From: Isoptericola halotolerans
GTDB lineage: Bacteria; Actinomycetota; Actinomycetes; Actinomycetales; Cellulomonadaceae
Direction: 5' to 3'
DNA: 64,000 nt
Assembly: GCF_003003075.1 (NCBI RefSeq)
Contig: NZ_PVTX01000001.1
Coordinates: 496,001 to 560,000, forward strand
Shown here: piece after piece, positions 1-64,000 of the stretch
Layout: each line of letters begins with the position of its first letter
Numbering within the stretch: the first letter of the stretch is position 1
Made by a program: the position numbers and the translations under genes
Notes under the pieces: generated by a model
What the model saw: only the letters and a program-made list of their open reading frames with translations
What the model was told of the DNA's origin: nothing
The model's database searches: none

Positions 1-532
1 GCCGGGCCTCGGCCAGCGCCTCCCGGAGGCGGTCGGCAGCGGTCCCGGGTGTGGCGTATGCGGCCAGGGCGGCGTCGTCGAACGGACCGGCAGCCAGGAG
101 CGCGCGGCCGAGCGCCGTGGTGGCGGCCGGGCGGCGGCGTCCGACGGCGGACCACACCCGGACGGCCCGCTGCGGCTCGACCTTCTCCAGGTACACGACC
201 TCCCGGCCGGCGAGGACGCCGAGGTGGACGAGCTCGTCGACCTCGGCGCTCAGGGCGTCGAGCGCGGGGCGCAGCAGGGCGGGCAGGTTCTCCTCGGCGA
301 GGAACGTGCTGCCGAGCGCGAGGACGGCCGGGCCGAGGCGGTAGGTGCCGTCGTCGGTCTGCTCGGCGTAGCCCCGGTGGCGCAGCGCGGCCAGGGTGCG
401 GTGCAGCGTGGACTTGTTGGCGCCGACCTCGGCCGAGAGGTCTGCCAGGGAGGCGCCGTCGGCGCCGGCGCGCCCGAGGGCGTCGAGCGTGAGCAGGGCC
501 TTGTCGACGCTGCCGAGCGGGCTGGGTTCCAT
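1..532 (-). CDS. IclR-family transcriptional regulator (partial, KdgR-like)
   Basis: Reads MEPSPLGSVDKALLTLDALG from an ATG at 532-530 and runs off the left edge, so about 177 residues of a family of roughly 250 are present. Residues ~8-70 form an IclR winged helix-turn-helix (NKSTLHRTLAALRHRGY is the recognition region). The start of the ligand-binding domain follows (DELVHLGVLAGREVVYLEKV). It is divergent from the KDPG aldolase/KDG kinase operon with only 68 bp between them, and that gap holds a palindrome. IclR proteins in this setting (KdgR type) respond to 2-keto-3-deoxygluconate or related acids, so control of the neighbouring operon is a reasonable inference. The ligand is not visible in the sequence. 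Confidence 0.85.
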   Translation of the reverse strand, partial: MEPSPLGSVDKALLTLDALGRAGADGASLADLSAEVGANKSTLHRTLAALRHRGYAEQTDDGTYRLGPAVLALGSTFLAEENLPALLRPALDALSAEVDELVHLGVLAGREVVYLEKVEPQRAVRVWSAVGRRRPAATTALGRALLAAGPFDDAALAAYATPGTAADRLREALAEAR

Positions 533-561
533 GGGACCGTCCTGCTAGGGTGCATTCCGTA

Positions 562-580
562 GTGAACAACTGGCGTTCAC
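562..580. promoter_or_regulatory. Operator-like palindrome GTGAAC-n7-GTTCAC
   Basis: Perfect 6-bp inverted arms (gtgaac at 562-567, gttcac at 575-580) with a 7-bp spacer, in the middle of the 68-bp gap between the divergent IclR gene and the KDPG aldolase gene. The position suits a site where the IclR protein controls both directions. Protein binding is inferred. Confidence 0.55.
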
Positions 581-600
581 CATAGCGAAACGGAGAGCAG

Positions 601-1242
601 ATGTCACCCGGCGACACCCTGAAGACCCTCGAACATCACCGTCTCGTGCCCGTCGTCGTGGTCGACGGCGCGGAGCAGGGCCTCCGGCTCGCCGAGGCCC
701 TCGTCGCGGGCGGGCTGCCCGTCGCCGAGATCACGCTGCGCACCGCGGGCGGGCTCGACGCGATCCGCGCCGTCGCGCGCGACCAGGCTGACGTCGTCGT
801 CGGCGCCGGGACCGTCGTCACCGCGGCGCAGGTGGACGCCGTCGTCGACGCCGGTGCGCGCTACATCGTCTCGCCCGGCCTGTCGCGCAGCGTCGTCGAG
901 CGCGCCCAGCACCACGGCGTGCCCGTGCTGCCCGGCGTCGCCACGCCGACCGAGATCATGGCGGCGCTCGACCTGGGCGTCGAGACCGTCAAGCTGTTCC
1001 CGGCCTCCGTCGTCGGCGGCCCCGCGGCCCTCAAGGCGCTCGCGGCGCCCTTCGGCACCGTGCGGTTCGTCCCGACGGGCGGCGTCAGCGCGGCCAACCT
1101 CGGCGAGTACCTCACGCTGGCGCCGGTGCTCGCCGTCGGCGGCTCGTGGATGGTCGCCAAGAGGCTCGTCGACGCCGGCGAGTGGGATCAGATCACCCGA
1201 CTCACCGCCGAGGCCGTCGACCTCGTGAAGGAGAACTCATGA
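601..1242 (+). CDS. eda: 2-dehydro-3-deoxyphosphogluconate (KDPG/KHG) aldolase
   Basis: A 213-residue cytoplasmic class I aldolase that splits 2-keto-3-deoxy-6-phosphogluconate into pyruvate and glyceraldehyde 3-phosphate. The Schiff-base lysine is K131 in ETVKLFPAS and the catalytic glutamate is E43 in AEITLRT. The phosphate-binding glycine loop VPTGGVS and the GAGTV segment are present, and the length is normal for the family. The start follows gagag a few bases upstream. The stop overlaps the start of the KDG kinase gene (ATGA), so the two are translationally coupled. Together they are the last two steps of uronate breakdown and should serve the glucuronate enzymes at 16-22 kb. Confidence 0.93.
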   Translation: MSPGDTLKTLEHHRLVPVVVVDGAEQGLRLAEALVAGGLPVAEITLRTAGGLDAIRAVARDQADVVVGAGTVVTAAQVDAVVDAGARYIVSPGLSRSVVERAQHHGVPVLPGVATPTEIMAALDLGVETVKLFPASVVGGPAALKALAAPFGTVRFVPTGGVSAANLGEYLTLAPVLAVGGSWMVAKRLVDAGEWDQITRLTAEAVDLVKENS

Positions 1243-2345
1243 GCAACCCGTCCGTCACCACGCGCCCCGCCGCGGACTGCCGCTACGACGTCGTCGCCCT
1301 CGGCGAGGTCATGCTCCGCATGGACCCGGGCGACCGCCGCATCCGCACCACCCGCAGCTTCGACGTCTGGGAGGGCGGCGGCGAGTACAACGTCGCCCGC
1401 GGGCTGCGGCGCTGCTTCGGGCTGCGCGGCGCGATCGTCACCGCGCTCGCGGACAACGAGGTCGGCCGGCTCGTCGAGGACTGCATGCTCACCGGCGGCC
1501 TCGACACCTCCTGGGTGCAGTGGCGCGAGTACGACGGCATCGGGCGCGAGGTGCGCAACGGGCTCAACTTCACCGAGCGGGGCTTCGGCGTGCGCGGGGC
1601 CGTGGGCACCAGCGACCGCGGGCACACCGCCGTCTCCCAGATGCAGCCCGACGACGTCGACTGGGACGCGCTGTTCTCCTCCGGTGTGCGGTGGCTGCAC
1701 ACGGGCGGCATCTTCGCGGCGCTGTCCGAGTCCACCGCCGACGTGGCCGAGGCCGCGATGTCCGCCGCCCGCCGGCACGGCACGGTCGTCTCCTACGACC
1801 TCAACTACCGGCCCTCGCTGTGGAAGGGCATCGGCGGGGTCGAGCGGGCGCGCGAGGTCAACCGGCGCCTGGCCCACCACGTCGACGTCATGATCGGCAA
1901 CGAGGAGGACTTCACGGCGTCCCTCGGTTTCGAGGTGGAGGGCGTCGACGAGTCGCTGACGGACCTCGACACGGGCGCCTTCCGGGCGATGATCCGCACC
2001 GCGGCCGAGGCGTACCCGAACTTCCAGGTGATCGCCACGACGCTGCGCGGCGTCAAGTCGGCGTCGGTCAACGACTGGGGTGCCATCGCGTGGTCGCGCG
2101 CCGAGGGCTTCGTGGAGGCCACCCACCGGCCCGACCTGGAGATCTTCGACCGCGTGGGCGGTGGCGACTCGTTCGCCTCGGGCCTGGCGTACGGGCTCCT
2201 GGAGCGGGAGTCCCTCGCCGAGGCCGTCGAGTACGGCGCCGCGCACGGCGCGCTCGCCATGACGACCCCGGGGGACACGACGACGGCGACGCTCGCCGAG
2301 GTCGCCAAGCTCGCCGCGGGCGGCAGCGCGCGCGTCCAGCGCTGA
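1239..2345 (+). CDS. kdgK: 2-keto-3-deoxygluconate kinase (PfkB family)
   Basis: A 368-residue ribokinase/PfkB-family sugar kinase, assigned as KDG kinase from its coupling to the KDPG aldolase. It starts MSNPSVTT at an ATG overlapping the aldolase stop, with gaaggag 6 bases upstream. An N-terminal substrate region (VVALGEVMLRMDPGD, then WEGGGEYNVARGL) is followed by the C-terminal PfkB signature VGGGDSFASGLAYGLL, whose Asp is the catalytic base. It should phosphorylate 2-keto-3-deoxygluconate with ATP to give the aldolase substrate. Other PfkB substrates cannot be excluded from sequence alone. A strong hairpin lies 80 bp past the stop. Confidence 0.88.
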   Translation: MSNPSVTTRPAADCRYDVVALGEVMLRMDPGDRRIRTTRSFDVWEGGGEYNVARGLRRCFGLRGAIVTALADNEVGRLVEDCMLTGGLDTSWVQWREYDGIGREVRNGLNFTERGFGVRGAVGTSDRGHTAVSQMQPDDVDWDALFSSGVRWLHTGGIFAALSESTADVAEAAMSAARRHGTVVSYDLNYRPSLWKGIGGVERAREVNRRLAHHVDVMIGNEEDFTASLGFEVEGVDESLTDLDTGAFRAMIRTAAEAYPNFQVIATTLRGVKSASVNDWGAIAWSRAEGFVEATHRPDLEIFDRVGGGDSFASGLAYGLLERESLAEAVEYGAAHGALAMTTPGDTTTATLAEVAKLAAGGSARVQR

Positions 2346-2426
2346 CCACCCACGTCACCCGCCCCCACCCCACCCCCCCACCCTGCCCCGCCCCGCGCTG
2401 TGGCTGCTCTGGGCGCTCTGGGTGTT

Positions 2427-2482
2427 GTGGGTGCACGACACGCCGTTTGTTGTCCAGCGATGACGGCGTGTCGTGCACCCAC
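2427..2482. terminator. Perfect 20-bp hairpin, bidirectional terminator (copy 1 of a repeat family)
   Basis: Arms at 2427-2446 (gtgggtgcacgacacgccgt) and 2463-2482 are exact reverse complements over 20 bp, with a 16-nt loop. It sits between convergent genes (kdgK on + and a LacI regulator on -), as a two-way terminator would. The same stem sequence recurs 56 kb away at 58685-58748. Confidence 0.8.
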
Positions 2483-2500
2483 AGCGTGGAGGGAGGGGGG

Positions 2501-3523
2501 TCAGGTGGGGGGCGGGGGAGCCGTGGACTCCCGGACCACCAGCTCCGTGGCGAGGTTGACGCGGGTGACCGCCGGCGTGCTCCCGGCGGCGAGCTCGAGC
2601 ACCATGCGGGTCGCGGTGGCCCCCATCTCGGCCAGCGGCTGCCGCACGGTGGTCAGGGCCGGGACGGTCCACTGGGCCAGCGGCAGGTCGTCGTACCCCA
2701 CCACCGAGACGTCGTCGGGCACCCGCAGGCCGATGTCCTGCGCGGCGCGCAGGGCGCCGATGGCCTGCATGTCCGAGCCGGCGAAGATGGCCGTCGGGCG
2801 GTTCGCGCGGTCGAGCAGCCGCCGCGCCGCGGCGTACCCCGCCTCGACGTAGAAGTTGCCGGAGTCCACCAGCGAGGGGTCGACGGCGATCCCCGCCGAC
2901 TCGAGGGCGCTGCGGTAGCCGTCGATGCGGGCCCGGCTGCACAGCATGTCGGACGGCCCGGAGATCGCCGCGACGCGCCGGTGCCCGAGCTCGACGAGGT
3001 GGCGGGTGGCCGCGAGCCCGCCGTTCCAGTTGTCGGAACCCACGGTGGGCACGTCCGGCGGCGGCTCGCCGTCGGTGTCGATGACGACGAACGGGACCGA
3101 CCTGCTCGTCAGCCGTCGCTGCTGGGCCTCGGTGAGCTGGGAGGCCACCAGCAGGACGCCCAGCGGGGGGCGCGCGAGCGTCGTCTCCAGCCAGGTGCGG
3201 GGCGGTCGGTGCTGCCCGCCGAGCTCGGACAGGATCACGCTGGTGCGGCCGGCTGCGGCCGTGTCCTCGACGCCGCGGATGATCTCCAGGGACCAGGTCG
3301 AGCCCAGCCGGTGGAAGACGAGGTCGATCAGCCCGGCCCCGGTCGGGGGGATCCCCGGCCGACGGCGCCGGTAGCTGTGCCGGTCCAGCGCCTCCTCGAC
3401 CCGCGCACGCGTGGCCGGGGCGACGTCCGACCGGCCGTTGAGGACCTTGGAGACCGTGGGGACCGAGACGCCGACCTCCCGGGCGATCTGGGCGATCGTC
3501 GGCGCGGAGCGGGGAGCGGACAT
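2501..3523 (-). CDS. LacI-family transcriptional regulator of the adjacent oligosaccharide transporter
   Basis: A 340-residue repressor starting MSAPRSAPTIAQIAREVGVS, preceded by aggaaggga. An in-frame upstream start would add 17 residues but lacks a comparable ribosome site. The N-terminal LacI helix-turn-helix (IAQIAREVGVSVPTVSKVLN) leads to the hinge. The rest is a periplasmic-binding-protein-like sensor domain, including PDDVSVVGYDDLPLAQWTVP. It is divergent from the LplB-type permease operon at 3888, across a 364-bp region holding paired CGAAAnTTTCG palindromes and a GACAACGTT site, the probable autoregulatory and operon operators. The inducer is unknown; context (GH39 enzyme) suggests a xylan-derived oligosaccharide. 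Confidence 0.9.
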   Translation of the reverse strand: MSAPRSAPTIAQIAREVGVSVPTVSKVLNGRSDVAPATRARVEEALDRHSYRRRRPGIPPTGAGLIDLVFHRLGSTWSLEIIRGVEDTAAAGRTSVILSELGGQHRPPRTWLETTLARPPLGVLLVASQLTEAQQRRLTSRSVPFVVIDTDGEPPPDVPTVGSDNWNGGLAATRHLVELGHRRVAAISGPSDMLCSRARIDGYRSALESAGIAVDPSLVDSGNFYVEAGYAAARRLLDRANRPTAIFAGSDMQAIGALRAAQDIGLRVPDDVSVVGYDDLPLAQWTVPALTTVRQPLAEMGATATRMVLELAAGSTPAVTRVNLATELVVRESTAPPPPT

Positions 3524-3887
3524 CGGGTCCCTTCCTGGTGGTACGCCTTGGCCGTCACCGGCCTGGACCGTCACCGACCCGGGCCGCGCCCGGTGCGGGC
3601 GTTGTCATCTGAGCGAGCATGTTGCGAAACTTTCGGCTCAATCCTAGCGACCTTGCGGGCGACGCGACGCCGCGGCGCACCGCACGATCGACGCCATGAA
3701 GCGACGCTACGGGCCGCAAAGTCTTCACATGTGACCGTACCGTGATCGGCCTCGGCTTGACCGCTGTGCCGTGCCCGCCTACTGTCGCTCACGTCGACAA
3801 CGTTTTCAATGTCGAAAGTTTCGACCGGGCGACGACGCCACGGGCTCGACGGCCCGCCACGACGACGTGACGAACCAGGAGCAGGAC
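3524..3887. promoter_or_regulatory. Divergent regulatory region with three LacI-type sites
   Basis: 364 bp without a gene, between the LacI gene (-) and the permease gene (+). It contains cgaaactttcg at 3625-3635 and cgaaagtttcg at 3813-3823, which are the same odd palindrome read on opposite strands, one near each gene. It also contains gacaacgttttc at 3796-3807, a CG-centred LacI-family motif. From memory, CGAAAnTTTCG palindromes are known upstream of actinomycete xylanase genes. The downstream sites lie 65-92 bp before the permease start, a plausible repressor position. Confidence 0.65.
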
Positions 3888-4889
3888 ATGACACACGGGA
3901 CCGAGGCGGTGGTCACCGCCCCCGCCGTGGTCGTCGACGCGACGGCCGACCCGCCGTCGTCCGGCGGCAAGCAACGGCGCGTCCGTCGCGACACCTGGGC
4001 CACCGCGCTGCGCAGGGACTGGCGGCTCTACACGTTCCTCGTGCTGCCCATCGCGTTCCTGCTGCTGTTCCGGTACGTGCCGATGGCGGGCAACGTCATC
4101 GCGTTCCGGCGCTTCCGGCCGGGAGGGTCCATCTTCGGTGACGAGTGGGTCGGTCTCCACTACGTCGAGATGTTCCTCAACGACCCCACGTTCTGGCGGG
4201 TGTTCACCAACACGGTGGTCCTCGGGGCGCTGACCCTGGTCATCGTCTTCCCCCTGCCGATCGTCCTGGCGCTCATGCTCAACGAGCTGCGCTCACGCCG
4301 CTTCAAGAAGGCCGTCCAGACGATCACCTACCTGCCGCACTTCATGTCGATCGTGATCGTCGCCGGGTTCGTCTACGAGCTGACGGCGCTCAACGGCACG
4401 ATCAACCAGATCATCACGGCCGTGGGCGGCGAGGAGATCTCGTTCATGCAGCGGGCCGACTGGTTCCGCCCCGTGTACGTGAGCTCCGAGATCTGGCAGG
4501 TCGTCGGGTTCGGCACCATCCTCTACCTGGCCGCGCTGACGACCATCGACGACCAGCTCTACGAGGCGTCGCGCATCGACGGGGCCAACCGGTGGCAGCA
4601 GATCTGGCACATCACCCTGCCCGGCATCCGCCCCACCATCGTGGTGCTGCTCATCCTCAACATCGGCACCTTCCTGGCGGTCGGGTTCGAGAAGGTCCTC
4701 CTCCTCTACAACCCGCTGACCTACTCGACGGCGGACGTCATCGCCACCTACCTCTACCGCGTGGGCCTGACGAGCGGCAGCTTCTCCTACGCGGCGGCGA
4801 TCGGCCTCTTCGAGGCCGTCATCGGGCTGACGCTCGTGCTGTCGGCCAACGCCATCTCGAAGCGACTGGTTGGAGCGTCCCTGTGGTGA
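3888..4889 (+). CDS. ABC transporter permease, LplB type (COG4209)
   Basis: A 333-residue inner-membrane permease that imports a complex oligosaccharide. It starts MTHGTEAVV after aggagcagg. After a ~45-residue cytoplasmic tail the first membrane helix is YTFLVLPIAFLLLFRYVPMA, with about five more following. The EAA loop that contacts the ATPase reads EASRIDGANRWQQIWHITLP. LplB/YtcP pairs usually import plant-wall oligosaccharides, and they typically lack a dedicated ATPase gene and share an MsmK/MsiK-type ATPase. None is encoded here either. It is the first gene of a five-gene operon (two permeases, binding protein, GH39, DUF624). Confidence 0.9.
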   Translation: MTHGTEAVVTAPAVVVDATADPPSSGGKQRRVRRDTWATALRRDWRLYTFLVLPIAFLLLFRYVPMAGNVIAFRRFRPGGSIFGDEWVGLHYVEMFLNDPTFWRVFTNTVVLGALTLVIVFPLPIVLALMLNELRSRRFKKAVQTITYLPHFMSIVIVAGFVYELTALNGTINQIITAVGGEEISFMQRADWFRPVYVSSEIWQVVGFGTILYLAALTTIDDQLYEASRIDGANRWQQIWHITLPGIRPTIVVLLILNIGTFLAVGFEKVLLLYNPLTYSTADVIATYLYRVGLTSGSFSYAAAIGLFEAVIGLTLVLSANAISKRLVGASLW

Positions 4890-5806
4890 GCACAACGCCG
4901 ACGGCCCCGGACATCTCGGCGGTCCGCGCGGTCCCGACGACGATCAAGGACACCCGCGGCTACACGGTGTTCCGTGTCGTCAACGCCGTGCTCCTCGTCC
5001 TGGTGTGCCTGGTGACCCTGTACCCGTTCGTGAACCTGATCGCCCAGGCGTTCAGCTCCCAGGGGTACATCGTGGCCGGCGAGGTGAACCTCTGGCCCAA
5101 GGGGTTCAACCTGACCACCTTCGAGACGGTGTTCGGTGACGAGCGCTTCTGGACCGGCTACCGCAACACGATCATCCAGACCGTCCTGGCGACCGGCATC
5201 GCGATGGTGCTCACCACGACGATGGCCTACGCGCTGTCGAAGCGGCATCTGAAGGGAAGGTCGGTCTTCATCGGGCTCGTCGTGGTGACGATGTTCTTCA
5301 ACGGCGGTCTCATCCCGAACTACCTGCTCATCACGAACCTCGGCCTGAAGAACACCATCTGGGCGATCGTGCTGCCCAACGCGATCAGCGCCTTCAACCT
5401 GCTGGTCATGAAGTCGTTCTTCGAGAACTTCCCCAGCGACCTGGAGGAGGCGGCGTCGATCGACGGGCTCACCACCTACGGGATCTTCGGGCGCATCGTG
5501 CTGCCGCTGTCCAAGGCGGTGGTCGCCACCATGGTCCTGTTCTACGCCGTCTCGTTCTGGAACGCGTGGTTCCCCGCGTTCCTCTACCTGAGCGACCCCG
5601 GGCTGCAGCCGGTGACGCTCTACCTGCGCAACCTGCTGGCCGGTGCGACCGGCAGCGGCGTCGAGGCGGGGATGGAGACGGTGCAGATCGGCGCCAACAT
5701 CCAGGCCGTCGCGATGCTGCTGACGGTGCTGCCGATCATCTGCTTCTACCCGTTCATCCAGAAGTACTTCGTGTCGGGCGTGATGCTCGGCTCGGTCAAG
5801 GGCTGA
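4883..5806 (+). CDS. ABC transporter permease, YtcP/LplC type (COG0395)
   Basis: A 307-residue partner permease. Two adjacent GTG codons (4883, 4886) are possible starts; the first gives 7 bases from ggag and overlaps the upstream gene by 7 bp. Six hydrophobic helices are apparent, from VVNAVLLVLVCLVTLYPFVN onward. The EAA motif is EAASIDGLTTYGIFGRIVLP and the C-terminus is the typical QKYFVSGVMLGSVKG. It pairs with the LplB-type permease to form the membrane channel for the solute-binding lipoprotein encoded next. Confidence 0.9.
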   Translation: MVSTTPTAPDISAVRAVPTTIKDTRGYTVFRVVNAVLLVLVCLVTLYPFVNLIAQAFSSQGYIVAGEVNLWPKGFNLTTFETVFGDERFWTGYRNTIIQTVLATGIAMVLTTTMAYALSKRHLKGRSVFIGLVVVTMFFNGGLIPNYLLITNLGLKNTIWAIVLPNAISAFNLLVMKSFFENFPSDLEEAASIDGLTTYGIFGRIVLPLSKAVVATMVLFYAVSFWNAWFPAFLYLSDPGLQPVTLYLRNLLAGATGSGVEAGMETVQIGANIQAVAMLLTVLPIICFYPFIQKYFVSGVMLGSVKG

Positions 5807-5855
5807 ACCCGCCCCCACCGTCGCGAACAACGACGTTCACCACAGGAGGAGAGCA

Positions 5856-7514
5856 ATGAGGATCACTCGGAACACGATCGTCGCGGGAGGCGCCGTCGTC
5901 GCGCTGACCGTCACCCTGACAGCGTGCTCGGGCGACGGCGAGAGCCCCGAGGACGGGGCCGAGGCCGGCGCGATCGACATGGCCTCGCAGATCGGCTACA
6001 TGGAGGACTTCGCGGCGGGGGACACGTTCGTGGCCACGGAGCCGGTCGAGTTCGGCCTGCTCTACCGCGACCACCCGAACTACCCGTTCAAGGAGGACTG
6101 GTCGATCGTCCAGCACCTCGAACAGGACAACAACGTCACGTTCGACTACGAGAACGTGCCGCTCGAGGACATGCAGCAGAAGCGCTCGGTGCTCATCGGC
6201 TCGGGCGAGGCGCCCGACATCATGCCGGCCACCTACCCGGGCGACGAGGTCCAGTTCATCGGTGGCGGCGCGATCCTGCCGATCTCCGACTACGTGCAGT
6301 ACATGCCGAACTTCCAGCAGAAGGTCTCCGACTGGGGCCTCACCGAGGAGATCGAGGCGCAGCGCCAGGCAGACGGCAAGTACTACATGATCCCGGGCCT
6401 GCACGAGGTCGCCAAGCACCAGTACTCGGTGGCCATCCGGCAGGACCTCTGGGACGCGGCGGGGCTCGAGCACCCGACGACGTGGGACGAGTTCGCCGAG
6501 CAGCTCGCCGTCATCGCCGAGGAGAACCCGGACCTCGACCACGCCATGACCGACCGGTGGTCGATCAACGGGCCCATCGAGGCCACGATGATGGCTGCGG
6601 CGCCGAACTTCGGCACCAACGCGGGCTGGAACTACGGCCAGGGTCTGCAGTGGGACGCGGACGCCGGTGCGTACGAGTACGCCGGCGCCTCGGACGAGTA
6701 CCGCTCCCTGGTCCAGTACTTCGCCGACCTCGTCGCCGACGGTCTGCTGGACCCGGAGGCGCTGACCCAGGACGACGACCAGGCGAAGGAGAAGTTCGCC
6801 TCCGGCCAGGCCGCCGCCATCGGTTCCAACGACCAGGTGCTGCTGGAGTACCGGGACGCGTTCGCCGAGACCGGTGACAGCGACGCCGAGATCAAGCAGA
6901 TCGTGGTGCCGGGCGGGCCGGCCGGCGACCTCATCCCCGGTGGCACGCGCCGCGAGTCCGGCCTGATGTTCTCGGCGCAGGCCGCCGAGCAGGACGACTT
7001 CCTCGCGATGCTGCAGTTCGTCGACTGGCTCTACTACTCCGACGAGGGCCTCGAGTTCGCCAAGTGGGGCGTCGAGGGCGAGACGTTCGAGCGCCAGGGC
7101 GACGAGCGCGTCCTCGTCGACGAGGTCGGCTGGGGCGAGCTCAACCCGGACGCCCCGAAGCTCCTCAACGCCGACTTCGGCTACTACAACGGGGTCTGGT
7201 CCATCGCCCACGGTTCCACCGAGGACCTGGACAAGTCGATGATGAGCGACGAGGTCATCGAGTTCATGGACGGGATGAACGCCGTCAAGTCCGAGCTGCC
7301 GATCCCGCCGGCCGTGCAGTACGACGAGATGCAGCAGGAGCAGGCGGGCCTGCAGCAGACCACCCTGCAGGACATCGTCATGCAGAACACGGCCCAGTTC
7401 ATGCTCGGCGACCGGCCGATGTCCGAGTGGGACGCCTACGTCGCCGAGCTCGTGGGCGCCGGCATGACCGACTACGTCGACCGCGCCAACGCCGCCGCCG
7501 GCGTCGGCGACTGA
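5856..7514 (+). CDS. Extracellular sugar-binding lipoprotein (LplA type)
   Basis: A 552-residue substrate-binding protein, long for the class as is usual for LplA-type proteins. It starts MRITRNTIVAG after aggagga. The signal peptide ends in the lipobox LTAC with the lipidated cysteine at residue 24. The mature part is a type 1 binding-protein fold rich in Asp, Glu, Trp and Tyr. It delivers oligosaccharides to the two permeases upstream. The binding domain opens with EFGLLYRDHPNYPFKEDW, typical of family members for long oligosaccharides. The exact ligand is not determinable; the downstream GH39 enzyme suggests xylooligosaccharides or another decorated oligomer. Confidence 0.9.
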   Translation: MRITRNTIVAGGAVVALTVTLTACSGDGESPEDGAEAGAIDMASQIGYMEDFAAGDTFVATEPVEFGLLYRDHPNYPFKEDWSIVQHLEQDNNVTFDYENVPLEDMQQKRSVLIGSGEAPDIMPATYPGDEVQFIGGGAILPISDYVQYMPNFQQKVSDWGLTEEIEAQRQADGKYYMIPGLHEVAKHQYSVAIRQDLWDAAGLEHPTTWDEFAEQLAVIAEENPDLDHAMTDRWSINGPIEATMMAAAPNFGTNAGWNYGQGLQWDADAGAYEYAGASDEYRSLVQYFADLVADGLLDPEALTQDDDQAKEKFASGQAAAIGSNDQVLLEYRDAFAETGDSDAEIKQIVVPGGPAGDLIPGGTRRESGLMFSAQAAEQDDFLAMLQFVDWLYYSDEGLEFAKWGVEGETFERQGDERVLVDEVGWGELNPDAPKLLNADFGYYNGVWSIAHGSTEDLDKSMMSDEVIEFMDGMNAVKSELPIPPAVQYDEMQQEQAGLQQTTLQDIVMQNTAQFMLGDRPMSEWDAYVAELVGAGMTDYVDRANAAAGVGD

Positions 7515-7533
7515 CCCACCCCGAAGGAGCTCC

Positions 7534-9096
7534 GTGCCTCGCCTCACCGTCCCCGCCGAACCCGTCGGAGTGCTCAGCGACGCCTGGCGGTCCTGCGTCG
7601 GCACGGGCCGTTTCAACCTCGCGCTGCGCCAGGACTACCAGGAGTCCTTGGCCCTGGTGCAGCGCGAGATCGGGTTCCGGTACATCCGCGGCCACGGCCT
7701 GCTGTCCGACGACGTCGGCGTGCACCGGCCGTACGAGGAGGCCGGCCGCGCCGCCACGCGCTACGCGTTCACGTACGTCGACCAGGTGGTGGACGCCTAT
7801 CTCGGGCTGGGCATCAAGCCGTTCCTCGAGCTGGGGTTCATGCCCGCCGCCCTGGCGTCCGGCGAGCAGACGGTGTTCTGGTGGCGGGGCAACGTGACCC
7901 CGCCCCGGGACCACCGCGAGTGGGCCGCGCTCGTGCGTGCCGTCGTCGGCCACCTGGTGGACCGGTACGGGCTCGACGAGGTCCGCACCTGGCCGATCGA
8001 GGTGTGGAACGAGCCCAACCTGACGCACTTCTGGCAGGGCGCCGACCAGGACGCCTACCTGCGTCTCTACGAGGTCACCGCCCGCGCCGTCAAGGACGTC
8101 GACGCCTCCCTCCAGGTGGGTGGACCGGCGCTCTCCCCGGGGGCCGACGACTGGTGGGAGCCGTTCGCCGAGTTCGTCCTCGCCCGCGACGTGCCGTGCG
8201 ACTTCGTCTCGGTGCACGCCTACAGCTCGGGCCAGGCGCAGCACGTGCCCTTCGGCGTCTACCAGACCGTCCGCGAGCCGCAGCGCCTGCTCGAGCAGTT
8301 CGCCCGGCCGAAGGAGATGCTCGCCGGGACACCGCTGGCCGACCTGCCGGTGCACATCACGGAGTTCAACACCTCCTACCGGCCGGACAACCCGGTGCAC
8401 GACACGGCGTACAACGCCGCCTACCTCGCGCCGGTGCTCGCGGCGGGCGGCGACCTGGTCGACTCGTTCTCGTACTGGACCTTCAGCGACACCTTCGAGG
8501 AGGAGGGCGTGCCCTCCACGCTGTTCCACGGCGGGTTCGGCATGGTCACCCACCGGCAGCTCCGCAAGCCGACGTTCCACCTCTACGCGTTCATGGCGCG
8601 GATGGGACGCCACGTGCTCGCGCGGGGGCGGGACCATCTCGTCACCCGTGACGACGCCGGGCGCGTCACGGTGCTCGCCTGGCAGCCCGTCGGCGGCACG
8701 GACGACCCGGTCGAGCCGGAGCGCCACGAGCTGCGGCTCTCGGTCCCGGTGCTCGGACCTCGCGACGACGACGGCGGCTCCCCGGCGGGCGCGGGCGCCC
8801 GGACGGTCTACGCGCACCGGTCGGTGGTGAACGAGTCCGACGGCAACGCCTGGGCGGCCTGGCGGGAGATGGGCCGGCCGGCCTCCCCGCGGAGCCGGCA
8901 GCTCGAGGCGCTGTCCGAGGCTGCCGAGCCGGTGCGCAGCCACCGGGCGCTCGCGGTGGAGGAGGGACGGGTCGACCTCGACCTGACCCTGGGCCGCCAC
9001 GAGGTCACGCTGGTCGAGCTCGACGTCGTCCACGACGAGACCCCGGCGTGGCTCGACGACTCCCGCATCCTGGGGCGCGGCCCGTACGGTGGGTGA
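7534..9096 (+). CDS. GH39 glycoside hydrolase, probable beta-xylosidase
   Basis: A 520-residue intracellular enzyme (no signal peptide) starting at a GTG 4 bases after gaaggag. The catalytic (beta/alpha)8 domain has the acid/base E160 in EVWNEPNLTHFWQG and the nucleophile E277 in VHITEFNTSYRPD, both in GH39 context. The family hydrolyses beta-xylosides or alpha-L-iduronides; bacterial members near sugar transporters are usually beta-xylosidases. A C-terminal beta-rich domain follows from about residue 370. It should cut imported oligosaccharides from the non-reducing end. It overlaps the downstream DUF624 gene by 8 bp. Confidence 0.85.
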   Translation: MPRLTVPAEPVGVLSDAWRSCVGTGRFNLALRQDYQESLALVQREIGFRYIRGHGLLSDDVGVHRPYEEAGRAATRYAFTYVDQVVDAYLGLGIKPFLELGFMPAALASGEQTVFWWRGNVTPPRDHREWAALVRAVVGHLVDRYGLDEVRTWPIEVWNEPNLTHFWQGADQDAYLRLYEVTARAVKDVDASLQVGGPALSPGADDWWEPFAEFVLARDVPCDFVSVHAYSSGQAQHVPFGVYQTVREPQRLLEQFARPKEMLAGTPLADLPVHITEFNTSYRPDNPVHDTAYNAAYLAPVLAAGGDLVDSFSYWTFSDTFEEEGVPSTLFHGGFGMVTHRQLRKPTFHLYAFMARMGRHVLARGRDHLVTRDDAGRVTVLAWQPVGGTDDPVEPERHELRLSVPVLGPRDDDGGSPAGAGARTVYAHRSVVNESDGNAWAAWREMGRPASPRSRQLEALSEAAEPVRSHRALAVEEGRVDLDLTLGRHEVTLVELDVVHDETPAWLDDSRILGRGPYGG

Positions 9097-9796
9097 CGTG
9101 ACCACCTCCAACGCGCCGGTGCCCGGCGACCACGACCACGGGACCGCCGGGCGGGCGACGTCGACGGTGTACCGGCTGCTGGTGGTCGGCCTCCTGCTGG
9201 CCATCAGCGTCTCGCCCACCGTGGTGCTGCTCTTCCTGATCGAGCCCGACCCCTCGAACGTGCCGCTGGCCGTCGCCTCGACCGTGTTCGTCGGACCGGC
9301 GCTCTCGGCGTCGCTCTTCGCCCTGGGGGCCAAGGCCCGCGACGACGGCCTGACCCCGGCGCCGGCCTTCGCCAAGGGGTACCGGATGAACCTCGGCGAC
9401 GTGCTGAAGATCTGGGTGCCCGGCCTCCTGCTGCTCGCCGTGCTGTCCTGGACCACCGTCAACATCGCGGTGGCGGGGGTGCCGGTCTGGTGGGCCGGGA
9501 TCCTCCTCGGCATCGGTGCGATCGTGCTGCTCTGGATGATCCAGGCCACCGTCATCGCGTCGTTCTTCGCGTTCCGCGGCCGCGACACCGCGCGGCTCGC
9601 GCTGTACTTCCTCGGCCGGCTCCCGCGGGTGACGCTGGCCGTGATGTCCGCCGTCGTGCTCGCCGGCGCGATCGTGTTCCTCACCGCGCCGGCGGTGCTC
9701 GCGGCGTTCGGCGTGCTCCTCGTGGCGCTGCTGCTGCGCTGGGAGAAGCCGCTGCTGTCCGAGGTGCGCCTGCGGTTCGTCGAGTCCGCCGACTGA
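9089..9796 (+). CDS. DUF624 (YesL-like) membrane protein
   Basis: A 235-residue integral membrane protein with about five hydrophobic helices, such as YRLLVVGLLLAISVSPTVVL, IWVPGLLLLAVLSWTTVNIA and VTLAVMSAVVLAGAIVFL. DUF624 proteins travel with LplB/YtcP-type transporters and pectin or xylan clusters (B. subtilis YesL). Their role is not established; a transport accessory is inferred. Two GTG starts (9089 and 9098) are possible. A second DUF624 gene occurs with the other transporter at 26478. Confidence 0.8.
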   Translation: MGDVTTSNAPVPGDHDHGTAGRATSTVYRLLVVGLLLAISVSPTVVLLFLIEPDPSNVPLAVASTVFVGPALSASLFALGAKARDDGLTPAPAFAKGYRMNLGDVLKIWVPGLLLLAVLSWTTVNIAVAGVPVWWAGILLGIGAIVLLWMIQATVIASFFAFRGRDTARLALYFLGRLPRVTLAVMSAVVLAGAIVFLTAPAVLAAFGVLLVALLLRWEKPLLSEVRLRFVESAD

Positions 9797-9871
9797 GCCG
9801 AACACACCGGCTGGAGGCGCGCCGTCAGCCCGGGGCTGCCGTGCCGTCCACGGTTCGGCTACCGTCGCGTC

Positions 9872-10819
9872 GTGAGCACCCCGCTGTCCCACGACCCGCT
9901 CTGGCCGCGCGCCGGCGGCTGGCCCGCGCCCGCGCCGGGTGCGGGCCGCGTCCCGGCCGACGCCGCGTTGCTGGGGATCGGTACCTGGCGCACCTCGCTC
10001 TCACCGACCGGGGCGCACGCGACCCCTGCCGCCGTGCGCGCGGCGCTTCGGCGGTACAGCCCGGCACTGACGGGCCGCGGTGCGAGTGCTGCGCCCGACG
10101 GCGGCGGCCCGGTCGACCTGGGTGGGCTCGCCGTCGTCGACCACGGCGACGTGGACGAGCCCGACGGTCCGGCGGGGGAGGAACGGGCGCGCGCCGCCGT
10201 CGCCGAGGCCGCGGGCGGTGCCCGGCTGCTGGTGGCGCTCGGCGGAGACAACGCGCTGACCGTGCCCGCGGCGCTGGGTGCCTGGGGACCCGAGCTCGGG
10301 GCGGCCGGGCTGGTCACGCTGGACGCGCACCACGACCTGCGCGAGGGCGTCTCGAACGGTTCACCCGTGCGGCTGCTGATCGAGGCGGGCCTGGACCCGG
10401 CACGGGTCGTGCAGGTGGGGATCGCGGACTTCGCCAACTCGGCCGCGTACACCCGGCGGGCGCACGAGCTGGGGATCCGCGTCGTGACCCTCGACGAGCT
10501 GCGGTCCCGAGGCATCCCGGCCGTGGTCGCGGAGGCCCTGGACGTCGCCGGTGCCGCAGCCGGGCCGGTGCACGTCGACGTCGACGTCGACGTCTGCGAC
10601 CGGGCGGTGGCGCCCGGCTGCCCGGCGAGCGTGCCGGGCGGGCTCGCCGCGCACGAGCTGCGCGCGCTCGTCCGGGGGCTCGCGCGGAGCGAGCGGGTGC
10701 GCTCCGTGGACATCGCCGAGGTGGACGCGACGGCGGACGCCCCCGACGGCCGGACGGTGCGGCTCGCCGCGCTGTGCGTGCTGGAGGCGCTCGCAGGACT
10801 CGCTCTGCGCACCGGGTAG
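9872..10819 (+). CDS. hutG: Formimidoylglutamase-like ureohydrolase
   Basis: A 315-residue arginase-fold enzyme starting at a GTG. The dinuclear Mn-binding motifs are present: GGDNALTVP (usually GGDHS-type), LDAHHDLREG and VHVDVDVDVCDRAVAPGC. In GGDN an Asn replaces the common His, as happens in some formimidoylglutamases. Next to hutI-hutU-hutH it most likely converts N-formimidoyl-L-glutamate to glutamate and formamide, the last step of histidine breakdown. It is convergent with hutI, with only 12 bp between the stops and no visible terminator. The agmatinase alternative is less likely given context. Confidence 0.85.
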   Translation: MSTPLSHDPLWPRAGGWPAPAPGAGRVPADAALLGIGTWRTSLSPTGAHATPAAVRAALRRYSPALTGRGASAAPDGGGPVDLGGLAVVDHGDVDEPDGPAGEERARAAVAEAAGGARLLVALGGDNALTVPAALGAWGPELGAAGLVTLDAHHDLREGVSNGSPVRLLIEAGLDPARVVQVGIADFANSAAYTRRAHELGIRVVTLDELRSRGIPAVVAEALDVAGAAAGPVHVDVDVDVCDRAVAPGCPASVPGGLAAHELRALVRGLARSERVRSVDIAEVDATADAPDGRTVRLAALCVLEALAGLALRTG

Positions 10820-10831
10820 CACGGTCCGTCC

Positions 10832-12094
10832 CTACCTCGGCGGGTGGACCTCGCGGCCCTCGCGCCAGACGCCGGACACCAGCGGCACGCCCGGCCGGTA
10901 GGCCAGGTACGTGCGCGACGGCGCATCCAGCACCACGAGGTCGGCTCGCGCGCCCGGCTCCAGCCGGCCGACGTCGGACCGCCGCAGCGCCGTCGCCCCG
11001 CCCGCCGTCGCGGCCCGGACCGCCTCGGCGACGGTCATCCCCATCTCCCGCACCGCGAGCGCCACCATCAACGGCATCGACGAGGTGTACGACGACCCGG
11101 GGTTGCAGTCGCTCGCGAGCGCCACGACGACGCCGGCGTCGAGCAGCCGCCGCGCGTCCGGGTACGGCTGCCGGGTCGAGAACTCGACGCCCGGCAGCAG
11201 CGTCGCGACCGTACCCGGCGCGTCGTCGGCCCACGAGCCCGCGAGCGCCGCGACGTCGTCGTCGGACAGGTAGGTGCAGTGGTCCACCGACGCCGCGCCG
11301 AGCGACACGGCGACCCGCACGCCCTCGCCCGGGCCGAGCTGGTTGGCGTGCACCCGCACGCCCAGCCCGGCGGCGGCGCCGGCCGAGAGCACGCGCCGGG
11401 CCTGCTCCGGGGTGAACGCCCCCGTCTCGCAGAAGACGTCGACCCACCGTGCACCCGGCGCGCACGACCGGAGCATCTCGCCGCACACGAGGTCGACGTA
11501 CTCGTCGCCCCGCCCCGCGTACTCCGGCGGCACCACGTGCGCCCCGAGGAACGTCACCTCGTCGGTCACCTCCCGCGCGAGCCGCACCGAGCGCGCCTCG
11601 TCGGTCACGGTCAGCCCGTACCCGGTCTTGACCTCGAGGGTCGTCGTCCCCTGGGCGGCGGCCTCGGCGACGTGCCGCGCCAGCCCGGCCCGCAGCGCGT
11701 CGTCCGACGCCGCACGTGTGGACGCCACGGTGGCCCGGATCCCGCCGGCCGCGTACGGGCGCCCGGCCGCGCGGGCCTCGAACTCGGCCGCCCTGTCCCC
11801 GGCGAACACCAGGTGCGTGTGCGAGTCCACGAACCCCGGGATCACGGCCCGGCCGCCGACATCGACGGTCCGGTCCGGCGCCCGGCCGATCGCCTCCTCG
11901 ACGCCCGCGGCCGCGTCGGCCTCGCGCCCCGCCCAGGCGACGCGTCCGCCGTCCAGCAGGATCGCGGCGTCGCGGACGACGGCGGTGGGGTCGTCCGGGT
12001 CGTCGGCCCCGGCCACGCCGGGCACGTTCGTCGTGAGCTCACCGACACCGAACAGCAGCGTCGCGCCGTGCTCGCGGTGCGGGACCTCGTGCAT
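10832..12094 (-). CDS. hutI: Imidazolonepropionase
   Basis: A 420-residue amidohydrolase that hydrolyses 4-imidazolone-5-propionate to N-formimidoyl-L-glutamate. The ATG at 12094 overlaps the hutU stop by one base (TGATG) and follows gggaggcg. Metal ligands are visible: the N-terminal HTH in [14 protein letters not shown], the histidine in [23 protein letters not shown], and the Asp in [11 protein letters not shown]. The EVKTGYGL segment is diagnostic of imidazolonepropionases. It is the last gene of the hutH-hutU-hutI operon. Confidence 0.93.
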
Positions 12095-13779
12095 CACGCC
12101 TCCCGGCCGGTCGCCGTCTCCCGCACCGGCACGCGCAGACCGCCCCGCTCGGCGGCGTCGACGGCGTCGTCGTACCCCGCGTCCACGTGCCGCAGCACAC
12201 CGAGGGCCGGGTCGTTGGACAGCACGCGCGCGAGCTTCTGCGCGGCGAGCGGCGTGCCGTCCGCGACGGACACCTGCCCCGCATGGATCGACCGGCCCAT
12301 GCCGACGCCGCCGCCCTGGTGCAGCGACACCCACGTGGCGCCCGACGACGCCGCGGTGAGCGCGTTGAGCAGCGGCCAGTCGGCGACGGCGTCGGACCCG
12401 TCGGCCATGCCCTCGGTCTCGCGGTACGGCGAGGCGACGGATCCCGCGTCGAGGTGGTCCCGCCCGATCACCAGGGGCGCGCTCACCTCGCCGGAGGCGA
12501 CCAGCTCGTTGAACGCGAGGCCCGCGCGGTCGCGCTCGCCGTGCCCGAGCCAGCAGATCCGTGCCGGCAGCCCCTGGTAGGCGACGCGCTCCTGGGCCGC
12601 GCGGATCCAGCGGTGCAGGTGGTCGTCGTCGGGGAAGAGGCTCAGCACGGCCTCGTCGGTGGCCGCGATGTCGCGCGGGTCGCCCGACAGCGCCGCCCAC
12701 CGGAACGGCCCCTTGCCCTGGGCGAACAGCGGCCGGATGTACGCGGGCACGAACCCCGGGACGTCGAACGCGCGGCCGTACCCGCCGCGACGCGCCTCGT
12801 CGCGGATCGAGTTGCCGTAGTCGAAGACCTCCGCACCGGCGTCGAGGAAGCCCACCATGCCCTCGACGTGCCGCGCCATCGACTCGCGCGCCCGCTCGGT
12901 GAACTCCTCCGGTCTCGCGGCGGCGGTGTCGGCCCACTCGTCCACCGAGACGCCGAGCGGCAGGTAGGACAGCGGGTCGTGCGCGGACGTCTGGTCGGTC
13001 ACCACGTCCACCTCGACGCCGCGGCGCAGCAGCTCCGGCACCACGTGCGCGCTGTTGCCCACCACGCCGACGGACAGCGCGCGGCGCTCGCGGCGTGCGG
13101 CCTCGACGCGCGTCACCGCGTCGTCGAGCGACGGCGCGACCTCGTCGAGGTACCGCTCGCGCACGCGCCGCTCGAGGCGCGAGGCGTCGACGTCGACCAC
13201 GAGGCACACGCCGCCGTTGAGCGTGACCGCGAGCGGCTGCGCGCCGCCCATGCCGCCGCAACCGCCCGTCAGCGTCAGCGTCCCGGCGAGCGACCCGCCG
13301 AACCTCTTGGCCGCGACGGCTGCGAGCGTCTCGTACGTGCCCTGCAGGATCCCCTGCGCGCCGATGTAGATCCACGACCCGGCCGTCATCTGCCCGTACA
13401 TCGTCAGGCCCAGGGCCTCGAGCCGGCGGAACTCGGGCCACGTCGCCCAGTCGCCCACGAGGTTCGAGTTCGCGATGAGCACGCGCGGAGCCCACTCGTG
13501 CGTGCGCAGCACCCCGACGGGCTTGCCGGACTGCACGAGCAGCGTCTCGTCGTCGCGCAGGTCGGTGAGCGTGCGCACGATCGCGTGGTAGCTCGGCCAG
13601 TCGCGGGCGGCCCGGCCCGTGCCGCCGTAGACGACGAGGTCGTCCGGCCGCTCCGCGACCTCCGGGTCCAGGTTGTTCATGAGCATGCGCAGCGGCGCCT
13701 CGGTCTGCCAGCTGCGCGCCGTGAGCGCCGTCCCGCGCGGGGCGCGGACGGGGACGGGGGTTCCCCGGTCGTGGGTCAT
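12094..13779 (-). CDS. hutU: Urocanate hydratase
   Basis: A 561-residue cytoplasmic urocanase, full length, which adds water to urocanate to give imidazolonepropionate using tightly bound NAD. The ATG at 13779 follows gaaggag. Hallmarks are the NAD-binding glycine-rich stretch [20 protein letters not shown], the N-terminal [20 protein letters not shown] and the active-site cysteine region [19 protein letters not shown]. The C-terminus carries [19 protein letters not shown]. It lies 19 bp after hutH and overlaps hutI. Confidence 0.96.
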
Positions 13780-13798
13780 GCCGGTCTCCTTCGGTCGT

Positions 13799-15403
13799 TC
13801 AGGCCAGGTGCCCGACGGCGGCACGCGTGGTCGCGGCGACGTCGCCGTCCGCGACGAGCCGGGTCACGGCGTCGATCTCGGGGGCGACGACGCGGTCAGG
13901 TCCGGGGCCGGCGACCACGGTGCGCAGCAGGTCGCGCACCGCGCCGGTGCCCGTGGCGGGCGCGAGCCCGTCCGCGCAGCGCAGGTCGAGGGCACGGGCG
14001 GCGGTGAGCAGCTCGATCGCGAGCACGCGCCCGAGCCCGTCGACGGCGCGGCGCAGCTTGCGGGCCGCGGCCCAGCCCATCGAGACGTGGTCCTCCTGCA
14101 TCGCCGACGACGGGATCGAGTCGACGCTCGCCGGCGCCGCCAGCCGCTTGAGCTCGCTGACGATCCCCGCGGCCGTGTACTGGGCGATCATCAGGCCGGA
14201 GTCCACGCCGGGGTCGTCGGCGAGGAACGGTGGCAGCCCCTCGTTGCGGGCCACGTCGAGGAACCGGTCGGTGCGGCGCTCGCTCATCGACGCGACGTCG
14301 GCCACCGCGATGGCGAGGAAGTCCAGCGCGTAGGCGACCGGCGCCCCGTGGAAGTTGCCGTTGGACTCGACGCGGCCGTCGACGGTCACGACGGGGTTGT
14401 CGACGGCGGACGCCAGCTCGCGGTCGGCGACGGCGGCGGCGTGGTCGAGGGTGTCCCGTGCGGCCCCGTGCACCTGCGGCGCGCAGCGCAGCGAGTAGGC
14501 GTCCTGGACGCGGGTGCACTCGGGGCGGCCTGTCGCGTCGACCGTGCGGTGGCCGGCGACGACGGGCGAGCCGTCGAGCAACGCCCGCAGGTTCGACGCC
14601 GACGCCGCCTGGCCCGGGTGCGGACGCATCGCCACCAGGTCCTCGGCGAAGGCCGCGTCGGAACCGAGCAGCGACTCCACGCTGGACGCTGCGGCGACGT
14701 CCGCGGTGGTGAGCAGCGAGCGCAGGTCGTGGATCGCGAGGCACAGCATGCCGAGCATGCCGTCGGTGCCGTTGACGAGGGCCAGGCCCTCCTTCTCGCG
14801 GAGCACCACGGGCTCGATCCCCGCCGACGTCAGCGCGGCGAGCGCCGGGCGGGTCGCGCCGTCGGCGTCGCGCACCTCGCCCTCGCCGAGCGCGGCGAGC
14901 GCGACGTGCGCGAGCGGGGCCAGGTCGCCCGAGCAGCCGAGCGAGCCGAACTCGCGCACGACGGGGGCGATCCCGGCGTCGAGCATGGCGGCGTAGGTCT
15001 CGGCGACGACGGGGCGTGTCCCGGTGCGGCCCGTCGCGAGGGTGCTCAGTCGCAGGAGCTGCAGCGCCCGCACCACCTCGCGCTCCACCTCCGGGCCGGT
15101 GCCCGCCGCGTGGGAACGGATCAGGCTGAGCTGGAGCCGTGCGCGCTGCGAGGCGGGGATGTGGCGGCGGGCCAGCGCCCCGAACCCGGTGGAGACGCCG
15201 TAGTGCGGGCGGTCGTCGTCGGCGAGCGACTCGACGACGGCGCGGCTGGCGGCCATGGCGTCGAGCGCACGGTCCGTGACGCGGACGGGTGCGCCGTGGC
15301 GGGCGACCGCGACGACGTCGTCGATCGTGAGCGCGTCGCCCGTGAGCTCGACGGCGGCCGGGCCGGCAGGGTGGCCGGCCGGAGCGGGCAGGGTGTCGGT
15401 CAT
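13799..15403 (-). CDS. hutH: Histidine ammonia-lyase
   Basis: A 534-residue MIO-type ammonia-lyase that deaminates L-histidine to urocanate. The MIO prosthetic group forms from an internal tripeptide; here it is Cys157-Ser158-Gly159 in [14 protein letters not shown] rather than the commoner Ala-Ser-Gly. Other family marks are [34 protein letters not shown] and [13 protein letters not shown]. The start chosen is [10 protein letters not shown] with gaggtg 10 bases upstream; two in-frame starts lie 6-7 codons further out. It heads the hutHUI operon, divergent from the IclR regulator across a perfect palindrome. Confidence 0.94.
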
Positions 15404-15457
15404 ACGGTCAGGACACCTCATCACCGGTGGGCTGGACAGTCGCCGGCCGACGGTTCA

Positions 15458-15473
15458 GTCTGGGATCCCAGAC
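15458..15473. promoter_or_regulatory. HutR-type operator, 16-bp perfect palindrome
   Basis: gtctgggatcccagac is a perfect palindrome between the divergent hutH and IclR genes, ending 13 bp before the IclR start. Its 14-bp core TCTGGGATCCCAGA fits the TCTGwwATwCCAGA-type motif reported (from memory) for the IclR-family HutR regulator of corynebacteria, except for G/C at the w positions. Binding by the adjacent IclR protein is inferred. Confidence 0.72.
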
Positions 15474-15486
15474 ACGAGGGGGAGCG

Positions 15487-16248
15487 ATGGCGGACGTGCC
15501 CGCCGCACGCAGCGCGCTGCGCGTGCTCGGCTATCTCGCGGCGCAGGCGGGCCCGTCCCCGGCGGCTGCGGTGGCGCAGCACCTCGGCCTGCCCCGCTCG
15601 ACCGTCTACCACCTGCTGTCCGTGCTGGTGGAGGAGGGCTACGTCGTCCACCTGCCCGAGGACCACCGGTACGGGCTCGGCACCGCCACCCTGTCGCTCG
15701 GGTCGGCCTACGCCCGGCAGGCGCCGCTCGCGCGGCTCGCCCGTCCCGTCGTCGCGCACCTGGTCGAGTCCACCGGCGAGAGCGCCCACCTCGCGGTGCT
15801 CCACGGTCGCGAGGTGCTCTACCTCGTCGAGCAACGGGCGCCGCACCGGCCCAGCCTCGTCTCCGACGTCGACGTCCGGCTGCCCGCGCACCTCACGGCG
15901 TCCGGCCGGGCCGTGCTCGCCCGGCTGCCCGCCGCGCAGGTCCGCGCCCTCTTCCCGAGCTCCGCGGTCCTGACCGACCGCACCGGCGTCGGGCCGCGCA
16001 CGCTGCAGGCCCTGCGCGCCGTGCTGCGCGACGCGCGGAGCCGTGGCTACGCCGTCGAGGACGGCGAGGTCACCGACGGGCTGTCGTCGGTGGCGCACCC
16101 GGTGACCGACCACACGGGATACCCGGTGGCAGGCATCGCGCTGACGTACCGGTCCGCCGACGTCACGGAGGCTCGGCGCGACGCGCTCGCGGCCGCCGTC
16201 GGGCAGGCGGCCGCGCAGGTCTCGCGCCGCCTCGGCGCCCACGGATGA
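15487..16248 (+). CDS. IclR-family regulator of histidine utilisation (HutR-like)
   Basis: A 253-residue regulator starting MADVPAARSALRVLGYLAAQ after gggggag. The N-terminal winged helix-turn-helix contains LPRSTVYHLLSVLVEEGYVV. The IclR effector domain follows from about residue 75, with PHRPSLVSDVDVRLPAHLTA and the C-terminal DGLSSVAHPVTDHTGYPVAG. It is divergent from hutHUI, with a HutR-type palindrome between them. Actinobacterial hut operons with an IclR regulator are known, so control by histidine or urocanate is the best inference; whether it activates or represses cannot be read from sequence. Confidence 0.85.
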   Translation: MADVPAARSALRVLGYLAAQAGPSPAAAVAQHLGLPRSTVYHLLSVLVEEGYVVHLPEDHRYGLGTATLSLGSAYARQAPLARLARPVVAHLVESTGESAHLAVLHGREVLYLVEQRAPHRPSLVSDVDVRLPAHLTASGRAVLARLPAAQVRALFPSSAVLTDRTGVGPRTLQALRAVLRDARSRGYAVEDGEVTDGLSSVAHPVTDHTGYPVAGIALTYRSADVTEARRDALAAAVGQAAAQVSRRLGAHG

Positions 16249-16260
16249 GGCCCGCCGCGC

Positions 16261-18291
16261 TCAGTGGATCGTGCGGCCGCGCAGGTCGCCGATCCCCGAC
16301 TTCCGCAGGAAGTACGTGTTGACCTGGTCGCGCCACTCGACGGCCGAGCGGAGCTGCTCCGCGAGCCGCTCGCGCACGCGCTGGGCGACGTCGTCGGGCA
16401 CCAGGGCCGCGACCGCCTCCCAGCGCTCCACCATCGCGCGCACCCGCTCGACGCCCTCGAAGTGGGTGTCGTAGACGTGCTGGACCACCGTGGTCCCGCT
16501 GTGCAGCACGTGGGTGTACGGCACGTGGTGGAAGAACAGCAGCAGCTCGTCGGGGCACGTCTCGCGGTCCTCGTAGACGTCTCGCCACGGTGCCGGGTAC
16601 TGGCCGGTGAACCCCGTGCCGGTGGCGCGCGTGCGGTCCACGCCGATGCCGTCGCGGTCGGCGAAGTGGTAGGTGCCCCACGGCGTGTACTCGTACCCGT
16701 CGACGTCCGGGCCGTAGTGGTGGCCCGGACGCACCATGAACCCGACGCCGAGGGGCGCCGTGTGGAGCTCGTAGGTGTGCCACGACTCGTCCAGGATCGC
16801 GTGGACCGCCTCGCGCAGCGGCCCGGGCGCGTCCGGGAACGTCAGCGTGATCCACTCGTCGAGGACCGCCGCGGGGTCGAGCGTCGGGTCCCAGGCCAGC
16901 CGTCCGAACGCGTACAGGTTCGCCTGGGCCAGGGGGTGGCCGGTCCAGAAGCGGTCGTCACCGACGTTCGAGACGGCGGCGAACCCGCCGGCGGGTGCGG
17001 CGACGTCGGCCACGGTCGCGCCGCCGTCGCCCCACGGGCGCCACCGCAGGATCTCGCTCCAGGCCGGGCCGAGGTAGACGGCGTGCCGCTGCTGGCCCGT
17101 GTACTCCTGGGTGACCTGCAGCTCGAGCGCGACCCGGGTGCGCGGCATCGCGGCGAGCACGGGGGAGACGGGCTCGCGCACCTGGAAGTCCAGCGGTCCG
17201 TGCTTGACCTGGACGATCACGTTGTCGGCGAACCGGCCGTCGAGCGGCGCGAAGTGGTCGTGGGCCGCGCGGGCCCGGTCGGTGGACCGGTCGCGCCAGT
17301 CCTGCGTGTGGTTGTAGACGAACGCGCGCCAGTGGATCAGCCCGCCGTGCGGGGCGACCGCCTCGGCGAGCATGTTCGCGCCGTCGGCGTGGTCCCGTCC
17401 GTACGCGAAGGGACCCGGCTGGCCCTCGGAGTCGGCCTTGACGACGAACCCGCCGAAGTCCGGGATCTCGGCCCAGACACGGTCCGCCGCGGCGCGCCAC
17501 CAGGCGCGGACGTCCTCGTCGCACGAGTCCGACGTCGCCAGCCCGCCGAGGGTCATCGGCGCGGCGAAGCTCACGGAGAGGTGGGCGCGCACGCCGTAGG
17601 GGCGCAGGGCGGCGGCGAGGCGGGCGACCTCGTCGAGGTCGTCGGTGAGCAGCCGGGCCTCGCGCGCGGCCACGTTGACGTTGTTGACGGCGATGCGGTC
17701 GACGCCGACCGCGGCGAGCAGCCGCGCGTACGCCGTGACGCGGGACAGGTCGGGGCGGACCTGGCCGGCGTCGTAGAAGATCGAGCCGCCCGCGTACCCG
17801 CGCTCGACCTGGCCCATGACGGGGTGGACGTCGACGTTGTCCCAGTGGTCGAGCATCCGCAGGGCGCTCGCGGGGGCGTGGTGCTCGTCCACGTCCGGGT
17901 CGCCTGGCCGGGACGCGAACGCCGCCTCACCGCGGCGCACCACGTGGAACCAGCTGTGCAGCAGCGCGGTCGGGTCCGCCGCGCTGACGGTGACCCGGCC
18001 ACCGGACCGTTCGAGCCGGAAGCCGGTCGGCACGGCGGGGGACAGGTGCAGGAGCAGGTCGGCGGCATCCTGCGGGCCGACGACGGCACCTCCGTGGGTG
18101 GCGGTCGCGCGGTCCAGCTCGGCGCGCAGCGTGGCGAGCACCTCGGACGCGGCCGGGGCGCCGCCGTCTGCCGGTGTGCCGAGCGCGAGGCGACGGCTGC
18201 CGACGGGCCGGAACGCGGCGTCGGGCAGCCAGGCCGGGTGGACGTCGGGAAGGGCGAAAACGATATCGGACAGGACCGACGGGGCGGGCAT
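16261..18291 (-). CDS. aguA: GH67 xylan alpha-1,2-glucuronidase
   Basis: A 676-residue intracellular enzyme without a signal peptide, full length for GH67. It removes (4-O-methyl)-D-glucuronic acid from xylooligosaccharides. The ATG follows gaaggag. The domain order is typical: an N-terminal beta domain (1-140), a central TIM barrel with LRMLDHWDNVDVHPVMGQVE, GFVVKADSEGQPGPFAYGRD and NVIVQVKHGPLDFQVREPVS, which carries the catalytic carboxylates, and a C-terminal helical domain. It lies downstream of uxaC on the same strand with a strong hairpin between, so the released glucuronate is handed straight to UxaC. Confidence 0.94.
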   Translation of the reverse strand: MPAPSVLSDIVFALPDVHPAWLPDAAFRPVGSRRLALGTPADGGAPAASEVLATLRAELDRATATHGGAVVGPQDAADLLLHLSPAVPTGFRLERSGGRVTVSAADPTALLHSWFHVVRRGEAAFASRPGDPDVDEHHAPASALRMLDHWDNVDVHPVMGQVERGYAGGSIFYDAGQVRPDLSRVTAYARLLAAVGVDRIAVNNVNVAAREARLLTDDLDEVARLAAALRPYGVRAHLSVSFAAPMTLGGLATSDSCDEDVRAWWRAAADRVWAEIPDFGGFVVKADSEGQPGPFAYGRDHADGANMLAEAVAPHGGLIHWRAFVYNHTQDWRDRSTDRARAAHDHFAPLDGRFADNVIVQVKHGPLDFQVREPVSPVLAAMPRTRVALELQVTQEYTGQQRHAVYLGPAWSEILRWRPWGDGGATVADVAAPAGGFAAVSNVGDDRFWTGHPLAQANLYAFGRLAWDPTLDPAAVLDEWITLTFPDAPGPLREAVHAILDESWHTYELHTAPLGVGFMVRPGHHYGPDVDGYEYTPWGTYHFADRDGIGVDRTRATGTGFTGQYPAPWRDVYEDRETCPDELLLFFHHVPYTHVLHSGTTVVQHVYDTHFEGVERVRAMVERWEAVAALVPDDVAQRVRERLAEQLRSAVEWRDQVNTYFLRKSGIGDLRGRTIH

Positions 18292-18324
18292 GCGGCTCTC
18301 CTTCGAGCGACGGGCGGCGGTCGT

Positions 18325-18398
18325 CGTTGTGGGCGCGATTTCTGGGACGAAAACCCGGGCGGAACGGACATGTCGGGCCAGAAATCGCGCCCACAACG
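18325..18398. terminator. Perfect 21-bp hairpin between uxaC and the GH67 gene
   Basis: Arms 18325-18345 and 18378-18398 are exact reverse complements (cgttgtgggcgcgatttctg plus one base) around a 32-nt loop. The right arm abuts the uxaC stop codon, so on the minus strand it is the first structure in the trailing RNA. Only 33 bp separate it from the GH67 start, leaving little room for a separate promoter. It may act as partial terminator or processing site within one operon. Confidence 0.75.
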
Positions 18399-19820
18399 CT
18401 ACCGGGGGGCGGGGTAGGCGGCCTGGGGCAGGCGGTAGGCGAGGTCGACGGCGGTCTCGGCCGCCTCGTCCAGATCGAGCCGGTGCTCCGCGACCAGCCG
18501 GCCGAGGTACCCCGCGTCGATCCGCCGGGCGAGGTCGTGACGGGCCGGGATCGAGCAGAAGGCACGGGTGTCGTCGACGAACCCGCTCATGTTGCTGAAG
18601 CCCGCCGTCTCGGTCGCCGCCTCGCGGAACCGGCGCATCGCGTCGGGCGCGTCCAGGAACCACCACGGTGCGCCGAGCCGCAGCGCCGGGTAGACCCCCG
18701 CGAGCGGCGCGAGCTCGCGCGAGTAGACGTCCTCGTCCACCGTGAAGGCGATCATCGTGAAGCCCGGGTGGTGCCCGAACGCGTCGAGCAGCGGCCGCAG
18801 CGACCGCGTGAACTCCGTGACGACCGGGATGTCGTAGCCCTTGTCCGGACCGAACGCGGCGAACGGGGCCGTCGCGTGGTTGCGCAGCACGCCCGGGTGG
18901 AGCTGCATCACCAGGCCGTCCTCGGTGGACATGGCCGCCATCTGGAACAGCATGTGCCCGCTGAAGGCCTCCGCCTCCGCCGCCGTGACCGTCCCGGCGA
19001 GCGCGGCGTCGAAGATGCGCCGGGCCTCGACGTCGTCCAGGGGGGCGGTGTCCGCCGCGAGGTGCCCGTGGTCGGTGGCACGCGCGCCCGCCTCGACGAA
19101 CGCCCGGCGCTGGGCGCGCAACGCCGTCAGGTAGTCGTCGTAGGAGTCGACCTCGTGGTCGGCGGCCCGGGCGAGCAGCGCGATCTCGTCACGCCACGTC
19201 GCGCGGTCGACGTGCAGCAGCGGGTCCGGCCGGAACGTCGGCAGGACGCGGTCGCCGTAGCCGTCCTTGGCCAGACGCCGGTGGTCCTCCAGGGATGCCC
19301 ACGCGGCGTCGGTCGTGGCGATGACCTCGATGTTGAACTCGTCCAGGAGCGCGCGGGGGCGGAAGCCCGGCTCGGCGATGCGGGCGGCGACCTGGTCGTA
19401 GATCGCGTCCGCCGTCTCGGCCGACGGGCGCTGGGTGACGCCGAAGATCTCCACGAGCGCGTGCTCGAGCCAGTACCGGGTCGGCGTGCCGCGGAAGTGC
19501 CGCCAGCCGGCACAGAACCGTCGCCAGATCTCGCGGGGGTCGGTCTCGACCTGCTCGGTGTCGGTGGAGCCGACGCCGAGCCGCGGCAGCGTCTCGCCCT
19601 GGGACACCAGCATGCGCGTCAGGTAGTGGTCGGGCACCACGAAGAGCTGCGCCGGGTCGCCGAACGAGGAGTCCTGCGCGAACCACTCGACCGGGACGTG
19701 GCCGTGCATCGACACGATCGGCAGGTCCCGGGTCGCCGCGTAGATCTCGCGGGCGATGCCCCGCGTGGTGGGGTCGGCGGGCAGGGCCCGGTCGGGGTGC
19801 AGGGTCCACGGGTCGCTCAC
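18399..19820 (-). CDS. uxaC: Uronate (glucuronate) isomerase
   Basis: A 473-residue amidohydrolase-fold isomerase converting D-glucuronate to D-fructuronate (and galacturonate to tagaturonate). The GTG start VSDPWTLHPDRALPADPTTR follows gaggaga; an in-frame ATG at 19859 would add 13 residues. Marks are the HxH metal pair in VSMHGHVPVEWFAQD, DHYLTRMLVSQGE, FCAGWRHFRGTPTRYWLEHA and MLFQMAAMSTEDGLVMQLHP. It is divergent from a LacI regulator with two related operators in the gap. It supplies UxuB. Confidence 0.93.
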   Translation of the reverse strand: MSDPWTLHPDRALPADPTTRGIAREIYAATRDLPIVSMHGHVPVEWFAQDSSFGDPAQLFVVPDHYLTRMLVSQGETLPRLGVGSTDTEQVETDPREIWRRFCAGWRHFRGTPTRYWLEHALVEIFGVTQRPSAETADAIYDQVAARIAEPGFRPRALLDEFNIEVIATTDAAWASLEDHRRLAKDGYGDRVLPTFRPDPLLHVDRATWRDEIALLARAADHEVDSYDDYLTALRAQRRAFVEAGARATDHGHLAADTAPLDDVEARRIFDAALAGTVTAAEAEAFSGHMLFQMAAMSTEDGLVMQLHPGVLRNHATAPFAAFGPDKGYDIPVVTEFTRSLRPLLDAFGHHPGFTMIAFTVDEDVYSRELAPLAGVYPALRLGAPWWFLDAPDAMRRFREAATETAGFSNMSGFVDDTRAFCSIPARHDLARRIDAGYLGRLVAEHRLDLDEAAETAVDLAYRLPQAAYPAPR

Positions 19821-19844
19821 GTGCGTCTCCTCGTCGAGTGTGGG

Positions 19845-19938
19845 TGACAACGTTTGCATCCTACGGTGCGCGTAAGCCGAGCGCCATGTCGTCGACGCGC
19901 TACGCTGTCCCCGAAGAAGTCGGTTGCAAACGTTCGCA
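19845..19938. promoter_or_regulatory. Paired LacI-type operators between uxaC and its regulator
   Basis: Two related CG-centred sites: tgacaacgtttgca at 19845-19858 (reverse strand TGCAAACGTTGTCA) and tgcaaacgttcgca at 19925-19938. They share TGCAAACGTT and their centres are 80 bp apart, one close to each divergent gene. This spacing suits a dimer pair or loop controlling both uxaC and the LacI-uxuB operon. The first also contains the GACAACGTT core seen at 3796 and 57450. Confidence 0.7.
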
Positions 19939-19989
19939 CCCTCACGGGTGCGGCGCCGACACTGCCGACGCGTCAGCCAGGGAGGGCTC

Positions 19990-21009
19990 ATGGTCACGGT
20001 GCACGACGTCGCCCGGGTGGCCGGCGTGTCCATCTCCACGGTCTCGCGGGCGCTCGCCACGCCGGAGAAGGTCGCCGACGCGACCCGGGACCGGGTCCAG
20101 GCGGCCGCCCGTGAGCTCGGCTACCGGCCCAACCGCGCCGCGGCGGTGCTCCGGGCCGGTCGCTCGGGTGCCTACGGCCTCGTGGTCCCCGACCTCGCCA
20201 ACCCCTACTTCGCCGCCGTCGCCAAGGGCGCCCAGGAGCGCGCCCGCGAGCGCGGCGCCGGGCTGTTCATCGTGGACACCGACGAGGACCCCGACCTCGA
20301 GGCGGAGGCGATCGGCGCCCTCGCCCCGCAGACCGACGGCGTCGTGCTGTGCTCGCCGCGCGCCCCCGCCCGCGCGCTCGACGCCCTCGGCGGACGCCCC
20401 GTCGTGCTGATCAACCACGACGTCGACGGCGTCCCTGCGGTCGAGGCCGACCATCGCGGCGGCATGCGGCGCGCCCTCGAGCACCTGCGGGCCCTCGGCC
20501 ACCACCGCATCGCCTACGTGGGCGGGCCCGAAGCGTCCTGGAGCGACCGTCGCCGTCGGGCCGGGCTCGCCGACGCCTCGGCCCGCTACGACGACGTCGA
20601 GATCGTGGCGCTCGGAGCGTTCCGCCCCCAGGTGGAGGGCGGGCAGGCGGCGGCAGACCTCGTGGTGGCCTCGGGCGCCACCGCGGTGATCACGTTCAAC
20701 GACCTCGTCGCGGTCGGGCTCGTCGATCGTCTCCGCGCCCGTGGCCTCGACGTGCCGGACGACCTGTCCGTCGTCGGCTGCGACGACTCCTACGTCGCCT
20801 CGCTCGTCACCCCGCCCCTGACCACGCTGCACGTCGACCTGCGCCGGCTGGGCCGGCTCGCCGTCGACCGTCTCGTGGCCACGGTGCCCGGCCGAGGGGC
20901 CGGGACCGGGGCCGGCGTCGCGCCGGACGTGCCGGTACTCGACGTCGAGCTCGTGGTGCGCGCCTCCACCGCACCGCCCGCCGCTGACCGTCCCGAAGGA
21001 GCCCTGTGA
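19990..21009 (+). CDS. LacI-family regulator of glucuronate genes
   Basis: A 339-residue repressor starting MVTVHDVARVAGVSISTVSR after agggaggg. The LacI helix-turn-helix is at residues 3-25 and the hinge ends near YRPNRAAAVLRAGRSGAYGL. The sensor domain carries GLVVPDLANPYFAAVAKGAQ and DDLSVVGCDDSYVASLVTPP. It is co-transcribed with uxuB (4-bp GTGA overlap) and divergent from uxaC, with two operator-like sites between. Fructuronate or glucuronate is the likely inducer by context. Confidence 0.9.
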   Translation: MVTVHDVARVAGVSISTVSRALATPEKVADATRDRVQAAARELGYRPNRAAAVLRAGRSGAYGLVVPDLANPYFAAVAKGAQERARERGAGLFIVDTDEDPDLEAEAIGALAPQTDGVVLCSPRAPARALDALGGRPVVLINHDVDGVPAVEADHRGGMRRALEHLRALGHHRIAYVGGPEASWSDRRRRAGLADASARYDDVEIVALGAFRPQVEGGQAAADLVVASGATAVITFNDLVAVGLVDRLRARGLDVPDDLSVVGCDDSYVASLVTPPLTTLHVDLRRLGRLAVDRLVATVPGRGAGTGAGVAPDVPVLDVELVVRASTAPPAADRPEGAL

Positions 21010-22538
21010 ACGACCGCCTGCACCGCGACACCGTCCCTGCCGACCTCGAGGCCCCGCTGCACCCCGAGTCGGTGGGCATCGTCCACCTGGGGATCGGTGC
21101 GTTCCACCGCGCCCACCAGGCCGTGTTCACCGAGCTCGCCGCCCGCTCCCGCGACGACCTGCGCTGGGGCATCCTCGGGGTGACGCAGCGGTCAGCGTCG
21201 GTGCGGGATCAGCTCCGGCCGCAGGGGGGCGTCTACTCGGTGCTGACGGCGGGCCGCGACGAGTCGTCGCTGGACCTCGTCGGCTCGGTGCTCGACGTCG
21301 CGTGGCCGGCCGAGGAGACGCCGCGCGTCCTCGCGACGATCGCCGCCCCCACCACCCACCTGGTCACGCTGACGGTGACGGAGAAGGGCTACTGCCGCGA
21401 CGCCCGTGGCGGGCTCGACCTGGCGCTGGTGCGACCGGACCTCGACGCGCTGGCCGCCGAGCAGGAGATGACCGCCGCGGTCCAGGACGGCGGGCAGACG
21501 GCGGCGTCCGCCGCGATCGGGCTGCTCGTGCGCGGTCTGGCCGCCCGCTACCGGGCCGCCTGCGAGGCCGGGGAGGCGCTGCCCCTGACGGTGCTCACCT
21601 GCGACAACATGGTGGACAACGGCCGGGTGCTGGAGGGGCTGGTCCGCACGGCCGTGGACGCCGCGGTGCCCGGCGACACGGGCCTGCGCGCCTGGCTGGA
21701 CGCCCACGTCACCTTCCCGTGCTCGATGGTGGACCGCATCGTGCCGGCCACCACCGCCGAGCAGCGCGACGCCGTCGGACGCCGGCTCGGGGTGCGCGAC
21801 GAGGGCCTGGTGGTCGGCGAGCCGTTCCGGCAGTGGGTCATCGAGGACCGGTTCGCCGGGCCCCGGCCCGCCTGGGAGGACGCCGGCGCCACCCTCACCG
21901 ACGACGTCGCGGTCTGGGAGCGCGCCAAGCTGCGGCTGCTCAACGGGACGCACTCGCTGCTCGCCTACGCGGGCCGGCTCGCGAGCCGCACGACCATGGC
22001 CGAGGCCGTCGAGGACCCGGCGATCGCGCAGCAGGCGCGCCGGCTGCTCTTCGAGGACGCGCTGCCGACGCTGACGGCTCCGGCCGGCGCGGACCTGGAG
22101 GCCTACGGCGAGTCGCTGCTCGAGCGGTTCGCGAACCCGGCGACCGGGCACACGACGCTGCAGGTCTCGATGGACGGCACCCAGAAGATCCCGTACCGCT
22201 GGGGCGACACCGTGGTCGAGCGGCTTGCCGCCGGCGTCGTGCCGCTGGGTGCCGCTTTCGCGCTGGCGGCCTGGTCCGAGGTGGTGCGCCGGGAGGCGGT
22301 CGCCGGACGGGGGGTCGACGACCCGCGGGCTGACGAGCTGCGTGCCGTCGTCGCCGCCGTCGGCCGCGGTGACGCAGGGGCCGCGCGCCCCGACGACGTG
22401 GCCCGGGCCCTCACGGCGTTGCCGGGCCTGCTGCCCGGCGGGGCGGGCACGGACCCGGTGCTGCTCGACGCGGTGGCTGCGGAGGCCGCACGGCTGGCCG
22501 CGGCGGAGCCGGCCACCACGGAACCCGTCGCGAGGTAG
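21006..22538 (+). CDS. uxuB: Mannitol dehydrogenase family protein, D-fructuronate reductase
   Basis: A 510-residue NAD-dependent long-chain polyol dehydrogenase starting at a GTG that overlaps the LacI stop by 4 bp. The Rossmann domain begins VGIVHLGIGAFHRAHQAVFT, and the catalytic lysine motif KLRLLNGTHSLLAYAGRL is intact. TCDNMVDNGRVLEGLV and the DGTQKIPYRWGDT segment fit the UxuB/UxaB group. It should reduce D-fructuronate to D-mannonate. Mannonate dehydratase (UxuA) is not in this window. The TAG stop lies inside the first unit of the repeat array that follows. Confidence 0.88.
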   Translation: MNDRLHRDTVPADLEAPLHPESVGIVHLGIGAFHRAHQAVFTELAARSRDDLRWGILGVTQRSASVRDQLRPQGGVYSVLTAGRDESSLDLVGSVLDVAWPAEETPRVLATIAAPTTHLVTLTVTEKGYCRDARGGLDLALVRPDLDALAAEQEMTAAVQDGGQTAASAAIGLLVRGLAARYRAACEAGEALPLTVLTCDNMVDNGRVLEGLVRTAVDAAVPGDTGLRAWLDAHVTFPCSMVDRIVPATTAEQRDAVGRRLGVRDEGLVVGEPFRQWVIEDRFAGPRPAWEDAGATLTDDVAVWERAKLRLLNGTHSLLAYAGRLASRTTMAEAVEDPAIAQQARRLLFEDALPTLTAPAGADLEAYGESLLERFANPATGHTTLQVSMDGTQKIPYRWGDTVVERLAAGVVPLGAAFALAAWSEVVRREAVAGRGVDDPRADELRAVVAAVGRGDAGAARPDDVARALTALPGLLPGGAGTDPVLLDAVAAEAARLAAAEPATTEPVAR

Positions 22539-22720
22539 TGCCCACCGCCGCGAGGTAGTGCCCTACGCACCGAGGTAGGGGCGAGCGCCGCGAGGTAGTG
22601 CCCACGGCGCCGAGGTAGGGGCGAGCGCCGTGAGGTAGTGGCGCATCTCGCGAGGTAGTGGACACCGCGCCGAGGTAGGAGCGAGCGCCGCGAGGTAGTT
22701 CCTTTCGCGCCGAGGTAGTG
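22531..22720 (+). repeat. Ten direct repeats CGAGGTAGTG at exact 20-bp period
   Basis: cgaggtag(t/g)(g/t/a) begins at 22531, 22551, 22571, 22591, 22611, 22631 (first base t), 22651, 22671, 22691 and 22711, ten copies with no drift. The 10-bp spacers vary, but gcgagcgccg recurs after the three copies ending in gg or ga (22571, 22611, 22671). The uxuB stop codon lies in copy 1. The 20-bp period cannot keep one reading frame, so coding is unlikely. Confidence 0.9.
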
Positions 22721-22819
22721 CCACCTGCGGGCGTGGTCTCCTCGTCGTACGGCCCGCGCCTTCCTGCAGGCCCGCCGTGGTCCGCCGGCGGGCATTGACG
22801 ACGTCACCGGGCCGGGGAA

Positions 22820-22910
22820 TACCTCGGCGGGGTCGCTACTACCTCGGCGAGCCGCCCACTACCTCGGCGAGTTCCTCGCTACCTCGGCGAGTTCCTCATT
22901 ACCTCGGGGA
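22820..22910 (-). repeat. Five inverted copies of the same repeat, also at 20-bp period
   Basis: tacctcgg(c/g)g(a/g) begins at 22820, 22840, 22860, 22880 and 22900, the reverse complement of the CGAGGTA core upstream and again spaced exactly 20 bp. Spacers include gttcctcgct and gttcctcatt. A 100-bp GC-rich segment (22721-22819) without the repeat separates the two arrays. RNA from this region could fold into several alternative long hairpins. Confidence 0.9.
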
Positions 22911-23207
22911 GCAGTCGCCGACGGCGGAGCGCGCCGTGCGGCCCGCGTGGTCGCCGTCGAGCGGGGCGCATGGCGTGAGACCTCGATCACCTATCCTCGA
23001 CAATGTTGTGAGCGCTCACATCCGCCCCGCGGACGGGCAGGTCGGGACCGACCGGAGCCCGGTGCTCGTTGCCGGATCGTGATGAAGCGCTTTCCCGGAG
23101 GGGCTGGACACGCGGGCTGAGACCTGTATTGTATCGTTTCAAGCCGACGGGACAGAGGCGCCACAGGGGGCATCTCGGCGTCGGCACACCTGAGCAAGGA
23201 GGCTCCG
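22911..23207 (+). promoter_or_regulatory. Regulatory region upstream of the second sugar transporter
   Basis: 297 bp without a gene. It holds tgtgagcgctcaca at 23007-23020, a perfect 14-bp palindrome identical to the core of the ideal symmetric lac operator. It also holds gaagcgctttc at 23084-23094, another GCGC-centred LacI-type site. A third site, ttgtatcgtttcaa at 23129-23142, resembles the TTGAATCGATTCA sites of the rhamnose locus. The ribosome site caaggagg precedes the ATG at 23208. Control by more than one LacI-family protein is inferred. Confidence 0.65.
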
Positions 23208-24503
23208 ATGAGGATCACGCGCAAGGCCGCCGGCGCAGTCGCCGCGACCGCCGCCATCACTCTCGTCCTGACCGCGTGCGGCGGCGGCGACTCGACCGAC
23301 TCCGGAGACGGCGAGGGTGGCGACGTCACGCTGACCGTCGCCTGGTGGGGCAACGACGACCGTGCCGCGAAGTACGAGGAGTCGATCGACCTCTTCGAGG
23401 AGGCCAACCCGAACGTCACCGTCCAGACCCAGTTCCAGGCCTGGGACGACTACTGGACCGCGCGCAACACGGAAGCCGCCGGCCAGTCGCTCCCCGACGT
23501 GTTCCAGATGGACCTGTCCTACCTGCGGCAGTACGGCAGCACCGGTCAGCTCGCCGACCTCTCCGGCAGCTCCATCGACACCGCCGGCTTCGAGGAGGCG
23601 CTCCTCAGCTCGGGTCAGATCGACGGCGCCCAGTACGGGATCCCGACCTCGCAGAACACGCTCGCCCTCTTCTACAACGGCGACCTCCTGGACGAGCTCG
23701 GCATCGAGCCGCCCGCCGAGGGCTACACCTGGGAGGACTACAACGCCTTCGCCGCCGAGGTCTCCGCGGCGGGCGCCGACATGGACCCGCAGATCTACGG
23801 GACCGGCGACTACACCGGCACCTTCTGGTTCTTCCTGCAGTGGCTGATCCAGCAGGGTGAGCAGCCGTTCACCGACGACGGCCAGCTCGCGTTCGACGAG
23901 GCGCAGATGACCGAGTTCCTCAACCTCGCCTCGGACCTGCGCGAGTCGGACGCGCTCTTCCCGGCCGAGCGCACCACCCAGCTCCTGCCGCTGGGCGGCT
24001 TCACCGTCAACGAGGCGGCCTCGGAGATGAGCTGGGACAACTTCCTGGCCGGCTACATCTCCGACTCGGGCACCGAGAACATCCAGATGCTGCCCATGCC
24101 CTCGGGCGACAACGGGCCGCAGCAGTTCTGGAAGCCCTCGATGCTGCTCTCCTCGGGCGCCAACTCCGAGAACCCGGAGGAGGCCGCCGCGCTGATCGAC
24201 TTCCTGGTCAACGACCCGGAGGTGGGGCGGATCTTCGGCACCTCGAAGGGTGTCCCGGCCGTGGCCGCCCAGCGTGACGCGATGGAGGTCGAGGAGGGCT
24301 CGGTCGACGCGACCGTGCTCGCCTACGAGGAGGCCGTGGCCCCCGACGTGACCGAGCCGGCACCGCTGCCCGTCGAGGGCTTCGGCTCGATCGAGGCGGA
24401 GTACAAGCGCCTGGCCGAGGAGCTCGGCTACGGCAACATCACGGTCGACGAGTTCGTCGAGCAGTGGTTCCTGTTCGCCGCCGACGCCGTCGGCCAGTCC
24501 TGA
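23208..24503 (+). CDS. Extracellular sugar-binding lipoprotein (UgpB/MalE type)
   Basis: A 431-residue solute-binding protein starting MRITRKAAGAVAATAAITLV, with lipobox LTAC and the lipidated cysteine at residue 24. The mature domain shows DVTLTVAWWGNDDRAAKYEE and DVFQMDLSYLRQYG, typical of cluster-1 (COG1653) sugar-binding proteins. It is followed by a 16-bp hairpin and two permeases, the usual layout in which the binding protein is made in excess. It lies upstream of a rhamnogalacturonan lyase gene, so rhamnogalacturonan oligosaccharides are the likely ligands. Confidence 0.92.
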   Translation: MRITRKAAGAVAATAAITLVLTACGGGDSTDSGDGEGGDVTLTVAWWGNDDRAAKYEESIDLFEEANPNVTVQTQFQAWDDYWTARNTEAAGQSLPDVFQMDLSYLRQYGSTGQLADLSGSSIDTAGFEEALLSSGQIDGAQYGIPTSQNTLALFYNGDLLDELGIEPPAEGYTWEDYNAFAAEVSAAGADMDPQIYGTGDYTGTFWFFLQWLIQQGEQPFTDDGQLAFDEAQMTEFLNLASDLRESDALFPAERTTQLLPLGGFTVNEAASEMSWDNFLAGYISDSGTENIQMLPMPSGDNGPQQFWKPSMLLSSGANSENPEEAAALIDFLVNDPEVGRIFGTSKGVPAVAAQRDAMEVEEGSVDATVLAYEEAVAPDVTEPAPLPVEGFGSIEAEYKRLAEELGYGNITVDEFVEQWFLFAADAVGQS

Positions 24504-24517
24504 CGCTCTCTACGTAG

Positions 24518-24553
24518 CGTGCGGCCCCGCGCCCGGCGGCGCGGGGCCGCACG
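24518..24553 (+). terminator. GC-rich hairpin between binding protein and permease genes
   Basis: A 16-bp perfect stem, 24518-24533 with 24538-24553 (left arm cgtgcggccccgcgcc), and a 4-nt loop. It begins 14 bp after the binding-protein stop and ends 18 bp before the permease start. Hairpins at this place in sugar ABC operons act as partial terminators or 3' stabilisers that raise binding-protein level over permease level. Confidence 0.75.
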
Positions 24554-24571
24554 CCCGGAGGTTCCACCATC

Positions 24572-25567
24572 ATGGCTTCAATCGATCCGGGTGTGGTCGC
24601 TACCCCGGGACAGCCCGTCCCGGCGCAGCACCTGCAGCGCAACGATGCCGAGACGCCCCTGCTGAACAGGCCCAAGCGCAAGTACAGCCGGTCCGACACG
24701 CGGGCGGGGTACGCGTTCCTGTCGCCGTGGATCATCGGGTTCGTGGGTCTGACGGCGTTCCCGATGCTCGCCTCGTTGTACCTCGCGTTCACGGACTACA
24801 ACCTGTTCACCGCTCCGCAGTGGGTGGGGCTCGACAACTTCGTGGACCTGTTCAACGACCCGCGGTTCATCCAGTCCGCGCAGGTCACCGCGGGGTACGT
24901 GCTGCTGGGCACGCCGATCAAGCTGGCCTCGGCGCTGGCGGTGGCGATGCTGCTGAACATGAAGCACCGCGGCCAGGGCGCCTACCGGTCGATCTTCTAC
25001 GCCCCGAGCCTGATCGGCGCGTCGGTCTCGATCGCGATCGTGTGGAAGGTGATGTTCACCGACGACGGGATCGTCGACCGGATCCAGCGGGTCTTCGGCA
25101 TCGACCTGGGCGGCTGGGTGGGCAACCCGGCGATGAGCCTGCCGATGCTGATCCTGCTGGGTGTGTGGGGCTTCGGCGCACCGATGGTGATCTTCCTGGC
25201 GGGCCTCAAGCAGATCCCCGCCGAGCTGTACGAGGCGGCCGAGTGCGACGGCGCGGGCCCGGTGCGCAAGTTCTTCGCGATCACCGTGCCGATGCTGTCC
25301 CCGGTGGTGTTCTTCAACCTGCTGCTGGAGACCATCGCGGCGTTCCAGGTGTTCAGCTCGGCCTACATCATCTCCGGCGGGACCGGTGGGCCGGCCGGCT
25401 CGACGATGTTCTACACCCTGTACCTGTACCTGCGGGGGTTCCAGGACTTCCGGATGGGCTACGCCTCGGCGATGGCCTGGGTCCTGGTGATCGTGGTCGC
25501 CCTGATCACGGCGCTGATGTTCCGCACCTCCAAGGGCTGGGTCCACTACACGGGAGACGAACGATGA
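24572..25567 (+). CDS. ABC transporter permease, UgpA/MalF type (COG1175)
   Basis: A 331-residue permease. After a ~45-residue cytoplasmic tail the first helix is AGYAFLSPWIIGFVGLTAFP; about five more follow. The EAA loop reads EAAECDGAGPVRKFFAITVP. It forms the channel with the next permease, whose ATG overlaps its stop (ATGA). No ATPase gene is present, as is common for actinobacterial sugar importers that share an MsiK-type ATPase. Confidence 0.92.
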   Translation: MASIDPGVVATPGQPVPAQHLQRNDAETPLLNRPKRKYSRSDTRAGYAFLSPWIIGFVGLTAFPMLASLYLAFTDYNLFTAPQWVGLDNFVDLFNDPRFIQSAQVTAGYVLLGTPIKLASALAVAMLLNMKHRGQGAYRSIFYAPSLIGASVSIAIVWKVMFTDDGIVDRIQRVFGIDLGGWVGNPAMSLPMLILLGVWGFGAPMVIFLAGLKQIPAELYEAAECDGAGPVRKFFAITVPMLSPVVFFNLLLETIAAFQVFSSAYIISGGTGGPAGSTMFYTLYLYLRGFQDFRMGYASAMAWVLVIVVALITALMFRTSKGWVHYTGDER

Positions 25568-26475
25568 CCACTCTCACCGCACCTTCGCCGACTCCCCAGG
25601 TCGACCACGCGGCCGTGGCGCGCCGTGCCGCCGCCAAGAACCGCCGCCGCGTGAAGTCCGTCCTCTTCCACACCGTCGCCGTGGTCGCGACCGTCGTGGT
25701 GCTCTACCCGGCGGCGTGGATGCTGTTCGCGTCCATGAAGCCGAACTCCGACATCATCGGCAACGTCCAGCTGCTGCCTGACGTCTGGACGATGGAGCAC
25801 TACGTCTCGGCGCTGTCCGGCATCGGCGGCGTCAGCTTCTGGACGTTCTTCGGCAACTCGCTGCTGCTGGCGAGCCTGTCCGTGGTCGGGACCGTGCTGT
25901 CCTCGACCGTGGCGGCCTACGCGTTCGCCCGGATCAGCTTCCCGGGGCGCAACGTGATGTTCGCGATCATGATCGGCACGCTGCTGCTGCCGTTCCACGT
26001 CACGATCATCCCGCAGTACATCCTGTTCAACAATCTCGGGATGGTGAACACCTACATCCCGCTGCTGGCCCCGAAGTTCCTCGCTGCCGAGGCGTTCTTC
26101 ATCTTCCTCATGGTCCAGTTCATCCGCGGCATCCCCCGCTCGCTGGACGAGGCCGCCCGCATCGACGGCTGCGGGCACGGGCGCACCTTCTGGCGGATCA
26201 TCCTGCCGCTGATGCGCCCCGCGATCGTGACGAGCAGCATCTTTACGTTCATCTGGTCCTGGAACGACTTCCTCGGGCCCCTGCTCTACCTCAAGGACCC
26301 GAGCCTGTACACGATGCCGATCGCGCTGCGGCAGTACGTCGACCAGACCTCGGTCTCCGACTACGGTGCACAGATGGCCATGGCCGTCCTCGCCCTGCTG
26401 CCGGTGATGATCTTCTTCGTCGTCTTCCAGCGCTTCCTCATCAACGGCGTCGCGACCCAGGGCCTCAAGGGCTGA
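25564..26475 (+). CDS. ABC transporter permease, UgpE/MalG type (COG0395)
   Basis: A 303-residue permease starting MTTLTAPSPTPQVDHAAVAR at an ATG overlapping the previous stop. Helices include VLFHTVAVVATVVVLYPAAW and VMFAIMIGTLLLPFHVTIIP. The EAA loop is EAARIDGCGHGRTFWRIILP and the C-terminus is RFLINGVATQGLKG, typical of the family. It is followed 2 bp later by a DUF624 gene, so the four form one operon. Confidence 0.92.
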   Translation: MTTLTAPSPTPQVDHAAVARRAAAKNRRRVKSVLFHTVAVVATVVVLYPAAWMLFASMKPNSDIIGNVQLLPDVWTMEHYVSALSGIGGVSFWTFFGNSLLLASLSVVGTVLSSTVAAYAFARISFPGRNVMFAIMIGTLLLPFHVTIIPQYILFNNLGMVNTYIPLLAPKFLAAEAFFIFLMVQFIRGIPRSLDEAARIDGCGHGRTFWRIILPLMRPAIVTSSIFTFIWSWNDFLGPLLYLKDPSLYTMPIALRQYVDQTSVSDYGAQMAMAVLALLPVMIFFVVFQRFLINGVATQGLKG

Positions 26476-26477
26476 GG

Positions 26478-27143
26478 GTGGTACGCCGCGAGGACTCGTC
26501 GGCCCCCGGGCCCCGCCGCCGTCGGCAGCGCGGTCGGGGGGCCGACGGGGGCATGCTGGCCAGCCTGCACCTGTTCGCCCAGGTCGCGGTGACCGGCGTG
26601 CTGGTCGCCGTGGGGTCGGTCCCGCTGGTGACGCTCGTCCCGTCCCTGGCCGCAGGCGTGGCGCACCTGCGCCGCGACCTCACCGGGCGCGACACCACCC
26701 TGCGCCGCTTCGCGGCCGACTGGTGGGCGGCCGTCCGCAGTCTGTGGCTCCTCGGCCTGGCGGTCGTGGCCCTGGCGGTGCTGCTGATCGGCGACTGGCA
26801 GCTCGCGGCCTCCGGCGTCATCCCCGGCGCGACCGTGGTCGCGGTCGTCGTGGCCCTCTTCGCGGCCGGGGCGGTCGCCGTCGTCCTCCGGGCCGCCGGC
26901 GCCTGGTCGGACGACGACGGCGAGCCCGTCCCGGGCGCGAGCACGCGCGCCACGCTGTCGGTCGCCACGGGGCGCGCCACGGACGACCTGACCGGATCCG
27001 CCCTGCTGGCCGCCGCCGTGCTCATGGCGGCCGTGCTGGTGTGGATGCTCCTGCCGCTCGCCCTGGTGGTGGGCGGCCTGCTGGCCCTGGCCGTCGTCGG
27101 CGTCGAGACGCGCCGACGCGCGCAGCCGGGCAGCACCACCTGA
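26478..27143 (+). CDS. DUF624 (YesL-like) membrane protein
   Basis: A 221-residue membrane protein starting at a GTG 2 bp after the permease stop. The first ~25 residues are Arg-rich; then about five hydrophobic helices follow (VAVTGVLVAVGSVPLVTLVP, LWLLGLAVVALAVLLIGDW). B. subtilis YesL sits in the same relation to a rhamnogalacturonan transporter and lyases. Its biochemical role is unknown. It is a likely distant paralogue of the protein at 9089-9796. Confidence 0.75.
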   Translation: MVRREDSSAPGPRRRRQRGRGADGGMLASLHLFAQVAVTGVLVAVGSVPLVTLVPSLAAGVAHLRRDLTGRDTTLRRFAADWWAAVRSLWLLGLAVVALAVLLIGDWQLAASGVIPGATVVAVVVALFAAGAVAVVLRAAGAWSDDDGEPVPGASTRATLSVATGRATDDLTGSALLAAAVLMAAVLVWMLLPLALVVGGLLALAVVGVETRRRAQPGSTT

Positions 27144-27171
27144 GACGTCCCGCCCGCGAGACGGGGGGACA

Positions 27172-27194
27172 GGTCCACCGAGACCCGGTGGACC
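27172..27194 (+). terminator. Short hairpin after the transporter operon
   Basis: ggtccaccg (27172-27180) pairs with cggtggacc (27186-27194), a 9-bp perfect GC-rich stem with a 5-nt loop, 28 bp past the DUF624 stop. It probably ends or attenuates the transporter transcript; the lyase gene has its own operator downstream. Confidence 0.5.
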
Positions 27195-27209
27195 CCGCGA
27201 GTGCACTGA

Positions 27210-27223
27210 TTGCAACGATGCAA
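27210..27223 (+). promoter_or_regulatory. LacI-type operator TTGCAACGATGCAA before the PL11 gene
   Basis: ttgca-acga-tgcaa is an inverted repeat with perfect 5-bp arms. It ends just before, and touches, the ribosome site caaggagg of the PL11 gene. It fits the TTGnAnCGnTnCAA pattern also seen at 23129, 34716 and 36000. Confidence 0.6.
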
Positions 27224-27237
27224 GGAGGAAACACGCG

Positions 27238-29601
27238 ATGCGACTCCACCGCACGACGGCCTGTGCCGTCGCCGCCGCGACCGTCGGGGCCCTGGCCCTC
27301 GGGTCGGCGGCCACCGCCGCACCGGGCGGCCACCACGGGCCACCCGGGCACGGCCACGACCGTCACGAGGGTGTCGTCCTCGAGGACCTGGACCGCGGCC
27401 TGGTCGCGGCCAGCACCAGCGAGGGCGTGTTCCTCAGCTGGCGCCTCCTCGGTGACGAGGTCACCGGGTCCACCGAGACCGGGATGGCCGGCACCGGGTT
27501 CGCCGTCTACCGCGACGGGCGCCAGATCGGCACCGTCACCGACTCGACCAACTACGTCGACGCCGACGGCGAGGCCACCTCGCGCTACGTCGTCGCGCCG
27601 CTGCGCGACAGCCACCCCGGCAAGGGCGAGAGCAAGGGCAACGGCAAGAGCCACGTGCGCTGGGGCGAGCGCAGCGAGGCCGTCGTGCCGCTGGCCGACG
27701 ACCACCTGGACATCCCGCTGAACACGCCGGACGACGGCGTCACCCCGGTCGGCGAGGAGTACACCTACGCCGCCAACGACGCGTCCGTCGCGGACCTGAC
27801 CGGTGACGGCACCTACGAGGTGATCGTCCAGTGGTCCCCGTCCAACGCCAAGGACGTGTCGCAGAAGGGGTACACCGGCCGGGAGTACCTGGACGCGTAC
27901 ACCCTCGACGGCGAGCAGCTCTGGCGCATCGACCTGGGCGTCAACATCCGTGCCGGGGCCCACTACACGCAGTTCCCGGTGTACGACTTCGACGGTGACG
28001 GCCGGGCCGAGGTCATGGTCAAGACGGCGCCGGGCACGAAGGTCACGACGTACCGGGACGGCGAGCCGACCCGCGAGCGGTACGTGACGATCCCCCAGGA
28101 CGACCGGGAGGCCGGCGTCACCCACGCCGACGACTACCGGTACAGCGCGGCCGACTACTACGAGCACGTCGTGGAGATGTTCCGCGACTGGACCGACTAC
28201 CCCGAGGTGACCAGCGGGGAGTGGCCGGCCACCCTCGAGGAGGCCTTCGGTATCGAGCCGCAGTACGACTACCCGCTGTCCGACGCGGACGCACGCGAGC
28301 TGGCCGACTACTTCATGGACGTCTACGCCCCGGAGCGCTCGGGCCGCAACGACCTGCGCACGTTCGAGGGGTTCGTGATCTCGGGCCCCGAGTACCTGTC
28401 GGTGTTCGACGGCCGCAGCGGACGCCCGATGGACACGGTGGACTACGAGCCGGCGCGGTTCGACGACGGCCTGCGCTGGGGCGACTACGCCATGAGCCGC
28501 ATCGAGCCGGGCAACCGGGTCGACCGGTTCCTCGCGGGGGTGGCCTACCTCGACGGGGAGACGCCGTCGGCGGTGTTCGCGCGGGGCTACTACACGCGTT
28601 CGACGATCGCCACGTACGACTGGGACGGCGAGAGCCTGACCCAGCGGTGGCTGGTGGACTCCGGCTGGACGCCGATGTCGAACCCGTTCAACGACAGCCC
28701 GCACGGCGTGCCGGGCACCGACCCGGAGTTCGGCTCGATCACCACGCAGGGCTTCCACTCGATGTCCGCGGCCGACGTGGACGGTGACGGCAAGCAGGAG
28801 ATCGTCTACGGCTCGGCGACGATCGACGACGACGGCTCGCTGCTGTACTCCTCGTTCGACGAGCTGCCCGAGGGCTCGGCGAACCCCGGGGCGCAGGCGG
28901 GTCTGGGCCACGGCGACGCCATGCACGTGACCGACATCGACCCGGCACGGCCGGGGCTGGAGATCTGGACCTGCCACGAGGGCGGTGCCTGGGCCCCGTA
29001 CGGGACGGCGATGCGTGACGCCGCCACCGGTGAGGTGCTCTTCGGCGCCTACTCCGGGCGGGACACCGGCCGCTGCATGATCGGCGACGTCGACACCGAC
29101 GTGCCGGGCATCGAGGTCTGGGGCTCGATGCCGGGCGGCTCCGACGGCTCGGGCACGCTGAGCGCGACCGGCGAGCGGCTCTCCGCCTCGACGCCGGGGA
29201 CCAACGCCTCGGTGCGCTGGGCGGCGGACGGCAGCACGCAGATCATCGACGGGTCGGGCGACGCCACCCCGCGGATCGTGGCCGGCGACGGCAGCGTGCT
29301 CAAGACCCTCGACGGCACGCGCACCAACAACGGCACCAAGGGCAACCCGTCGCTCGTGGCGGACGTCCTCGGTGACTGGCGCGAGGAGGTGCTGGTGCGC
29401 ACCGAGGACTCCTCGGCGCTGCGGGTCTACCTCTCCACCGAGGTCACGGACACCAAGATGTACACGCTGATGCACGACCCGCAGTACCGGGTCGAGGTGG
29501 CGCGTCAGCAGACGTCCTACAACCAGCCGTCCTACCCGGGGTTCTACCTGGCCTCGGACACGGACTGGTCGCAGGTGCCGATCCCCGGCGCTGCTCAGTG
29601 A
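27238..29601 (+). CDS. Secreted PL11 rhamnogalacturonan lyase
   Basis: A 787-residue secreted enzyme with a Sec signal peptide (residues 1 to ~28, ending SAATAAP). A short Gly/His-rich linker and an N-terminal fibronectin-like domain come first. The PL11 eight-bladed beta-propeller then runs from about residue 165. It carries many calcium-binding Asp loops (VADLTGDGTYEV, YDFDGDGRAEVM, ADVDGDGKQEI, IGDVDTDVPG). PL11 enzymes (B. subtilis YesW/YesX) cut the galacturonate-rhamnose backbone of rhamnogalacturonan I by beta-elimination. The ATG follows caaggagg. Products would be taken up by the transporter upstream and feed the rhamnose operon. Confidence 0.92.
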   Translation: MRLHRTTACAVAAATVGALALGSAATAAPGGHHGPPGHGHDRHEGVVLEDLDRGLVAASTSEGVFLSWRLLGDEVTGSTETGMAGTGFAVYRDGRQIGTVTDSTNYVDADGEATSRYVVAPLRDSHPGKGESKGNGKSHVRWGERSEAVVPLADDHLDIPLNTPDDGVTPVGEEYTYAANDASVADLTGDGTYEVIVQWSPSNAKDVSQKGYTGREYLDAYTLDGEQLWRIDLGVNIRAGAHYTQFPVYDFDGDGRAEVMVKTAPGTKVTTYRDGEPTRERYVTIPQDDREAGVTHADDYRYSAADYYEHVVEMFRDWTDYPEVTSGEWPATLEEAFGIEPQYDYPLSDADARELADYFMDVYAPERSGRNDLRTFEGFVISGPEYLSVFDGRSGRPMDTVDYEPARFDDGLRWGDYAMSRIEPGNRVDRFLAGVAYLDGETPSAVFARGYYTRSTIATYDWDGESLTQRWLVDSGWTPMSNPFNDSPHGVPGTDPEFGSITTQGFHSMSAADVDGDGKQEIVYGSATIDDDGSLLYSSFDELPEGSANPGAQAGLGHGDAMHVTDIDPARPGLEIWTCHEGGAWAPYGTAMRDAATGEVLFGAYSGRDTGRCMIGDVDTDVPGIEVWGSMPGGSDGSGTLSATGERLSASTPGTNASVRWAADGSTQIIDGSGDATPRIVAGDGSVLKTLDGTRTNNGTKGNPSLVADVLGDWREEVLVRTEDSSALRVYLSTEVTDTKMYTLMHDPQYRVEVARQQTSYNQPSYPGFYLASDTDWSQVPIPGAAQ

Positions 29602-29625
29602 GCTGAGCCGCTGCGACGCCCGAGG

Positions 29626-29667
29626 TGTCAGAACGAGCGCGGGGTCTACCCCGCGCTCGTTCTGACA
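29626..29667 (+). terminator. Perfect 19-bp hairpin terminator after PL11
   Basis: tgtcagaacgagcgcgggg (29626-29644) pairs exactly with 29649-29667, leaving a 4-nt loop (tcta). It lies 25 bp after the lyase stop and 35 bp before the next gene, a clear intrinsic terminator without a strong U-tract, as is usual in high-GC actinobacteria. Confidence 0.8.
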
Positions 29668-29701
29668 ACTCCTTCACGACGACGACTGAGAGAGTGGAAC
29701 G

Positions 29702-30850
29702 ATGAAGGTCAGCATCCTGGGAGCCGGCGCGATCGCCCACGCCCATGCCGAGGCGGTGCGCGCGGTGGCGCAGCACGACGGCCTGGAGGGCGTCGAGCTG
29801 AGCGGGGTCGTCGACGTCGACGCCGCGCGCGCCGAGGAGTTCGCCGCGCGGCACGGCATCGCCCGGCACGGTACCGACCTGCACGAGCTGCTCGCCTCCG
29901 GCGAGGTCGACGTCCTGCACGTCTGCACCCCGCCCTCCCTCCACCTGGAGCAGGCCCGCGCGGCCCTGGCGGCCGGGGTGCACGTCGTCGTCGAGAAGCC
30001 CGCCGTGCTCTCGCTGGCCGAGATCGACGCGATGGCCGAGGCCGAGCGGGCCGCCACCGGCGGGGCCCGGTTCACCCAGATCGTCCAGCACCGGTTCGGC
30101 GCGGGGGCGCTCCGGCTGCGTCGCCTGCTGGCCGACGGCGTGCTCGGCCGCCCGCTCGTCGCCACGTGCGACACCCTCTGGTTCCGGCCGCCGGAGTACT
30201 TCGACGTGCCGTGGCGCGGCCGGTTCGACACCGAGGGCGGCGGGCCCACGATGGGCCACGGCATCCACCAGTTCGACCTGCTGCTGTCCGTCCTGGGGGA
30301 GTGGACCGAGGTGCGTGCCATGGCAGGCCGCCTGGCCCGCGACGTCGACACCGAGGACGTGTCGATGGCGATGGTCCGCTTCGCCTCGGGGGCGATGGCC
30401 AGCATCACCAACTCGCTGCTCTCGCCGCGCCAGACCTCCGCGCTGCGCGTCGACACCGAGCACGCGACCGTCGAGCTCGAGCACCTCTACGGCTACGACG
30501 ACGACGCCTGGCGGGTCACGGCGGCCCCCGGTCACGAGGACGTGCTGCGGGCATGGTCCGACGACGGCGCAGCGGCGCAGGAGCGCGTCGACGAGGGCCG
30601 CTCGGGCCACCTCGCCCAGCTCGTGCCGACCTACCGCGCGCTGGTCGCCGGCGAGGCGCCGCCGATCACCGTCGCGGACGCCCGCGGCACCCTGGAGCTC
30701 GCCGCCGCGATCTACCGCTCCGCGTTCACGGGCGAGACGGTGGTCCGCGGACAGATTTCCGCCGGCGACCCGTTCTACGACAGCATGGGTGGCACGGGGG
30801 CACCGTGGCCCCCGGTCAAGGACGTCCCGGCTCAGGAGGCCACCCCATGA
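29702..30850 (+). CDS. Gfo/Idh/MocA-family NAD(P)-dependent oxidoreductase
   Basis: A 382-residue sugar oxidoreductase. The N-terminal Rossmann fold begins MKVSILGAGAIAHAHAEAVR, with the family EKP motif in HVVVEKPAVLS. The C-terminal beta-sheet domain contains FDTEGGGPTMGHGIHQFDLL, with the catalytic-type D/H positions. Substrates of the family are sugars, cyclitols or their keto forms. It is the first gene of a coupled three-gene operon (4-bp overlap with the DUF6807 gene). Involvement in breakdown of a pectin or arabinogalactan sugar is inferred from neighbours. Confidence 0.85.
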   Translation: MKVSILGAGAIAHAHAEAVRAVAQHDGLEGVELSGVVDVDAARAEEFAARHGIARHGTDLHELLASGEVDVLHVCTPPSLHLEQARAALAAGVHVVVEKPAVLSLAEIDAMAEAERAATGGARFTQIVQHRFGAGALRLRRLLADGVLGRPLVATCDTLWFRPPEYFDVPWRGRFDTEGGGPTMGHGIHQFDLLLSVLGEWTEVRAMAGRLARDVDTEDVSMAMVRFASGAMASITNSLLSPRQTSALRVDTEHATVELEHLYGYDDDAWRVTAAPGHEDVLRAWSDDGAAAQERVDEGRSGHLAQLVPTYRALVAGEAPPITVADARGTLELAAAIYRSAFTGETVVRGQISAGDPFYDSMGGTGAPWPPVKDVPAQEATP

Positions 30851-31893
30851 GCGTCACCCTGGACAGCGACGGCGTCGCGATGACCGGCTCGCGCGACGAC
30901 GTCGACCTCTTCACGTACGTGTACCGGCCCGACGACGTCCCCTACGAGAGCCCGCGGCCCTACCTGCACCCGCTGCGCACCCGGGGCGGCGCGGTGGTCT
31001 CCGCGTACCGCCCGTGGGACCACGTGTGGCACAAGGGCATCGCGTGGTCGCTCCCGCACGTCGGCCCCTGGAACTTCTGGGGCGGGCCCAACTACGTCCA
31101 CGCCGAGCGGGGCTACGTCGACCTGCACAACGACGGCTCGATGGAGCACGAGCAGTTCACCGCCGTCGGGCCCTGCGGGTTCGTCGAGGAGCTGTCCTGG
31201 CGCACCCCGGCGACGACCGGACGGGACGGCTCTGACGTCCCGGGCGACGTCGTGGTCCGCGAGGAGCGCAGCGTCCAGGTGCTGCTGCCGGCGGACGCGC
31301 CGGACGTCTGGGTGCTCACCTTCACCTCCACGATGACCAACGTCTCCGACGGTCCGCTCGACATCGGGAGCCCGACGACCAACGGCCGGGAGAACGCCGG
31401 CTACGGCGGTCTGTTCTGGCGCGGTCCGCGCTCGTTCACCGGCGGGCAGGTGCTGCTGCCGGCGAGCGACGGGACCGGTGTGGTCGCGGACGCGGAGGAC
31501 GCGCGCGGCCTGCGGGCCGAGTGGCTCGGGTTCGTCGGGCGGCACGACGGCGCCGCGCCCCCGGCCGGCCCCGGGCAGCAGGGCGGCTCGCGGGCCTCCA
31601 CGGTGCTCATGGTCGACCCGGGGACCAACCCCGGCGGCACGCCGCAGTGGTTCGTGCGGTCGGAGCCGTTCGCCTGCGTGTGCCCCGCGCCGTTCTTCAG
31701 CGCGGAGGTGCCGTTCGCGTCCGGCGAGACGCTGGTCTTCACCTACGCCGTCGTGATCGCCGACGGCGAGTCCGACGGCGCGCGGGGCGTCGAGCTCGCC
31801 CGGCTCGGCCGGCAGGTGCTCGCCGGTGAGGGCGGGGTGCTCGAGCCCGGCCACGTCGATCCGTCGCAGCAGCCCGCCCCGGTGCGGTCGTGA
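30847..31893 (+). CDS. DUF6807 (PmoA-like) family protein
   Basis: A 348-residue protein starting at an ATG overlapping the oxidoreductase stop. It has a galactose-mutarotase-like, mostly beta composition, with segments such as DHVWHKGIAWSLPHVGPWNF and TNGRENAGYGGLFWRGPRSF, rich in Trp, Gly and His. Families of this type sit next to Gfo/Idh/MocA oxidoreductases in sugar clusters, but no reaction is firmly known to me. A role on the same substrate as its operon partners is inferred. Confidence 0.7.
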   Translation: MSVTLDSDGVAMTGSRDDVDLFTYVYRPDDVPYESPRPYLHPLRTRGGAVVSAYRPWDHVWHKGIAWSLPHVGPWNFWGGPNYVHAERGYVDLHNDGSMEHEQFTAVGPCGFVEELSWRTPATTGRDGSDVPGDVVVREERSVQVLLPADAPDVWVLTFTSTMTNVSDGPLDIGSPTTNGRENAGYGGLFWRGPRSFTGGQVLLPASDGTGVVADAEDARGLRAEWLGFVGRHDGAAPPAGPGQQGGSRASTVLMVDPGTNPGGTPQWFVRSEPFACVCPAPFFSAEVPFASGETLVFTYAVVIADGESDGARGVELARLGRQVLAGEGGVLEPGHVDPSQQPAPVRS

Positions 31894-32627
31894 CGGGGCT
31901 GCCCGTCTTTCCCGGCGGGACGTCGGTCAGCCACCTGCGGGTCTACGACTGGCCGGCGCCCGACGCCCCGGAGGGCAGCGGGTCGCCGCACCTGCACACC
32001 ACGTCGACCGAGGCGTACGTGACGTTGTCCGGCCACGGCCGGGTCGAGACGCTGGGGCCCGACGGCTTCGCGGTGCACGACCTGACGCCGGGGCGGATCG
32101 TCTGGTTCGGCCCGGGCGTCGTGCACCGGGCGGTGAACGGAGGGGGCCTCGAGGTGCTCGTCGTGATGTCGAACGCCGGCCTGCCGGAGTCCGGCGACGC
32201 CGTCATCACCTTTCCGGCCGACGTGCTCGCGGACACCGACCGGTACGCCCGGGCCGCGGCGCTGCCCCGCGGCGAGGACGGGGCCACCGACGCCGACGTG
32301 GCGGCGGCCGCCCGGGCGCGGCGGGACCTGGCGCTCGAGGGCTACGCCGCGCTGCGGGACGCCGTCGGGCAGCACGGCCCCGCCGCGCTGGAGCCGCTGC
32401 ACGACGCCGCGGCGCGCCTCGTGGCCCCGCGGACGGCGGGGTGGCGCGAGACCTGGGAGGCGTCGGTCGGCCACGCGGCGGGCCAGACGGACGCGGCGCT
32501 CGAGGCGCTGGCCGACGCCTCGGCGATCACGCTGGACGAGGGCCGTGTGGCGGTCGCCGACGCGACCGACGGCCCCCGTCGCTACGGCATGTGCGGACGG
32601 CTGCGCACCTGGCCGCTGGCGCCCTGA
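31890..32627 (+). CDS. Cupin-domain protein
   Basis: A 245-residue protein starting at a GTG overlapping the previous stop. Residues ~20-100 form a cupin barrel with the metal-binding signature split as GSPHLHTTSTEAYVTLSG and GRIVWFGPGVVHRAVNGG. The C-terminal half is helical, Ala-rich and not recognised. It is the third gene of the operon, convergent with the GH42 gene (10 bp between). The role is unknown; a sugar-binding or isomerase-like cupin is possible. Confidence 0.7.
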   Translation: MTGLPVFPGGTSVSHLRVYDWPAPDAPEGSGSPHLHTTSTEAYVTLSGHGRVETLGPDGFAVHDLTPGRIVWFGPGVVHRAVNGGGLEVLVVMSNAGLPESGDAVITFPADVLADTDRYARAAALPRGEDGATDADVAAAARARRDLALEGYAALRDAVGQHGPAALEPLHDAAARLVAPRTAGWRETWEASVGHAAGQTDAALEALADASAITLDEGRVAVADATDGPRRYGMCGRLRTWPLAP

Positions 32628-32637
32628 GCCGCCGCGC

Positions 32638-34701
32638 TCACCCCTGCCGGACCACGCGGACCGCGCCGGCCGGCACGGCGAGCTCGCCGGCCACGGCGGC
32701 GTTCTCGATCAGCTCGGTCCCGGCGACGCCGGCGAGCGTGGCGTCCACGCCCGTGTGGTTCAGCGCGAACAGCCACGTGGTGGCGCCGTCGGCGGAGCGC
32801 CGCCGCACGACCTCGACCCCGGCCGGGGCGACGACGTCGGGCGCGACGCCGGACTCCTCCACGAGGCGTCCGACGAGCGCGTCGCGCCCCGCCCGGTCCA
32901 GGCGGGTGCCCACGTACCACGCGGCGCCCGGCCCCACGGCGCGGCGGGTGACGGCCGCGTGTCCGGCGAGCGCGCCGTCGTCGTAGGCCGCCACGACCTC
33001 CGTGCCGTCGTGCGCGTGCGTCTTCTCGGTCCAGAGGTCGGCGGTGGCGTCGCCCCCGACGGCCTTGCCCGTCACCCGCACCGTCTCGTCGGCCTGCAGG
33101 GGGTAGAACTCCTCGGTGCGCAGGCCGAGCAGGTCGCGGAAGGCGCCGGGGTAGCCGCCGAGGCGCACGTGGTCGTGGGTGTCGACGATGCCGGAGAAGA
33201 ACGTGATCGCCACCGTCGCGCCCCGCTCGGCGGCGCGGGCGAGGTTCGCCGCACCCGCGTCGTCCACGAGGTACAGCGTGGGGACGACGACGAGGTCGTA
33301 GGCGTCCAGGTCGGCGTCCGGGGTGACCGTGTCCACGGTGACCCCCTGCTCCCACAGCGCCGTGTACCAGGAGCGCACCTCGTCCATGTAGCGCAGGTCC
33401 TGGGTGGGGTGGGAGTCCAGCTCGGCCGCCCACCACGCGGGATAGTCCACGACGAGGGCCGCACGTGCCGCGACGCGGGAGCCGCGCACCTCGCCGAGCG
33501 CACGCAGCGTGCGGCCGAGCTCGACCGTGCCGCGCCAGACGTCCGTGTCGGTACCGGCGTGCGGCACCATCGCGGAGTGGTACTTCTCGGCCCCGGCCCG
33601 GGACTGCCGCCACTGGAAGAACATCACGGAGTCGGCCCCGCGGGCCACGTGCTGCAGCGAGTTGCGCAGCATCTCGCCCGGTGCCTTGGTGCGGTTACGC
33701 GGCTGCCAGTTGACCGCCGACGTCGAGTGCTCCATGAGGATCCACGGGTCGCCGTGGGCCACGCCGCGCGCGAGGTCCGCCGACAGGGCCAGCTCGACGT
33801 GCCGTTCGGCGTCCGCGGCGATCGTGTAGTGGTCGTTGGCGACGACGTCGAGGTCGTCCGCCCACGAGAAGTAGTCCATGCCCTTGGTCGCCGACGTGGT
33901 CATGAGGTTCGTCGTCGTCGGCACGTGCGGGGTGAGCTCGCGCAGGGTGTCCCGCAGGTCCCGGTAGTAGTCGAGCAGCGCGTCGGAGCTGAAGCGGTCG
34001 AAGTCGAGCTGCTGGCCGGGGTTGATGAACGCGGGGACGGTCAGCGGGGGCAGCACGTCGTCGAACGCGCCGTAGCGCTGCGACCAGAAGGCGGTGGCCC
34101 AGGCCTCGTTGAGCGCCTCGACGGTGCCGTAGCGCGTACGCAGCCACTCTCGGAAGGCCTGCGCGGCGGCGTCCGAGTAGTCCCGCGGGACGTGGCAGCC
34201 GATCTCGTTGTCGACGTGCCACAGGGCGAGCGCCGGGTGGTCGCCGTAGCGCTCGGCCATCCGGGCGGTCATGCGCAGGGCGTAGTCGCGGTGGACGGGG
34301 TGCGTGACGGCGTAGGACTGCCGACCACCCTGGTGCAGCACGGTGCCGTCGGCGAGGCGCGGGAGGATCTCGGGGTGCCGGCGGGTGAGCCACGGCGGCG
34401 GGGAGGCCGTGGCCGTGGCGAGCGCCACCTGGATCCCGGCGGCGTGCAGCGAGTCCATCGTCTCGTCGAGCCATGTCCAGTCGAGCTCGCCCTCGCGGGG
34501 CTCGAGGGTCGCCCAGGAGAAGATCGCGACGCTCAGGAGGTTCACCCCCGCCTCGCGCATGAGGCGCACGTCCTCGTCACGGACCTCGGTGGGCCACTGC
34601 TCGGGGTTGTAGTCGCCGCCGAAGCCGAGGCCGTCGAGCTGCGCGTTCCACGGCCGCACGGCGGTGGCGTCGAAAGAGTCGGGGGTGGTGCGTCGTCGCA
34701 T
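32638..34701 (-). CDS. GH42 beta-galactosidase
   Basis: A 687-residue intracellular beta-galactosidase. The catalytic TIM barrel starts LGFGGDYNPEQWPTEVRDED; the acid/base is E166 in LWHVDNEIGCHVP and the nucleophile E324 in WILMEHSTSAVNW. A trimerisation domain (~400-610) and a small C-terminal beta domain follow, the usual GH42 order and length. It lacks a clear ribosome site, and an operator lies 15 bp upstream. In this context it probably removes galactose from rhamnogalacturonan I side chains (galactan or arabinogalactan oligosaccharides). Confidence 0.93.
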   Translation of the reverse strand: MRRRTTPDSFDATAVRPWNAQLDGLGFGGDYNPEQWPTEVRDEDVRLMREAGVNLLSVAIFSWATLEPREGELDWTWLDETMDSLHAAGIQVALATATASPPPWLTRRHPEILPRLADGTVLHQGGRQSYAVTHPVHRDYALRMTARMAERYGDHPALALWHVDNEIGCHVPRDYSDAAAQAFREWLRTRYGTVEALNEAWATAFWSQRYGAFDDVLPPLTVPAFINPGQQLDFDRFSSDALLDYYRDLRDTLRELTPHVPTTTNLMTTSATKGMDYFSWADDLDVVANDHYTIAADAERHVELALSADLARGVAHGDPWILMEHSTSAVNWQPRNRTKAPGEMLRNSLQHVARGADSVMFFQWRQSRAGAEKYHSAMVPHAGTDTDVWRGTVELGRTLRALGEVRGSRVAARAALVVDYPAWWAAELDSHPTQDLRYMDEVRSWYTALWEQGVTVDTVTPDADLDAYDLVVVPTLYLVDDAGAANLARAAERGATVAITFFSGIVDTHDHVRLGGYPGAFRDLLGLRTEEFYPLQADETVRVTGKAVGGDATADLWTEKTHAHDGTEVVAAYDDGALAGHAAVTRRAVGPGAAWYVGTRLDRAGRDALVGRLVEESGVAPDVVAPAGVEVVRRRSADGATTWLFALNHTGVDATLAGVAGTELIENAAVAGELAVPAGAVRVVRQG

Positions 34702-34715
34702 GGCGGAAGTCTGCC

Positions 34716-34729
34716 ATAAATCGATTCAA
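34716..34729. promoter_or_regulatory. LacI-type operator before GH42
   Basis: On the minus strand the sequence reads TTGAATCGATTTAT, matching the perfect site TTGAATCGATTCAT at 36000-36013 in 12 consecutive bases. The two sites flank the LacI gene at 34770-35792, which is therefore the likely binding protein. It lies 15 bp before the GH42 start, where a bound repressor would block transcription. Confidence 0.75.
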
Positions 34730-34769
34730 AAGCGGAACCGCGGGACGTGCCGCGGCGGCCGTGGGCGCC

Positions 34770-35792
34770 CTACGCCGGCGCGGACGTCGAGGACTCGCGG
34801 ACCACGAGCTCGGGCTGGAACACCACGTGCTCGGCCGGGGCGTCGCCGCCGCGCAGCATGAGGTCCGCCGCCCGCGTCCCCAGCTCGTGCCGCGGCTGGC
34901 GCACGGAGGTGAGCGGGGTGGCGAGCTCCGCCGCGAAGGTGACGTCGTCGTACCCGACGAGGGCGACGTCGTCGGGCACCGACAGCCCGGCCCGGCGCAG
35001 CGTGCGCAGGGCGCCGAGCGCCACGAGGTCGTTGACGCAGAACACGGCGGTCGGGCGGTCCGGAGCGTCCAGGAGGGCGCGGATGCCGGCCTCGCCGCCG
35101 TCCGCGTCGAGGCTGACGGTGACCTCGACCAGTGCCTCGTCGGGATCGCGCCCCGCCTCGGCGAGCGCCAGGCGCACGCCCTCGAGGCGGTCGGCGCACT
35201 GGCGGATCGAGTGTGCCCCGTTGAGGAAGGCGAGGCGGGTGTGCCCCTGGTCGAGCAGGTGGCGGGTCGCCATGGCACCGCCGTTGACGTCGTCCACCGC
35301 CACGGAGGACACGGACTCCACCGGAGAGGGGTGGTCCAGCAGGACGACGCCGATCCCGCGTTCCCGCACGGCGAGCAGGTGCTCGATGCTGTCGGCCGTC
35401 GGGACGACCATCACGCCGCGCACGCCGTGCTCCTCGAACAGGCGCAGGTACCGGGCCTCGCGCTCCGGGTCGCGGTCCGAGCTGGCCACCATGAGCGTGT
35501 AGTCGTCGGCGGTGAGCCGTTCCTCGATCCCGCGCGTGACGTCGGTGAAGAACGGGTTGGAGATGTCCAGCACGATCGCGCCGACGGTCGTGATGCGCCC
35601 GGCGCGGAGCTGGCGCGCCGAGCCGTTGCGCACGAACGACAGCTCGGCGATGGCTGCCTCGACGCGCTTGCGGGTGCCGGGGGAGACGCGGTCGGGCCGG
35701 TTGAGCACGTTCGACACCGTGCCGACGGAGACGCCGGCGTGCCGCGCGACGTCCGAGATGGACGTGCGGCGGTGCTGCGTGCGGGGCGGCAT
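34770..35792 (-). CDS. LacI-family regulator of rhamnose/rhamnogalacturonan genes
   Basis: A 340-residue repressor starting MPPRTQHRRTSISDVARHAG after gaggagaggg. The helix-turn-helix is VARHAGVSVGTVSNVLNRPD and the hinge ends at FVRNGSARQLRAGRITTVGA. The sensor domain includes VLDISNPFFTDVTRGIEERL and DDVALVGYDDVTFAAELATP. It lies between GH42 (same strand, downstream) and the divergent rhamnose operon, and near-identical TTGAATCGATT palindromes precede both. Rhamnose or an intermediate is the likely inducer. Confidence 0.9.
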   Translation of the reverse strand: MPPRTQHRRTSISDVARHAGVSVGTVSNVLNRPDRVSPGTRKRVEAAIAELSFVRNGSARQLRAGRITTVGAIVLDISNPFFTDVTRGIEERLTADDYTLMVASSDRDPEREARYLRLFEEHGVRGVMVVPTADSIEHLLAVRERGIGVVLLDHPSPVESVSSVAVDDVNGGAMATRHLLDQGHTRLAFLNGAHSIRQCADRLEGVRLALAEAGRDPDEALVEVTVSLDADGGEAGIRALLDAPDRPTAVFCVNDLVALGALRTLRRAGLSVPDDVALVGYDDVTFAAELATPLTSVRQPRHELGTRAADLMLRGGDAPAEHVVFQPELVVRESSTSAPA

Positions 35793-35999
35793 GGGGTTCC
35801 CTCTCCTCGTCGACAGGTCCCGGGTCCGGGTGCCGCGGTCGGTGGACCGCTACCGGGATCGTAACGGTTCGTGCGGGGAGCGGACGAAGGGCGCGCAGGT
35901 AGGGTGGAAACCGGTTGCCGACCGTGCGGGCGCGAGCGTGGCGACGCGTCACCGGCCCGGCCTTGCGCCCGGCCTGAGGCAACGGGTACGTTGACGGCC

Positions 36000-36013
36000 T
36001 TGAATCGATTCAT
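36000..36013 (+). promoter_or_regulatory. Operator TTGAATCGATTCAT in the rhamnose promoter
   Basis: tgaatcgattca at 36001-36012 is a perfect 12-bp palindrome, 37 bp before the rhaM start. A -35-like ttgacg lies at 35991-35996, so the site overlaps the expected promoter core. A further CCGG-centred motif (aaccggtt, 35909-35916) lies upstream in the same 257-bp gap. Confidence 0.78.
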
Positions 36014-36049
36014 CGACCGCGTCGAGGACGATGCGAAGGAGGACCGACG

Positions 36050-36415
36050 GTGGTTCGCACGGACAGCGGCACGCGCCGCGTGATGTTCCGGTTCCGGGTG
36101 CGCCCGGACCGGCTCGACGAGTACTCGCGGCGCCACGCCGCGGTCTGGCCGGAGATGCTGCGCGCCCTGCACGCCACCGGTTGGCGCAACTACTCGATCT
36201 TCACGGCCCCGGACGGCACGGTGGTCGGCTACTTCGAGAGCGACGACCCGGACGCCGCCCGGGCGGACATGGGCCTGCACGAGGTCAACGCGCGCTGGCA
36301 GGCCGAGATGGCCGAGTTCTTCGACGGCGCCGGCCCCGACGAGACCATGACCGAGCTCACCCCGATCTTCCACCTCGAGACGCAGCTCGCGGCGAGCAGC
36401 ACCACCGAGAACTGA
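36050..36415 (+). CDS. rhaM: L-rhamnose mutarotase
   Basis: A 121-residue protein starting at a GTG after gaaggagg. It contains the family segments MFRFRVRPDRLDEYSRRHAA, VWPEMLRALHATGWRNYSIF and the conserved ESDDPDAARADMG with ARWQAEMAEFF. It interconverts the anomers of L-rhamnose so that the isomerase gets its preferred form. First gene of the five-gene rhamnose operon, 11 bp before rhaI. Confidence 0.92.
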   Translation: MVRTDSGTRRVMFRFRVRPDRLDEYSRRHAAVWPEMLRALHATGWRNYSIFTAPDGTVVGYFESDDPDAARADMGLHEVNARWQAEMAEFFDGAGPDETMTELTPIFHLETQLAASSTTEN

Positions 36416-36426
36416 AAAGGACGACC

Positions 36427-37593
36427 ATGCCCAGCTTCGACGACATCACTCCGGTCCTGGACCGCCTCGCCATCGAGGTCCCCTCCTGGGCCTACGGCAA
36501 CTCCGGGACCCGCTTCAAGGTCTTCTCCACGCCGGGCACCCCGCGCAACCCCGAGGAGAAGATCGCCGACGCCGCGCAGGTCCACCGGCTCACCGGCCTC
36601 GCGCCGACGGTGGCCCTGCACATCCCGTGGGACAAGGTCGACGACTACGCGGCGCTGCAGCGCTACGCGAACGACCAGGGCGTGGCCCTGGGCACGATCA
36701 ACTCCAACACCTTCCAGGACGACGCCTACAAGCTCGGCTCCCTGACGCACACCGACCCGGGCGTGCGCCGCCAGGCGATCGACCACCACCTCGAGTGCAT
36801 CGAGATCATGGACGCCACCGGGTCGCAGGACCTGAAGATCTGGCTGGCCGACGGCACGAACTACCCCGGCCAGGCCGACATCCGGACCCGTCAGGACCTC
36901 CTGCACGAGGCCCTGACCGAGATCTACGCCCGGCTCGGCGACTCCCAGCGCATGGTGCTCGAGTACAAGTTCTTCGAGCCGGCGTTCTACCACATGGACG
37001 TGCCGGACTGGGGCACCTCGTACGCGCAGGTGGCGGCGCTGGGCGACAAGGCGTTCGTCTGCCTCGACACCGGCCACCACGCGCCGGGCACCAACATCGA
37101 GTTCATCGTCGCGCAGCTCCTGCGCCTGGGAAAGCTCGGGTCCTTCGACTTCAACTCGCGGTTCTACGCCGACGACGACCTCATCGTGGGTGCGGCCGAC
37201 CCGTTCCAGCTCTTCCGCATCATGGCCGAGGTCATCCGCGGCGGCGGCCTCGACGAGGGCTCGCAGGTGGCGCTCATGCTCGACCAGTGCCACAACGTCG
37301 AGGACAAGGTGCCCGGCCAGATCCGGTCGGTGCTCAACGTCCAGGAGATGACGGCACGAGCCCTGCTGATCGACCGCGACGCGCTCGCCAAGGCGCAGGA
37401 GTCGGGCGACGTGCTCGGCGCCAACGCGATCTACATGGACGCGTTCTACACCGACGTGCGCCCCGCGCTCGCCGAGTACCGCGCCGCGCGCGGCCTGCCC
37501 GAGGACCCGATGGCCGCGTTCGCGCAGTCCGGTTACCTGCCGAAGATCGCCGCCGAGCGCGTCGGCGGCCAGCAGGCCGGGTGGGGCGCGTGA
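36427..37593 (+). CDS. rhaI: L-rhamnose isomerase (RhaI type)
   Basis: A 388-residue metal-dependent TIM-barrel isomerase converting L-rhamnose to L-rhamnulose. The start MPSFDDITPVLDRLAIEVPS follows aaaagga. Metal-site segments include MVLEYKFFEPAFYHMDVPDW, VCLDTGHHAPGTNIEFI, GSFDFNSRFYADDDLIVGAA and ALMLDQCHNVEDK. It belongs to the RhaI class of Gram-positives and pseudomonads, not the E. coli RhaA class. The stop overlaps the esterase start. Confidence 0.93.
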   Translation: MPSFDDITPVLDRLAIEVPSWAYGNSGTRFKVFSTPGTPRNPEEKIADAAQVHRLTGLAPTVALHIPWDKVDDYAALQRYANDQGVALGTINSNTFQDDAYKLGSLTHTDPGVRRQAIDHHLECIEIMDATGSQDLKIWLADGTNYPGQADIRTRQDLLHEALTEIYARLGDSQRMVLEYKFFEPAFYHMDVPDWGTSYAQVAALGDKAFVCLDTGHHAPGTNIEFIVAQLLRLGKLGSFDFNSRFYADDDLIVGAADPFQLFRIMAEVIRGGGLDEGSQVALMLDQCHNVEDKVPGQIRSVLNVQEMTARALLIDRDALAKAQESGDVLGANAIYMDAFYTDVRPALAEYRAARGLPEDPMAAFAQSGYLPKIAAERVGGQQAGWGA

Positions 37594-38543
37594 GCACGAC
37601 CACGACGACCACGGGCGAGGTCACGGAGCACGTGCTCGACGGCCCGCACGGTGACCTGCGCGTGCGGGTCTACGCGGTGGCCGACGGCGTCACCCCCGTC
37701 GCGGGGCTCGTCTGGGCCCACGGCGGCGGGTTCATGCACGGGGACCTCGACATGCCCGAGGCGGACCTCGTCGCGCGCACCCTCGCGGCGCAGGGCGTCG
37801 TCGTGGCGAGCGTGGACTACCGGCTCTGCCCGCCCATGGACCGGGAGGACCTCGAGGCGTCCGCCGAGCCGGGCGGTGTGCGGTTCCCGGTCGCGCACGA
37901 CGAGGTGGTCCATGCCTTCCGCTGGGCGGTCGCCGCCGACCTCGGGGCCCCGGCGGGCTCCTGGTCCCTGGGCGGCGCCAGTGCCGGTGGCAACCTGGCG
38001 GCCGGAGCCTCGCTGCGTCTGCGCGACGACGCCGCGGCCGACGGGGGAGCGGAGTCCGACGCCGGGACGCAGGTGCCGCCGTCGGCCCCCGCCCAGCGGA
38101 CCCCGCGCAGCACGGTGCTCGCCTACCCCGTGGTGCACGACGGGCTGCCGGCCGCGAGCCCCGAGCTCGCCGAGAAGGTGGCCGCGCTGCCGGAGGGGCG
38201 TGACTTCCCGCCGGAGGTGGTCCGCGCGATGAACGACAACTACCTCGGGCACGATCGCGGGTCCGAGTCGCCGTACGCGTTCCCCGGCGGGACGGACCTG
38301 CGCGGTCTGCCGCCCACGCTGATCGTCAACTCCGACCACGACGCGCTGCGGTCGTCGGGGGAGGCCTACGCGGCCGAGCTGGCCGCGGCCGGGACCGACG
38401 TGTCTCTCGTGCGCGAGGACGGCACGTTCCACGGACACCTCAACCAGCCCGACGACCCGGGATGCGCCCGGAGCCTGGCACGCATCGCCGCCTGGCTCAC
38501 CGTCGACGGCCTCGTCGGCACCGCCCACGAACCACCCGCCTGA
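37590..38543 (+). CDS. Alpha/beta hydrolase, hormone-sensitive-lipase family esterase
   Basis: A 317-residue cytoplasmic hydrolase starting at a GTG that overlaps the rhaI stop. The oxyanion motif is WAHGGGFMHGD, the nucleophile serine lies in GGASAGGNLA (GxSxG), and the acid and base lie in NSDHDALRSSG and GTFHGHLN. Family IV esterases act on short acyl esters. Inside the rhamnose operon it probably removes acetyl groups from imported rhamnogalacturonan fragments or acetyl-rhamnose; this is inference. Confidence 0.85.
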   Translation: MSTTTTTTGEVTEHVLDGPHGDLRVRVYAVADGVTPVAGLVWAHGGGFMHGDLDMPEADLVARTLAAQGVVVASVDYRLCPPMDREDLEASAEPGGVRFPVAHDEVVHAFRWAVAADLGAPAGSWSLGGASAGGNLAAGASLRLRDDAAADGGAESDAGTQVPPSAPAQRTPRSTVLAYPVVHDGLPAASPELAEKVAALPEGRDFPPEVVRAMNDNYLGHDRGSESPYAFPGGTDLRGLPPTLIVNSDHDALRSSGEAYAAELAAAGTDVSLVREDGTFHGHLNQPDDPGCARSLARIAAWLTVDGLVGTAHEPPA

Positions 38544-38568
38544 CAGCGAACGACTGATGGAGCTTTCG

Positions 38569-40635
38569 ATGACCAACGAGACCGTTGCCGCTCTGGTCGA
38601 GCGGTCCAACCGCCTGGGCGCCGACCCGAAGAACACCAACTACGCCGGGGGCAACACCTCCGCGAAGGGCACCGAGACCGACCCGGTGACCGGGCAGGCC
38701 GTCGAGCTGCTGTGGGTCAAGGGCTCCGGCGGCGACCTGGGCACCCTCACCGAGCAGGGCCTGGCGGTGCTGCGCCTGGACCGCATGCGCGCCCTGGTGG
38801 ACGTCTACCCGGGCGTCGAGCGCGAGGACGAGATGGTCGCCGCGTTCGACTACTGCCTGCACGGCAAGGGCGGCGCCGCGCCGAGCATCGACACCGCCAT
38901 GCACGGCCTGGTCGACGCCGCTCACGTGGACCACCTGCACCCCGACTCCGGCATCGCGATCGCCACCGCCGAGGACGGCCCGGAGCTGACGCAGAAGATC
39001 TTCGGCGACAAGGTCGTGTGGGTGCCGTGGCGCCGGCCCGGCTTCCAGCTCGGGCTCGACATCGCCGAGATCAAGGCGCAGCACCCCGACGCGATCGGCA
39101 CCGTCCTGGGCGGCCACGGCATCACGGCGTGGGGTGCCTCCGCCGAGGAGTGCGAGCAGAACTCGCTGTGGATCATCGACACCGCCGCCGCGTACATCGC
39201 CGAGAACGGCAGGCCCGACCCGTTCGGCTCCGCCCTGGACGGCTACGGCGCGCTGCCCGCGGCCGAGCGTCGTGCCAAGGCCGCGGCGCTGGCTCCGCAC
39301 CTGCGCGCGATCGCCTCGCAGGACAAGCCGCAGGTCGGCCACTTCACCGACGCCGACGTCGTCCTCGACTTCCTCGCCGCCGAGCGGCACCCCGAGCTCG
39401 CCGCCCTGGGCACGTCCTGCCCGGACCACTTCCTGCGGACCAAGGTCAAGCCGCTGGTCGTCGACCTGCCCGCGACAGCGTCCGTCGAGGAGATCGTCGA
39501 GCGCCTGCCGCGGCTCCACGAGGCCTACCGCGCCGACTACACCGCGTACTACGAGCGCGGCGCCGCCGAGGCGCGCGCCCGCGGCGAGGAGCCGCCGGCG
39601 ATCCGTGGCGCCGACCCGCTGATCGTCCTGGTGCCGGGTGTGGGCATGTTCTCCTACGGCGCGGACAAGCAGACCGCCCGCGTGGCCGGCGAGTTCTACG
39701 TCAACGCCATCAACGTGATGCGCGGCGCCGAGGCCCTCTCCACCTATGCGCCGATCGACGAGTCCGAGAAGTTCCGGATCGAGTACTGGGCGCTGGAGGA
39801 GGCCAAGCTGCAGCGCAAGCCGAAGCCGAAGCCGCTCGCGACCCGCATCGCGTTCGTCACCGGCGCCGCGTCCGGCATCGGCAGGGCCATCGCCGAGCGG
39901 CTCGCCGCGGAGGGTGCCTGCGTCGTCGTCGCGGACCTCGACCTGGAGAAGTCCCGCGGCGTGGCTTCTGAGATCAACACAGCGATCGGCAGCAGCGACG
40001 TCGCGATCGGCGTGGCGGCGAACGTCGCCGACGAGGCCGCCGTCCAGGCCGCCCTGAACGAGGCCGTGCTCGCGTTCGGCGGCGTCGACATCGTGGTGAA
40101 CAACGCCGGGCTGTCGCTGTCCAAGTCCCTGTTCGAGACCACCGAGGCCGACTGGGACCTGCAGCACGACGTCATGGCCAAGGGCTCGTTCCTCGTGGCG
40201 AAGAACGCCGCGCGCATCCTCGTGGACCAGCAGCTCGGCGGCGACGTCATCTACATCTCGTCCAAGAACTCGGTGTTCGCCGGGCCGAACAACATCGCCT
40301 ACTCGGCCACCAAGGCCGACCAGGCCCACCAGGTGCGCCTGCTCGCGGCCGAGCTCGGCGAGCACGGCATCAAGGTCAACGGCATCAACCCCGACGGCGT
40401 CGTGCGCGGCTCCGGCATCTTCGCCTCCGGCTGGGGTGCCAACCGTGCCAAGACCTACGGGATCGAGGAGGAGGACCTGGGCGCCTTCTACGCCCAGCGC
40501 ACCCTGCTCAAGCGCGAGGTGCTGCCGGAGAACATCGCCAACGCGGCGTTCGCGCTCTGCACGGCCGACTTCTCCCACACCACCGGCCTGCACGTGCCCG
40601 TCGACGCGGGCGTGGCGCAGGCGTTCCTCCGGTGA
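38569..40635 (+). CDS. rhaD: Bifunctional rhamnulose-1-phosphate aldolase / L-lactaldehyde dehydrogenase
   Basis: A 688-residue two-domain enzyme. Residues ~1-400 are a class II aldolase/adducin domain with zinc-site histidines in HVDHLHPDSGIAIA and GGHGITAWG. Residues ~420-688 are a short-chain dehydrogenase with the NAD motif TGAASGIG, the NNAG segment and the catalytic AYSATKAD (YxxxK). The fusion (RhaE/YuxG type) cleaves rhamnulose-1-phosphate to dihydroxyacetone phosphate and L-lactaldehyde and oxidises the latter to L-lactate. The start at 38569 uses the gatggag ribosome site, which contains the alternative ATG at 38557. It overlaps rhaB. Confidence 0.93.
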   Translation: MTNETVAALVERSNRLGADPKNTNYAGGNTSAKGTETDPVTGQAVELLWVKGSGGDLGTLTEQGLAVLRLDRMRALVDVYPGVEREDEMVAAFDYCLHGKGGAAPSIDTAMHGLVDAAHVDHLHPDSGIAIATAEDGPELTQKIFGDKVVWVPWRRPGFQLGLDIAEIKAQHPDAIGTVLGGHGITAWGASAEECEQNSLWIIDTAAAYIAENGRPDPFGSALDGYGALPAAERRAKAAALAPHLRAIASQDKPQVGHFTDADVVLDFLAAERHPELAALGTSCPDHFLRTKVKPLVVDLPATASVEEIVERLPRLHEAYRADYTAYYERGAAEARARGEEPPAIRGADPLIVLVPGVGMFSYGADKQTARVAGEFYVNAINVMRGAEALSTYAPIDESEKFRIEYWALEEAKLQRKPKPKPLATRIAFVTGAASGIGRAIAERLAAEGACVVVADLDLEKSRGVASEINTAIGSSDVAIGVAANVADEAAVQAALNEAVLAFGGVDIVVNNAGLSLSKSLFETTEADWDLQHDVMAKGSFLVAKNAARILVDQQLGGDVIYISSKNSVFAGPNNIAYSATKADQAHQVRLLAAELGEHGIKVNGINPDGVVRGSGIFASGWGANRAKTYGIEEEDLGAFYAQRTLLKREVLPENIANAAFALCTADFSHTTGLHVPVDAGVAQAFLR

Positions 40636-42194
40636 GCGCCGTGGGCCGCGTCCCGGCCACCCCGGGGCCCGACGGCGGCGCAGGCGGTCCACAGAGGGTG
40701 CCCGCGTTCGTGGCCGTCGACCTCGGGGCCACCAGCGGCCGGGTGATGCTCGGCGTCGTGCACGGCGAGCCCCGCCGGGTCGAGCTCGTCGAGACGGGGC
40801 GGTTCCCCCACGAGCCCGTCCCGGTGCCCCGGGCGGGCGGTGAGGCCGCCGACCTGCGGTGGGACGTGCTCGCCCTCTGGCGGGGCATCCTCGCCGGGCT
40901 GCGCGAGGCCGGGCGGGAGGCGGCCGCTCGGGGCGCGGTCGTGCAGGGCATCGGCGTCGACTCGTGGGCCGTGGACTACGGGCTGCTCGACGCCGACGGC
41001 GTCCTGCTCGGTGCGCCGCGCAGCTACCGGGACCCGCGGATCCTGGGCGCGGCCGAGCGGGTCTACGCCGGTATCCCGGCCGCGGACCAGTACGCGGTCA
41101 ACGGGCTGCAGCACCTGCCGTTCACCACGGTGTTCCAGCTCGCGGCCGGTGCGCACGAGGCGGGCTGGGGCACGGCGCGCAGCCTGCTGCTCGTGCCGGA
41201 CCTCATCACCTGCTGGCTCACCGGCCGGAAGGTCGCCGAGGTCACCAACGCCTCGACCACCGGGCTGCTCGACGCCCGCGCACGCCGCTGGTCCCGCGAG
41301 ATGCTCGTCCGGCTCGGCGAGGAGGTGCCCGGGCTCGCCGGCCTGGAGGACCTCCTGCCGGACCTCGTCGAGCCGGGCACCGTGGTGGGGCCGCTCCTGC
41401 CCGCTCTGGCGGAGCAGTCCGGCCTCGGCCCCGTCCCGGTCGTGGCGGTCGCGTCGCACGACACGGCCTCGGCGGTGGCGGCGGTCCCGCTGGTGCCCGG
41501 GGCGGCGTACATCTCGTCGGGCACGTGGTCGCTGGTCGGTCTCGAGCTGGACGCCCCGGTGCTGAGCGAGGCCAGCCGGACGGCGAACTTCACCAACGAG
41601 CTGGGCCTCGACGGGACGGTGCGCTACCTGCGCAACGTCATGGGCCTGTGGGTGCTCGACGAGTGCGTTCGGGAGTGGCGACGCAGTGGCGAGGACGTCG
41701 ACCTCGGTGAGCTGCTGGCGGCCGCGGCCGGGGAGCCGGGCGGGCGCTGCGTCGTCGACGTCGACGCCGACGTGTTCCTCGCACCGGGCGACATGCCGGC
41801 CCGGTTCCGCGAGGCGGCCCGCGCCGCCGGCCAGGAGGTCCCCGCGAGCCGGGCGGCCCTGGTGCGTGCGGTGCTCGACTCGCTGGCGGCCGCGTACGCG
41901 CGGGTGGTCCGCACGGCCGGCGAGCTGGCGGGCGTCGACGTGACGGCGGTGCACGTCGTCGGAGGCGGGGTACGCAACGAGCTGTTGTGCCGCCTGACCG
42001 CCGAGGCGACCGGGCTGCCCGTCGTGACCGGAGCGGTGGAGGCCGCGGCGCTCGGCAACGTGCTCGTGCAGGCGCGGGCCGTGGGGGTGCTCGGCGAGCC
42101 CCGGTCCGTCGGGCTCGCCGAGCTGCGCGAGGTCGTCGTCGCGAGCTCCGACCCCAGCACGTACGCGCCGTCGTCCGTCCCCGCGGGCAAGTGA
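40632..42194 (+). CDS. rhaB: Rhamnulokinase
   Basis: A 520-residue FGGY-family kinase starting at a GTG overlapping the aldolase stop. The N-terminal ATP-phosphate motif is AFVAVDLGATSGRVMLG. The substrate region has GIGVDSWAVDYGLLDADG, and the C-terminal adenosine motif is VHVVGGGVRNELLCRLTAEA. It phosphorylates L-rhamnulose to rhamnulose-1-phosphate. The N-terminus is about 25 residues longer than needed, so a later start is possible. A hairpin ends the operon just downstream. Confidence 0.92.
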   Translation: MSAVGRVPATPGPDGGAGGPQRVPAFVAVDLGATSGRVMLGVVHGEPRRVELVETGRFPHEPVPVPRAGGEAADLRWDVLALWRGILAGLREAGREAAARGAVVQGIGVDSWAVDYGLLDADGVLLGAPRSYRDPRILGAAERVYAGIPAADQYAVNGLQHLPFTTVFQLAAGAHEAGWGTARSLLLVPDLITCWLTGRKVAEVTNASTTGLLDARARRWSREMLVRLGEEVPGLAGLEDLLPDLVEPGTVVGPLLPALAEQSGLGPVPVVAVASHDTASAVAAVPLVPGAAYISSGTWSLVGLELDAPVLSEASRTANFTNELGLDGTVRYLRNVMGLWVLDECVREWRRSGEDVDLGELLAAAAGEPGGRCVVDVDADVFLAPGDMPARFREAARAAGQEVPASRAALVRAVLDSLAAAYARVVRTAGELAGVDVTAVHVVGGGVRNELLCRLTAEATGLPVVTGAVEAAALGNVLVQARAVGVLGEPRSVGLAELREVVVASSDPSTYAPSSVPAGK

Positions 42195-42199
42195 TGCCT

Positions 42200-42227
42200 G
42201 CGTTCTCAGCGCCCTAGGCTGAGACGC
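42200..42227 (+). terminator. Hairpin after the rhamnose operon
   Basis: gcgttctcagc (42200-42210) pairs with gctgagacgc (42218-42227) with one bulged base and a 7-nt loop, starting 5 bp after the rhaB stop. It probably ends the rhamnose operon before the unrelated reductase-like gene. Confidence 0.6.
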
Positions 42228-42261
42228 CCGCCGGGAACGGCCCGGCTTGCGGAAGGAACCC

Positions 42262-42843
42262 ATGCGCAACCTCGTGTACTACGTGGCCGCGACCCTCGAC
42301 GGCTACATCGCCGGACCCGACGGCGGCGACCCGAGCGGGGCGGACTACCTCCCGGTCACGCCCGACGTCGTGCAGTTCATCGTCGAGCACTTCCCCGAGA
42401 CCTTGCCCGGCCCGGCCCGCGAGGCCATGGGGATCGACGGACCCGGGCGGTCGTTCGACACCGTCCTCGAGGGTCGCGCCTCGTACGAGGTCGGGCTGGC
42501 CGCCGGCCTCACCGACGCCTACCCCCACCTGCGGCATCTCGTCTTCTCCACGAGCATGACGACCAGCCCGGACCCGGCCGTCGAGCTGGTGCGCGGCGAC
42601 GCCCTGGGCCGCGTGCGGGCACTCAAGGCCGAGAGCGGGCTCGATCTGTGGCTGGTGGGCGGCGGCAGGCTCGCCCACTCGCTGCTGCCGGAGATCGACC
42701 GGCTCGTGATCAAGCAGAACCGGTCCGTGATCGGCTCCGGCGTCCCGCTCTTCGACGGCCCGTTCCGGTCCCACCTGTTCCGGCCGGTCGACGAGACCCT
42801 GCTCTCGTCGGGCGTGCGCGTCGTCACCTACGACCGCGCTTGA
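42262..42843 (+). CDS. Dihydrofolate reductase / RibD C-terminal family protein
   Basis: A 193-residue protein starting MRNLVYYVAATLDGYIAGPD after ggaagga. The fold is that of the RibD C-terminal reductase domain, with DTVLEGRASYEVG and the NADPH-binding type loop LWLVGGGRLAHSLLP. Members of this group are common standalone proteins in actinobacteria and most have no known substrate. It is a single gene convergent with the cupin gene. Confidence 0.8.
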   Translation: MRNLVYYVAATLDGYIAGPDGGDPSGADYLPVTPDVVQFIVEHFPETLPGPAREAMGIDGPGRSFDTVLEGRASYEVGLAAGLTDAYPHLRHLVFSTSMTTSPDPAVELVRGDALGRVRALKAESGLDLWLVGGGRLAHSLLPEIDRLVIKQNRSVIGSGVPLFDGPFRSHLFRPVDETLLSSGVRVVTYDRA

Positions 42844-42855
42844 ACAGGCTCCGTC

Positions 42856-42885
42856 CTGTCCCCGAACCGGCCGGTTCGAGGACAG
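42856..42885. terminator. Hairpin between convergent genes
   Basis: ctgtccccgaaccgg (42856-42870) pairs with ccggttcgaggacag (42871-42885) over 15 bp with one mismatch; the innermost pairs would open to form a loop. It lies 12 bp after the reductase-like gene and 50 bp past the cupin gene end, and can serve both directions. Confidence 0.65.
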
Positions 42886-42935
42886 ATCGCAGGGCACCGT
42901 GCGAGGTCGGCTGCCGCCCTCAGGACGGTGGGGAA

Positions 42936-43334
42936 TCAGCGTCGCTGGTAGTCACCGTCGGGGACGTGCTCGAGCCAGGTCACGACCTGGCCGTGCTCGT
43001 CAGCCTCCTGGATCGCGACGTGGGCCATGAATCGGTCGGGTGCGGCGCCGTGCCAGTGTTCCTCCCCGGGTTCGATGTATACGACGTCGCCGGGCCGGAT
43101 CTCACGAACCTCGCCGCCGCGAGTGGCGACGTAGCCGATGCCGTCGGTCACGTAGAGCGTCTGCCCCTTGGGGTGGTGGTGCCATGCCGTCCGGGCACCG
43201 GGGGAGAACCGCACGTGGGCGCACCCCACGGCGGACTGGTCATCAGGGTCGCGAACTCCGTCGATGTAGACCGTGCCGGTGAACCACTCGTGCGGCCCGG
43301 CGCCGGTCCGGCCGCCGCTTCGGGTGAGCCTCAT
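42936..43334 (-). CDS. Small cupin protein
   Basis: A 132-residue single-domain cupin starting MRLTRSGGRTGAGPHEWFTG after gagagga. The metal signature is RTAWHHHPKGQTLYVTDG and PGDVVYIEPGEEHWHGAAPD, with four candidate ligands. The HEWFTGTVYID beginning is seen in hydroxynitrile-lyase-like and quercetinase-like bacterial cupins, which often follow a zinc alcohol dehydrogenase gene as here. The enzyme activity is unknown. Confidence 0.8.
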   Translation of the reverse strand: MRLTRSGGRTGAGPHEWFTGTVYIDGVRDPDDQSAVGCAHVRFSPGARTAWHHHPKGQTLYVTDGIGYVATRGGEVREIRPGDVVYIEPGEEHWHGAAPDRFMAHVAIQEADEHGQVVTWLEHVPDGDYQRR

Positions 43335-43409
43335 GTGTGTCGTCCTCTCGTGTCGGTGTAGCCGACGTCGCCGTAATACAGGACCAGGTCCCGGTCCTTC
43401 GGGGTCGAA

Positions 43410-43444
43410 CGGCTGCCTGCCTCTGCGGACGGGGCAGGCAGCCG
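43410..43444 (-). terminator. Hairpin between the dehydrogenase and cupin genes
   Basis: cggctgcctgcc (43410-43421) pairs perfectly with ggcaggcagccg (43433-43444), a 12-bp stem with an 11-nt loop. On the minus strand it follows the dehydrogenase stop by 8 bp and precedes the cupin start by ~75 bp, so it may reduce read-through into the cupin gene. Confidence 0.65.
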
Positions 43445-43452
43445 AACGGTCA

Positions 43453-44475
43453 TCACACGGTGAGCAGCACCTTGGTGGCGCGGCGCTCGTCCATGGCCTT
43501 GTACCCCTCGGCGGCCTGCTCGAGCGGGAGGGTGAGGTCGAAGACCTTGCCCGGGTCGATCGTGCGGTCCCAGATGAGCTGGATGAGCTCGGGCAGGAAC
43601 CGGCGGACCGGGGCGGGGCCACCGAGGATCTGCACCTGGGAGAAGAAGAGCAGCTCGCCGGGCAGCTGGACGTCGTGCGTGACGCCGACGAAGCCGACGT
43701 TCCCGCCCGGTCGAGCGGAGCTGATGGCCTGGACCATCGACTCCTGGGTGCCGACGGCCTCGATGACCGAGTGGGCGCCGAGGCCGCCGGTGAGCTCCTT
43801 GACCCGGGCCACGCCGGCGTCCCCACGCTCCTCGACGATGTCTGTGGCGCCGAAGTGGCGGGCGAGGTCCTGGCGGCCCTTGTGCCGGGACATGGCGATG
43901 ATCCGCTCCGCGCCGAGCTGCTTGGCCGCAAGGACACCCATGATTCCGACGGCGCCGTCGCCGACGACGGCGACAGTCCTGCCCGGCCCGGCTTGTGCGG
44001 CGACGGCAGCGAACCAGCCGGTGCCCAGGACGTCGGAGGCGGCGAGCAGGTGCGGGACCAGGTCGGGTTCGGGCTGACCGGGGGTCGCGACGAGCGTGCC
44101 GTCGGCGAACGGGATGCGGGCCCTCTCCGCCTGGGTACCGATCGCAGCGTCGACGAAGAGTCGGTGCACGCAGCTGGACGGGAAGCCGGCGCGGCAGATC
44201 TCGCAGGTGCCGTCGGAGATGACGAACGAACCCACGACGAAGTCGCCGGGCTTGACGGTGGTGACCTCGGCGCCGACCTCCTCCACGACACCGACGTACT
44301 CGTGGCCCATCGTCGCGTGGTCCACGGGGTCGGCACCGCGGTAGGGCCACAGGTCGGAGCCGCAGATACAGGTTGCGGCCAGTCGGATGACCGCGTCGGT
44401 CGGGTCGACGATCGTCGGGTCGTCGCGGTCCTCGATCCGGACGTCGCCGGGGCCGTGCATGATCACGCCGCGCAT
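43453..44475 (-). CDS. Zinc-dependent alcohol dehydrogenase (MDR family)
   Basis: A 340-residue medium-chain dehydrogenase starting MRGVIMHGPGDVRIEDRDDP after gaaggag. The catalytic-zinc region is ATCICGSDLWPYRG with GHEYVGVVEEVG. The NAD(P)-binding motif is VAVVGDGAVGIMGVLAAKQL. The structural-zinc loop has only two of the usual four cysteines (CEICRAGFPSSC gives three at most). It is divergent from an XRE-type regulator across a strong palindrome, so it is probably induced by that protein's ligand. Substrate unknown. Confidence 0.87.
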   Translation of the reverse strand: MRGVIMHGPGDVRIEDRDDPTIVDPTDAVIRLAATCICGSDLWPYRGADPVDHATMGHEYVGVVEEVGAEVTTVKPGDFVVGSFVISDGTCEICRAGFPSSCVHRLFVDAAIGTQAERARIPFADGTLVATPGQPEPDLVPHLLAASDVLGTGWFAAVAAQAGPGRTVAVVGDGAVGIMGVLAAKQLGAERIIAMSRHKGRQDLARHFGATDIVEERGDAGVARVKELTGGLGAHSVIEAVGTQESMVQAISSARPGGNVGFVGVTHDVQLPGELLFFSQVQILGGPAPVRRFLPELIQLIWDRTIDPGKVFDLTLPLEQAAEGYKAMDERRATKVLLTV

Positions 44476-44545
44476 GAGGTTCTCCTTCTCGGGATGGGTG
44501 GTCCCACCGTGTGCCCGATCCTCGACGTGTGGAAGTGCCTGTCGT

Positions 44546-44568
44546 GGGGTGTACCGGCAGTACACCCC
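44546..44568. promoter_or_regulatory. Operator-like inverted repeat GGGGTGTAC-n5-GTACACCCC
   Basis: Perfect 9-bp arms (44546-44554 and 44560-44568) around cggca, in the 139-bp gap between the divergent alcohol dehydrogenase and XRE-regulator genes. The likely binder is the XRE protein. The site is 47 bp before its gene and 71 bp before the dehydrogenase start. Confidence 0.65.
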
Positions 44569-44614
44569 GCGACGTGGCGTTCCTCGCCGGCCGCGTGGGG
44601 CCTACGGTCGAAGC

Positions 44615-45532
44615 ATGGACAACCGAGCGGACGTGCGCGAGTTCCTCGTCTCCCGGCGCGCCAAGGTCACCCCCGAGTCTGTGGGTGTCGTCAGTGGGGC
44701 GAACCGTCGCGTGCCGGGTCTGCGGCGCAGCGAGGTCGCCGCCCTCGCCGGCGTGAGCGTCGAGTACTACGCCAAGCTCGAGCGCGGGGCGATCGGCGGC
44801 GCGTCGACGTCCGTGCTCGACGCCGTCGCGCGGGCGCTGCAGCTCGACGACACCGAGCGCGCGCACCTGTTCGACCTCGCCCGTGCCGCAGACGGCGTGC
44901 CCTCGTCCGGCCGTGCGCGTCGGCGCGCGACCCGGGCCGCACCACCGCGCGCGAGCCTGCAGTGGGCGCTGGCGGCGATCACCGACGGCGTCGCCTTCGT
45001 CCGTGACCAGCGCCAGGACCTGCTCGCGACCAACGCGCTCGGCCGCGCGTTCTACTCCCCGGTCATCGGCGACGGCGGCCGCACGCCGAACCTCGCGCGA
45101 TTCCAGTTCCTCGACCCCGCGGCCCGGGAGTTCTACCCGGACTGGGACCTGTTCGCCGAGATGTGCGTGGCGATCATGCGTGCTGAAGCGGGCCGTGACC
45201 CGCACGACAAGGGCCTCCAAGATCTCGTCGGGGAGCTCTCGACCCGCAGCGAGACGTTTCGCCGGCTGTGGGGCGCGCACGACGTGCGCAGCCACGGGTC
45301 CGGCACCAAGCGATTCCACCACCCCGTGGTCGGCGAGCTCACACTGGCGTACGAGGAGCTCGCCATCACCGCCGAGCCCGGCCAGGTGCTCATGGTCTAT
45401 ACGGCCGAGCCCGGCTCGCCGTCGGCCGAGCGCCTGCGCCTGCTCGCCTCCTGGGCTGCTGACCAAGCCGTCACCGGGCCCAGCACCGGTGAGCATCGAC
45501 CCCACGCAGGCTCGGCAGGACAGGAGCGGTGA
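44615..45532 (+). CDS. XRE-family regulator with MmyB-like ligand domain
   Basis: A 305-residue regulator starting MDNRADVREFLVSRRAKVTP. Residues ~10-75 form a helix-turn-helix with VPGLRRSEVAALAGVSVEYY and AKLERGAIGGASTSVLDAVA. The C-terminal domain (~105-280) is the MmyB-like ligand-binding domain (NALGRAFYSPVIG, RFQFLDPAAREFYPDWD, FRRLWGAHDVRSHGSGTKRF). This architecture is common in actinobacteria beside oxidoreductase genes. The ligand, perhaps a fatty acid or other hydrophobic molecule, is unknown. The acetyltransferase gene starts at its stop codon. Confidence 0.88.
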   Translation: MDNRADVREFLVSRRAKVTPESVGVVSGANRRVPGLRRSEVAALAGVSVEYYAKLERGAIGGASTSVLDAVARALQLDDTERAHLFDLARAADGVPSSGRARRRATRAAPPRASLQWALAAITDGVAFVRDQRQDLLATNALGRAFYSPVIGDGGRTPNLARFQFLDPAAREFYPDWDLFAEMCVAIMRAEAGRDPHDKGLQDLVGELSTRSETFRRLWGAHDVRSHGSGTKRFHHPVVGELTLAYEELAITAEPGQVLMVYTAEPGSPSAERLRLLASWAADQAVTGPSTGEHRPHAGSAGQER

Positions 45533-46116
45533 TGGAGCTGCAGGACTTCCTCCAGCACGTCGGCCGCGGGTCCGTCATCCAGGCCGGCTCGGACGAGCAC
45601 GCCTTCATGCACCGCGCCGCCCAGGAGGCGCTGCACGTGGTCGCAGAGCTCAACAGCGGCTACCGGACGCCGGAAGAGGTGCGCGCTCTCCTCACCCGGC
45701 TGACCGGGCAGACGCTCGAGGAGTCGGTGACCCTCTTCCCGCCGTTCTACTGCGAGTTCGGCAAGAACCTCACGCTTGGCGCCGGCGTCTTCGTGAACAT
45801 GGGCTGCCGGTTCCAGGACGCCGGGGGCATCACCATCGGCGACGGCACACTCATCGGCCACGGCAGCACCATCGTCACTCTCAACCACGCCGTCGACCCT
45901 GCACGGCGAGCCGACATGACGCCGGCGCCCGTCACGATCGGGCGCAAAGTGTGGCTCGGCGCCTCGGTCACCGTCGTGCCCGGGGTGACCATCGGTGACG
46001 GCGCGATCGTCGGAGCCGGCGCAGTGGTCACCAGAGATGTCCCGGCGGACACCATCGTGGCCGGAGTCCCGGCTCGGCCCGTCCGGACGACCGGCTTCGA
46101 CGCCTCCTCCGTCTGA
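45532..46116 (+). CDS. Left-handed beta-helix O-acetyltransferase (maltose/galactoside acetyltransferase-like)
   Basis: A 194-residue hexapeptide-repeat transferase. The ATG shares a base with the XRE stop and follows aggag. The N-terminal helical part precedes a left-handed beta helix from about residue 70, with repeats such as ITIGDGTLIGHGSTIVTLNH, VTIGRKVWLGASVTVVPG and VTIGDGAIVGAGAVVTRDVP. The catalytic histidine is in LNHAVDP. It transfers acetyl from acetyl-CoA to a sugar or similar hydroxyl compound; the acceptor is unknown. Confidence 0.87.
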   Translation: MELQDFLQHVGRGSVIQAGSDEHAFMHRAAQEALHVVAELNSGYRTPEEVRALLTRLTGQTLEESVTLFPPFYCEFGKNLTLGAGVFVNMGCRFQDAGGITIGDGTLIGHGSTIVTLNHAVDPARRADMTPAPVTIGRKVWLGASVTVVPGVTIGDGAIVGAGAVVTRDVPADTIVAGVPARPVRTTGFDASSV

Positions 46117-46141
46117 GCGCACGCATGCAGGGGAAGCGCGA

Positions 46142-46603
46142 CTAGGGCAGCGGGCCGTCCGGCGGCGGGTCCGCCACGACGAACCGGGCCCAGACGTGCT
46201 TCGCGCCGTCGGGCGTGCGGTACCAGCCGACGTCGTCGGCGATGCGCAGGGTGAGCTGGAGACCGAAGCCGCCCTCACCCAGCTCACGGTCGGTCGTGAG
46301 CACCGGAGGGTTGTCGGGCGAGCGGTCCATGACCGAGACCGTGACGGCGACGCCGTCCGAGACCACGTCCAGCCGGGCCGGGCCGCCGGCGTGCTCCAGG
46401 GCGTTGGCCGTCAGCTCGCTCGCCACGAGCACGATGTCCTGCAGCAGCGAGCGGGTCGGCTCCGTCTCCGCGCAGGGCGTGGGAGTCTCGGTGCAGAGCG
46501 TCTCCTGGAGGCGGGAGCGGGCGGTGGAGAGCTCGTCGACGGTGACGACGGTCCAGGTGCCCACCAGCCGCGACCGGAGCGACGTGGCGGCGTCCTCGCT
46601 CAT
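46142..46603 (-). CDS. RsbW/SpoIIAB-like ATPase (anti-sigma-type HATPase)
   Basis: A 153-residue single-domain GHKL ATPase. The N-box motif is VLVASELTANALEHAGGPAR, with the Mg-binding Asn; the G-boxes are VMDRSPDNPPV and LGEGGFGLQLTLRIADDVGW. It ends GAKHVWARF, as does the protein at 49974-50405. Such kinases hold a sigma factor or phosphorylate a STAS antagonist. No sigma-factor gene is adjacent. Start MSEDAATSL at 46603, with only a weak ribosome site. Confidence 0.82.
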   Translation of the reverse strand: MSEDAATSLRSRLVGTWTVVTVDELSTARSRLQETLCTETPTPCAETEPTRSLLQDIVLVASELTANALEHAGGPARLDVVSDGVAVTVSVMDRSPDNPPVLTTDRELGEGGFGLQLTLRIADDVGWYRTPDGAKHVWARFVVADPPPDGPLP

Positions 46604-46742
46604 GGCGTCACCATGGTCGCGCCGCACTCTGGGGTGAGCATCGCTACTCCTCGTCACGCGCCGCACTCGGGGCCGGGGTCCGCGACGACATTACCCCTGG
46701 CGACCCGGCCGTGCCCGTCGTGCACACGACGGCGGCGCCTCC

Positions 46743-47528
46743 TCAGCGGAAGCGTTGGACGGCTCGGGGCGCGGCCTCGGCGAGCTCGCGGACGGAGGGG
46801 TGCGAGGCCTCGGCGAGCACGGCGGACAACGACCCGGAGGCGACGAACGTCCCCTCCGCGAGCACGTGGACCGTCGGGCACAGCCGCTCCACGAGCTCGA
46901 GGTCGTGGGAGACGAGCAGCACCGCGGTGCCTGCCTCGGTGGCGGCGGCACCCAGGCGGCGGACCACCTCGCCACGCATCGCGGGGTCGACGGCGGTCAG
47001 CGGCTCGTCGAGCAGGAGGGCACCTGGCCGGGTGGCCAGCGCCGCGGCGAGCGCCACCCGCTGCTTCTCGCCGCCCGAGAGGGTGCCGACCTGGCGTGGC
47101 GCGAAGCGGGGCTCGAGCGCGACGTCGGTGAGCAGCTCCTCCACCGAGCGACCGCTCGCGCGCCCGGCCTTGCGGGCGTCGCTCAACGCCTTGCCGATCA
47201 CGCGGTCGACGGAGGTGCGGGGGTCGACGCCGGCGATGCCTTCCTGGGCCACCCGGCGGACCTGGGCGCGGAACACCTTCTTGTCCCGCAGGCCGATCCG
47301 GCTGACGGTACGCCCGGACCAGGTGACGCGGCCGGCGGAGGGCCGCACCTGGCCGACCAGCGCGCGGACGATGGTGGACTTGCCGGCACCCGACGGACCG
47401 ACGATGCCGACCGGGGCGTCGCCGGGCGTGAGCTCGAGATCGATGCCGTGCACGACGTCGGCCCCTCCGTACCCGGCGGCGAGGCCGTCGGCGCGCAGGA
47501 CGGGGGTCGGGCTGGAGCTCGTGCTCAT
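46743..47528 (-). CDS. Orphan ABC-transporter ATPase, DppF/OppF-like
   Basis: A 261-residue ATPase starting MSTSSSPTPVLRADGLAAGY after aggaga. Walker A is VGPSGAGKST, the signature is LSGGEKQRVALAAALATRPG, Walker B is ALLLDEPLTAVDP and the switch histidine is in LLVSHDLELVERL. Similarity is to the second ATPase of peptide/nickel importers (the VDPRTSVDRVIG segment). No permease or binding protein is nearby, so it may be a remnant or work with distant subunits. It is divergent from the phytochrome-like phosphatase. Confidence 0.85.
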   Translation of the reverse strand: MSTSSSPTPVLRADGLAAGYGGADVVHGIDLELTPGDAPVGIVGPSGAGKSTIVRALVGQVRPSAGRVTWSGRTVSRIGLRDKKVFRAQVRRVAQEGIAGVDPRTSVDRVIGKALSDARKAGRASGRSVEELLTDVALEPRFAPRQVGTLSGGEKQRVALAAALATRPGALLLDEPLTAVDPAMRGEVVRRLGAAATEAGTAVLLVSHDLELVERLCPTVHVLAEGTFVASGSLSAVLAEASHPSVRELAEAAPRAVQRFR

Positions 47529-47695
47529 CGGTGCTCTCCTGTGGGGGACGCGTGGTGGCCCGCCGGACGAAAGGGGAACGGCCGGCGGGCCATTGTGTAC
47601 GACGATCGACGCGCCGCCCCGGTTCCCGGGTGCGGCGACGAGCCGGCCGGACGCTACCCTTGGTGCTCCAAGCAACGAGCGCCGGGAGGGTGTGC

Positions 47696-49957
47696 GTGAC
47701 GAGGTCCCCTGCGGCGTCTGCCGTCCCGGTGCCTGCCTCGGACGAGGCGGCGACGAGCGCGACGCGCCTTCCCGGGAGCGTGACGGTGCAGCCGCGGGGC
47801 ATGCTGCTGGCGGTCCGCGTCAGCGACGGCGTCGTGCTGCACACCTCGGCCAACACGGAGATCGTCGGACGGTGCCCCGCCGAGGTCCTCGGCCGGCCGC
47901 TCTCCGAGGTCCTCGGTCCGCAGCCTGCCGGGCAGGTCCTCGCGCCTGTCGTCGCCGGCACCGACCTGGCGACCGTGAACCCCGTGGCGCTCGAGCTGCC
48001 CGACGACCGCGGCGGGGGTGCGTACGAGGCGATCCTCCACGGACCGCGCCGCGACCCCGGCCCCACCCCGCCCCTCGTGGTGGTCGAGATGGAGCCGGCG
48101 CGGCCCTCCGGCGTCCGCGGCGCGGCGAGCGGCTACGGACCGCTGCGGACGGCGCTCGCCGACCTCGAGCTGGCCGACTCGCTCGACGAGCTCTACGACG
48201 TCGCGCTCGGGGCCGTGCGGTCCCTCACGGGCTTCGACCGTGCCTCGCTGCACCTGCTCGACGCCCAGGGGAACTCGGAGGTCGTCGCCGAGGCGCGCGC
48301 CTGCGGGCTGGTGCCGTGGACGGGACTCCACTTCCCGGCGTCGGAACTGCCGCCGGAGACGCGCGAGCTGCACTCCCGCGTGCGGGTGCACCTCGTCGAC
48401 GACCTCGAGGCGCGCGGGGTGCGGGTGCTCGCCCACGACGACGGCGGGCCCGTCCCGTGGCCGGACCTCGGCACCGCCACGCTGCGTGCCGCGCCGCCGG
48501 CGTACCTCGAGCGGCACCGTTCGCGCGGCGCCCGTGCCGCGCTGGGCGTCGGCCTCTTCCACGGCGGTGAGCTGTGGGGCGTGATCTACTGCCACCACTA
48601 CGGCGGTCCGCGGCGGGTGCCGTACGACGTCCGGGTCGGGGTGGAGGTGCTGACGGGCAACCTGTCGGCGCTGCGTGCCGCCCGGCTCGGGACCGACAGG
48701 GACGCGGAGACGCGCCGGCAGGACCGTGTGCTGGCGCACCTCGCCGCCGACTCGCGCGACGAGACCGTCCCGCTGGGCACGGCGATCACCCGGTCCGGCT
48801 GGACCCGGCGGCTCGTGCGGGCCGACGGCGCGATCGTCAGTGCCGAGGGGCGCGTGACGAGCGTCGGGCACGTCCCCGACGACGCCGGCCGGCGTGCGCT
48901 CATCGCGTGGGTCGCGGGTGCGGGCGAGGAGGTCGTGGCGACCGACTGCCTGGGCGAGACCGCGCCCGACGTGGCTGCCGCCGCCCCCGACGTCGCGGGC
49001 GCCATGGGCATCGCCCTGCCCGAGGGTCAGGTGGTCGTCTGGCTGCGCGACGAGGTGCAGCGCCGCGTCGACTGGGGCAGCGATCCCACCACGAGCCGGC
49101 CGGTGCGCGCCGACGACCCGATCCGCACGATGCTCCGCTCCTCGCAGGAACGGTGGCGCGAGGTGGTCGACCGCCACAGCCTGCCCTGGCTCCCCGACCA
49201 GGTCGAGAGCGCCGTGGCGCTCCGCGGGCACCTGCTGGAAGCCCTCTACCTCCGTGGCCGCAAGGAGGTCCGCGCGACCGAGGAGCTGCAGCGCAGCCTC
49301 CTGCCCCAGGAGCTCGCGCAGGTCGACGGGTGGGAGATCGAGGCCCGGTACGAGGCGGCCGGCACCGGCCTGGTGGGCGGTGACTGGTACGACGCGCTCG
49401 TCCTGCCCTCCGGGCACCTGGCCCTGGTCGTCGGCGACGTCACCGGGCACGGACTGCAGGCGGCCGCGACCATGGGCCAGCTGCGCACCGCGCTGCGGAC
49501 CTCGCTGGTCGGCAGCGACTCCGCCCACGAGGCCGCGAGGCTGCTCTTCGACGTCATGCGCTGGACCCTGCCGGGTGAGCTCGCCACGTTGACCGTGGCG
49601 CTCGTCGACCCCGCGACCGGCAGCGTCGAGAACGTCTCGCTCGGCCATCCGCCGCTGCTCGTCGTGTCCCCCGACGGCAGCGTGCGCTGGGCGCCCCGGG
49701 CCGGTGCGCCGCCGCTCGGCCTGGCGGGCGACGTGCCGCCGGCGCACCGGGTGGAGGTGCCGCGCGGCGGCGCGCTGGTGCTCTACAGCGACGGCCTGGT
49801 CGAGCGCCGAGACGAGTCCGTCGGCGACGGTCTGGCGCGCCTCGCCGCCGCCTTCGGCACCGGGCCCCGCACCGACGTCGACGACGTCGTGCGGGCCACG
49901 CGCGACGAGCGGTCGGCCGACGACGCGACGCTCATGGTGGTCCGCCGGCAGGCCTGA
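47696..49957 (+). CDS. Phytochrome-like PAS-GAF-PHY protein fused to a PP2C (SpoIIE/RsbU) phosphatase
   Basis: A 753-residue protein starting at a GTG 6 bases after gggagg. Residues ~25-130 are a phytochrome PAS domain (LPGSVTVQPRGMLLAVRVSD). Residues ~155-325 are the GAF domain with TGLHFPASELPPETRELH and WGVIYCHHYGGPRRVPYDVR. Residues ~345-515 are a PHY domain with a recognisable tongue (VDWGSDP; RSSQERWREVVDRHSLPW). Residues ~525-753 are a PP2C phosphatase (ELQRSLLPQEL, GGDWYDALVLPSG, VVGDVTGHGLQAA, metal Asp at 563 and 581). No cysteine lies just before the PAS domain, where bacteriophytochromes attach bilin, and the conserved pocket His (SPxH) is Tyr270. It should dephosphorylate a STAS protein such as the one at 50402-50740. 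Confidence 0.88.
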   Translation: MTRSPAASAVPVPASDEAATSATRLPGSVTVQPRGMLLAVRVSDGVVLHTSANTEIVGRCPAEVLGRPLSEVLGPQPAGQVLAPVVAGTDLATVNPVALELPDDRGGGAYEAILHGPRRDPGPTPPLVVVEMEPARPSGVRGAASGYGPLRTALADLELADSLDELYDVALGAVRSLTGFDRASLHLLDAQGNSEVVAEARACGLVPWTGLHFPASELPPETRELHSRVRVHLVDDLEARGVRVLAHDDGGPVPWPDLGTATLRAAPPAYLERHRSRGARAALGVGLFHGGELWGVIYCHHYGGPRRVPYDVRVGVEVLTGNLSALRAARLGTDRDAETRRQDRVLAHLAADSRDETVPLGTAITRSGWTRRLVRADGAIVSAEGRVTSVGHVPDDAGRRALIAWVAGAGEEVVATDCLGETAPDVAAAAPDVAGAMGIALPEGQVVVWLRDEVQRRVDWGSDPTTSRPVRADDPIRTMLRSSQERWREVVDRHSLPWLPDQVESAVALRGHLLEALYLRGRKEVRATEELQRSLLPQELAQVDGWEIEARYEAAGTGLVGGDWYDALVLPSGHLALVVGDVTGHGLQAAATMGQLRTALRTSLVGSDSAHEAARLLFDVMRWTLPGELATLTVALVDPATGSVENVSLGHPPLLVVSPDGSVRWAPRAGAPPLGLAGDVPPAHRVEVPRGGALVLYSDGLVERRDESVGDGLARLAAAFGTGPRTDVDDVVRATRDERSADDATLMVVRRQA

Positions 49958-49973
49958 GCCGCGGCCGCGGGCC

Positions 49974-50405
49974 TCATGCGAACTGCGCCCAGACGTGCTT
50001 GGCGCCCTGGCTACGGAACCAGCCGATCCCCGCGGCCGCACGAGCGGCGAGGAGGAGGCCGAGACCTCCTTCACCGGAACCACCCGTGCCCGGTACCGGG
50101 GGCAGGTCCGGGCGGTGGTCCACGACGTCGACGGCGAGGGTCGCTCCGTGCTGGAGCAGGCGCAGCGTGACGGGCTGGCTGCCGTAGCGCACGGCGTTGG
50201 TGACCAGCTCGGACGCCACCAGCACGATGCGGTCCAGCGCGGGGCCTCCCGCGCCGCCCGGCGGGTCGGCGCCCGCCGCAGCGGTCAACGCGACCAGCGT
50301 CTCCTGGAGGCCGGCCCGGACGTCCGAGACGTGGTCGAGGTCGCGCACGGTCCACGCGGCGACCTCGGTCAACGTCGCCTCGGGCAGGGCCTCGACCAGC
50401 GTCAC
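49974..50405 (-). CDS. RsbW/SpoIIAB-like ATPase, paralogue of 46142-46603
   Basis: A 143-residue GHKL ATPase starting at a GTG that overlaps the STAS gene stop by 4 bp. The N-box is IVLVASELVTNAVRYGSQPV and the G-boxes are VVDHRPDLPPV and SGEGGLGLLLAARAAAGIGW. It ends GAKHVWAQFA, nearly the same tail as the ATPase on the other side of the phosphatase gene. With the co-transcribed STAS protein it forms a kinase/antagonist pair; the convergent PP2C phosphatase 16 bp away would reverse the phosphorylation. Confidence 0.83.
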   Translation of the reverse strand: MTLVEALPEATLTEVAAWTVRDLDHVSDVRAGLQETLVALTAAAGADPPGGAGGPALDRIVLVASELVTNAVRYGSQPVTLRLLQHGATLAVDVVDHRPDLPPVPGTGGSGEGGLGLLLAARAAAGIGWFRSQGAKHVWAQFA

Positions 50406-50740
50406 CGGGCGGCCTGTGCGGTCGAGGCGGACCCGGCTCCCTGCTGCTCGATCCTGAACAGCGAGATGACGCCGGAGAGCTCGAGCAGGTCGAGGGTGCG
50501 TCCGGGGACGCCGCGCAGGAGGGGCGGCTCCGGGCTGCCCTCCACGGCGTGGTAGAGCAGCCGCAGCCCGCCCGAGTCCATGAACGTCACCTTCGACAGG
50601 TCGATGACGATCGGCCGCTCCGCCGACCGCGCCACCTGCTTGAGATCGTCCTCCAGCCGGGACTGGACGGCGGCGTCGACCTCTCCGCGCATCACCCAGA
50701 GGTAGCCGTCGTCCTCCACGCGGACATCGCCGTGGGTCAC
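50402..50740 (-). CDS. STAS-domain anti-anti-sigma factor (RsbV/SpoIIAA-like)
   Basis: A 112-residue single STAS domain starting at a GTG after aaggag. It contains VIDLSKVTFMDSGGLRLLYH, where the DSGGL serine is the probable phosphorylation site. The C-terminal TLDLLELSGVISLFRI is the usual end of the fold. It is co-transcribed with the RsbW-like ATPase. Unphosphorylated, such proteins sequester the kinase and free its target; the target sigma factor or response protein is not in the window. Confidence 0.87.
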   Translation of the reverse strand: MTHGDVRVEDDGYLWVMRGEVDAAVQSRLEDDLKQVARSAERPIVIDLSKVTFMDSGGLRLLYHAVEGSPEPPLLRGVPGRTLDLLELSGVISLFRIEQQGAGSASTAQAAR

Positions 50741-50818
50741 GGGTGCTCCTTGTTGCTCGGTGCTGTGGATCGGTGCTGCCGTGGAGCGGGCAGCATGCTC
50801 AGCAGCCGACTTTACCGC

Positions 50819-50846
50819 GAGCCGGCCAGGAGTTCCTGGCCGGCTC
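50819..50846 (-). terminator. 12-bp hairpin after the isomerase-like gene
   Basis: gagccggccagg (50819-50830) pairs perfectly with cctggccggctc (50835-50846) around a 4-nt loop, 12 bp past the stop of the minus-strand TIM-barrel gene. It ends the 54.2-50.9 kb operon before the STAS/ATPase pair. Confidence 0.72.
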
Positions 50847-50858
50847 CCGGGGCAGGAC

Positions 50859-51728
50859 TCAGAGGTGGGGCAGGACGTGCTCCGCGAACCGTGCGCCGAC
50901 GGTGGCGGCCGTCTCGGCGGGCGGTGCGGCCCATATCTCGGCGTTGAAGATCTCCGTCTCCACGTCGCCGGTGTACCCGGCCTCGGCGACCCAGCGCGAG
51001 ATGGTGGCGAAGTCGACGTACCCGTCACCGACGTGGCCGCGCGAGTTCAGGGCCGTGGCGGCGAACGGCAGGTTCCAGTCGCACACCTGGTAGCCGGCGA
51101 TGCGTCCCTCACGGCCGGCGCGGAGGATCGAAGCCTGGAGCTCCGGGTCCCACCACACGTGGTACGTGTCCACGACCACGCCCACGGTCCCGGCGTCGAA
51201 CGGCGCCGCGAGGTCCAGCGCCTGCCCGAGCGTCGAGACCACGGCACGGTCGGCGACGAACATCGGGTGCAGGGGCTCCAGCACGATCCGCACGCCGTGC
51301 CGCTCCGCGATCGGTGCGAGGTCGGCCAGCCGGTCCGCGACGCGACGCCGCGTGGCGACCAGGTCCCGGTCCGTGCCGGGCGCCGGGGGCGCCTCGGGCG
51401 CGGAGCCGGGCAGCCCGCCGACGACGAAGACGAGCTCCGACGTGCCGACCTCGGCCGCCTCGATCAGCGCCCGTTCGTTGTCGGCCACCGCCTCGCGGAT
51501 GCCCTCGTCCGACGTCGCGGTGAGGAATCCTCCGCGGCACAGTGACGAGACCCGCAGCCCGGCGTCCTCGACGATCTTGCGCGCGGTCGCAGCACCGGCC
51601 TCCTGCACCTGGTGGCGCCACAGCCCGACGGCGCCGAGCCCGGCCCCGGCGGCCGCCTCGACGGCCTCCGTCAGGGAGGCGTGCTTGACGGTCGCGGTGT
51701 TGAGCGAGCAGCGGGAGAGGTCGCTCAT
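50859..51728 (-). CDS. Sugar phosphate isomerase/epimerase family TIM-barrel protein
   Basis: A 289-residue AP-endonuclease-2-like TIM barrel starting MSDLSRCSLNTATVKHASLT, its ATG overlapping the DUF993 stop. Metal-site segments are ERHGVRIVLEPLHPMFVADR, VVVDTYHVWWDPELQ, GYQVCDWNLPFAATALNSRG, GHVGDGYVDFATIS and DVETEIFN. These carry the Glu/Asp/His set of xylose-isomerase-like sugar isomerases and epimerases. It is the third gene of the operon with DUF993 and a Gfo/Idh/MocA oxidoreductase. The substrate is unknown; a keto-sugar or sugar acid is likely. Confidence 0.83.
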   Translation of the reverse strand: MSDLSRCSLNTATVKHASLTEAVEAAAGAGLGAVGLWRHQVQEAGAATARKIVEDAGLRVSSLCRGGFLTATSDEGIREAVADNERALIEAAEVGTSELVFVVGGLPGSAPEAPPAPGTDRDLVATRRRVADRLADLAPIAERHGVRIVLEPLHPMFVADRAVVSTLGQALDLAAPFDAGTVGVVVDTYHVWWDPELQASILRAGREGRIAGYQVCDWNLPFAATALNSRGHVGDGYVDFATISRWVAEAGYTGDVETEIFNAEIWAAPPAETAATVGARFAEHVLPHL

Positions 51729-53020
51729 GAGTCCGCCCCGTTCACCGTCAGCAGCGCCTGCAGTCGCCGTGCGGCCGTGTCGGGCGCGAGCAGCATGCCG
51801 CAGTCGTCCGCGAGGCGGGCGAGCTCGACCAGGTGCGCCAGCGAGCGTCCGCAGTGCAGCCCGCCGACGAGCTGGAACCCGGGCTGGAACCCGTTCAGCC
51901 AGGACAGGAACGCCACGCCGGTCTTGTAGTAGTAGGTGGGCGCGGCGAAGATGTGCCGGCCCAGCTTCTCGGTGGAGGCGAGGATCGCGTGCCCCCGCGC
52001 CGCGCCCTGCCGAGCAGACTCGGCGTCGCCGGCTGCTGCTCCCTCGTCGAACGCCTGCAGCGCCGTGGACGCCGCCGGGTAGATCGCCGCGAAGATGCCG
52101 AGCAGGGCGTCGGAGTAGCCCTGCTCGTCACCTGCGATGAGCTCCGGGTAGTTGAAGTCGTCCCCGGTGTAGAGCCGCACGGGGGAGCCCTCGAGGGCGG
52201 CCAGCGCGCGGCGGAGGCCGACCTCGTGCCGGGCGTCCAGCAGCGACACCTTGACGCCGTCGACCTTGTCCTGGTGGGCCCGGATGAGGTCGAGGAACGT
52301 GGCGGTCGCGGTGTCCACCGACTCCGAGCCCCAGTAGCCGGCCAGGGCGGGGTCGAACATCGTGCCCAGCCAGTGCAGGATCACCGGGCGGTCGGTCTCG
52401 GCGAGCACGGCGTCGTAGACGCGGGCGTAGTCGTCGGCGGAGCGGGCGACCTTCGCCAGGGCGCGGGACGCCATGACGATGACCTGCGCCCCGGACTCCT
52501 GGACGACCCGCACCTGCTCGCGGTAGGCCGCGGTGACCGCGTCGAGGGCCGCCGGGTCACCGGCCTCCCACCGCGCGACCTCGGCCGGGTCGAGCTGGTC
52601 GGTGCCGGCACCGCAGGCGATGGAACCGCCCACGGAGGCGGCCTCGGTCGCGGAGCGGCGGACGAGCTCCTGGGTGGCGGCCCAGTCGAGCCCCATGCCG
52701 CGCTGGGCGGTGTCCATCGCGTCCGCCACGCCGAGGCCGTGCCGCCAGATCTGGTGCCGGTAGGCGAGCGTGGCGTCCCAGTCGACGACGGCCGGGGCGC
52801 CGGGCACGTTCTCGGCCCCGACCTGCGGGACCACGTGGGCGGCCGCGAAGGCGACCCGGGAGCGGATCGGTCCGTCGGGCACCTGCCACGGGCCGGGGGC
52901 GTTGAGCTCGCGCACCTCGGTGCCGACGAGACGACCGCCGGCGTCGAACCGCGGCAGCCGCACCGTGACGCCCGAGCCGGTCAGCACGGGCGCGGTGGAC
53001 AGGGTGGTCGCGGCGCTCAC
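51725..53020 (-). CDS. DUF993 family protein (dihydrodipicolinate synthase-like)
   Basis: A 431-residue protein starting at a GTG that overlaps the oxidoreductase stop. It is longer than classical DapA (about 290). The barrel features VILHWLGTMFDPALAGYWGS and DKVDGVKVSLLDARHEVGL suggest a Schiff-base lysine at K257, in the DapA-like position. Later segments are RLYTGDDFNYPELIAGDEQG and APTYYYKTGVAFLSWLNGFQ. No reaction is established for DUF993 to my knowledge. By fold and context an aldolase or dehydratase acting on an oxidised sugar is plausible. Confidence 0.75.
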   Translation of the reverse strand: MSAATTLSTAPVLTGSGVTVRLPRFDAGGRLVGTEVRELNAPGPWQVPDGPIRSRVAFAAAHVVPQVGAENVPGAPAVVDWDATLAYRHQIWRHGLGVADAMDTAQRGMGLDWAATQELVRRSATEAASVGGSIACGAGTDQLDPAEVARWEAGDPAALDAVTAAYREQVRVVQESGAQVIVMASRALAKVARSADDYARVYDAVLAETDRPVILHWLGTMFDPALAGYWGSESVDTATATFLDLIRAHQDKVDGVKVSLLDARHEVGLRRALAALEGSPVRLYTGDDFNYPELIAGDEQGYSDALLGIFAAIYPAASTALQAFDEGAAAGDAESARQGAARGHAILASTEKLGRHIFAAPTYYYKTGVAFLSWLNGFQPGFQLVGGLHCGRSLAHLVELARLADDCGMLLAPDTAARRLQALLTVNGADS

Positions 53021-54183
53021 AGCGAGATCTCCGGGACGTCGAGCCGGCGGCCCTCGGCCGACGACTGCAGGCCCAGCTCGGCGAGCTGGACGCCGCGGGC
53101 GGCGGAGAGCAGGTCGAAGCGGTGCTCGCGCCCGGCGACGACGTCGCGCAGGAACTCCTCCCACTGCGCCTTGAAGCCGTTCTCGACCTCGGCGTTGGCG
53201 GGGACGTCGGCCCACTGCTCGCGGAACTTCTCGGTGGTGGGCAGGTCGGGGTTCCACACCGGCTTGGGGGTGTGGGCGCGCTGCTGGGCGACGCAGGAGA
53301 ACAGCCCGGCGACGGCGGAGCCGTGGGTGCCGTCGACCTGGAACTCGACGAGCTCGTCGCGGTGGACGCGCACCGCCCAGGAGGAGTTGATCTGCGCCAC
53401 GACGGGGTCACCGCCAGGGGTCTCGATCTCGAAGATGCCGTACGCGGCGTCGTCGGCGGTGGCGTCGTAGGGCTTGCCCTGCTCGTCCCAGCGGGTGGGG
53501 ATGTGCGTGACGGTCTGGGCGTTGACGGTCTTGACCGAGCCGAGGATGCCCTCGAGCACGTAGTTCCAGTGGCAGAACATGTCCGTGGTCATGCCACCGC
53601 CGTCCTCCTTGCGATAGTTCCACGAGGGCCGCTGGGCGGGCTGGTGCTCGCCCTCGAAGACCCAGTAGCCGAACTCGCCGCGCAGGGACAGGATGCGGCC
53701 GAAGAAGCCCTCGTCGACGAGGCGGCGGAGCTTGACGAGGCCGGGCAGGTACAGCTTGTCGTGCACGACGCCGGCGGTCACGCCGGTCTCGTCGCGCAGC
53801 TTCGCGAGGTCGATCGCCTCGGCGAGGGTCTCCGCGGTCGGCTTCTCCGTGTAGACGTGCTTGCCGGCCTTCATCGCCTTGGCGAGGGTCTCGGCGCGGA
53901 GGTTGGTCATCGCGGCGTCGAACACGATGTCTGTCTCGTCGGCGTGGATCATGCCGTCGAGGTCGGTCGTGTACTCGGCGATGTCGTGCTGGGCGGCGAG
54001 CTCGCGGAGCTTGGCCTCGTTGCGGCCGACGAGGACGGGCTCGACCTGCACGCGGGAGCCGTCGGGCAGCTCGACGCCGCCCTGCTCACGGATCGGCAGG
54101 ATGGAACGCAGCAGGTGCTGGCGGTAGCCCATGCGTCCGGTCACGCCGTTCATGGCGATGCGCAGGGTGCGGGTGGTGCTCAC
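53017..54183 (-). CDS. Gfo/Idh/MocA-family oxidoreductase
   Basis: A 388-residue oxidoreductase starting at a GTG after gaaggag (VSTTRTLRIAMNGVTGRMGY). The N-terminal NAD(P) fold has the unusual NGVTGRMGYRQHLLRSI, followed by the EKP motif in HVYTEKPTAETLAEAIDLAK. The C-terminal domain includes YRKEDGGGMTTDMFCHWNYV. It is the first gene of the three-gene operon and is divergent from a LacI regulator. It should oxidise or reduce a sugar whose product passes to the DUF993 protein and the TIM-barrel isomerase. Confidence 0.85.
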   Translation of the reverse strand: MSTTRTLRIAMNGVTGRMGYRQHLLRSILPIREQGGVELPDGSRVQVEPVLVGRNEAKLRELAAQHDIAEYTTDLDGMIHADETDIVFDAAMTNLRAETLAKAMKAGKHVYTEKPTAETLAEAIDLAKLRDETGVTAGVVHDKLYLPGLVKLRRLVDEGFFGRILSLRGEFGYWVFEGEHQPAQRPSWNYRKEDGGGMTTDMFCHWNYVLEGILGSVKTVNAQTVTHIPTRWDEQGKPYDATADDAAYGIFEIETPGGDPVVAQINSSWAVRVHRDELVEFQVDGTHGSAVAGLFSCVAQQRAHTPKPVWNPDLPTTEKFREQWADVPANAEVENGFKAQWEEFLRDVVAGREHRFDLLSAARGVQLAELGLQSSAEGRRLDVPEISL

Positions 54184-54249
54184 TCGGGGACTCCTTCGTC
54201 GGGGCACCGGGGTGGTGCTCGTCGGCGTGCTCGCGCGGTGGCCAGGTAG

Positions 54250-54267
54250 CCGGAATGCGCTTTCCGG
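54250..54267. promoter_or_regulatory. LacI-type operator CCGGAATGCGCTTTCCGG
   Basis: An 18-bp GCGC-centred palindrome with one mismatched pair, between the divergent oxidoreductase (start 54183) and LacI regulator (start 54364). It shares GGAAAGCGC-type arms with gaagcgctttc at 23084-23094 before the second transporter. The adjacent LacI protein is the likely binder. Confidence 0.7.
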
Positions 54268-54363
54268 TCCCACGGTAGGGTGTCAGCGGCGGTGCGTCAA
54301 GCAGCCGCCACCCGGCGCGGGGACCGAGCGCCCGCCGGGACCGTGCCGGACGAGGAGGTGCCC

Positions 54364-55386
54364 GTGGCCCGACCACGGCTGCAGGACGTCGCGAACCATG
54401 CCGGGGTCTCCCTGGCCACCGCCTCGCGGGTCCTCAACGGGTCCTCGCGGCAGCCCGGGCCCGAGCTCGTCGAACGGGTGCGCGCCGCCGCGGCAGACCT
54501 CGGCTACGTGGTCAACGCCCAGGCGCAGGCGCTGGCCCGGTCGCGCACCGGGCTGCTCGGGCTCGTCGTCCAGGACATCTCCGACCCGTACTTCTCGTCC
54601 ATCGCCGCCGGCGCCCAGGCCGCGGCCCGCGAGCACGGCCGCATGGTGCTCCTCGCCTCTACCGAACGGGACCCCGACGCCGAGCGCGACGCCGTGGCAG
54701 CCTTCGCCGCGCACCGCGTCGACGCCATCGTGGTCGCCGGGACCCGGTGGTCGCCCGAGGAGGACGCGCCGGTGGCCACGGAGCTCGAGGCGTTCGAGGC
54801 CGGCGGCGGCCGCGCCGTCGTCGTCGGGCAGCCGCTCGGGCCGGCGCGCGTCGTGCGCCCGCCGAACGCCGCCGGGGCCGCCGACCTCGCCGCGGCCCTG
54901 CACGAGCAGGGGCACCGGCGGTTCGTGCTGCTCAGCGCACCCGAGCGCGTCGTCACCGCGCAGGAACGAGCCGGGGCGTTCACCGACGCCGTCGCCGCCG
55001 GCGGGGGAGAGGTGCTCGAGGTCATCGAGCAGCAGTTCTCCCGCGACGGCGGGTACGCGGCCGGTGACCGTGTCGCCGAGATCGCCCGCGAGGCGGCCGC
55101 CGCCGGGCTGGACGCACCCTGCGTGTTCGCCGTCACCGACGTCATGGCCATCGGTCTCATCGCCCGTCTGCGCGACCTCGACGTGGCGGTGCCTGACGAC
55201 GTCCGGGTCGCCGGGTTCGACGACATCCCCACGCTGCGCGACCACGTGCCCTCGGTCACCACCGTCTCCATCCCGCTGGAGGAGATGGGCCGCCTGGCCG
55301 TCGCCGCCGCCGTCGCGGAGGAGGGCGCCGAGGCGGGTGCCGTCGTCGGGCACGAGGTCGTGCTGCGGGAGTCGACCGCGCGCTGA
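54364..55386 (+). CDS. LacI-family regulator of the DUF993 operon
   Basis: A 340-residue repressor starting at a GTG after gaggagg (VARPRLQDVANHAGVSLATA). The helix-turn-helix is at residues ~6-27 and the hinge follows NAQAQALARSRTGLLGL. The sensor domain has LVVQDISDPYFSSIAAGAQA and DDVRVAGFDDIPTLRDHVPS. It is divergent from the oxidoreductase-DUF993-isomerase operon across a strong palindrome. It is convergent with the glycosyltransferase gene, 4 bp apart. Confidence 0.9.
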   Translation: MARPRLQDVANHAGVSLATASRVLNGSSRQPGPELVERVRAAAADLGYVVNAQAQALARSRTGLLGLVVQDISDPYFSSIAAGAQAAAREHGRMVLLASTERDPDAERDAVAAFAAHRVDAIVVAGTRWSPEEDAPVATELEAFEAGGGRAVVVGQPLGPARVVRPPNAAGAADLAAALHEQGHRRFVLLSAPERVVTAQERAGAFTDAVAAGGGEVLEVIEQQFSRDGGYAAGDRVAEIAREAAAAGLDAPCVFAVTDVMAIGLIARLRDLDVAVPDDVRVAGFDDIPTLRDHVPSVTTVSIPLEEMGRLAVAAAVAEEGAEAGAVVGHEVVLRESTAR

Positions 55387-55390
55387 GGCC

Positions 55391-56593
55391 TCAGGCCGCG
55401 ACGCGCAACCCCGTGCCGCGGACCGCCTGCTCGAGCACCCGGGCGTAGCCGGACAGCATCCGCACGTGGCTGAACCGCTGGCGGGCAGCCGTCAGCGCAC
55501 CGCGGAGCTCGCCGCGGCGGGCCGCCGCCTCGATCCACGTCTCGGCGATCTCGGCGGCGTCGAACCCGGTGACGAACCCGATGCCCGCGACCAGGCGGGC
55601 GCTGTCCCCGACCGGTGTCGTCACGGGGACGGCGCCGCACATCGCGCCCTCGATGAGGCACAGCGGGGCGGCCTCCCCGTACGCGGACGTGAGCGCCACG
55701 ACGTCGGCCATCGCGTAGACGTGCTCCATGTCGCGCCGCACGCCGAGCGGGTGCACCCGCGCCAGCAGGTCGGGGCGGTCGGCGAACGACTCGTCCAGGT
55801 CCGCGACGAGGCCCGGGTTGTCCAGCGTCATCCCGGCGCCGCACATCAGGACGTGCCCGTCGTCGTCCCGCTCGAGGAACTCGCGTGCGGCCGCGATGAA
55901 CAGCCGCGGGTTCTTCATGGCGTCGTAGCGGGCGGCGTAGGCCACCAGCGTGGCGTCGGCGGGGATGCCCGCCGCGCCGCGCATCGCCGCCCGGCGCGCG
56001 CGGCGCAGCGGGTGGAACCGGGTGAGGTCGATGCCGTTGGGCACCACGCGCAGCAGGTGCTCCGGGACGCCGGCGGCGGCGTAGGCGTCCCGCGTCGACT
56101 CCGCGCAGCACACGGCGGCGGCGAGCAGCCCGCTCGCGGCGGCGGTGCGCAGGTCGTCCAGCGCCGCGCCGGAGTGCTCCGGGTCGGAGCGGTGCAGGCA
56201 CGCCACCACGGGGCGCTGCGGGAACGCGCCCTCGTTGACCAGGCGCAACGGTTGCTCCTTGAGCGACATCACGAGGTCGACGCCGGTCACCTCGCGGGCC
56301 ACGATCTCCATCTCCGCGTCGGTGAAGCGACGCGGGTCGTGGTCGTCGTCCGTGGAACGGCCCAGGGTGGCGACCCGGACCCCGGCGGCGCGCAGGTTCC
56401 GGAAGCGGGGGTCGTCCTCCATGCGTTGCAGCATCGTCTCGCGACGGACCGCGCTGTACAGGCTCAGCGCCGAGTGCTGCTGGTGGCCGTGGGCGTGCAG
56501 GCCCGCCACCACCGTCGAGTGCAGCACCCGGGCGCCGCCGGAGAAGAAGCCCTCGTAGAGGGACAGGACACGCAGCGAACTGTGCTCGAACAC
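55391..56593 (-). CDS. GT4-like glycosyltransferase
   Basis: A 400-residue protein. The chosen GTG start (VFEHSSLRVLSLYEGFFSGG) lies 8 bases after aggagg; a second GTG 9 bases earlier sits directly on that site. GT-B fold marks are the N-terminal GFFSGGARVLHSTVVAGLHA, VVPNGIDLTRFHP, YAARYDAMKNPRLFIAAARE and the nucleotide-sugar region GEAAPLCLIEGAMCGAVPVT. GT4 enzymes build glycolipids or cell-surface glycans, or act as synthases. No related genes adjoin it, so donor and acceptor are unknown. Confidence 0.85.
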   Translation of the reverse strand: MFEHSSLRVLSLYEGFFSGGARVLHSTVVAGLHAHGHQQHSALSLYSAVRRETMLQRMEDDPRFRNLRAAGVRVATLGRSTDDDHDPRRFTDAEMEIVAREVTGVDLVMSLKEQPLRLVNEGAFPQRPVVACLHRSDPEHSGAALDDLRTAAASGLLAAAVCCAESTRDAYAAAGVPEHLLRVVPNGIDLTRFHPLRRARRAAMRGAAGIPADATLVAYAARYDAMKNPRLFIAAAREFLERDDDGHVLMCGAGMTLDNPGLVADLDESFADRPDLLARVHPLGVRRDMEHVYAMADVVALTSAYGEAAPLCLIEGAMCGAVPVTTPVGDSARLVAGIGFVTGFDAAEIAETWIEAAARRGELRGALTAARQRFSHVRMLSGYARVLEQAVRGTGLRVAA

Positions 56594-56709
56594 GGCGACC
56601 ACCTCCTGTGACCAGAGTGGAGCCGGGTGATGTGGTGCGGGTGACCTCCGTGTTACGTCTTCATGACACTTTCGGGGACGTGTCGCACCCTCGGGGTGCT
56701 CGTGGCGCG

Positions 56710-57363
56710 TCAGGCGGCCGCGCGGATCTCCCGCTCCGCCTGCGCGGGGGCGAGGGGGCGGCAGCCGAGGTCCGTCCAGCGGCGCACCTGGGCCGGCTCC
56801 GCGCGCAGCAGGCCCCAGCCGCGGCGCAGCAGGGTGGGCAGCGGCTTGCGCGCCTCGGCGACGTCGCGCAGCAGGCGGAACCAGAAGCTGACGAGTCGCG
56901 GGCGGGCCAGGCAGATGGCGTCGGCGAGCAGCCCCTCGGCGCGGCACGCCGCGACGAGCTCCGCCGCGAAGACGCCCTCGGCGAGGAGCAGCGGCTCCCC
57001 GCCCGTCTCGACCACGGCGGTCCCGGTGCGGCGCGAGGTGGGGATGTCGTAGACCGGCACCTCCGCGCGCCCGGTGGTGGCGAGCGTGCGCAGCGCGTCC
57101 AGGGCGCCCTCGCGGTCCCAGCTGGCGGGGTCGTCCCAGTCGACGATCCCGTAGGCGCGCGGCATCCCGGGGTGGTCGGCGTCGTGGTAGAAGTCGTCGA
57201 GCATCACCACGGGCAGGCCCAGGCGGCGGGTGAGTGCGGACTTGCCGCTGCCCGAGGGTCCGGTGAGCAGCACGATCCGGGCGGCGGGGCGGCGTGCCTC
57301 GGGCGGGACGTCGAAGAGCGCGTCGGACGCCGTGGCGGGCGCGGGCAGGTCGCTGTCGGTCAC
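56710..57363 (-). CDS. Uridine-kinase-like P-loop NTPase
   Basis: A 217-residue P-loop kinase with Walker A LTGPSGSGKSALTRRLG, followed by VVMLDDFYHDADHPGMPRAY, the acceptor-side segment typical of uridine kinase/PRK-family proteins, and YDIPTSRRTGTAVVETGG. The C-terminus is basic. Actinobacteria commonly carry this type as a single gene annotated uridine kinase; the real substrate is uncertain. The GTG start at 57363 has only a weak ribosome site. Confidence 0.8.
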   Translation of the reverse strand: MTDSDLPAPATASDALFDVPPEARRPAARIVLLTGPSGSGKSALTRRLGLPVVMLDDFYHDADHPGMPRAYGIVDWDDPASWDREGALDALRTLATTGRAEVPVYDIPTSRRTGTAVVETGGEPLLLAEGVFAAELVAACRAEGLLADAICLARPRLVSFWFRLLRDVAEARKPLPTLLRRGWGLLRAEPAQVRRWTDLGCRPLAPAQAEREIRAAA

Positions 57364-57449
57364 GGGATCCCATTGTGCGGGTTCCGCCGGCGCCCGGCGA
57401 CCGGCCTCGGACGACCGTCGAGCCGGTCCGCCATTGTGAAACCGTTATC

Positions 57450-57461
57450 GACAACGTTATC
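57450..57461 (+). promoter_or_regulatory. LacI-type operator GACAACGTTATC before the GH10 xylanase
   Basis: gacaacgttatc differs by one base from gacaacgttttc at 3796-3807 in the first transporter promoter and shares GACAACGTT with 19846-19857 before uxaC. It lies 57 bp before the xylanase start. One LacI-family protein may control all three. Confidence 0.65.
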
Positions 57462-57517
57462 TTTGTGTCCGGTCCGACGGCCCGTGAACCGCCGGACCCC
57501 GACCGGAAGGAACAACG

Positions 57518-58675
57518 ATGTCCCATTCCCCGAGCACGAAGCGTCTGACCGCCGTCGCGGCGTCGGCGGTCACCGCCCTGGCCCTGACCGTCCCCGCGGC
57601 CCAGGCCGACCCCCCGGAGCCCACCCTGCGCTCCGAGGCGCCCCGCGACCTCAAGATCGGCAGTGCCGTCTGGGGTCAGCGCGACCTTCTCGACCACGAC
57701 CGGAAGGACCTCACCGAGTTCCAGCGCATCCTCGCCGCCGAGTTCGACTCGCTCACCCCCGAGAACGACATGAAGTGGGCCGAGATCCACCCCGAGCCGG
57801 ACGTCTACGACTTCTCCGGTGCGGACGCCGTCGCGGACTTCGCCCGGGCCCACGGTCAGGAGGTCCGCGGGCACACGCTGCTCTGGCACAGCCAGAACCC
57901 CGAGTGGGTGACCGAGGCGAGCGCGACCTGGACCTGCGCGGAGGCGCGTGACGTCCTGGAGGACCACGTCCGCACCGTCGTCGGCCGCTATGCCGGCGAG
58001 ATCTACGAGTGGGACGTGGCCAACGAGATCATCCAGGACGACTGGGACGCCGGCGGTGTGCAGCTCCGCACCGAGGCCAACCCCTTCCTCAAGGCCTGCG
58101 CGGACGACCCGGTCGACCTCCTCGGTGACGTCTTCCGGTGGGCGCACGAGGCCGACCCCGAGGCGGTGCTCTTCCTCAACGACTACAACGCCGAGGGCAT
58201 CAACGCCAAGACCGACGCCTACTACGAGCTGGCCCAGGAGCTGCTCGCCGACGGCGCGCCGCTGCACGGGTTCGGTGCCCAGGGGCACCTGAGCCTCCAG
58301 TACGGGTTCGACGAGTCGATGCAGGCGAACTTCGAGCGGTTCGCGGACCTCGGGCTGCAGGTGGCCGTCACCGAGGCCGACGTCCGGATGCCGCTCGGCG
58401 AGGACGGTGAGCCCACCGAAGAGCAGATTGCCGTGCAGGCCGAGCGGTACGACAAGATGCTGCAGGCCTGCCTGAACGTCGCCACCTGCTCGAGCTTCAC
58501 GGTCTGGGGCTTCGACGACGGCCGGTCCTGGGTGCCGGACGTGTTCCCCGAGGGGTACGCGACGATCATGACCGAGGAGTTCGTCGAGAAGCCGGCGTAC
58601 GACGCGCTGCTCGACGGCCTCGCCGACGCGACCCCGGGCAGGTCCCCGCGCACCCCGCCAGGACTCAACCGGTAA
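57518..58675 (+). CDS. xynA: Secreted GH10 endo-beta-1,4-xylanase
   Basis: A 385-residue secreted xylanase starting MSHSPSTKRLTAVAASAVTA after ggaagga. The signal peptide ends at about residue 30 (PAAQA/D). The single GH10 barrel has TPENDMKWAEIHPEPDVYDF, GHTLLWHSQNPEW, the acid/base E170 in YEWDVANEIIQDDW and the nucleophile E286 in VAVTEADVRMPLG. No carbohydrate-binding module or linker follows. It cuts the xylan backbone outside the cell, giving oligomers for the transporter at 3.9-7.5 kb, GH67 and GH39. Confidence 0.95.
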   Translation: MSHSPSTKRLTAVAASAVTALALTVPAAQADPPEPTLRSEAPRDLKIGSAVWGQRDLLDHDRKDLTEFQRILAAEFDSLTPENDMKWAEIHPEPDVYDFSGADAVADFARAHGQEVRGHTLLWHSQNPEWVTEASATWTCAEARDVLEDHVRTVVGRYAGEIYEWDVANEIIQDDWDAGGVQLRTEANPFLKACADDPVDLLGDVFRWAHEADPEAVLFLNDYNAEGINAKTDAYYELAQELLADGAPLHGFGAQGHLSLQYGFDESMQANFERFADLGLQVAVTEADVRMPLGEDGEPTEEQIAVQAERYDKMLQACLNVATCSSFTVWGFDDGRSWVPDVFPEGYATIMTEEFVEKPAYDALLDGLADATPGRSPRTPPGLNR

Positions 58676-58684
58676 CCCCACCTC

Positions 58685-58748
58685 CGCTGTGGGTGCACGA
58701 CACGCCGCCCGGCCGAACGGCCGGGCGGCGTGTCGTGCACCCACAGCG
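58685..58748. terminator. Perfect 30-bp hairpin, bidirectional terminator (copy 2 of a repeat family)
   Basis: Arms 58685-58714 and 58719-58748 are exact reverse complements over 30 bp with a 4-nt loop (gaac). The outer stem contains gtgggtgcacgacacgccg, the same as the hairpin at 2427-2482. It lies between convergent genes (xylanase on +, lutC on -), as does the other copy. Confidence 0.85.
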
Positions 58749-58768
58749 TTTCGGGTGGTGAGGGTGGA

Positions 58769-59446
58769 TCAGGCGACGAGCAGCACGTGCAGCGTCCGCG
58801 GGCCGTGCACGCCCTCGACCCGGTCCAGCTCGATGTCGCTCGTGGCGCTCGGTCCCGAGATCCACGTCTGCGGTCGCTCGGCATGCGGGGCCAGGATCCG
58901 CACCGCCTCGGGGATCGTCTCGACCACCTGGTCGGCCCGCACCACGCACACGTGCACGTCCGGTACCAGCGAGATCGCGCGGCGCCCCTGGTCGGGCTCG
59001 CCGTCCAGCACGATGGTCCCCGTCTCCGAGCACGCCACCCGCGCGGCGGTCAGCACCGCGCCGGTCGCGTCCAGGTCGAGCGCGCTCAGGGGCGCGTCGG
59101 GAGCGTCCCGGTGGACGACGACGTCGCGCGGCAGGTCACCGAGCCACGCCTCGTCGAGCCCGGGCGGCACGACGACGGAACCCGCCTCGGCAAGCGTCTC
59201 GGCGACCACGGCGGGCAGGTCGTCCGCCGCTACCCGCTGCACGTGCGCCCGGTAGTCGACCAGCCGGTCGACGAGCTGCTCCAGCACCTCGGCCGAGCCG
59301 GCCTCGTGGACGCCCGTCGCGCGGTAGGCCCGGGGCACCTCCACGGGCGCGGGCGCCGTGCCGACCTTCCCGGCCGCCGTCGTGCCTGCTCCAGAGCCGC
59401 CGAGGGCGGCGCGCACCCGGCGCAGCACGTCCTCGCGCGCGCTCAT
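58769..59446 (-). CDS. lutC: Lactate utilisation protein LutC
   Basis: A 225-residue LUD-domain protein starting MSAREDVLRRVRAALGGSGA, its ATG overlapping the lutB stop. Characteristic segments are VLTAARVACSETGTIVLDG and LVPDVHVCVVRADQVVETIP. LutA, LutB and LutC together form the iron-sulphur L-lactate oxidation system that yields pyruvate. It is the last gene of the operon. Length is normal. Confidence 0.9.
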   Translation of the reverse strand: MSAREDVLRRVRAALGGSGAGTTAAGKVGTAPAPVEVPRAYRATGVHEAGSAEVLEQLVDRLVDYRAHVQRVAADDLPAVVAETLAEAGSVVVPPGLDEAWLGDLPRDVVVHRDAPDAPLSALDLDATGAVLTAARVACSETGTIVLDGEPDQGRRAISLVPDVHVCVVRADQVVETIPEAVRILAPHAERPQTWISGPSATSDIELDRVEGVHGPRTLHVLLVA

Positions 59447-61002
59447 CGCTCGCCCCCGTCCTTCTCGTGCTCGGCCATCCACTGCCGGAACGTCTCGTCG
59501 GGCGGCGCGGGCAGGTCCCGCTCCCGGGTCCAGGCGGAGACCGGCGGCGGGGCCTTCGAGATCACCCCGTCCCGCCCGCCCAGGCCGTGGCCGAGCGTGG
59601 CCGCGCGGCCCGCGAGCCCGAACCGGCCGCCGTCGGACATCACCCACGAGGCGGCCTTCATGGCGGCCTTCCACGGGTCGACCTTGTGCTTGCCGCGGTC
59701 GGCGTCGACCTCGCGGGCGCGCAGGTCCACGAGGATCGACGGGATGTCGATCTTGACCGGGCACACGTCGTAGCACGCGCCGCACAGCGTCGAGGCGTAG
59801 GGGAGCGAGGCGTTGACGTCGTCGGCGCCGGAGACGCCGCCCGTCGACGCCGTGAGCTGCGGCGTGAGGATCGCCCCGATCGGGCCGGGGTAGACCGACC
59901 CGTAGGCGTGCCCGCCGACCCGCTCGTAGACGGGGCACACGTTGAGGCAGGCCGAGCAGCGGATGCAGTGCAGCGCGGCGCGGCCGACGGAGTCGGCGAG
60001 CACGTCGGTGCGGCCGTTGTCGAGGAGCACCAGGTGGAACTCCTGCGGGCCGTCACCGGGCGTGACGCCCGTCCACAACGAGGTGTAGGGGTTCATGCGC
60101 TCGCCGGTGGACGATCGCGGCAGGAGCTGCAGGAACACCTCGAGGTCGGTGTACGTGGGGATGAGCTTCTCGATGCCCATCACCGTCACGAGCGTCTCGG
60201 GGAGCGTCAGGCACATGCGCCCGTTGCCCTCGGACTCCACGACGGCCAGCGTCCCGGTGTCCGCGACGCCGAAGTTCGCGCCGGACACCGCGACCTTCGC
60301 CGAGAGGAACTTGCGGCGCAGGTGCGCCCGGGCGGCCATGGCGAGCTCGCGGGGGACGTCGGACAGGTCCGGGGGAGCGTCGCCCATGCGGGCCAGGAAG
60401 ATGTCCCGGATCTCGGCGCGGTTGCGGTGGATCGCGGGCACGAGGATGTGGGACGGCATGTCGTCGGCGAGCTGCACGATCAGCTCCGCCAGGTCCGTCT
60501 CGATCGCGGCGATGCCCTCGTCCGCCAGGTGCTCGTTGAGCCCGATCTCCTGGGTGGCCATCGACTTGACCTTGACGACCTCGTCGGCGCCCCGTGCCCG
60601 CGCGATCTCGGTGACGATGCGGTTGGCCTCGGCCGCGTCCCGCGCCCAGTGCACGACGCCGCCGCGTGCGGTGACGTTCTCCTCGAGCTGGGCCAACAGG
60701 TCCGGCAGCTGCGCCATGACCTGCTCCTTGACCGCGGAGCCGGTGTCGCGCAGGGCCTCCCAGTCGGGGACCTCGTCGACGACGGCGGCCCGCTTGGCGC
60801 GGATCGTCGCGGTCGCGTGGCCGAGGTTGCGCCGCAGCTGCTCGTTCTTCAGGGTGTGCTTCGCCGCGGCCGGGAAGGACTCGCCCCAGCGCAACGGCTC
60901 GTCCGGGTGGGGGACGGCGCCCCACGGCTCGGTCGGGTCACCGCCCTCAGGCGAGGTCGCCTCGCGACGCCGCAGGCCGGGAAGGCCGAGGAACGTGCTC
61001 AT
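59443..61002 (-). CDS. lutB: Lactate utilisation iron-sulphur protein LutB
   Basis: A 519-residue protein with an N-terminal LUD domain (~60-300; NFGVADTGTLAVVESEGNGR) and two ferredoxin-like 4Fe-4S motifs, CIRCSACLNVCPVY and CGACYDVCPVKIDIP. A C-terminal DUF3390-like tail ends the protein. It passes electrons from lactate oxidation. The ATG at 61002 overlaps the lutA stop. It is the middle gene of lutABC. Confidence 0.94.
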   Translation of the reverse strand: MSTFLGLPGLRRREATSPEGGDPTEPWGAVPHPDEPLRWGESFPAAAKHTLKNEQLRRNLGHATATIRAKRAAVVDEVPDWEALRDTGSAVKEQVMAQLPDLLAQLEENVTARGGVVHWARDAAEANRIVTEIARARGADEVVKVKSMATQEIGLNEHLADEGIAAIETDLAELIVQLADDMPSHILVPAIHRNRAEIRDIFLARMGDAPPDLSDVPRELAMAARAHLRRKFLSAKVAVSGANFGVADTGTLAVVESEGNGRMCLTLPETLVTVMGIEKLIPTYTDLEVFLQLLPRSSTGERMNPYTSLWTGVTPGDGPQEFHLVLLDNGRTDVLADSVGRAALHCIRCSACLNVCPVYERVGGHAYGSVYPGPIGAILTPQLTASTGGVSGADDVNASLPYASTLCGACYDVCPVKIDIPSILVDLRAREVDADRGKHKVDPWKAAMKAASWVMSDGGRFGLAGRAATLGHGLGGRDGVISKAPPPVSAWTRERDLPAPPDETFRQWMAEHEKDGGER

Positions 61003-61814
61003 CGGGCCACCTCCGTCCGGCGGTCGGCGGGCTGTCGGGCGGCTCGCGCGGGAGGTAGCTCCGTCGGCTCCTCACGCGTCGAGGCGAGGATCTCCGCGAG
61101 GTGCAGCGTGCCGACACCGGCGCGCTGGCGGGAGAGCCCGCCGCCGATGTGCATCAGGCAGGAGTAGTCGCCGGCGGTGAGGACCTCGGCCTCGGTGGCG
61201 CGGACGTTCGCCGTCTTGTCGGCGAGCATCGCGCCGGAGGTGTCGGCGTTCTTCAGCGCGAACGTGCCGCCGAACCCGCAGCACGACTCGGCGCCCGGGA
61301 GCTCGACCAGGTCGATGCCCGCCACGGCGCGCAGCAGCCGCAGGGGCTTGTCGCCGACCCGCAGCATCCGCAGCGAGTGGCACGTCGGGTGGTAGGTCAC
61401 GCGGTGCGGGAACCAGGCACCGACGTCGGTGAGCCCCAGGACGTCCACCAGGAGCTCGGACAGCTCGTAGGTCCGGGCGCTGACGGCCTCGGCCGTGGTC
61501 GCGAGGTCGTCGAGCCCGGCACGGCGGCAGACCATGGCCTGCTGGTGCCGGATCGACCCGGTGCACGACCCGGAGGGGACGACGACGGCGTCCCACTCGC
61601 CGTCGGCCACCGGGGCGAAGGTCTCGACGTGGTTGCGCACGACCGGCACGGCCTCGTCGAAGTAGCCGGTGTTGACGTGCATCTGGCCGCAGCACGCCTG
61701 GCCGCGGGGGAAGACGACGTCGTGCCCGAGGCGTTCGAGCAGGCGGACGGTGGCGCGTGGCGCGCCGGGGAACATGGTGTCCGCGATGCAGGTCGCGGCG
61801 AGGGCGATGCGCAC
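60999..61814 (-). CDS. lutA: Lactate utilisation protein LutA (cysteine-rich CCG domains)
   Basis: A 271-residue (Fe-S)-binding protein starting at a GTG after gaaggag. The two CCG domains show GQACCGQMHVNTGY and PGAESCCGFGGTFALKN with partner cysteines in CTGSI and YHPTCHSL. It is the first gene of lutABC, divergent from a FadR-type regulator. L-lactate made by the rhamnose aldolase/dehydrogenase at 38.6 kb is one likely internal source of substrate. Confidence 0.93.
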   Translation of the reverse strand: MRIALAATCIADTMFPGAPRATVRLLERLGHDVVFPRGQACCGQMHVNTGYFDEAVPVVRNHVETFAPVADGEWDAVVVPSGSCTGSIRHQQAMVCRRAGLDDLATTAEAVSARTYELSELLVDVLGLTDVGAWFPHRVTYHPTCHSLRMLRVGDKPLRLLRAVAGIDLVELPGAESCCGFGGTFALKNADTSGAMLADKTANVRATEAEVLTAGDYSCLMHIGGGLSRQRAGVGTLHLAEILASTREEPTELPPARAARQPADRRTEVAR

Positions 61815-61856
61815 GTCCGACTCCTTCGGCGGGGCTGCGGGGAACTGGTCCAGGGT

Positions 61857-61902
61857 GTGGTCCGACCACTGTAGCCCACCGGTGCGGGTGTGGTCAGACC
61901 AC
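61857..61902. promoter_or_regulatory. Two LldR/FadR-type operators TGGTC-n-GACCA
   Basis: gtggtccgaccac (61857-61869) and gtggtcagaccac (61890-61902) are perfect 13-base odd palindromes, 33 bp apart, in the gap between divergent lutA and the FadR-type gene. TGGTCnGACCA is the known operator pattern of the lactate-responsive LldR/FadR group. The second site sits just before a -10-like taggat at 61909-61914. Confidence 0.82.
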
Positions 61903-61920
61903 GTTGGTTAGGATCGGGGC

Positions 61921-62646
61921 GTGCGCACCCACGAGAAGGTCCTCGCCCGGATCGAGTCGGACCTGGCCGCGGGCCGCTGGGCCCTCGGGGAGCGGCTGCC
62001 CGCCGAGCGCGCGCTCGCCGAGGACCTGGGCGTCTCCCGCCCCTCCGTCCGCGAGGCTTTCCGCATCCTCGAGGCCATGGGCATCATCCGCACCGCCGTG
62101 GGGTCCGGGCCCGACGCCGGGGCCACCGTCATCGACCGGCCCGCGGCCGGGCTCGGCGCCGCCGTCCGGCTGCACGTCGCCTCGGGCACGCTGCCCGTGC
62201 ACGACGTCGTGGCGACGCGCGTGGCGCTGGAGACCTGGGCGGTGCGGGAGGCGGCGCACGCCCCGCGCCCCGAGGGCGCCGCCGCACCGGACGCGGGGCC
62301 GGACCCCGCGGCCGAGGCCGACCGGCTCGTGCGCGAGATGTCGGCGCCCGGGCTCGCGGTCGACGCGTTCGTCCGGCTCGACCAGGACTTCCACCTCGCC
62401 GTCGCGCGACGAGCGGGCAACCAGCTCGTCGAGGCGATCCTCACCGGGCTGCGCAGCGCCGTCCACGACTACGTGGCCCGGGGGATCGACGGGTTGCCCT
62501 CGTGGCCGGACACCGCGCGGCGGCTGTGCGCCGAGCACCGGGAGATCCTGGACGCCGTGACCGCCGGGGACGCGGACCGCGCGGAGCGGGCGACCCGCGA
62601 GCACATCGTGGGGTTCTACCGCGAGGCCGGGCTGGCCGCGGGCTGA
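61921..62646 (+). CDS. FadR-subfamily GntR regulator of lactate utilisation (LldR-like)
   Basis: A 241-residue regulator starting at a GTG only 6 bp after taggat, without a ribosome site, so probably read from a leaderless mRNA. The winged helix (residues ~5-65) has LGERLPAERALAEDLGVSRP and SVREAFRILEAMGIIRTAVG. The FCD effector domain follows, with metal-type residues in DAFVRLDQDFHLAVARRAGN and CAEHREILDAVTAGD. It most likely represses lutABC until L-lactate binds. Confidence 0.87.
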   Translation: MRTHEKVLARIESDLAAGRWALGERLPAERALAEDLGVSRPSVREAFRILEAMGIIRTAVGSGPDAGATVIDRPAAGLGAAVRLHVASGTLPVHDVVATRVALETWAVREAAHAPRPEGAAAPDAGPDPAAEADRLVREMSAPGLAVDAFVRLDQDFHLAVARRAGNQLVEAILTGLRSAVHDYVARGIDGLPSWPDTARRLCAEHREILDAVTAGDADRAERATREHIVGFYREAGLAAG

Positions 62647-62652
62647 GCGCCG

Positions 62653-63879
62653 TCAGATCGTGCCCGGACCCGCTCGTCGCGCCGACTCGGCGAGGGAGCC
62701 CGTCAACGGAAGGTCCGGGATGAGCAGCGCCTGGACCGCGTGGTAGATGTCCGGCTTGCCCGCCCAGACCTCACCGGCGGGCTCGTCGGAGGTGTCGAGC
62801 TCGTGGTGCCACGAGCCGCGCTCGGGGTCGACGAACCGCTCGCGGATCAGCGCCCACCAGGCCGCCGCCTGCTCGGCGTACCGGGACGCCCCGGTGACGA
62901 CGGCGAGCACCTCCGCCGCGGCCACGGCCTCGGCGGCCACCCAGTGGAACCGACGCCGCTCGACGGGGCTGCCCGTCCAGTCGACGGTGTAGACGAACCC
63001 GGTGCCGTCGAAGCCGTCGGCCAGCGCCCGGTCGAAGAGCTGCACGGCCGCGTTCGTGTGGCGGCCCACCTGCTCGGCGGCCACGTCGAGCTGCAGCATC
63101 AGGCGTGCCCACTCGAAGCCGTGCCCGGGCGTGGAGCCGTACGGCTTGAACTGGTCGTGCGGGCGGTCGGCGTTGAACTCGAGGTCGGGCGTCCAGTCCA
63201 CCGTGAAGTGCTCGGGGATCCGCCACCCGTTGCGCTCCGCCCAGGACACGGTCCGGTCCACGACCTGGGCCGCCCGGTCGCGCCACCGGGCCTCGCCGGT
63301 CGCGTCCGCGGCCGCCAGGAGGGCCTCGACGCCGTGCATGTTCGCGTTGATGCCGCGATAGGGCGACAGGGTGGTCCAGGCGCGGTCCCACTCGTCGGCG
63401 AGCAGCCCGGCCCCGGCTTCCCAGAAGCGTTCGTCGAGCACGCCGAGCGCCTCGTCGAGCAGCGTGCCCGCACCCGGCCGGCCGGCCTGGGACGCCGACG
63501 CCGCGGCCAGCACGACGAACGCGTGGGCGTAGGCCGCCTTGGTGCCGTCGACGGCGTCACCCGGGCCGCGCGCGGCGAACCAGCCGCCGTGCTCGTCGTC
63601 GTGCTGGGCGCCGGTGAGGCCGGCGAGGGCGCGGTCGGCGCGCTCGCCGCAGCCGGGGACCCCGAGCAGGTCACCCAGGGCGAAGGTGTGCGCCATGCGC
63701 GACGTGATCCAGGTGTGCACGGGCTGGCTGCGGTCGGGCCGGCCGTCGTCGTCCAGCCAGGCGGCGCCGTCGGACCCGTCGACCGACGGTGCGCCGAACG
63801 CCAGGAGCCGCCGGACCTCCTCGGCGCGCCAGCGCGCGGTCCCCGGTGCGCTCGTGGTGCGTGCCTCGTCGTGGGCCAT
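62653..63879 (-). CDS. AGE-family sugar epimerase/isomerase (YihS-like)
   Basis: A 408-residue (alpha/alpha)6-barrel enzyme of the N-acylglucosamine 2-epimerase superfamily, starting MAHDEARTTSAPGTARWRAE after ggaaaggac. Active-site type segments are HTWITSRMAHTFALGDLLGV, DGTKAAYAHAFVVLAAAS, YRGINANMHGVEALLAA and TPGHGFEWARLMLQLD. The NANMH and EWARL positions fit aldose-ketose isomerases acting on mannose, lyxose or sulfoquinovose. It is convergent with the FadR-type gene; substrate not decided. Confidence 0.82.
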   Translation of the reverse strand: MAHDEARTTSAPGTARWRAEEVRRLLAFGAPSVDGSDGAAWLDDDGRPDRSQPVHTWITSRMAHTFALGDLLGVPGCGERADRALAGLTGAQHDDEHGGWFAARGPGDAVDGTKAAYAHAFVVLAAASASQAGRPGAGTLLDEALGVLDERFWEAGAGLLADEWDRAWTTLSPYRGINANMHGVEALLAAADATGEARWRDRAAQVVDRTVSWAERNGWRIPEHFTVDWTPDLEFNADRPHDQFKPYGSTPGHGFEWARLMLQLDVAAEQVGRHTNAAVQLFDRALADGFDGTGFVYTVDWTGSPVERRRFHWVAAEAVAAAEVLAVVTGASRYAEQAAAWWALIRERFVDPERGSWHHELDTSDEPAGEVWAGKPDIYHAVQALLIPDLPLTGSLAESARRAGPGTI

Positions 63880-63950
63880 CTGGAGTCCTTTCCCCGGGGC
63901 GTGCGGATCCCCTCGATCGTGCGCTCTGACAGCGGTGTCATACCGAGTGG

Positions 63951-63961
63951 TGAGAGTCTCA
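63951..63961. promoter_or_regulatory. Palindrome TGAGAGTCTCA upstream of the AGE epimerase gene
   Basis: An 11-base odd palindrome (tgaga-g-tctca), 72 bp before the epimerase start on the minus strand. It could be a regulator site; nothing beyond position and symmetry supports this, and the neighbouring gene lies outside the window. Confidence 0.35.
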
Positions 63962-64000
63962 TGCCGGGTGACCGGGGTTCAAGCGCGGCTGCGGTGCTCG

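Follow-up and report, generated by a model that had tools for sequence, protein, structure and literature searches.

Tandem arrays of a short asymmetric core at two-turn spacing lie at gene ends in Isoptericola and its relatives

The end of the uxuB gene of Isoptericola halotolerans carries an array in which a short asymmetric core recurs on a strict 20-bp lattice; the observation is real, and the family to which this array belongs is much larger than was first noted. Arrays of this type lie at dozens of gene ends in this genome and in those of related soil bacteria, their core is conserved within a species and differs between species, and at one orthologous gene end different species carry different cores and pitches. 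It appears, with about as much to be said for the idea as against it, that the arrays are cooperative binding lattices at gene ends for a putative fast-evolving DNA-binding protein, a reading that rests on sequence comparison. More tentatively, and with the balance tilting somewhat to the negative, they may represent a new class of chromosomal element, in which lattices for a filament-forming, sequence-specific protein would mark many gene ends across the genus. The sequence recognised by this protein (CGAG-GT/TC/AT-AG with an extension) and its pitch (20 or 22 bp) would vary from species to species, while some lattice positions would persist.

The window analysed here is the whole stretch of 64,000 nucleotides comprising positions 496001-560000 of contig 1 of the 3.85-Mb genome; its array-bearing part is laid out in Table 1. 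Genes were called by a simple codon-bias script, whose calls in the window look sensible ("called gene" denotes the script's own call throughout), and the uxuB product matches the Pfam families Mannitol_dh and Mannitol_dh_C. The initial annotation of this DNA had described ten direct copies of a unit repeated every 20 bp without drift, the first of them containing the uxuB stop codon, followed after approx. 100 bp by five copies in the opposite orientation at the same period, and this description was borne out. Direct reading places the GAGGTAG cores at 22532, 22552, 22572, 22592, 22612, 22632, 22652, 22672, 22692, and 22712, all ten being exact, and the base that precedes the core is C in nine of the ten and T in one (22631). 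The inverted copies of TACCTCGG start at 22820, 22840, 22860, 22880, and 22900, again by direct reading; the full CTACCTC is exact in three of them and carries one mismatch in each of the two outer ones. The further claim that the unit ends in TG was too narrow, as approx. 7-8 bases are common to all forward copies and TG is frequent but not constant. The sequence CGAGGTAG occurs 18 times in the window, 12 times within the two arrays, compared with a mean of 1.28 and a largest count of 5 in shuffled sequences (n = 100). The palindrome listed in Table 1 lies outside the array, is also present in G140 and G142, and is a marker of the conserved promoter side. Another sequence, CTGTATTGTATCGTTTCAAG, is found at 23124-23143, upstream of the gene for the solute-binding protein, and also in some relatives. 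Both TGTGAGCGCTCACA and CTGTATTGTATCGTTTCAAG look like operator and promoter elements.

Table 1. Features in and around the array at the uxuB end (positions within the window).
Feature	Position	Strand	Description
uxuB	21006..22538	+	called frame; mannitol dehydrogenase / fructuronate reductase family; stop codon formed by the TAG of the first core
forward array	22531..22718	+	ten GAGGTAG cores, period exactly 20 bp, diverged spacers
inter-array stretch	22719..22819		approx. 100 bp without a core
inverted array	22820..22907	-	five copies of TACCTCGG (CCGAGGTA on the - strand), period 20 bp
perfect palindrome TGTGAGCGCTCACA	23007..23020		upstream of the solute-binding protein gene; direct reading
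solute-binding protein gene	23208..24503	+	extracellular, ABC transporter type; next gene after the arrays

The uxuB array is far from solitary. The genome of I. halotolerans contains 236 GAGGTAG-n13-GAGGTAG pairs, i.e., cores exactly 20 bp apart, and none of the same pattern read backwards, whereas all other spacings between 8 and 39 bp together yield eight pairs (five at 21-39 bp and three at 8-19 bp, with one match in each range in the reversed-pattern control). Dense arrays also occur in relatives, so that both the genome and its relatives hold the further arrays for which the initial annotation had proposed a search. Pairs of GAGGTAG at 20 bp were found in 37 of the 221 genomes of the family: within the genus of I. 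halotolerans (18 genomes), 15-286 pairs are present in 11 genomes and 3 in another, and the remaining six lack them; in the genus labelled g6, 16 of 17 genomes have 3-27; G173 has 29; and eight further genomes of the family have 1-3. Judging from equal pair counts, we infer that G137 is Krasilnikoviella flava, G139 Isoptericola AK164, G134 I. chiayiensis, G125 a Cellulosimicrobium, and G173 Oerskovia flava. Array density is high in most Isoptericola and Krasilnikoviella genomes and lower in Cellulosimicrobium. A relaxed three-core pattern (CGAGNNAG at 20 bp), which is blind to other cores or pitches, matched 8 of 396 genomes of the order; outside the family it returned no true array in 361 genomes of the order, the two matches there (G298 and G366) being 10-bp repeats. 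The same pattern found no array in 220, 200, and 220 kb of G140, G135, and G147, respectively, and the array system thus appears to be dispensable. No earlier description of such arrays was found in open-access papers, a search whose coverage leaves out most subscription journals; the accessible parts of PMC3733652 and PMC12306157 do not name these genera, and repeats are merely counted in the accessible part of the AK164 genome paper (PMC10425560).

Cores are nearly invariant, and spacers are mostly local. Among lattice slots bounded by exact cores (a count that leaves out array ends with decayed cores), 530 of 541 hold an exact core and the other 11 a core with one mismatch. In I. halotolerans, agreement at spacer positions is 0.41-0.75 between adjacent units and 0.28-0.64 between loci, reaching 0.92 and 0.93, respectively, at the last position, which adjoins the core; positions in the middle of the unit agree between loci at approx. 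0.24-0.65 per base. Within a species, unlinked loci have an extended core in common, which differs between species (GAGGTAGGCAAC in AK164, GAGGTAGTnC in K. flava, and GAGGTAGCGC in RH36, where the three bases after GAGGTAG are constant in 69 units from 24 arrays). Identical spacers at different loci are few (4, 1, 3, 2, 3, and 3 in six species sets), exceeding the shuffle mean in five of the six sets and the largest of 200 column shuffles in none (in I. halotolerans, 4 compared with a mean of 0.89 and an equal largest value of 4). Units therefore appear to arise mainly locally, perhaps with a little copying between loci. Where two arms are paired, their spacers agree better within a locus than with other loci (0.70 vs. 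0.49 in the named Isoptericola set and 0.64 vs. 0.59 in I. halotolerans), and in the former set arm-arm matches of at least 0.9 identity number 12 of 91 within a locus and 4 of 728 with other loci. Beyond the core, the arms are complementary mainly near the centre of the pair, which indicates an inverted duplication and may allow cruciforms or hairpins. The gap between paired arms ranges from 2 to 145 bp; in pairs of the Cellulosimicrobium group it is 13 bp in nine of ten cases, some of which may be orthologous loci, and the 20-bp lattice is kept through the inversion.

The core itself switches between species. Pairs of AGTCAGCGC number 265 in G136 and 199 in G141, with none in the other 16 genomes of the genus and one in G191, elsewhere in the family; CGAGTCAG-n12-CGAGTCAG pairs number 249 in G136, 201 in G141, and 55 in G146, with none in the other 15 genomes of the genus, two in G069, and one in G161. 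Since GAGGTAG pairs in these three CGAGTCAG genomes amount to 3, 0, and 0, respectively, the core types are almost mutually exclusive between genomes. A third core, CGAGATAGAGA, stands in G142 at a pitch of 22 bp (four arrays in the 289 kb examined, with six spacings of 22 bp and one of 21 bp), and one such 22-bp array occurs in G144 besides its 15 GAGGTAG pairs. The gene fabH, present in 17 of the 18 genomes, illustrates the switch at an orthologous position, as eight of the 16 fabH ends examined carry an array (five GAGGTAG, two GAGTCAG, and one GAGATAG) and eight carry none, and G142 has a single GAGGTAG at the fabH stop. Different cores in different species are likewise found at the ends of genes for a LacI-type regulator and a nudix protein. 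Among 15 uxuB orthologues, only those of I. halotolerans (G000), G145, and G136 are followed by arrays, which are of GAGGTAG type with different spacers in the first two and of GAGTCAG type in G136; uxuB of G140 ends in one GAGGTAG without an array. Because half of the fabH ends and most uxuB ends lack arrays, it follows that arrays turn over. In the uxuB tree, G136 and G141 group together (100/99) among GAGGTAG species; they also group together in the fabH tree, a single-gene tree with weak deep forks that places G146 with G139.

The main rival of the protein lattice is a self-writing repeat, i.e., a minisatellite without host function in which site-specific nicking or slippage duplicates 20-bp units at gene-end cores. 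Arrays would then persist at gene ends since genes and promoters do not tolerate them, and the core would stay intact since only units that bear it are duplicated again; the upkeep of the core could thus reflect a repeat-writing enzyme instead of selection by the host. Spacers are more alike within an array than between loci, so units come at least partly from local duplication, and such a mechanism would also suit the uxuB array of G145, which by direct reading is a repetition of part of the 3' end of uxuB itself, as well as the spacers common to forward and inverted arms and the high turnover at fabH. However, spacers are far more diverged than the cores of the same units, whereas simple turnover would homogenise both; spacings other than 20 bp are almost absent from the I. 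halotolerans genome; and the strong inward orientation of paired arrays in GAGGTAG species (see below) is not obviously expected. We consider self-writing a serious contender, albeit an unlikely one.

Of the 235 arrays in four sets of loci, not one is contained in a called gene. The gene ends that flank arrays are three-prime in 242 cases and five-prime in 87. Array-bearing intergenic regions are convergent in 84, tandem in 65, and divergent in 10 cases, and array-free regions of at least 40 bp, drawn from the same loci and hence from loci chosen for having arrays, in 40, 219, and 122 cases, respectively; convergent gene pairs are thus enriched and divergent ones depleted among array-bearing regions. 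Only one of 152 arrays lies within 300 bp of a tRNA, and an association with tRNAs was set aside. A single array is present in 105 of the 159 array-bearing regions. In GAGGTAG genomes, lone arrays between tandem genes are in sense orientation in 35 cases and antisense in nine, and paired arrays face inward in 44 cases and outward in one; in CGAGTCAG genomes this inward rule fails, with five inward and three outward pairs. Inward-facing blocks of direct repeats resemble the ends of Tn7- or Mu-like transposons, and the arrays might accordingly be regarded as degenerate ends of such a transposon or of a MITE, with direct repeats bound by the transposase. This is very improbable given the prevalence of single arrays, the variable gap between arms with no defined spacing, the many arrays that start at stop codons, and an identity of spacers between loci that stays within the shuffle range.

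The abutment of arrays and stop codons could also be viewed as a three-frame stop cassette, in which a TAG every 20 nt would stop all reading frames after the gene, since 20 cannot be divided by 3. Of 112 sense arrays, 39 provide the stop codon of the preceding gene as the TAG of their first core, and for eight others this codon is located at the second core; TAG stops end 51 of the 112 genes that precede sense arrays, compared with 99 of 651 genes overall (a background that includes the 112). Nonetheless, the sense strand of the CGAGTCAG core lacks a stop codon, antisense arrays exist, and arrays lie up to 523 bases past the stop, and the cassette is hardly credible. In CGAGTCAG genomes, TGA terminates 25 of the 26 genes upstream of arrays, and some stops coincide with the antisense TGA of the core; for this reason, abutment to the gene end looks like a rule and not like a translation signal.

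The initial annotation had also suggested that forward and inverted copies could form many alternative RNA hairpins. The whole 380-nt stretch does fold at z -4.29 because both arrays are present, but the forward array alone gives z -0.43 and the inverted one -0.62, which weakens this reading. Most lone arrays fold no better as RNA than shuffles: on the sense strand, the mean z is -0.70 for 72 arrays of named Isoptericola and Krasilnikoviella loci (15 below -2 and 57 above) and -0.48 for 15 arrays of the I. halotolerans genome (two below -2). The lone CGAGTCAG-type arrays of G136 and G141 have a mean z of -1.71 on the sense strand (n = 13, six below -2), which speaks against the protein lattice; together with the spacer complementarity near the pair centre, these stabler folds leave room for an RNA or cruciform role. 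No Rfam family matched at gathering score in 22000-23500, and no terminator-like site (GC hairpin followed by a T run) was found in 22400-23250. It might be supposed that the paired arrays form a transcript hairpin that serves as a (possibly bidirectional) terminator or stabilises mRNA 3' ends. The 3'-side position, the inward pairs and the excess of sense over antisense lone arrays in GAGGTAG species, and the fold of the complete stretch would fit such a role, as would the fabH ends, where several array-free relatives have an ordinary hairpin at the place of the array and the centre of the G143 and G144 arrays is a perfect palindrome (both seen by eye). Hairpins outside the arrays (stem 10) are also rarer in array-bearing regions when region length is not matched (25 of 70 with lone arrays, 11 of 36 with pairs, and 133 of 218 without arrays). 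However, this deficit is not significant in length-matched comparisons (12 of 44 vs. 15.9 expected, with 213 of 2000 draws as low; 6 of 24 vs. 8.4, with 350 of 2000 draws as low; and, in a further count, 31 of 64 vs. 123 of 234), and the replacement of terminators by arrays was accordingly dropped as an explanation. Given, in addition, the poor folds of single arrays, arms that pair beyond the core mainly near the centre, the lack of a terminator-like site in the segment searched, and the majority of regions with a lone array, an RNA element is quite unlikely.

Several known systems resemble the arrays in part. In common with the GTAG- and CGTC-tagged REP, BIME, and REPIN elements, they are short dispersed intergenic repeats that are numerous in a genome and frequently occur at 3' ends and as inverted pairs; the core contains GTAG and the layout is 3'-intergenic and in many cases inverted, both of which recall GTAG-tagged REPs as presented in the accessible part of PMC3733652. 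Unlike those elements, the arrays consist of direct repeats on a strict 20/22-bp lattice, with a species-specific core, a unit without a conserved palindrome, and spacers that are not clearly dispersed (their identity between loci lies within the shuffle range), and the CGAGTCAG and CGAGATAG cores lack GTAG. Moreover, the PF01797 profile of the Y1 (RAYT) transposase matched in none of the 18 genomes of the genus, and the control was positive in 5 of 14 named genomes. That the arrays are REP/BIME elements spread by a RAYT transposase is extremely improbable. Judged by repeat layout, they differ from CRISPR in their 7-13-nt core, partly related spacers, and many arrays per genome; the earlier statement that the layout is neither that of a CRISPR, nor of a MITE, nor of an ordinary terminator holds as far as tested.

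Rep iterons and ParR repeats, such as those of pSK41, are asymmetric or short tandem cores spaced at approx. two helical turns and bound cooperatively. The arrays share with iterons and plasmid centromeres the short tandem cores at approx. two turns and, putatively, the cooperative binding, but they occur as many chromosomal gene-end arrays instead of at one origin or centromere, and their partner protein is putative. The Sal boxes of TTF-I, which form eukaryotic polar terminator arrays, are tandem oriented protein sites downstream of genes; in contrast to them, the present arrays are bacterial and genome-wide, with a putative role in termination. Pneumococcal BOX and neisserial dRS3/NIME elements are, like the arrays, dispersed modular intergenic repeats of variable copy number, but we know of no fixed two-turn lattice or lineage-switching core among them. 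In Streptomyces, BldC oligomerises asymmetrically, head to tail, on direct repeats that vary in number, are AT-rich, have a step of AATTXXXX(C) per protomer, and are located at promoters (accessible part of PMC5859096). Both systems are actinobacterial, whereas the arrays have GC-rich cores, a longer step of 20/22 bp, and a gene-end location.

Two turns of B-DNA measure 21 bp and fall between the observed steps of 20 and 22 bp, which favours DNA-bound proteins. The arrays also have the asymmetric tandem core at approx. two helical turns that characterises an iteron-like lattice. Among the readings offered initially, that of a protein array has gained from the strict two-turn spacing, from cores that are specific to a species and switch between species, and from the variant at 22 bp, although the binder is putative. 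Under the protein lattice reading, the asymmetric sites would be bound by a putative sequence-specific protein that oligomerises head to tail along the DNA, the pitch of the oligomer being approx. two helical turns (22 bp instead of 20 bp in one variant). The lattices lie in intergenic DNA at the 3' ends of genes, for the most part between genes that converge or directly after the stop, with inward pairs in GAGGTAG species. They were probably born locally, by duplication from a single gene-end core of the kind seen at uxuB of G140 and fabH of G142, and may have been retained since the protein needs both core and spacing. The likely effect would be a filament at the ends of transcription units that blocks read-through and antisense transcription; alternatively, the filament might deal with supercoils between convergent genes. 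As to the gene for such a protein, a self-regulated factor encoded by a recurrent neighbour of the arrays was considered and set aside, as the 14 largest neighbour clusters contained no clear candidate: the largest (7 species), which includes an ABC-type ATPase, looks mixed, and another, of a LacI-type regulator, spans three species (K. flava, G141, and G113).

If the arrays do form a new class of element, they would constitute a bacterial gene-boundary system with arms-race-like co-evolution of a protein and its sites. The presence of many exactly spaced sites in a genome, with a sequence that changes among species of a single genus, implies that an active partner exists. Were this partner to act on RNA polymerase, it would be part of a transcription-end device unlike hairpins or Rho; were it to act on topology, supercoil control between convergent genes would become testable; and a self-writing repeat would entail a previously unknown duplication mechanism with a fixed two-turn step. 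Given three cores, two pitches, and array-free species, the partner should be findable by comparative genomics and pull-down.

Several minor observations concern similar repeats elsewhere. In other phyla, Halorubrum, Nonomuraea, a cyanobacterium, Marseilla, and an alphaproteobacterial MAG have 2-9 pairs per genome. In Halorubrum salinum, a single array (L035, 4540-4586) comprises three copies of GAGAGGTAG at 20 bp; its spacers are diverged, it lies between called genes that converge, and the genome contains no further GAGGTAG pair at 20 bp. A Chloroflexota (Anaerolineales) MAG (G222; L129, 3115-3194 and 5335-5427) has a dispersed repeat with the core TAGTCCCGGTTCC (16 pairs at 20 bp in 1.9 Mb); this MAG was rejected as a carrier of the same arrays, as the repeat is different, has mixed 20- and 27-bp steps, and in some cases overlaps called genes. 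Ten viral contigs matched the GAGGTAG triple and none matched CGAGTCAG; one match is another tandem repeat, and nine (IMG/VR contigs L265, L267, L268, L269, L270, L271, L272, L273, and L274) are 10-bp tandem repeats, whose step is half that of the bacterial arrays and which in six of the nine contigs have the identical flank TGGTCTTCCGT. Within the genus, G140, G135, and G147 contain a small number of isolated 17-24-bp tandem repeats that differ in sequence from the arrays, and intergenic tandem repeats with 17-24-bp steps and unrelated cores were seen in G142, G147, and G140 (L206, 15841; L309, 7504; L325, 543; L315, 16330); these could be further variants or ordinary minisatellites. The array places of L034, a record named Sphaerisporangium cinnabarinum ATCC 31213, equal those of G118 of the Cellulosimicrobium group, and the record is therefore probably a Cellulosimicrobium. 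Finally, GAGGTAGTCGAGGTAG occurs near the starts of two contigs of the I. halotolerans assembly (G000:C1:15-30 and G000:C13:486-501), so that contig breaks may fall at arrays or other repeats.
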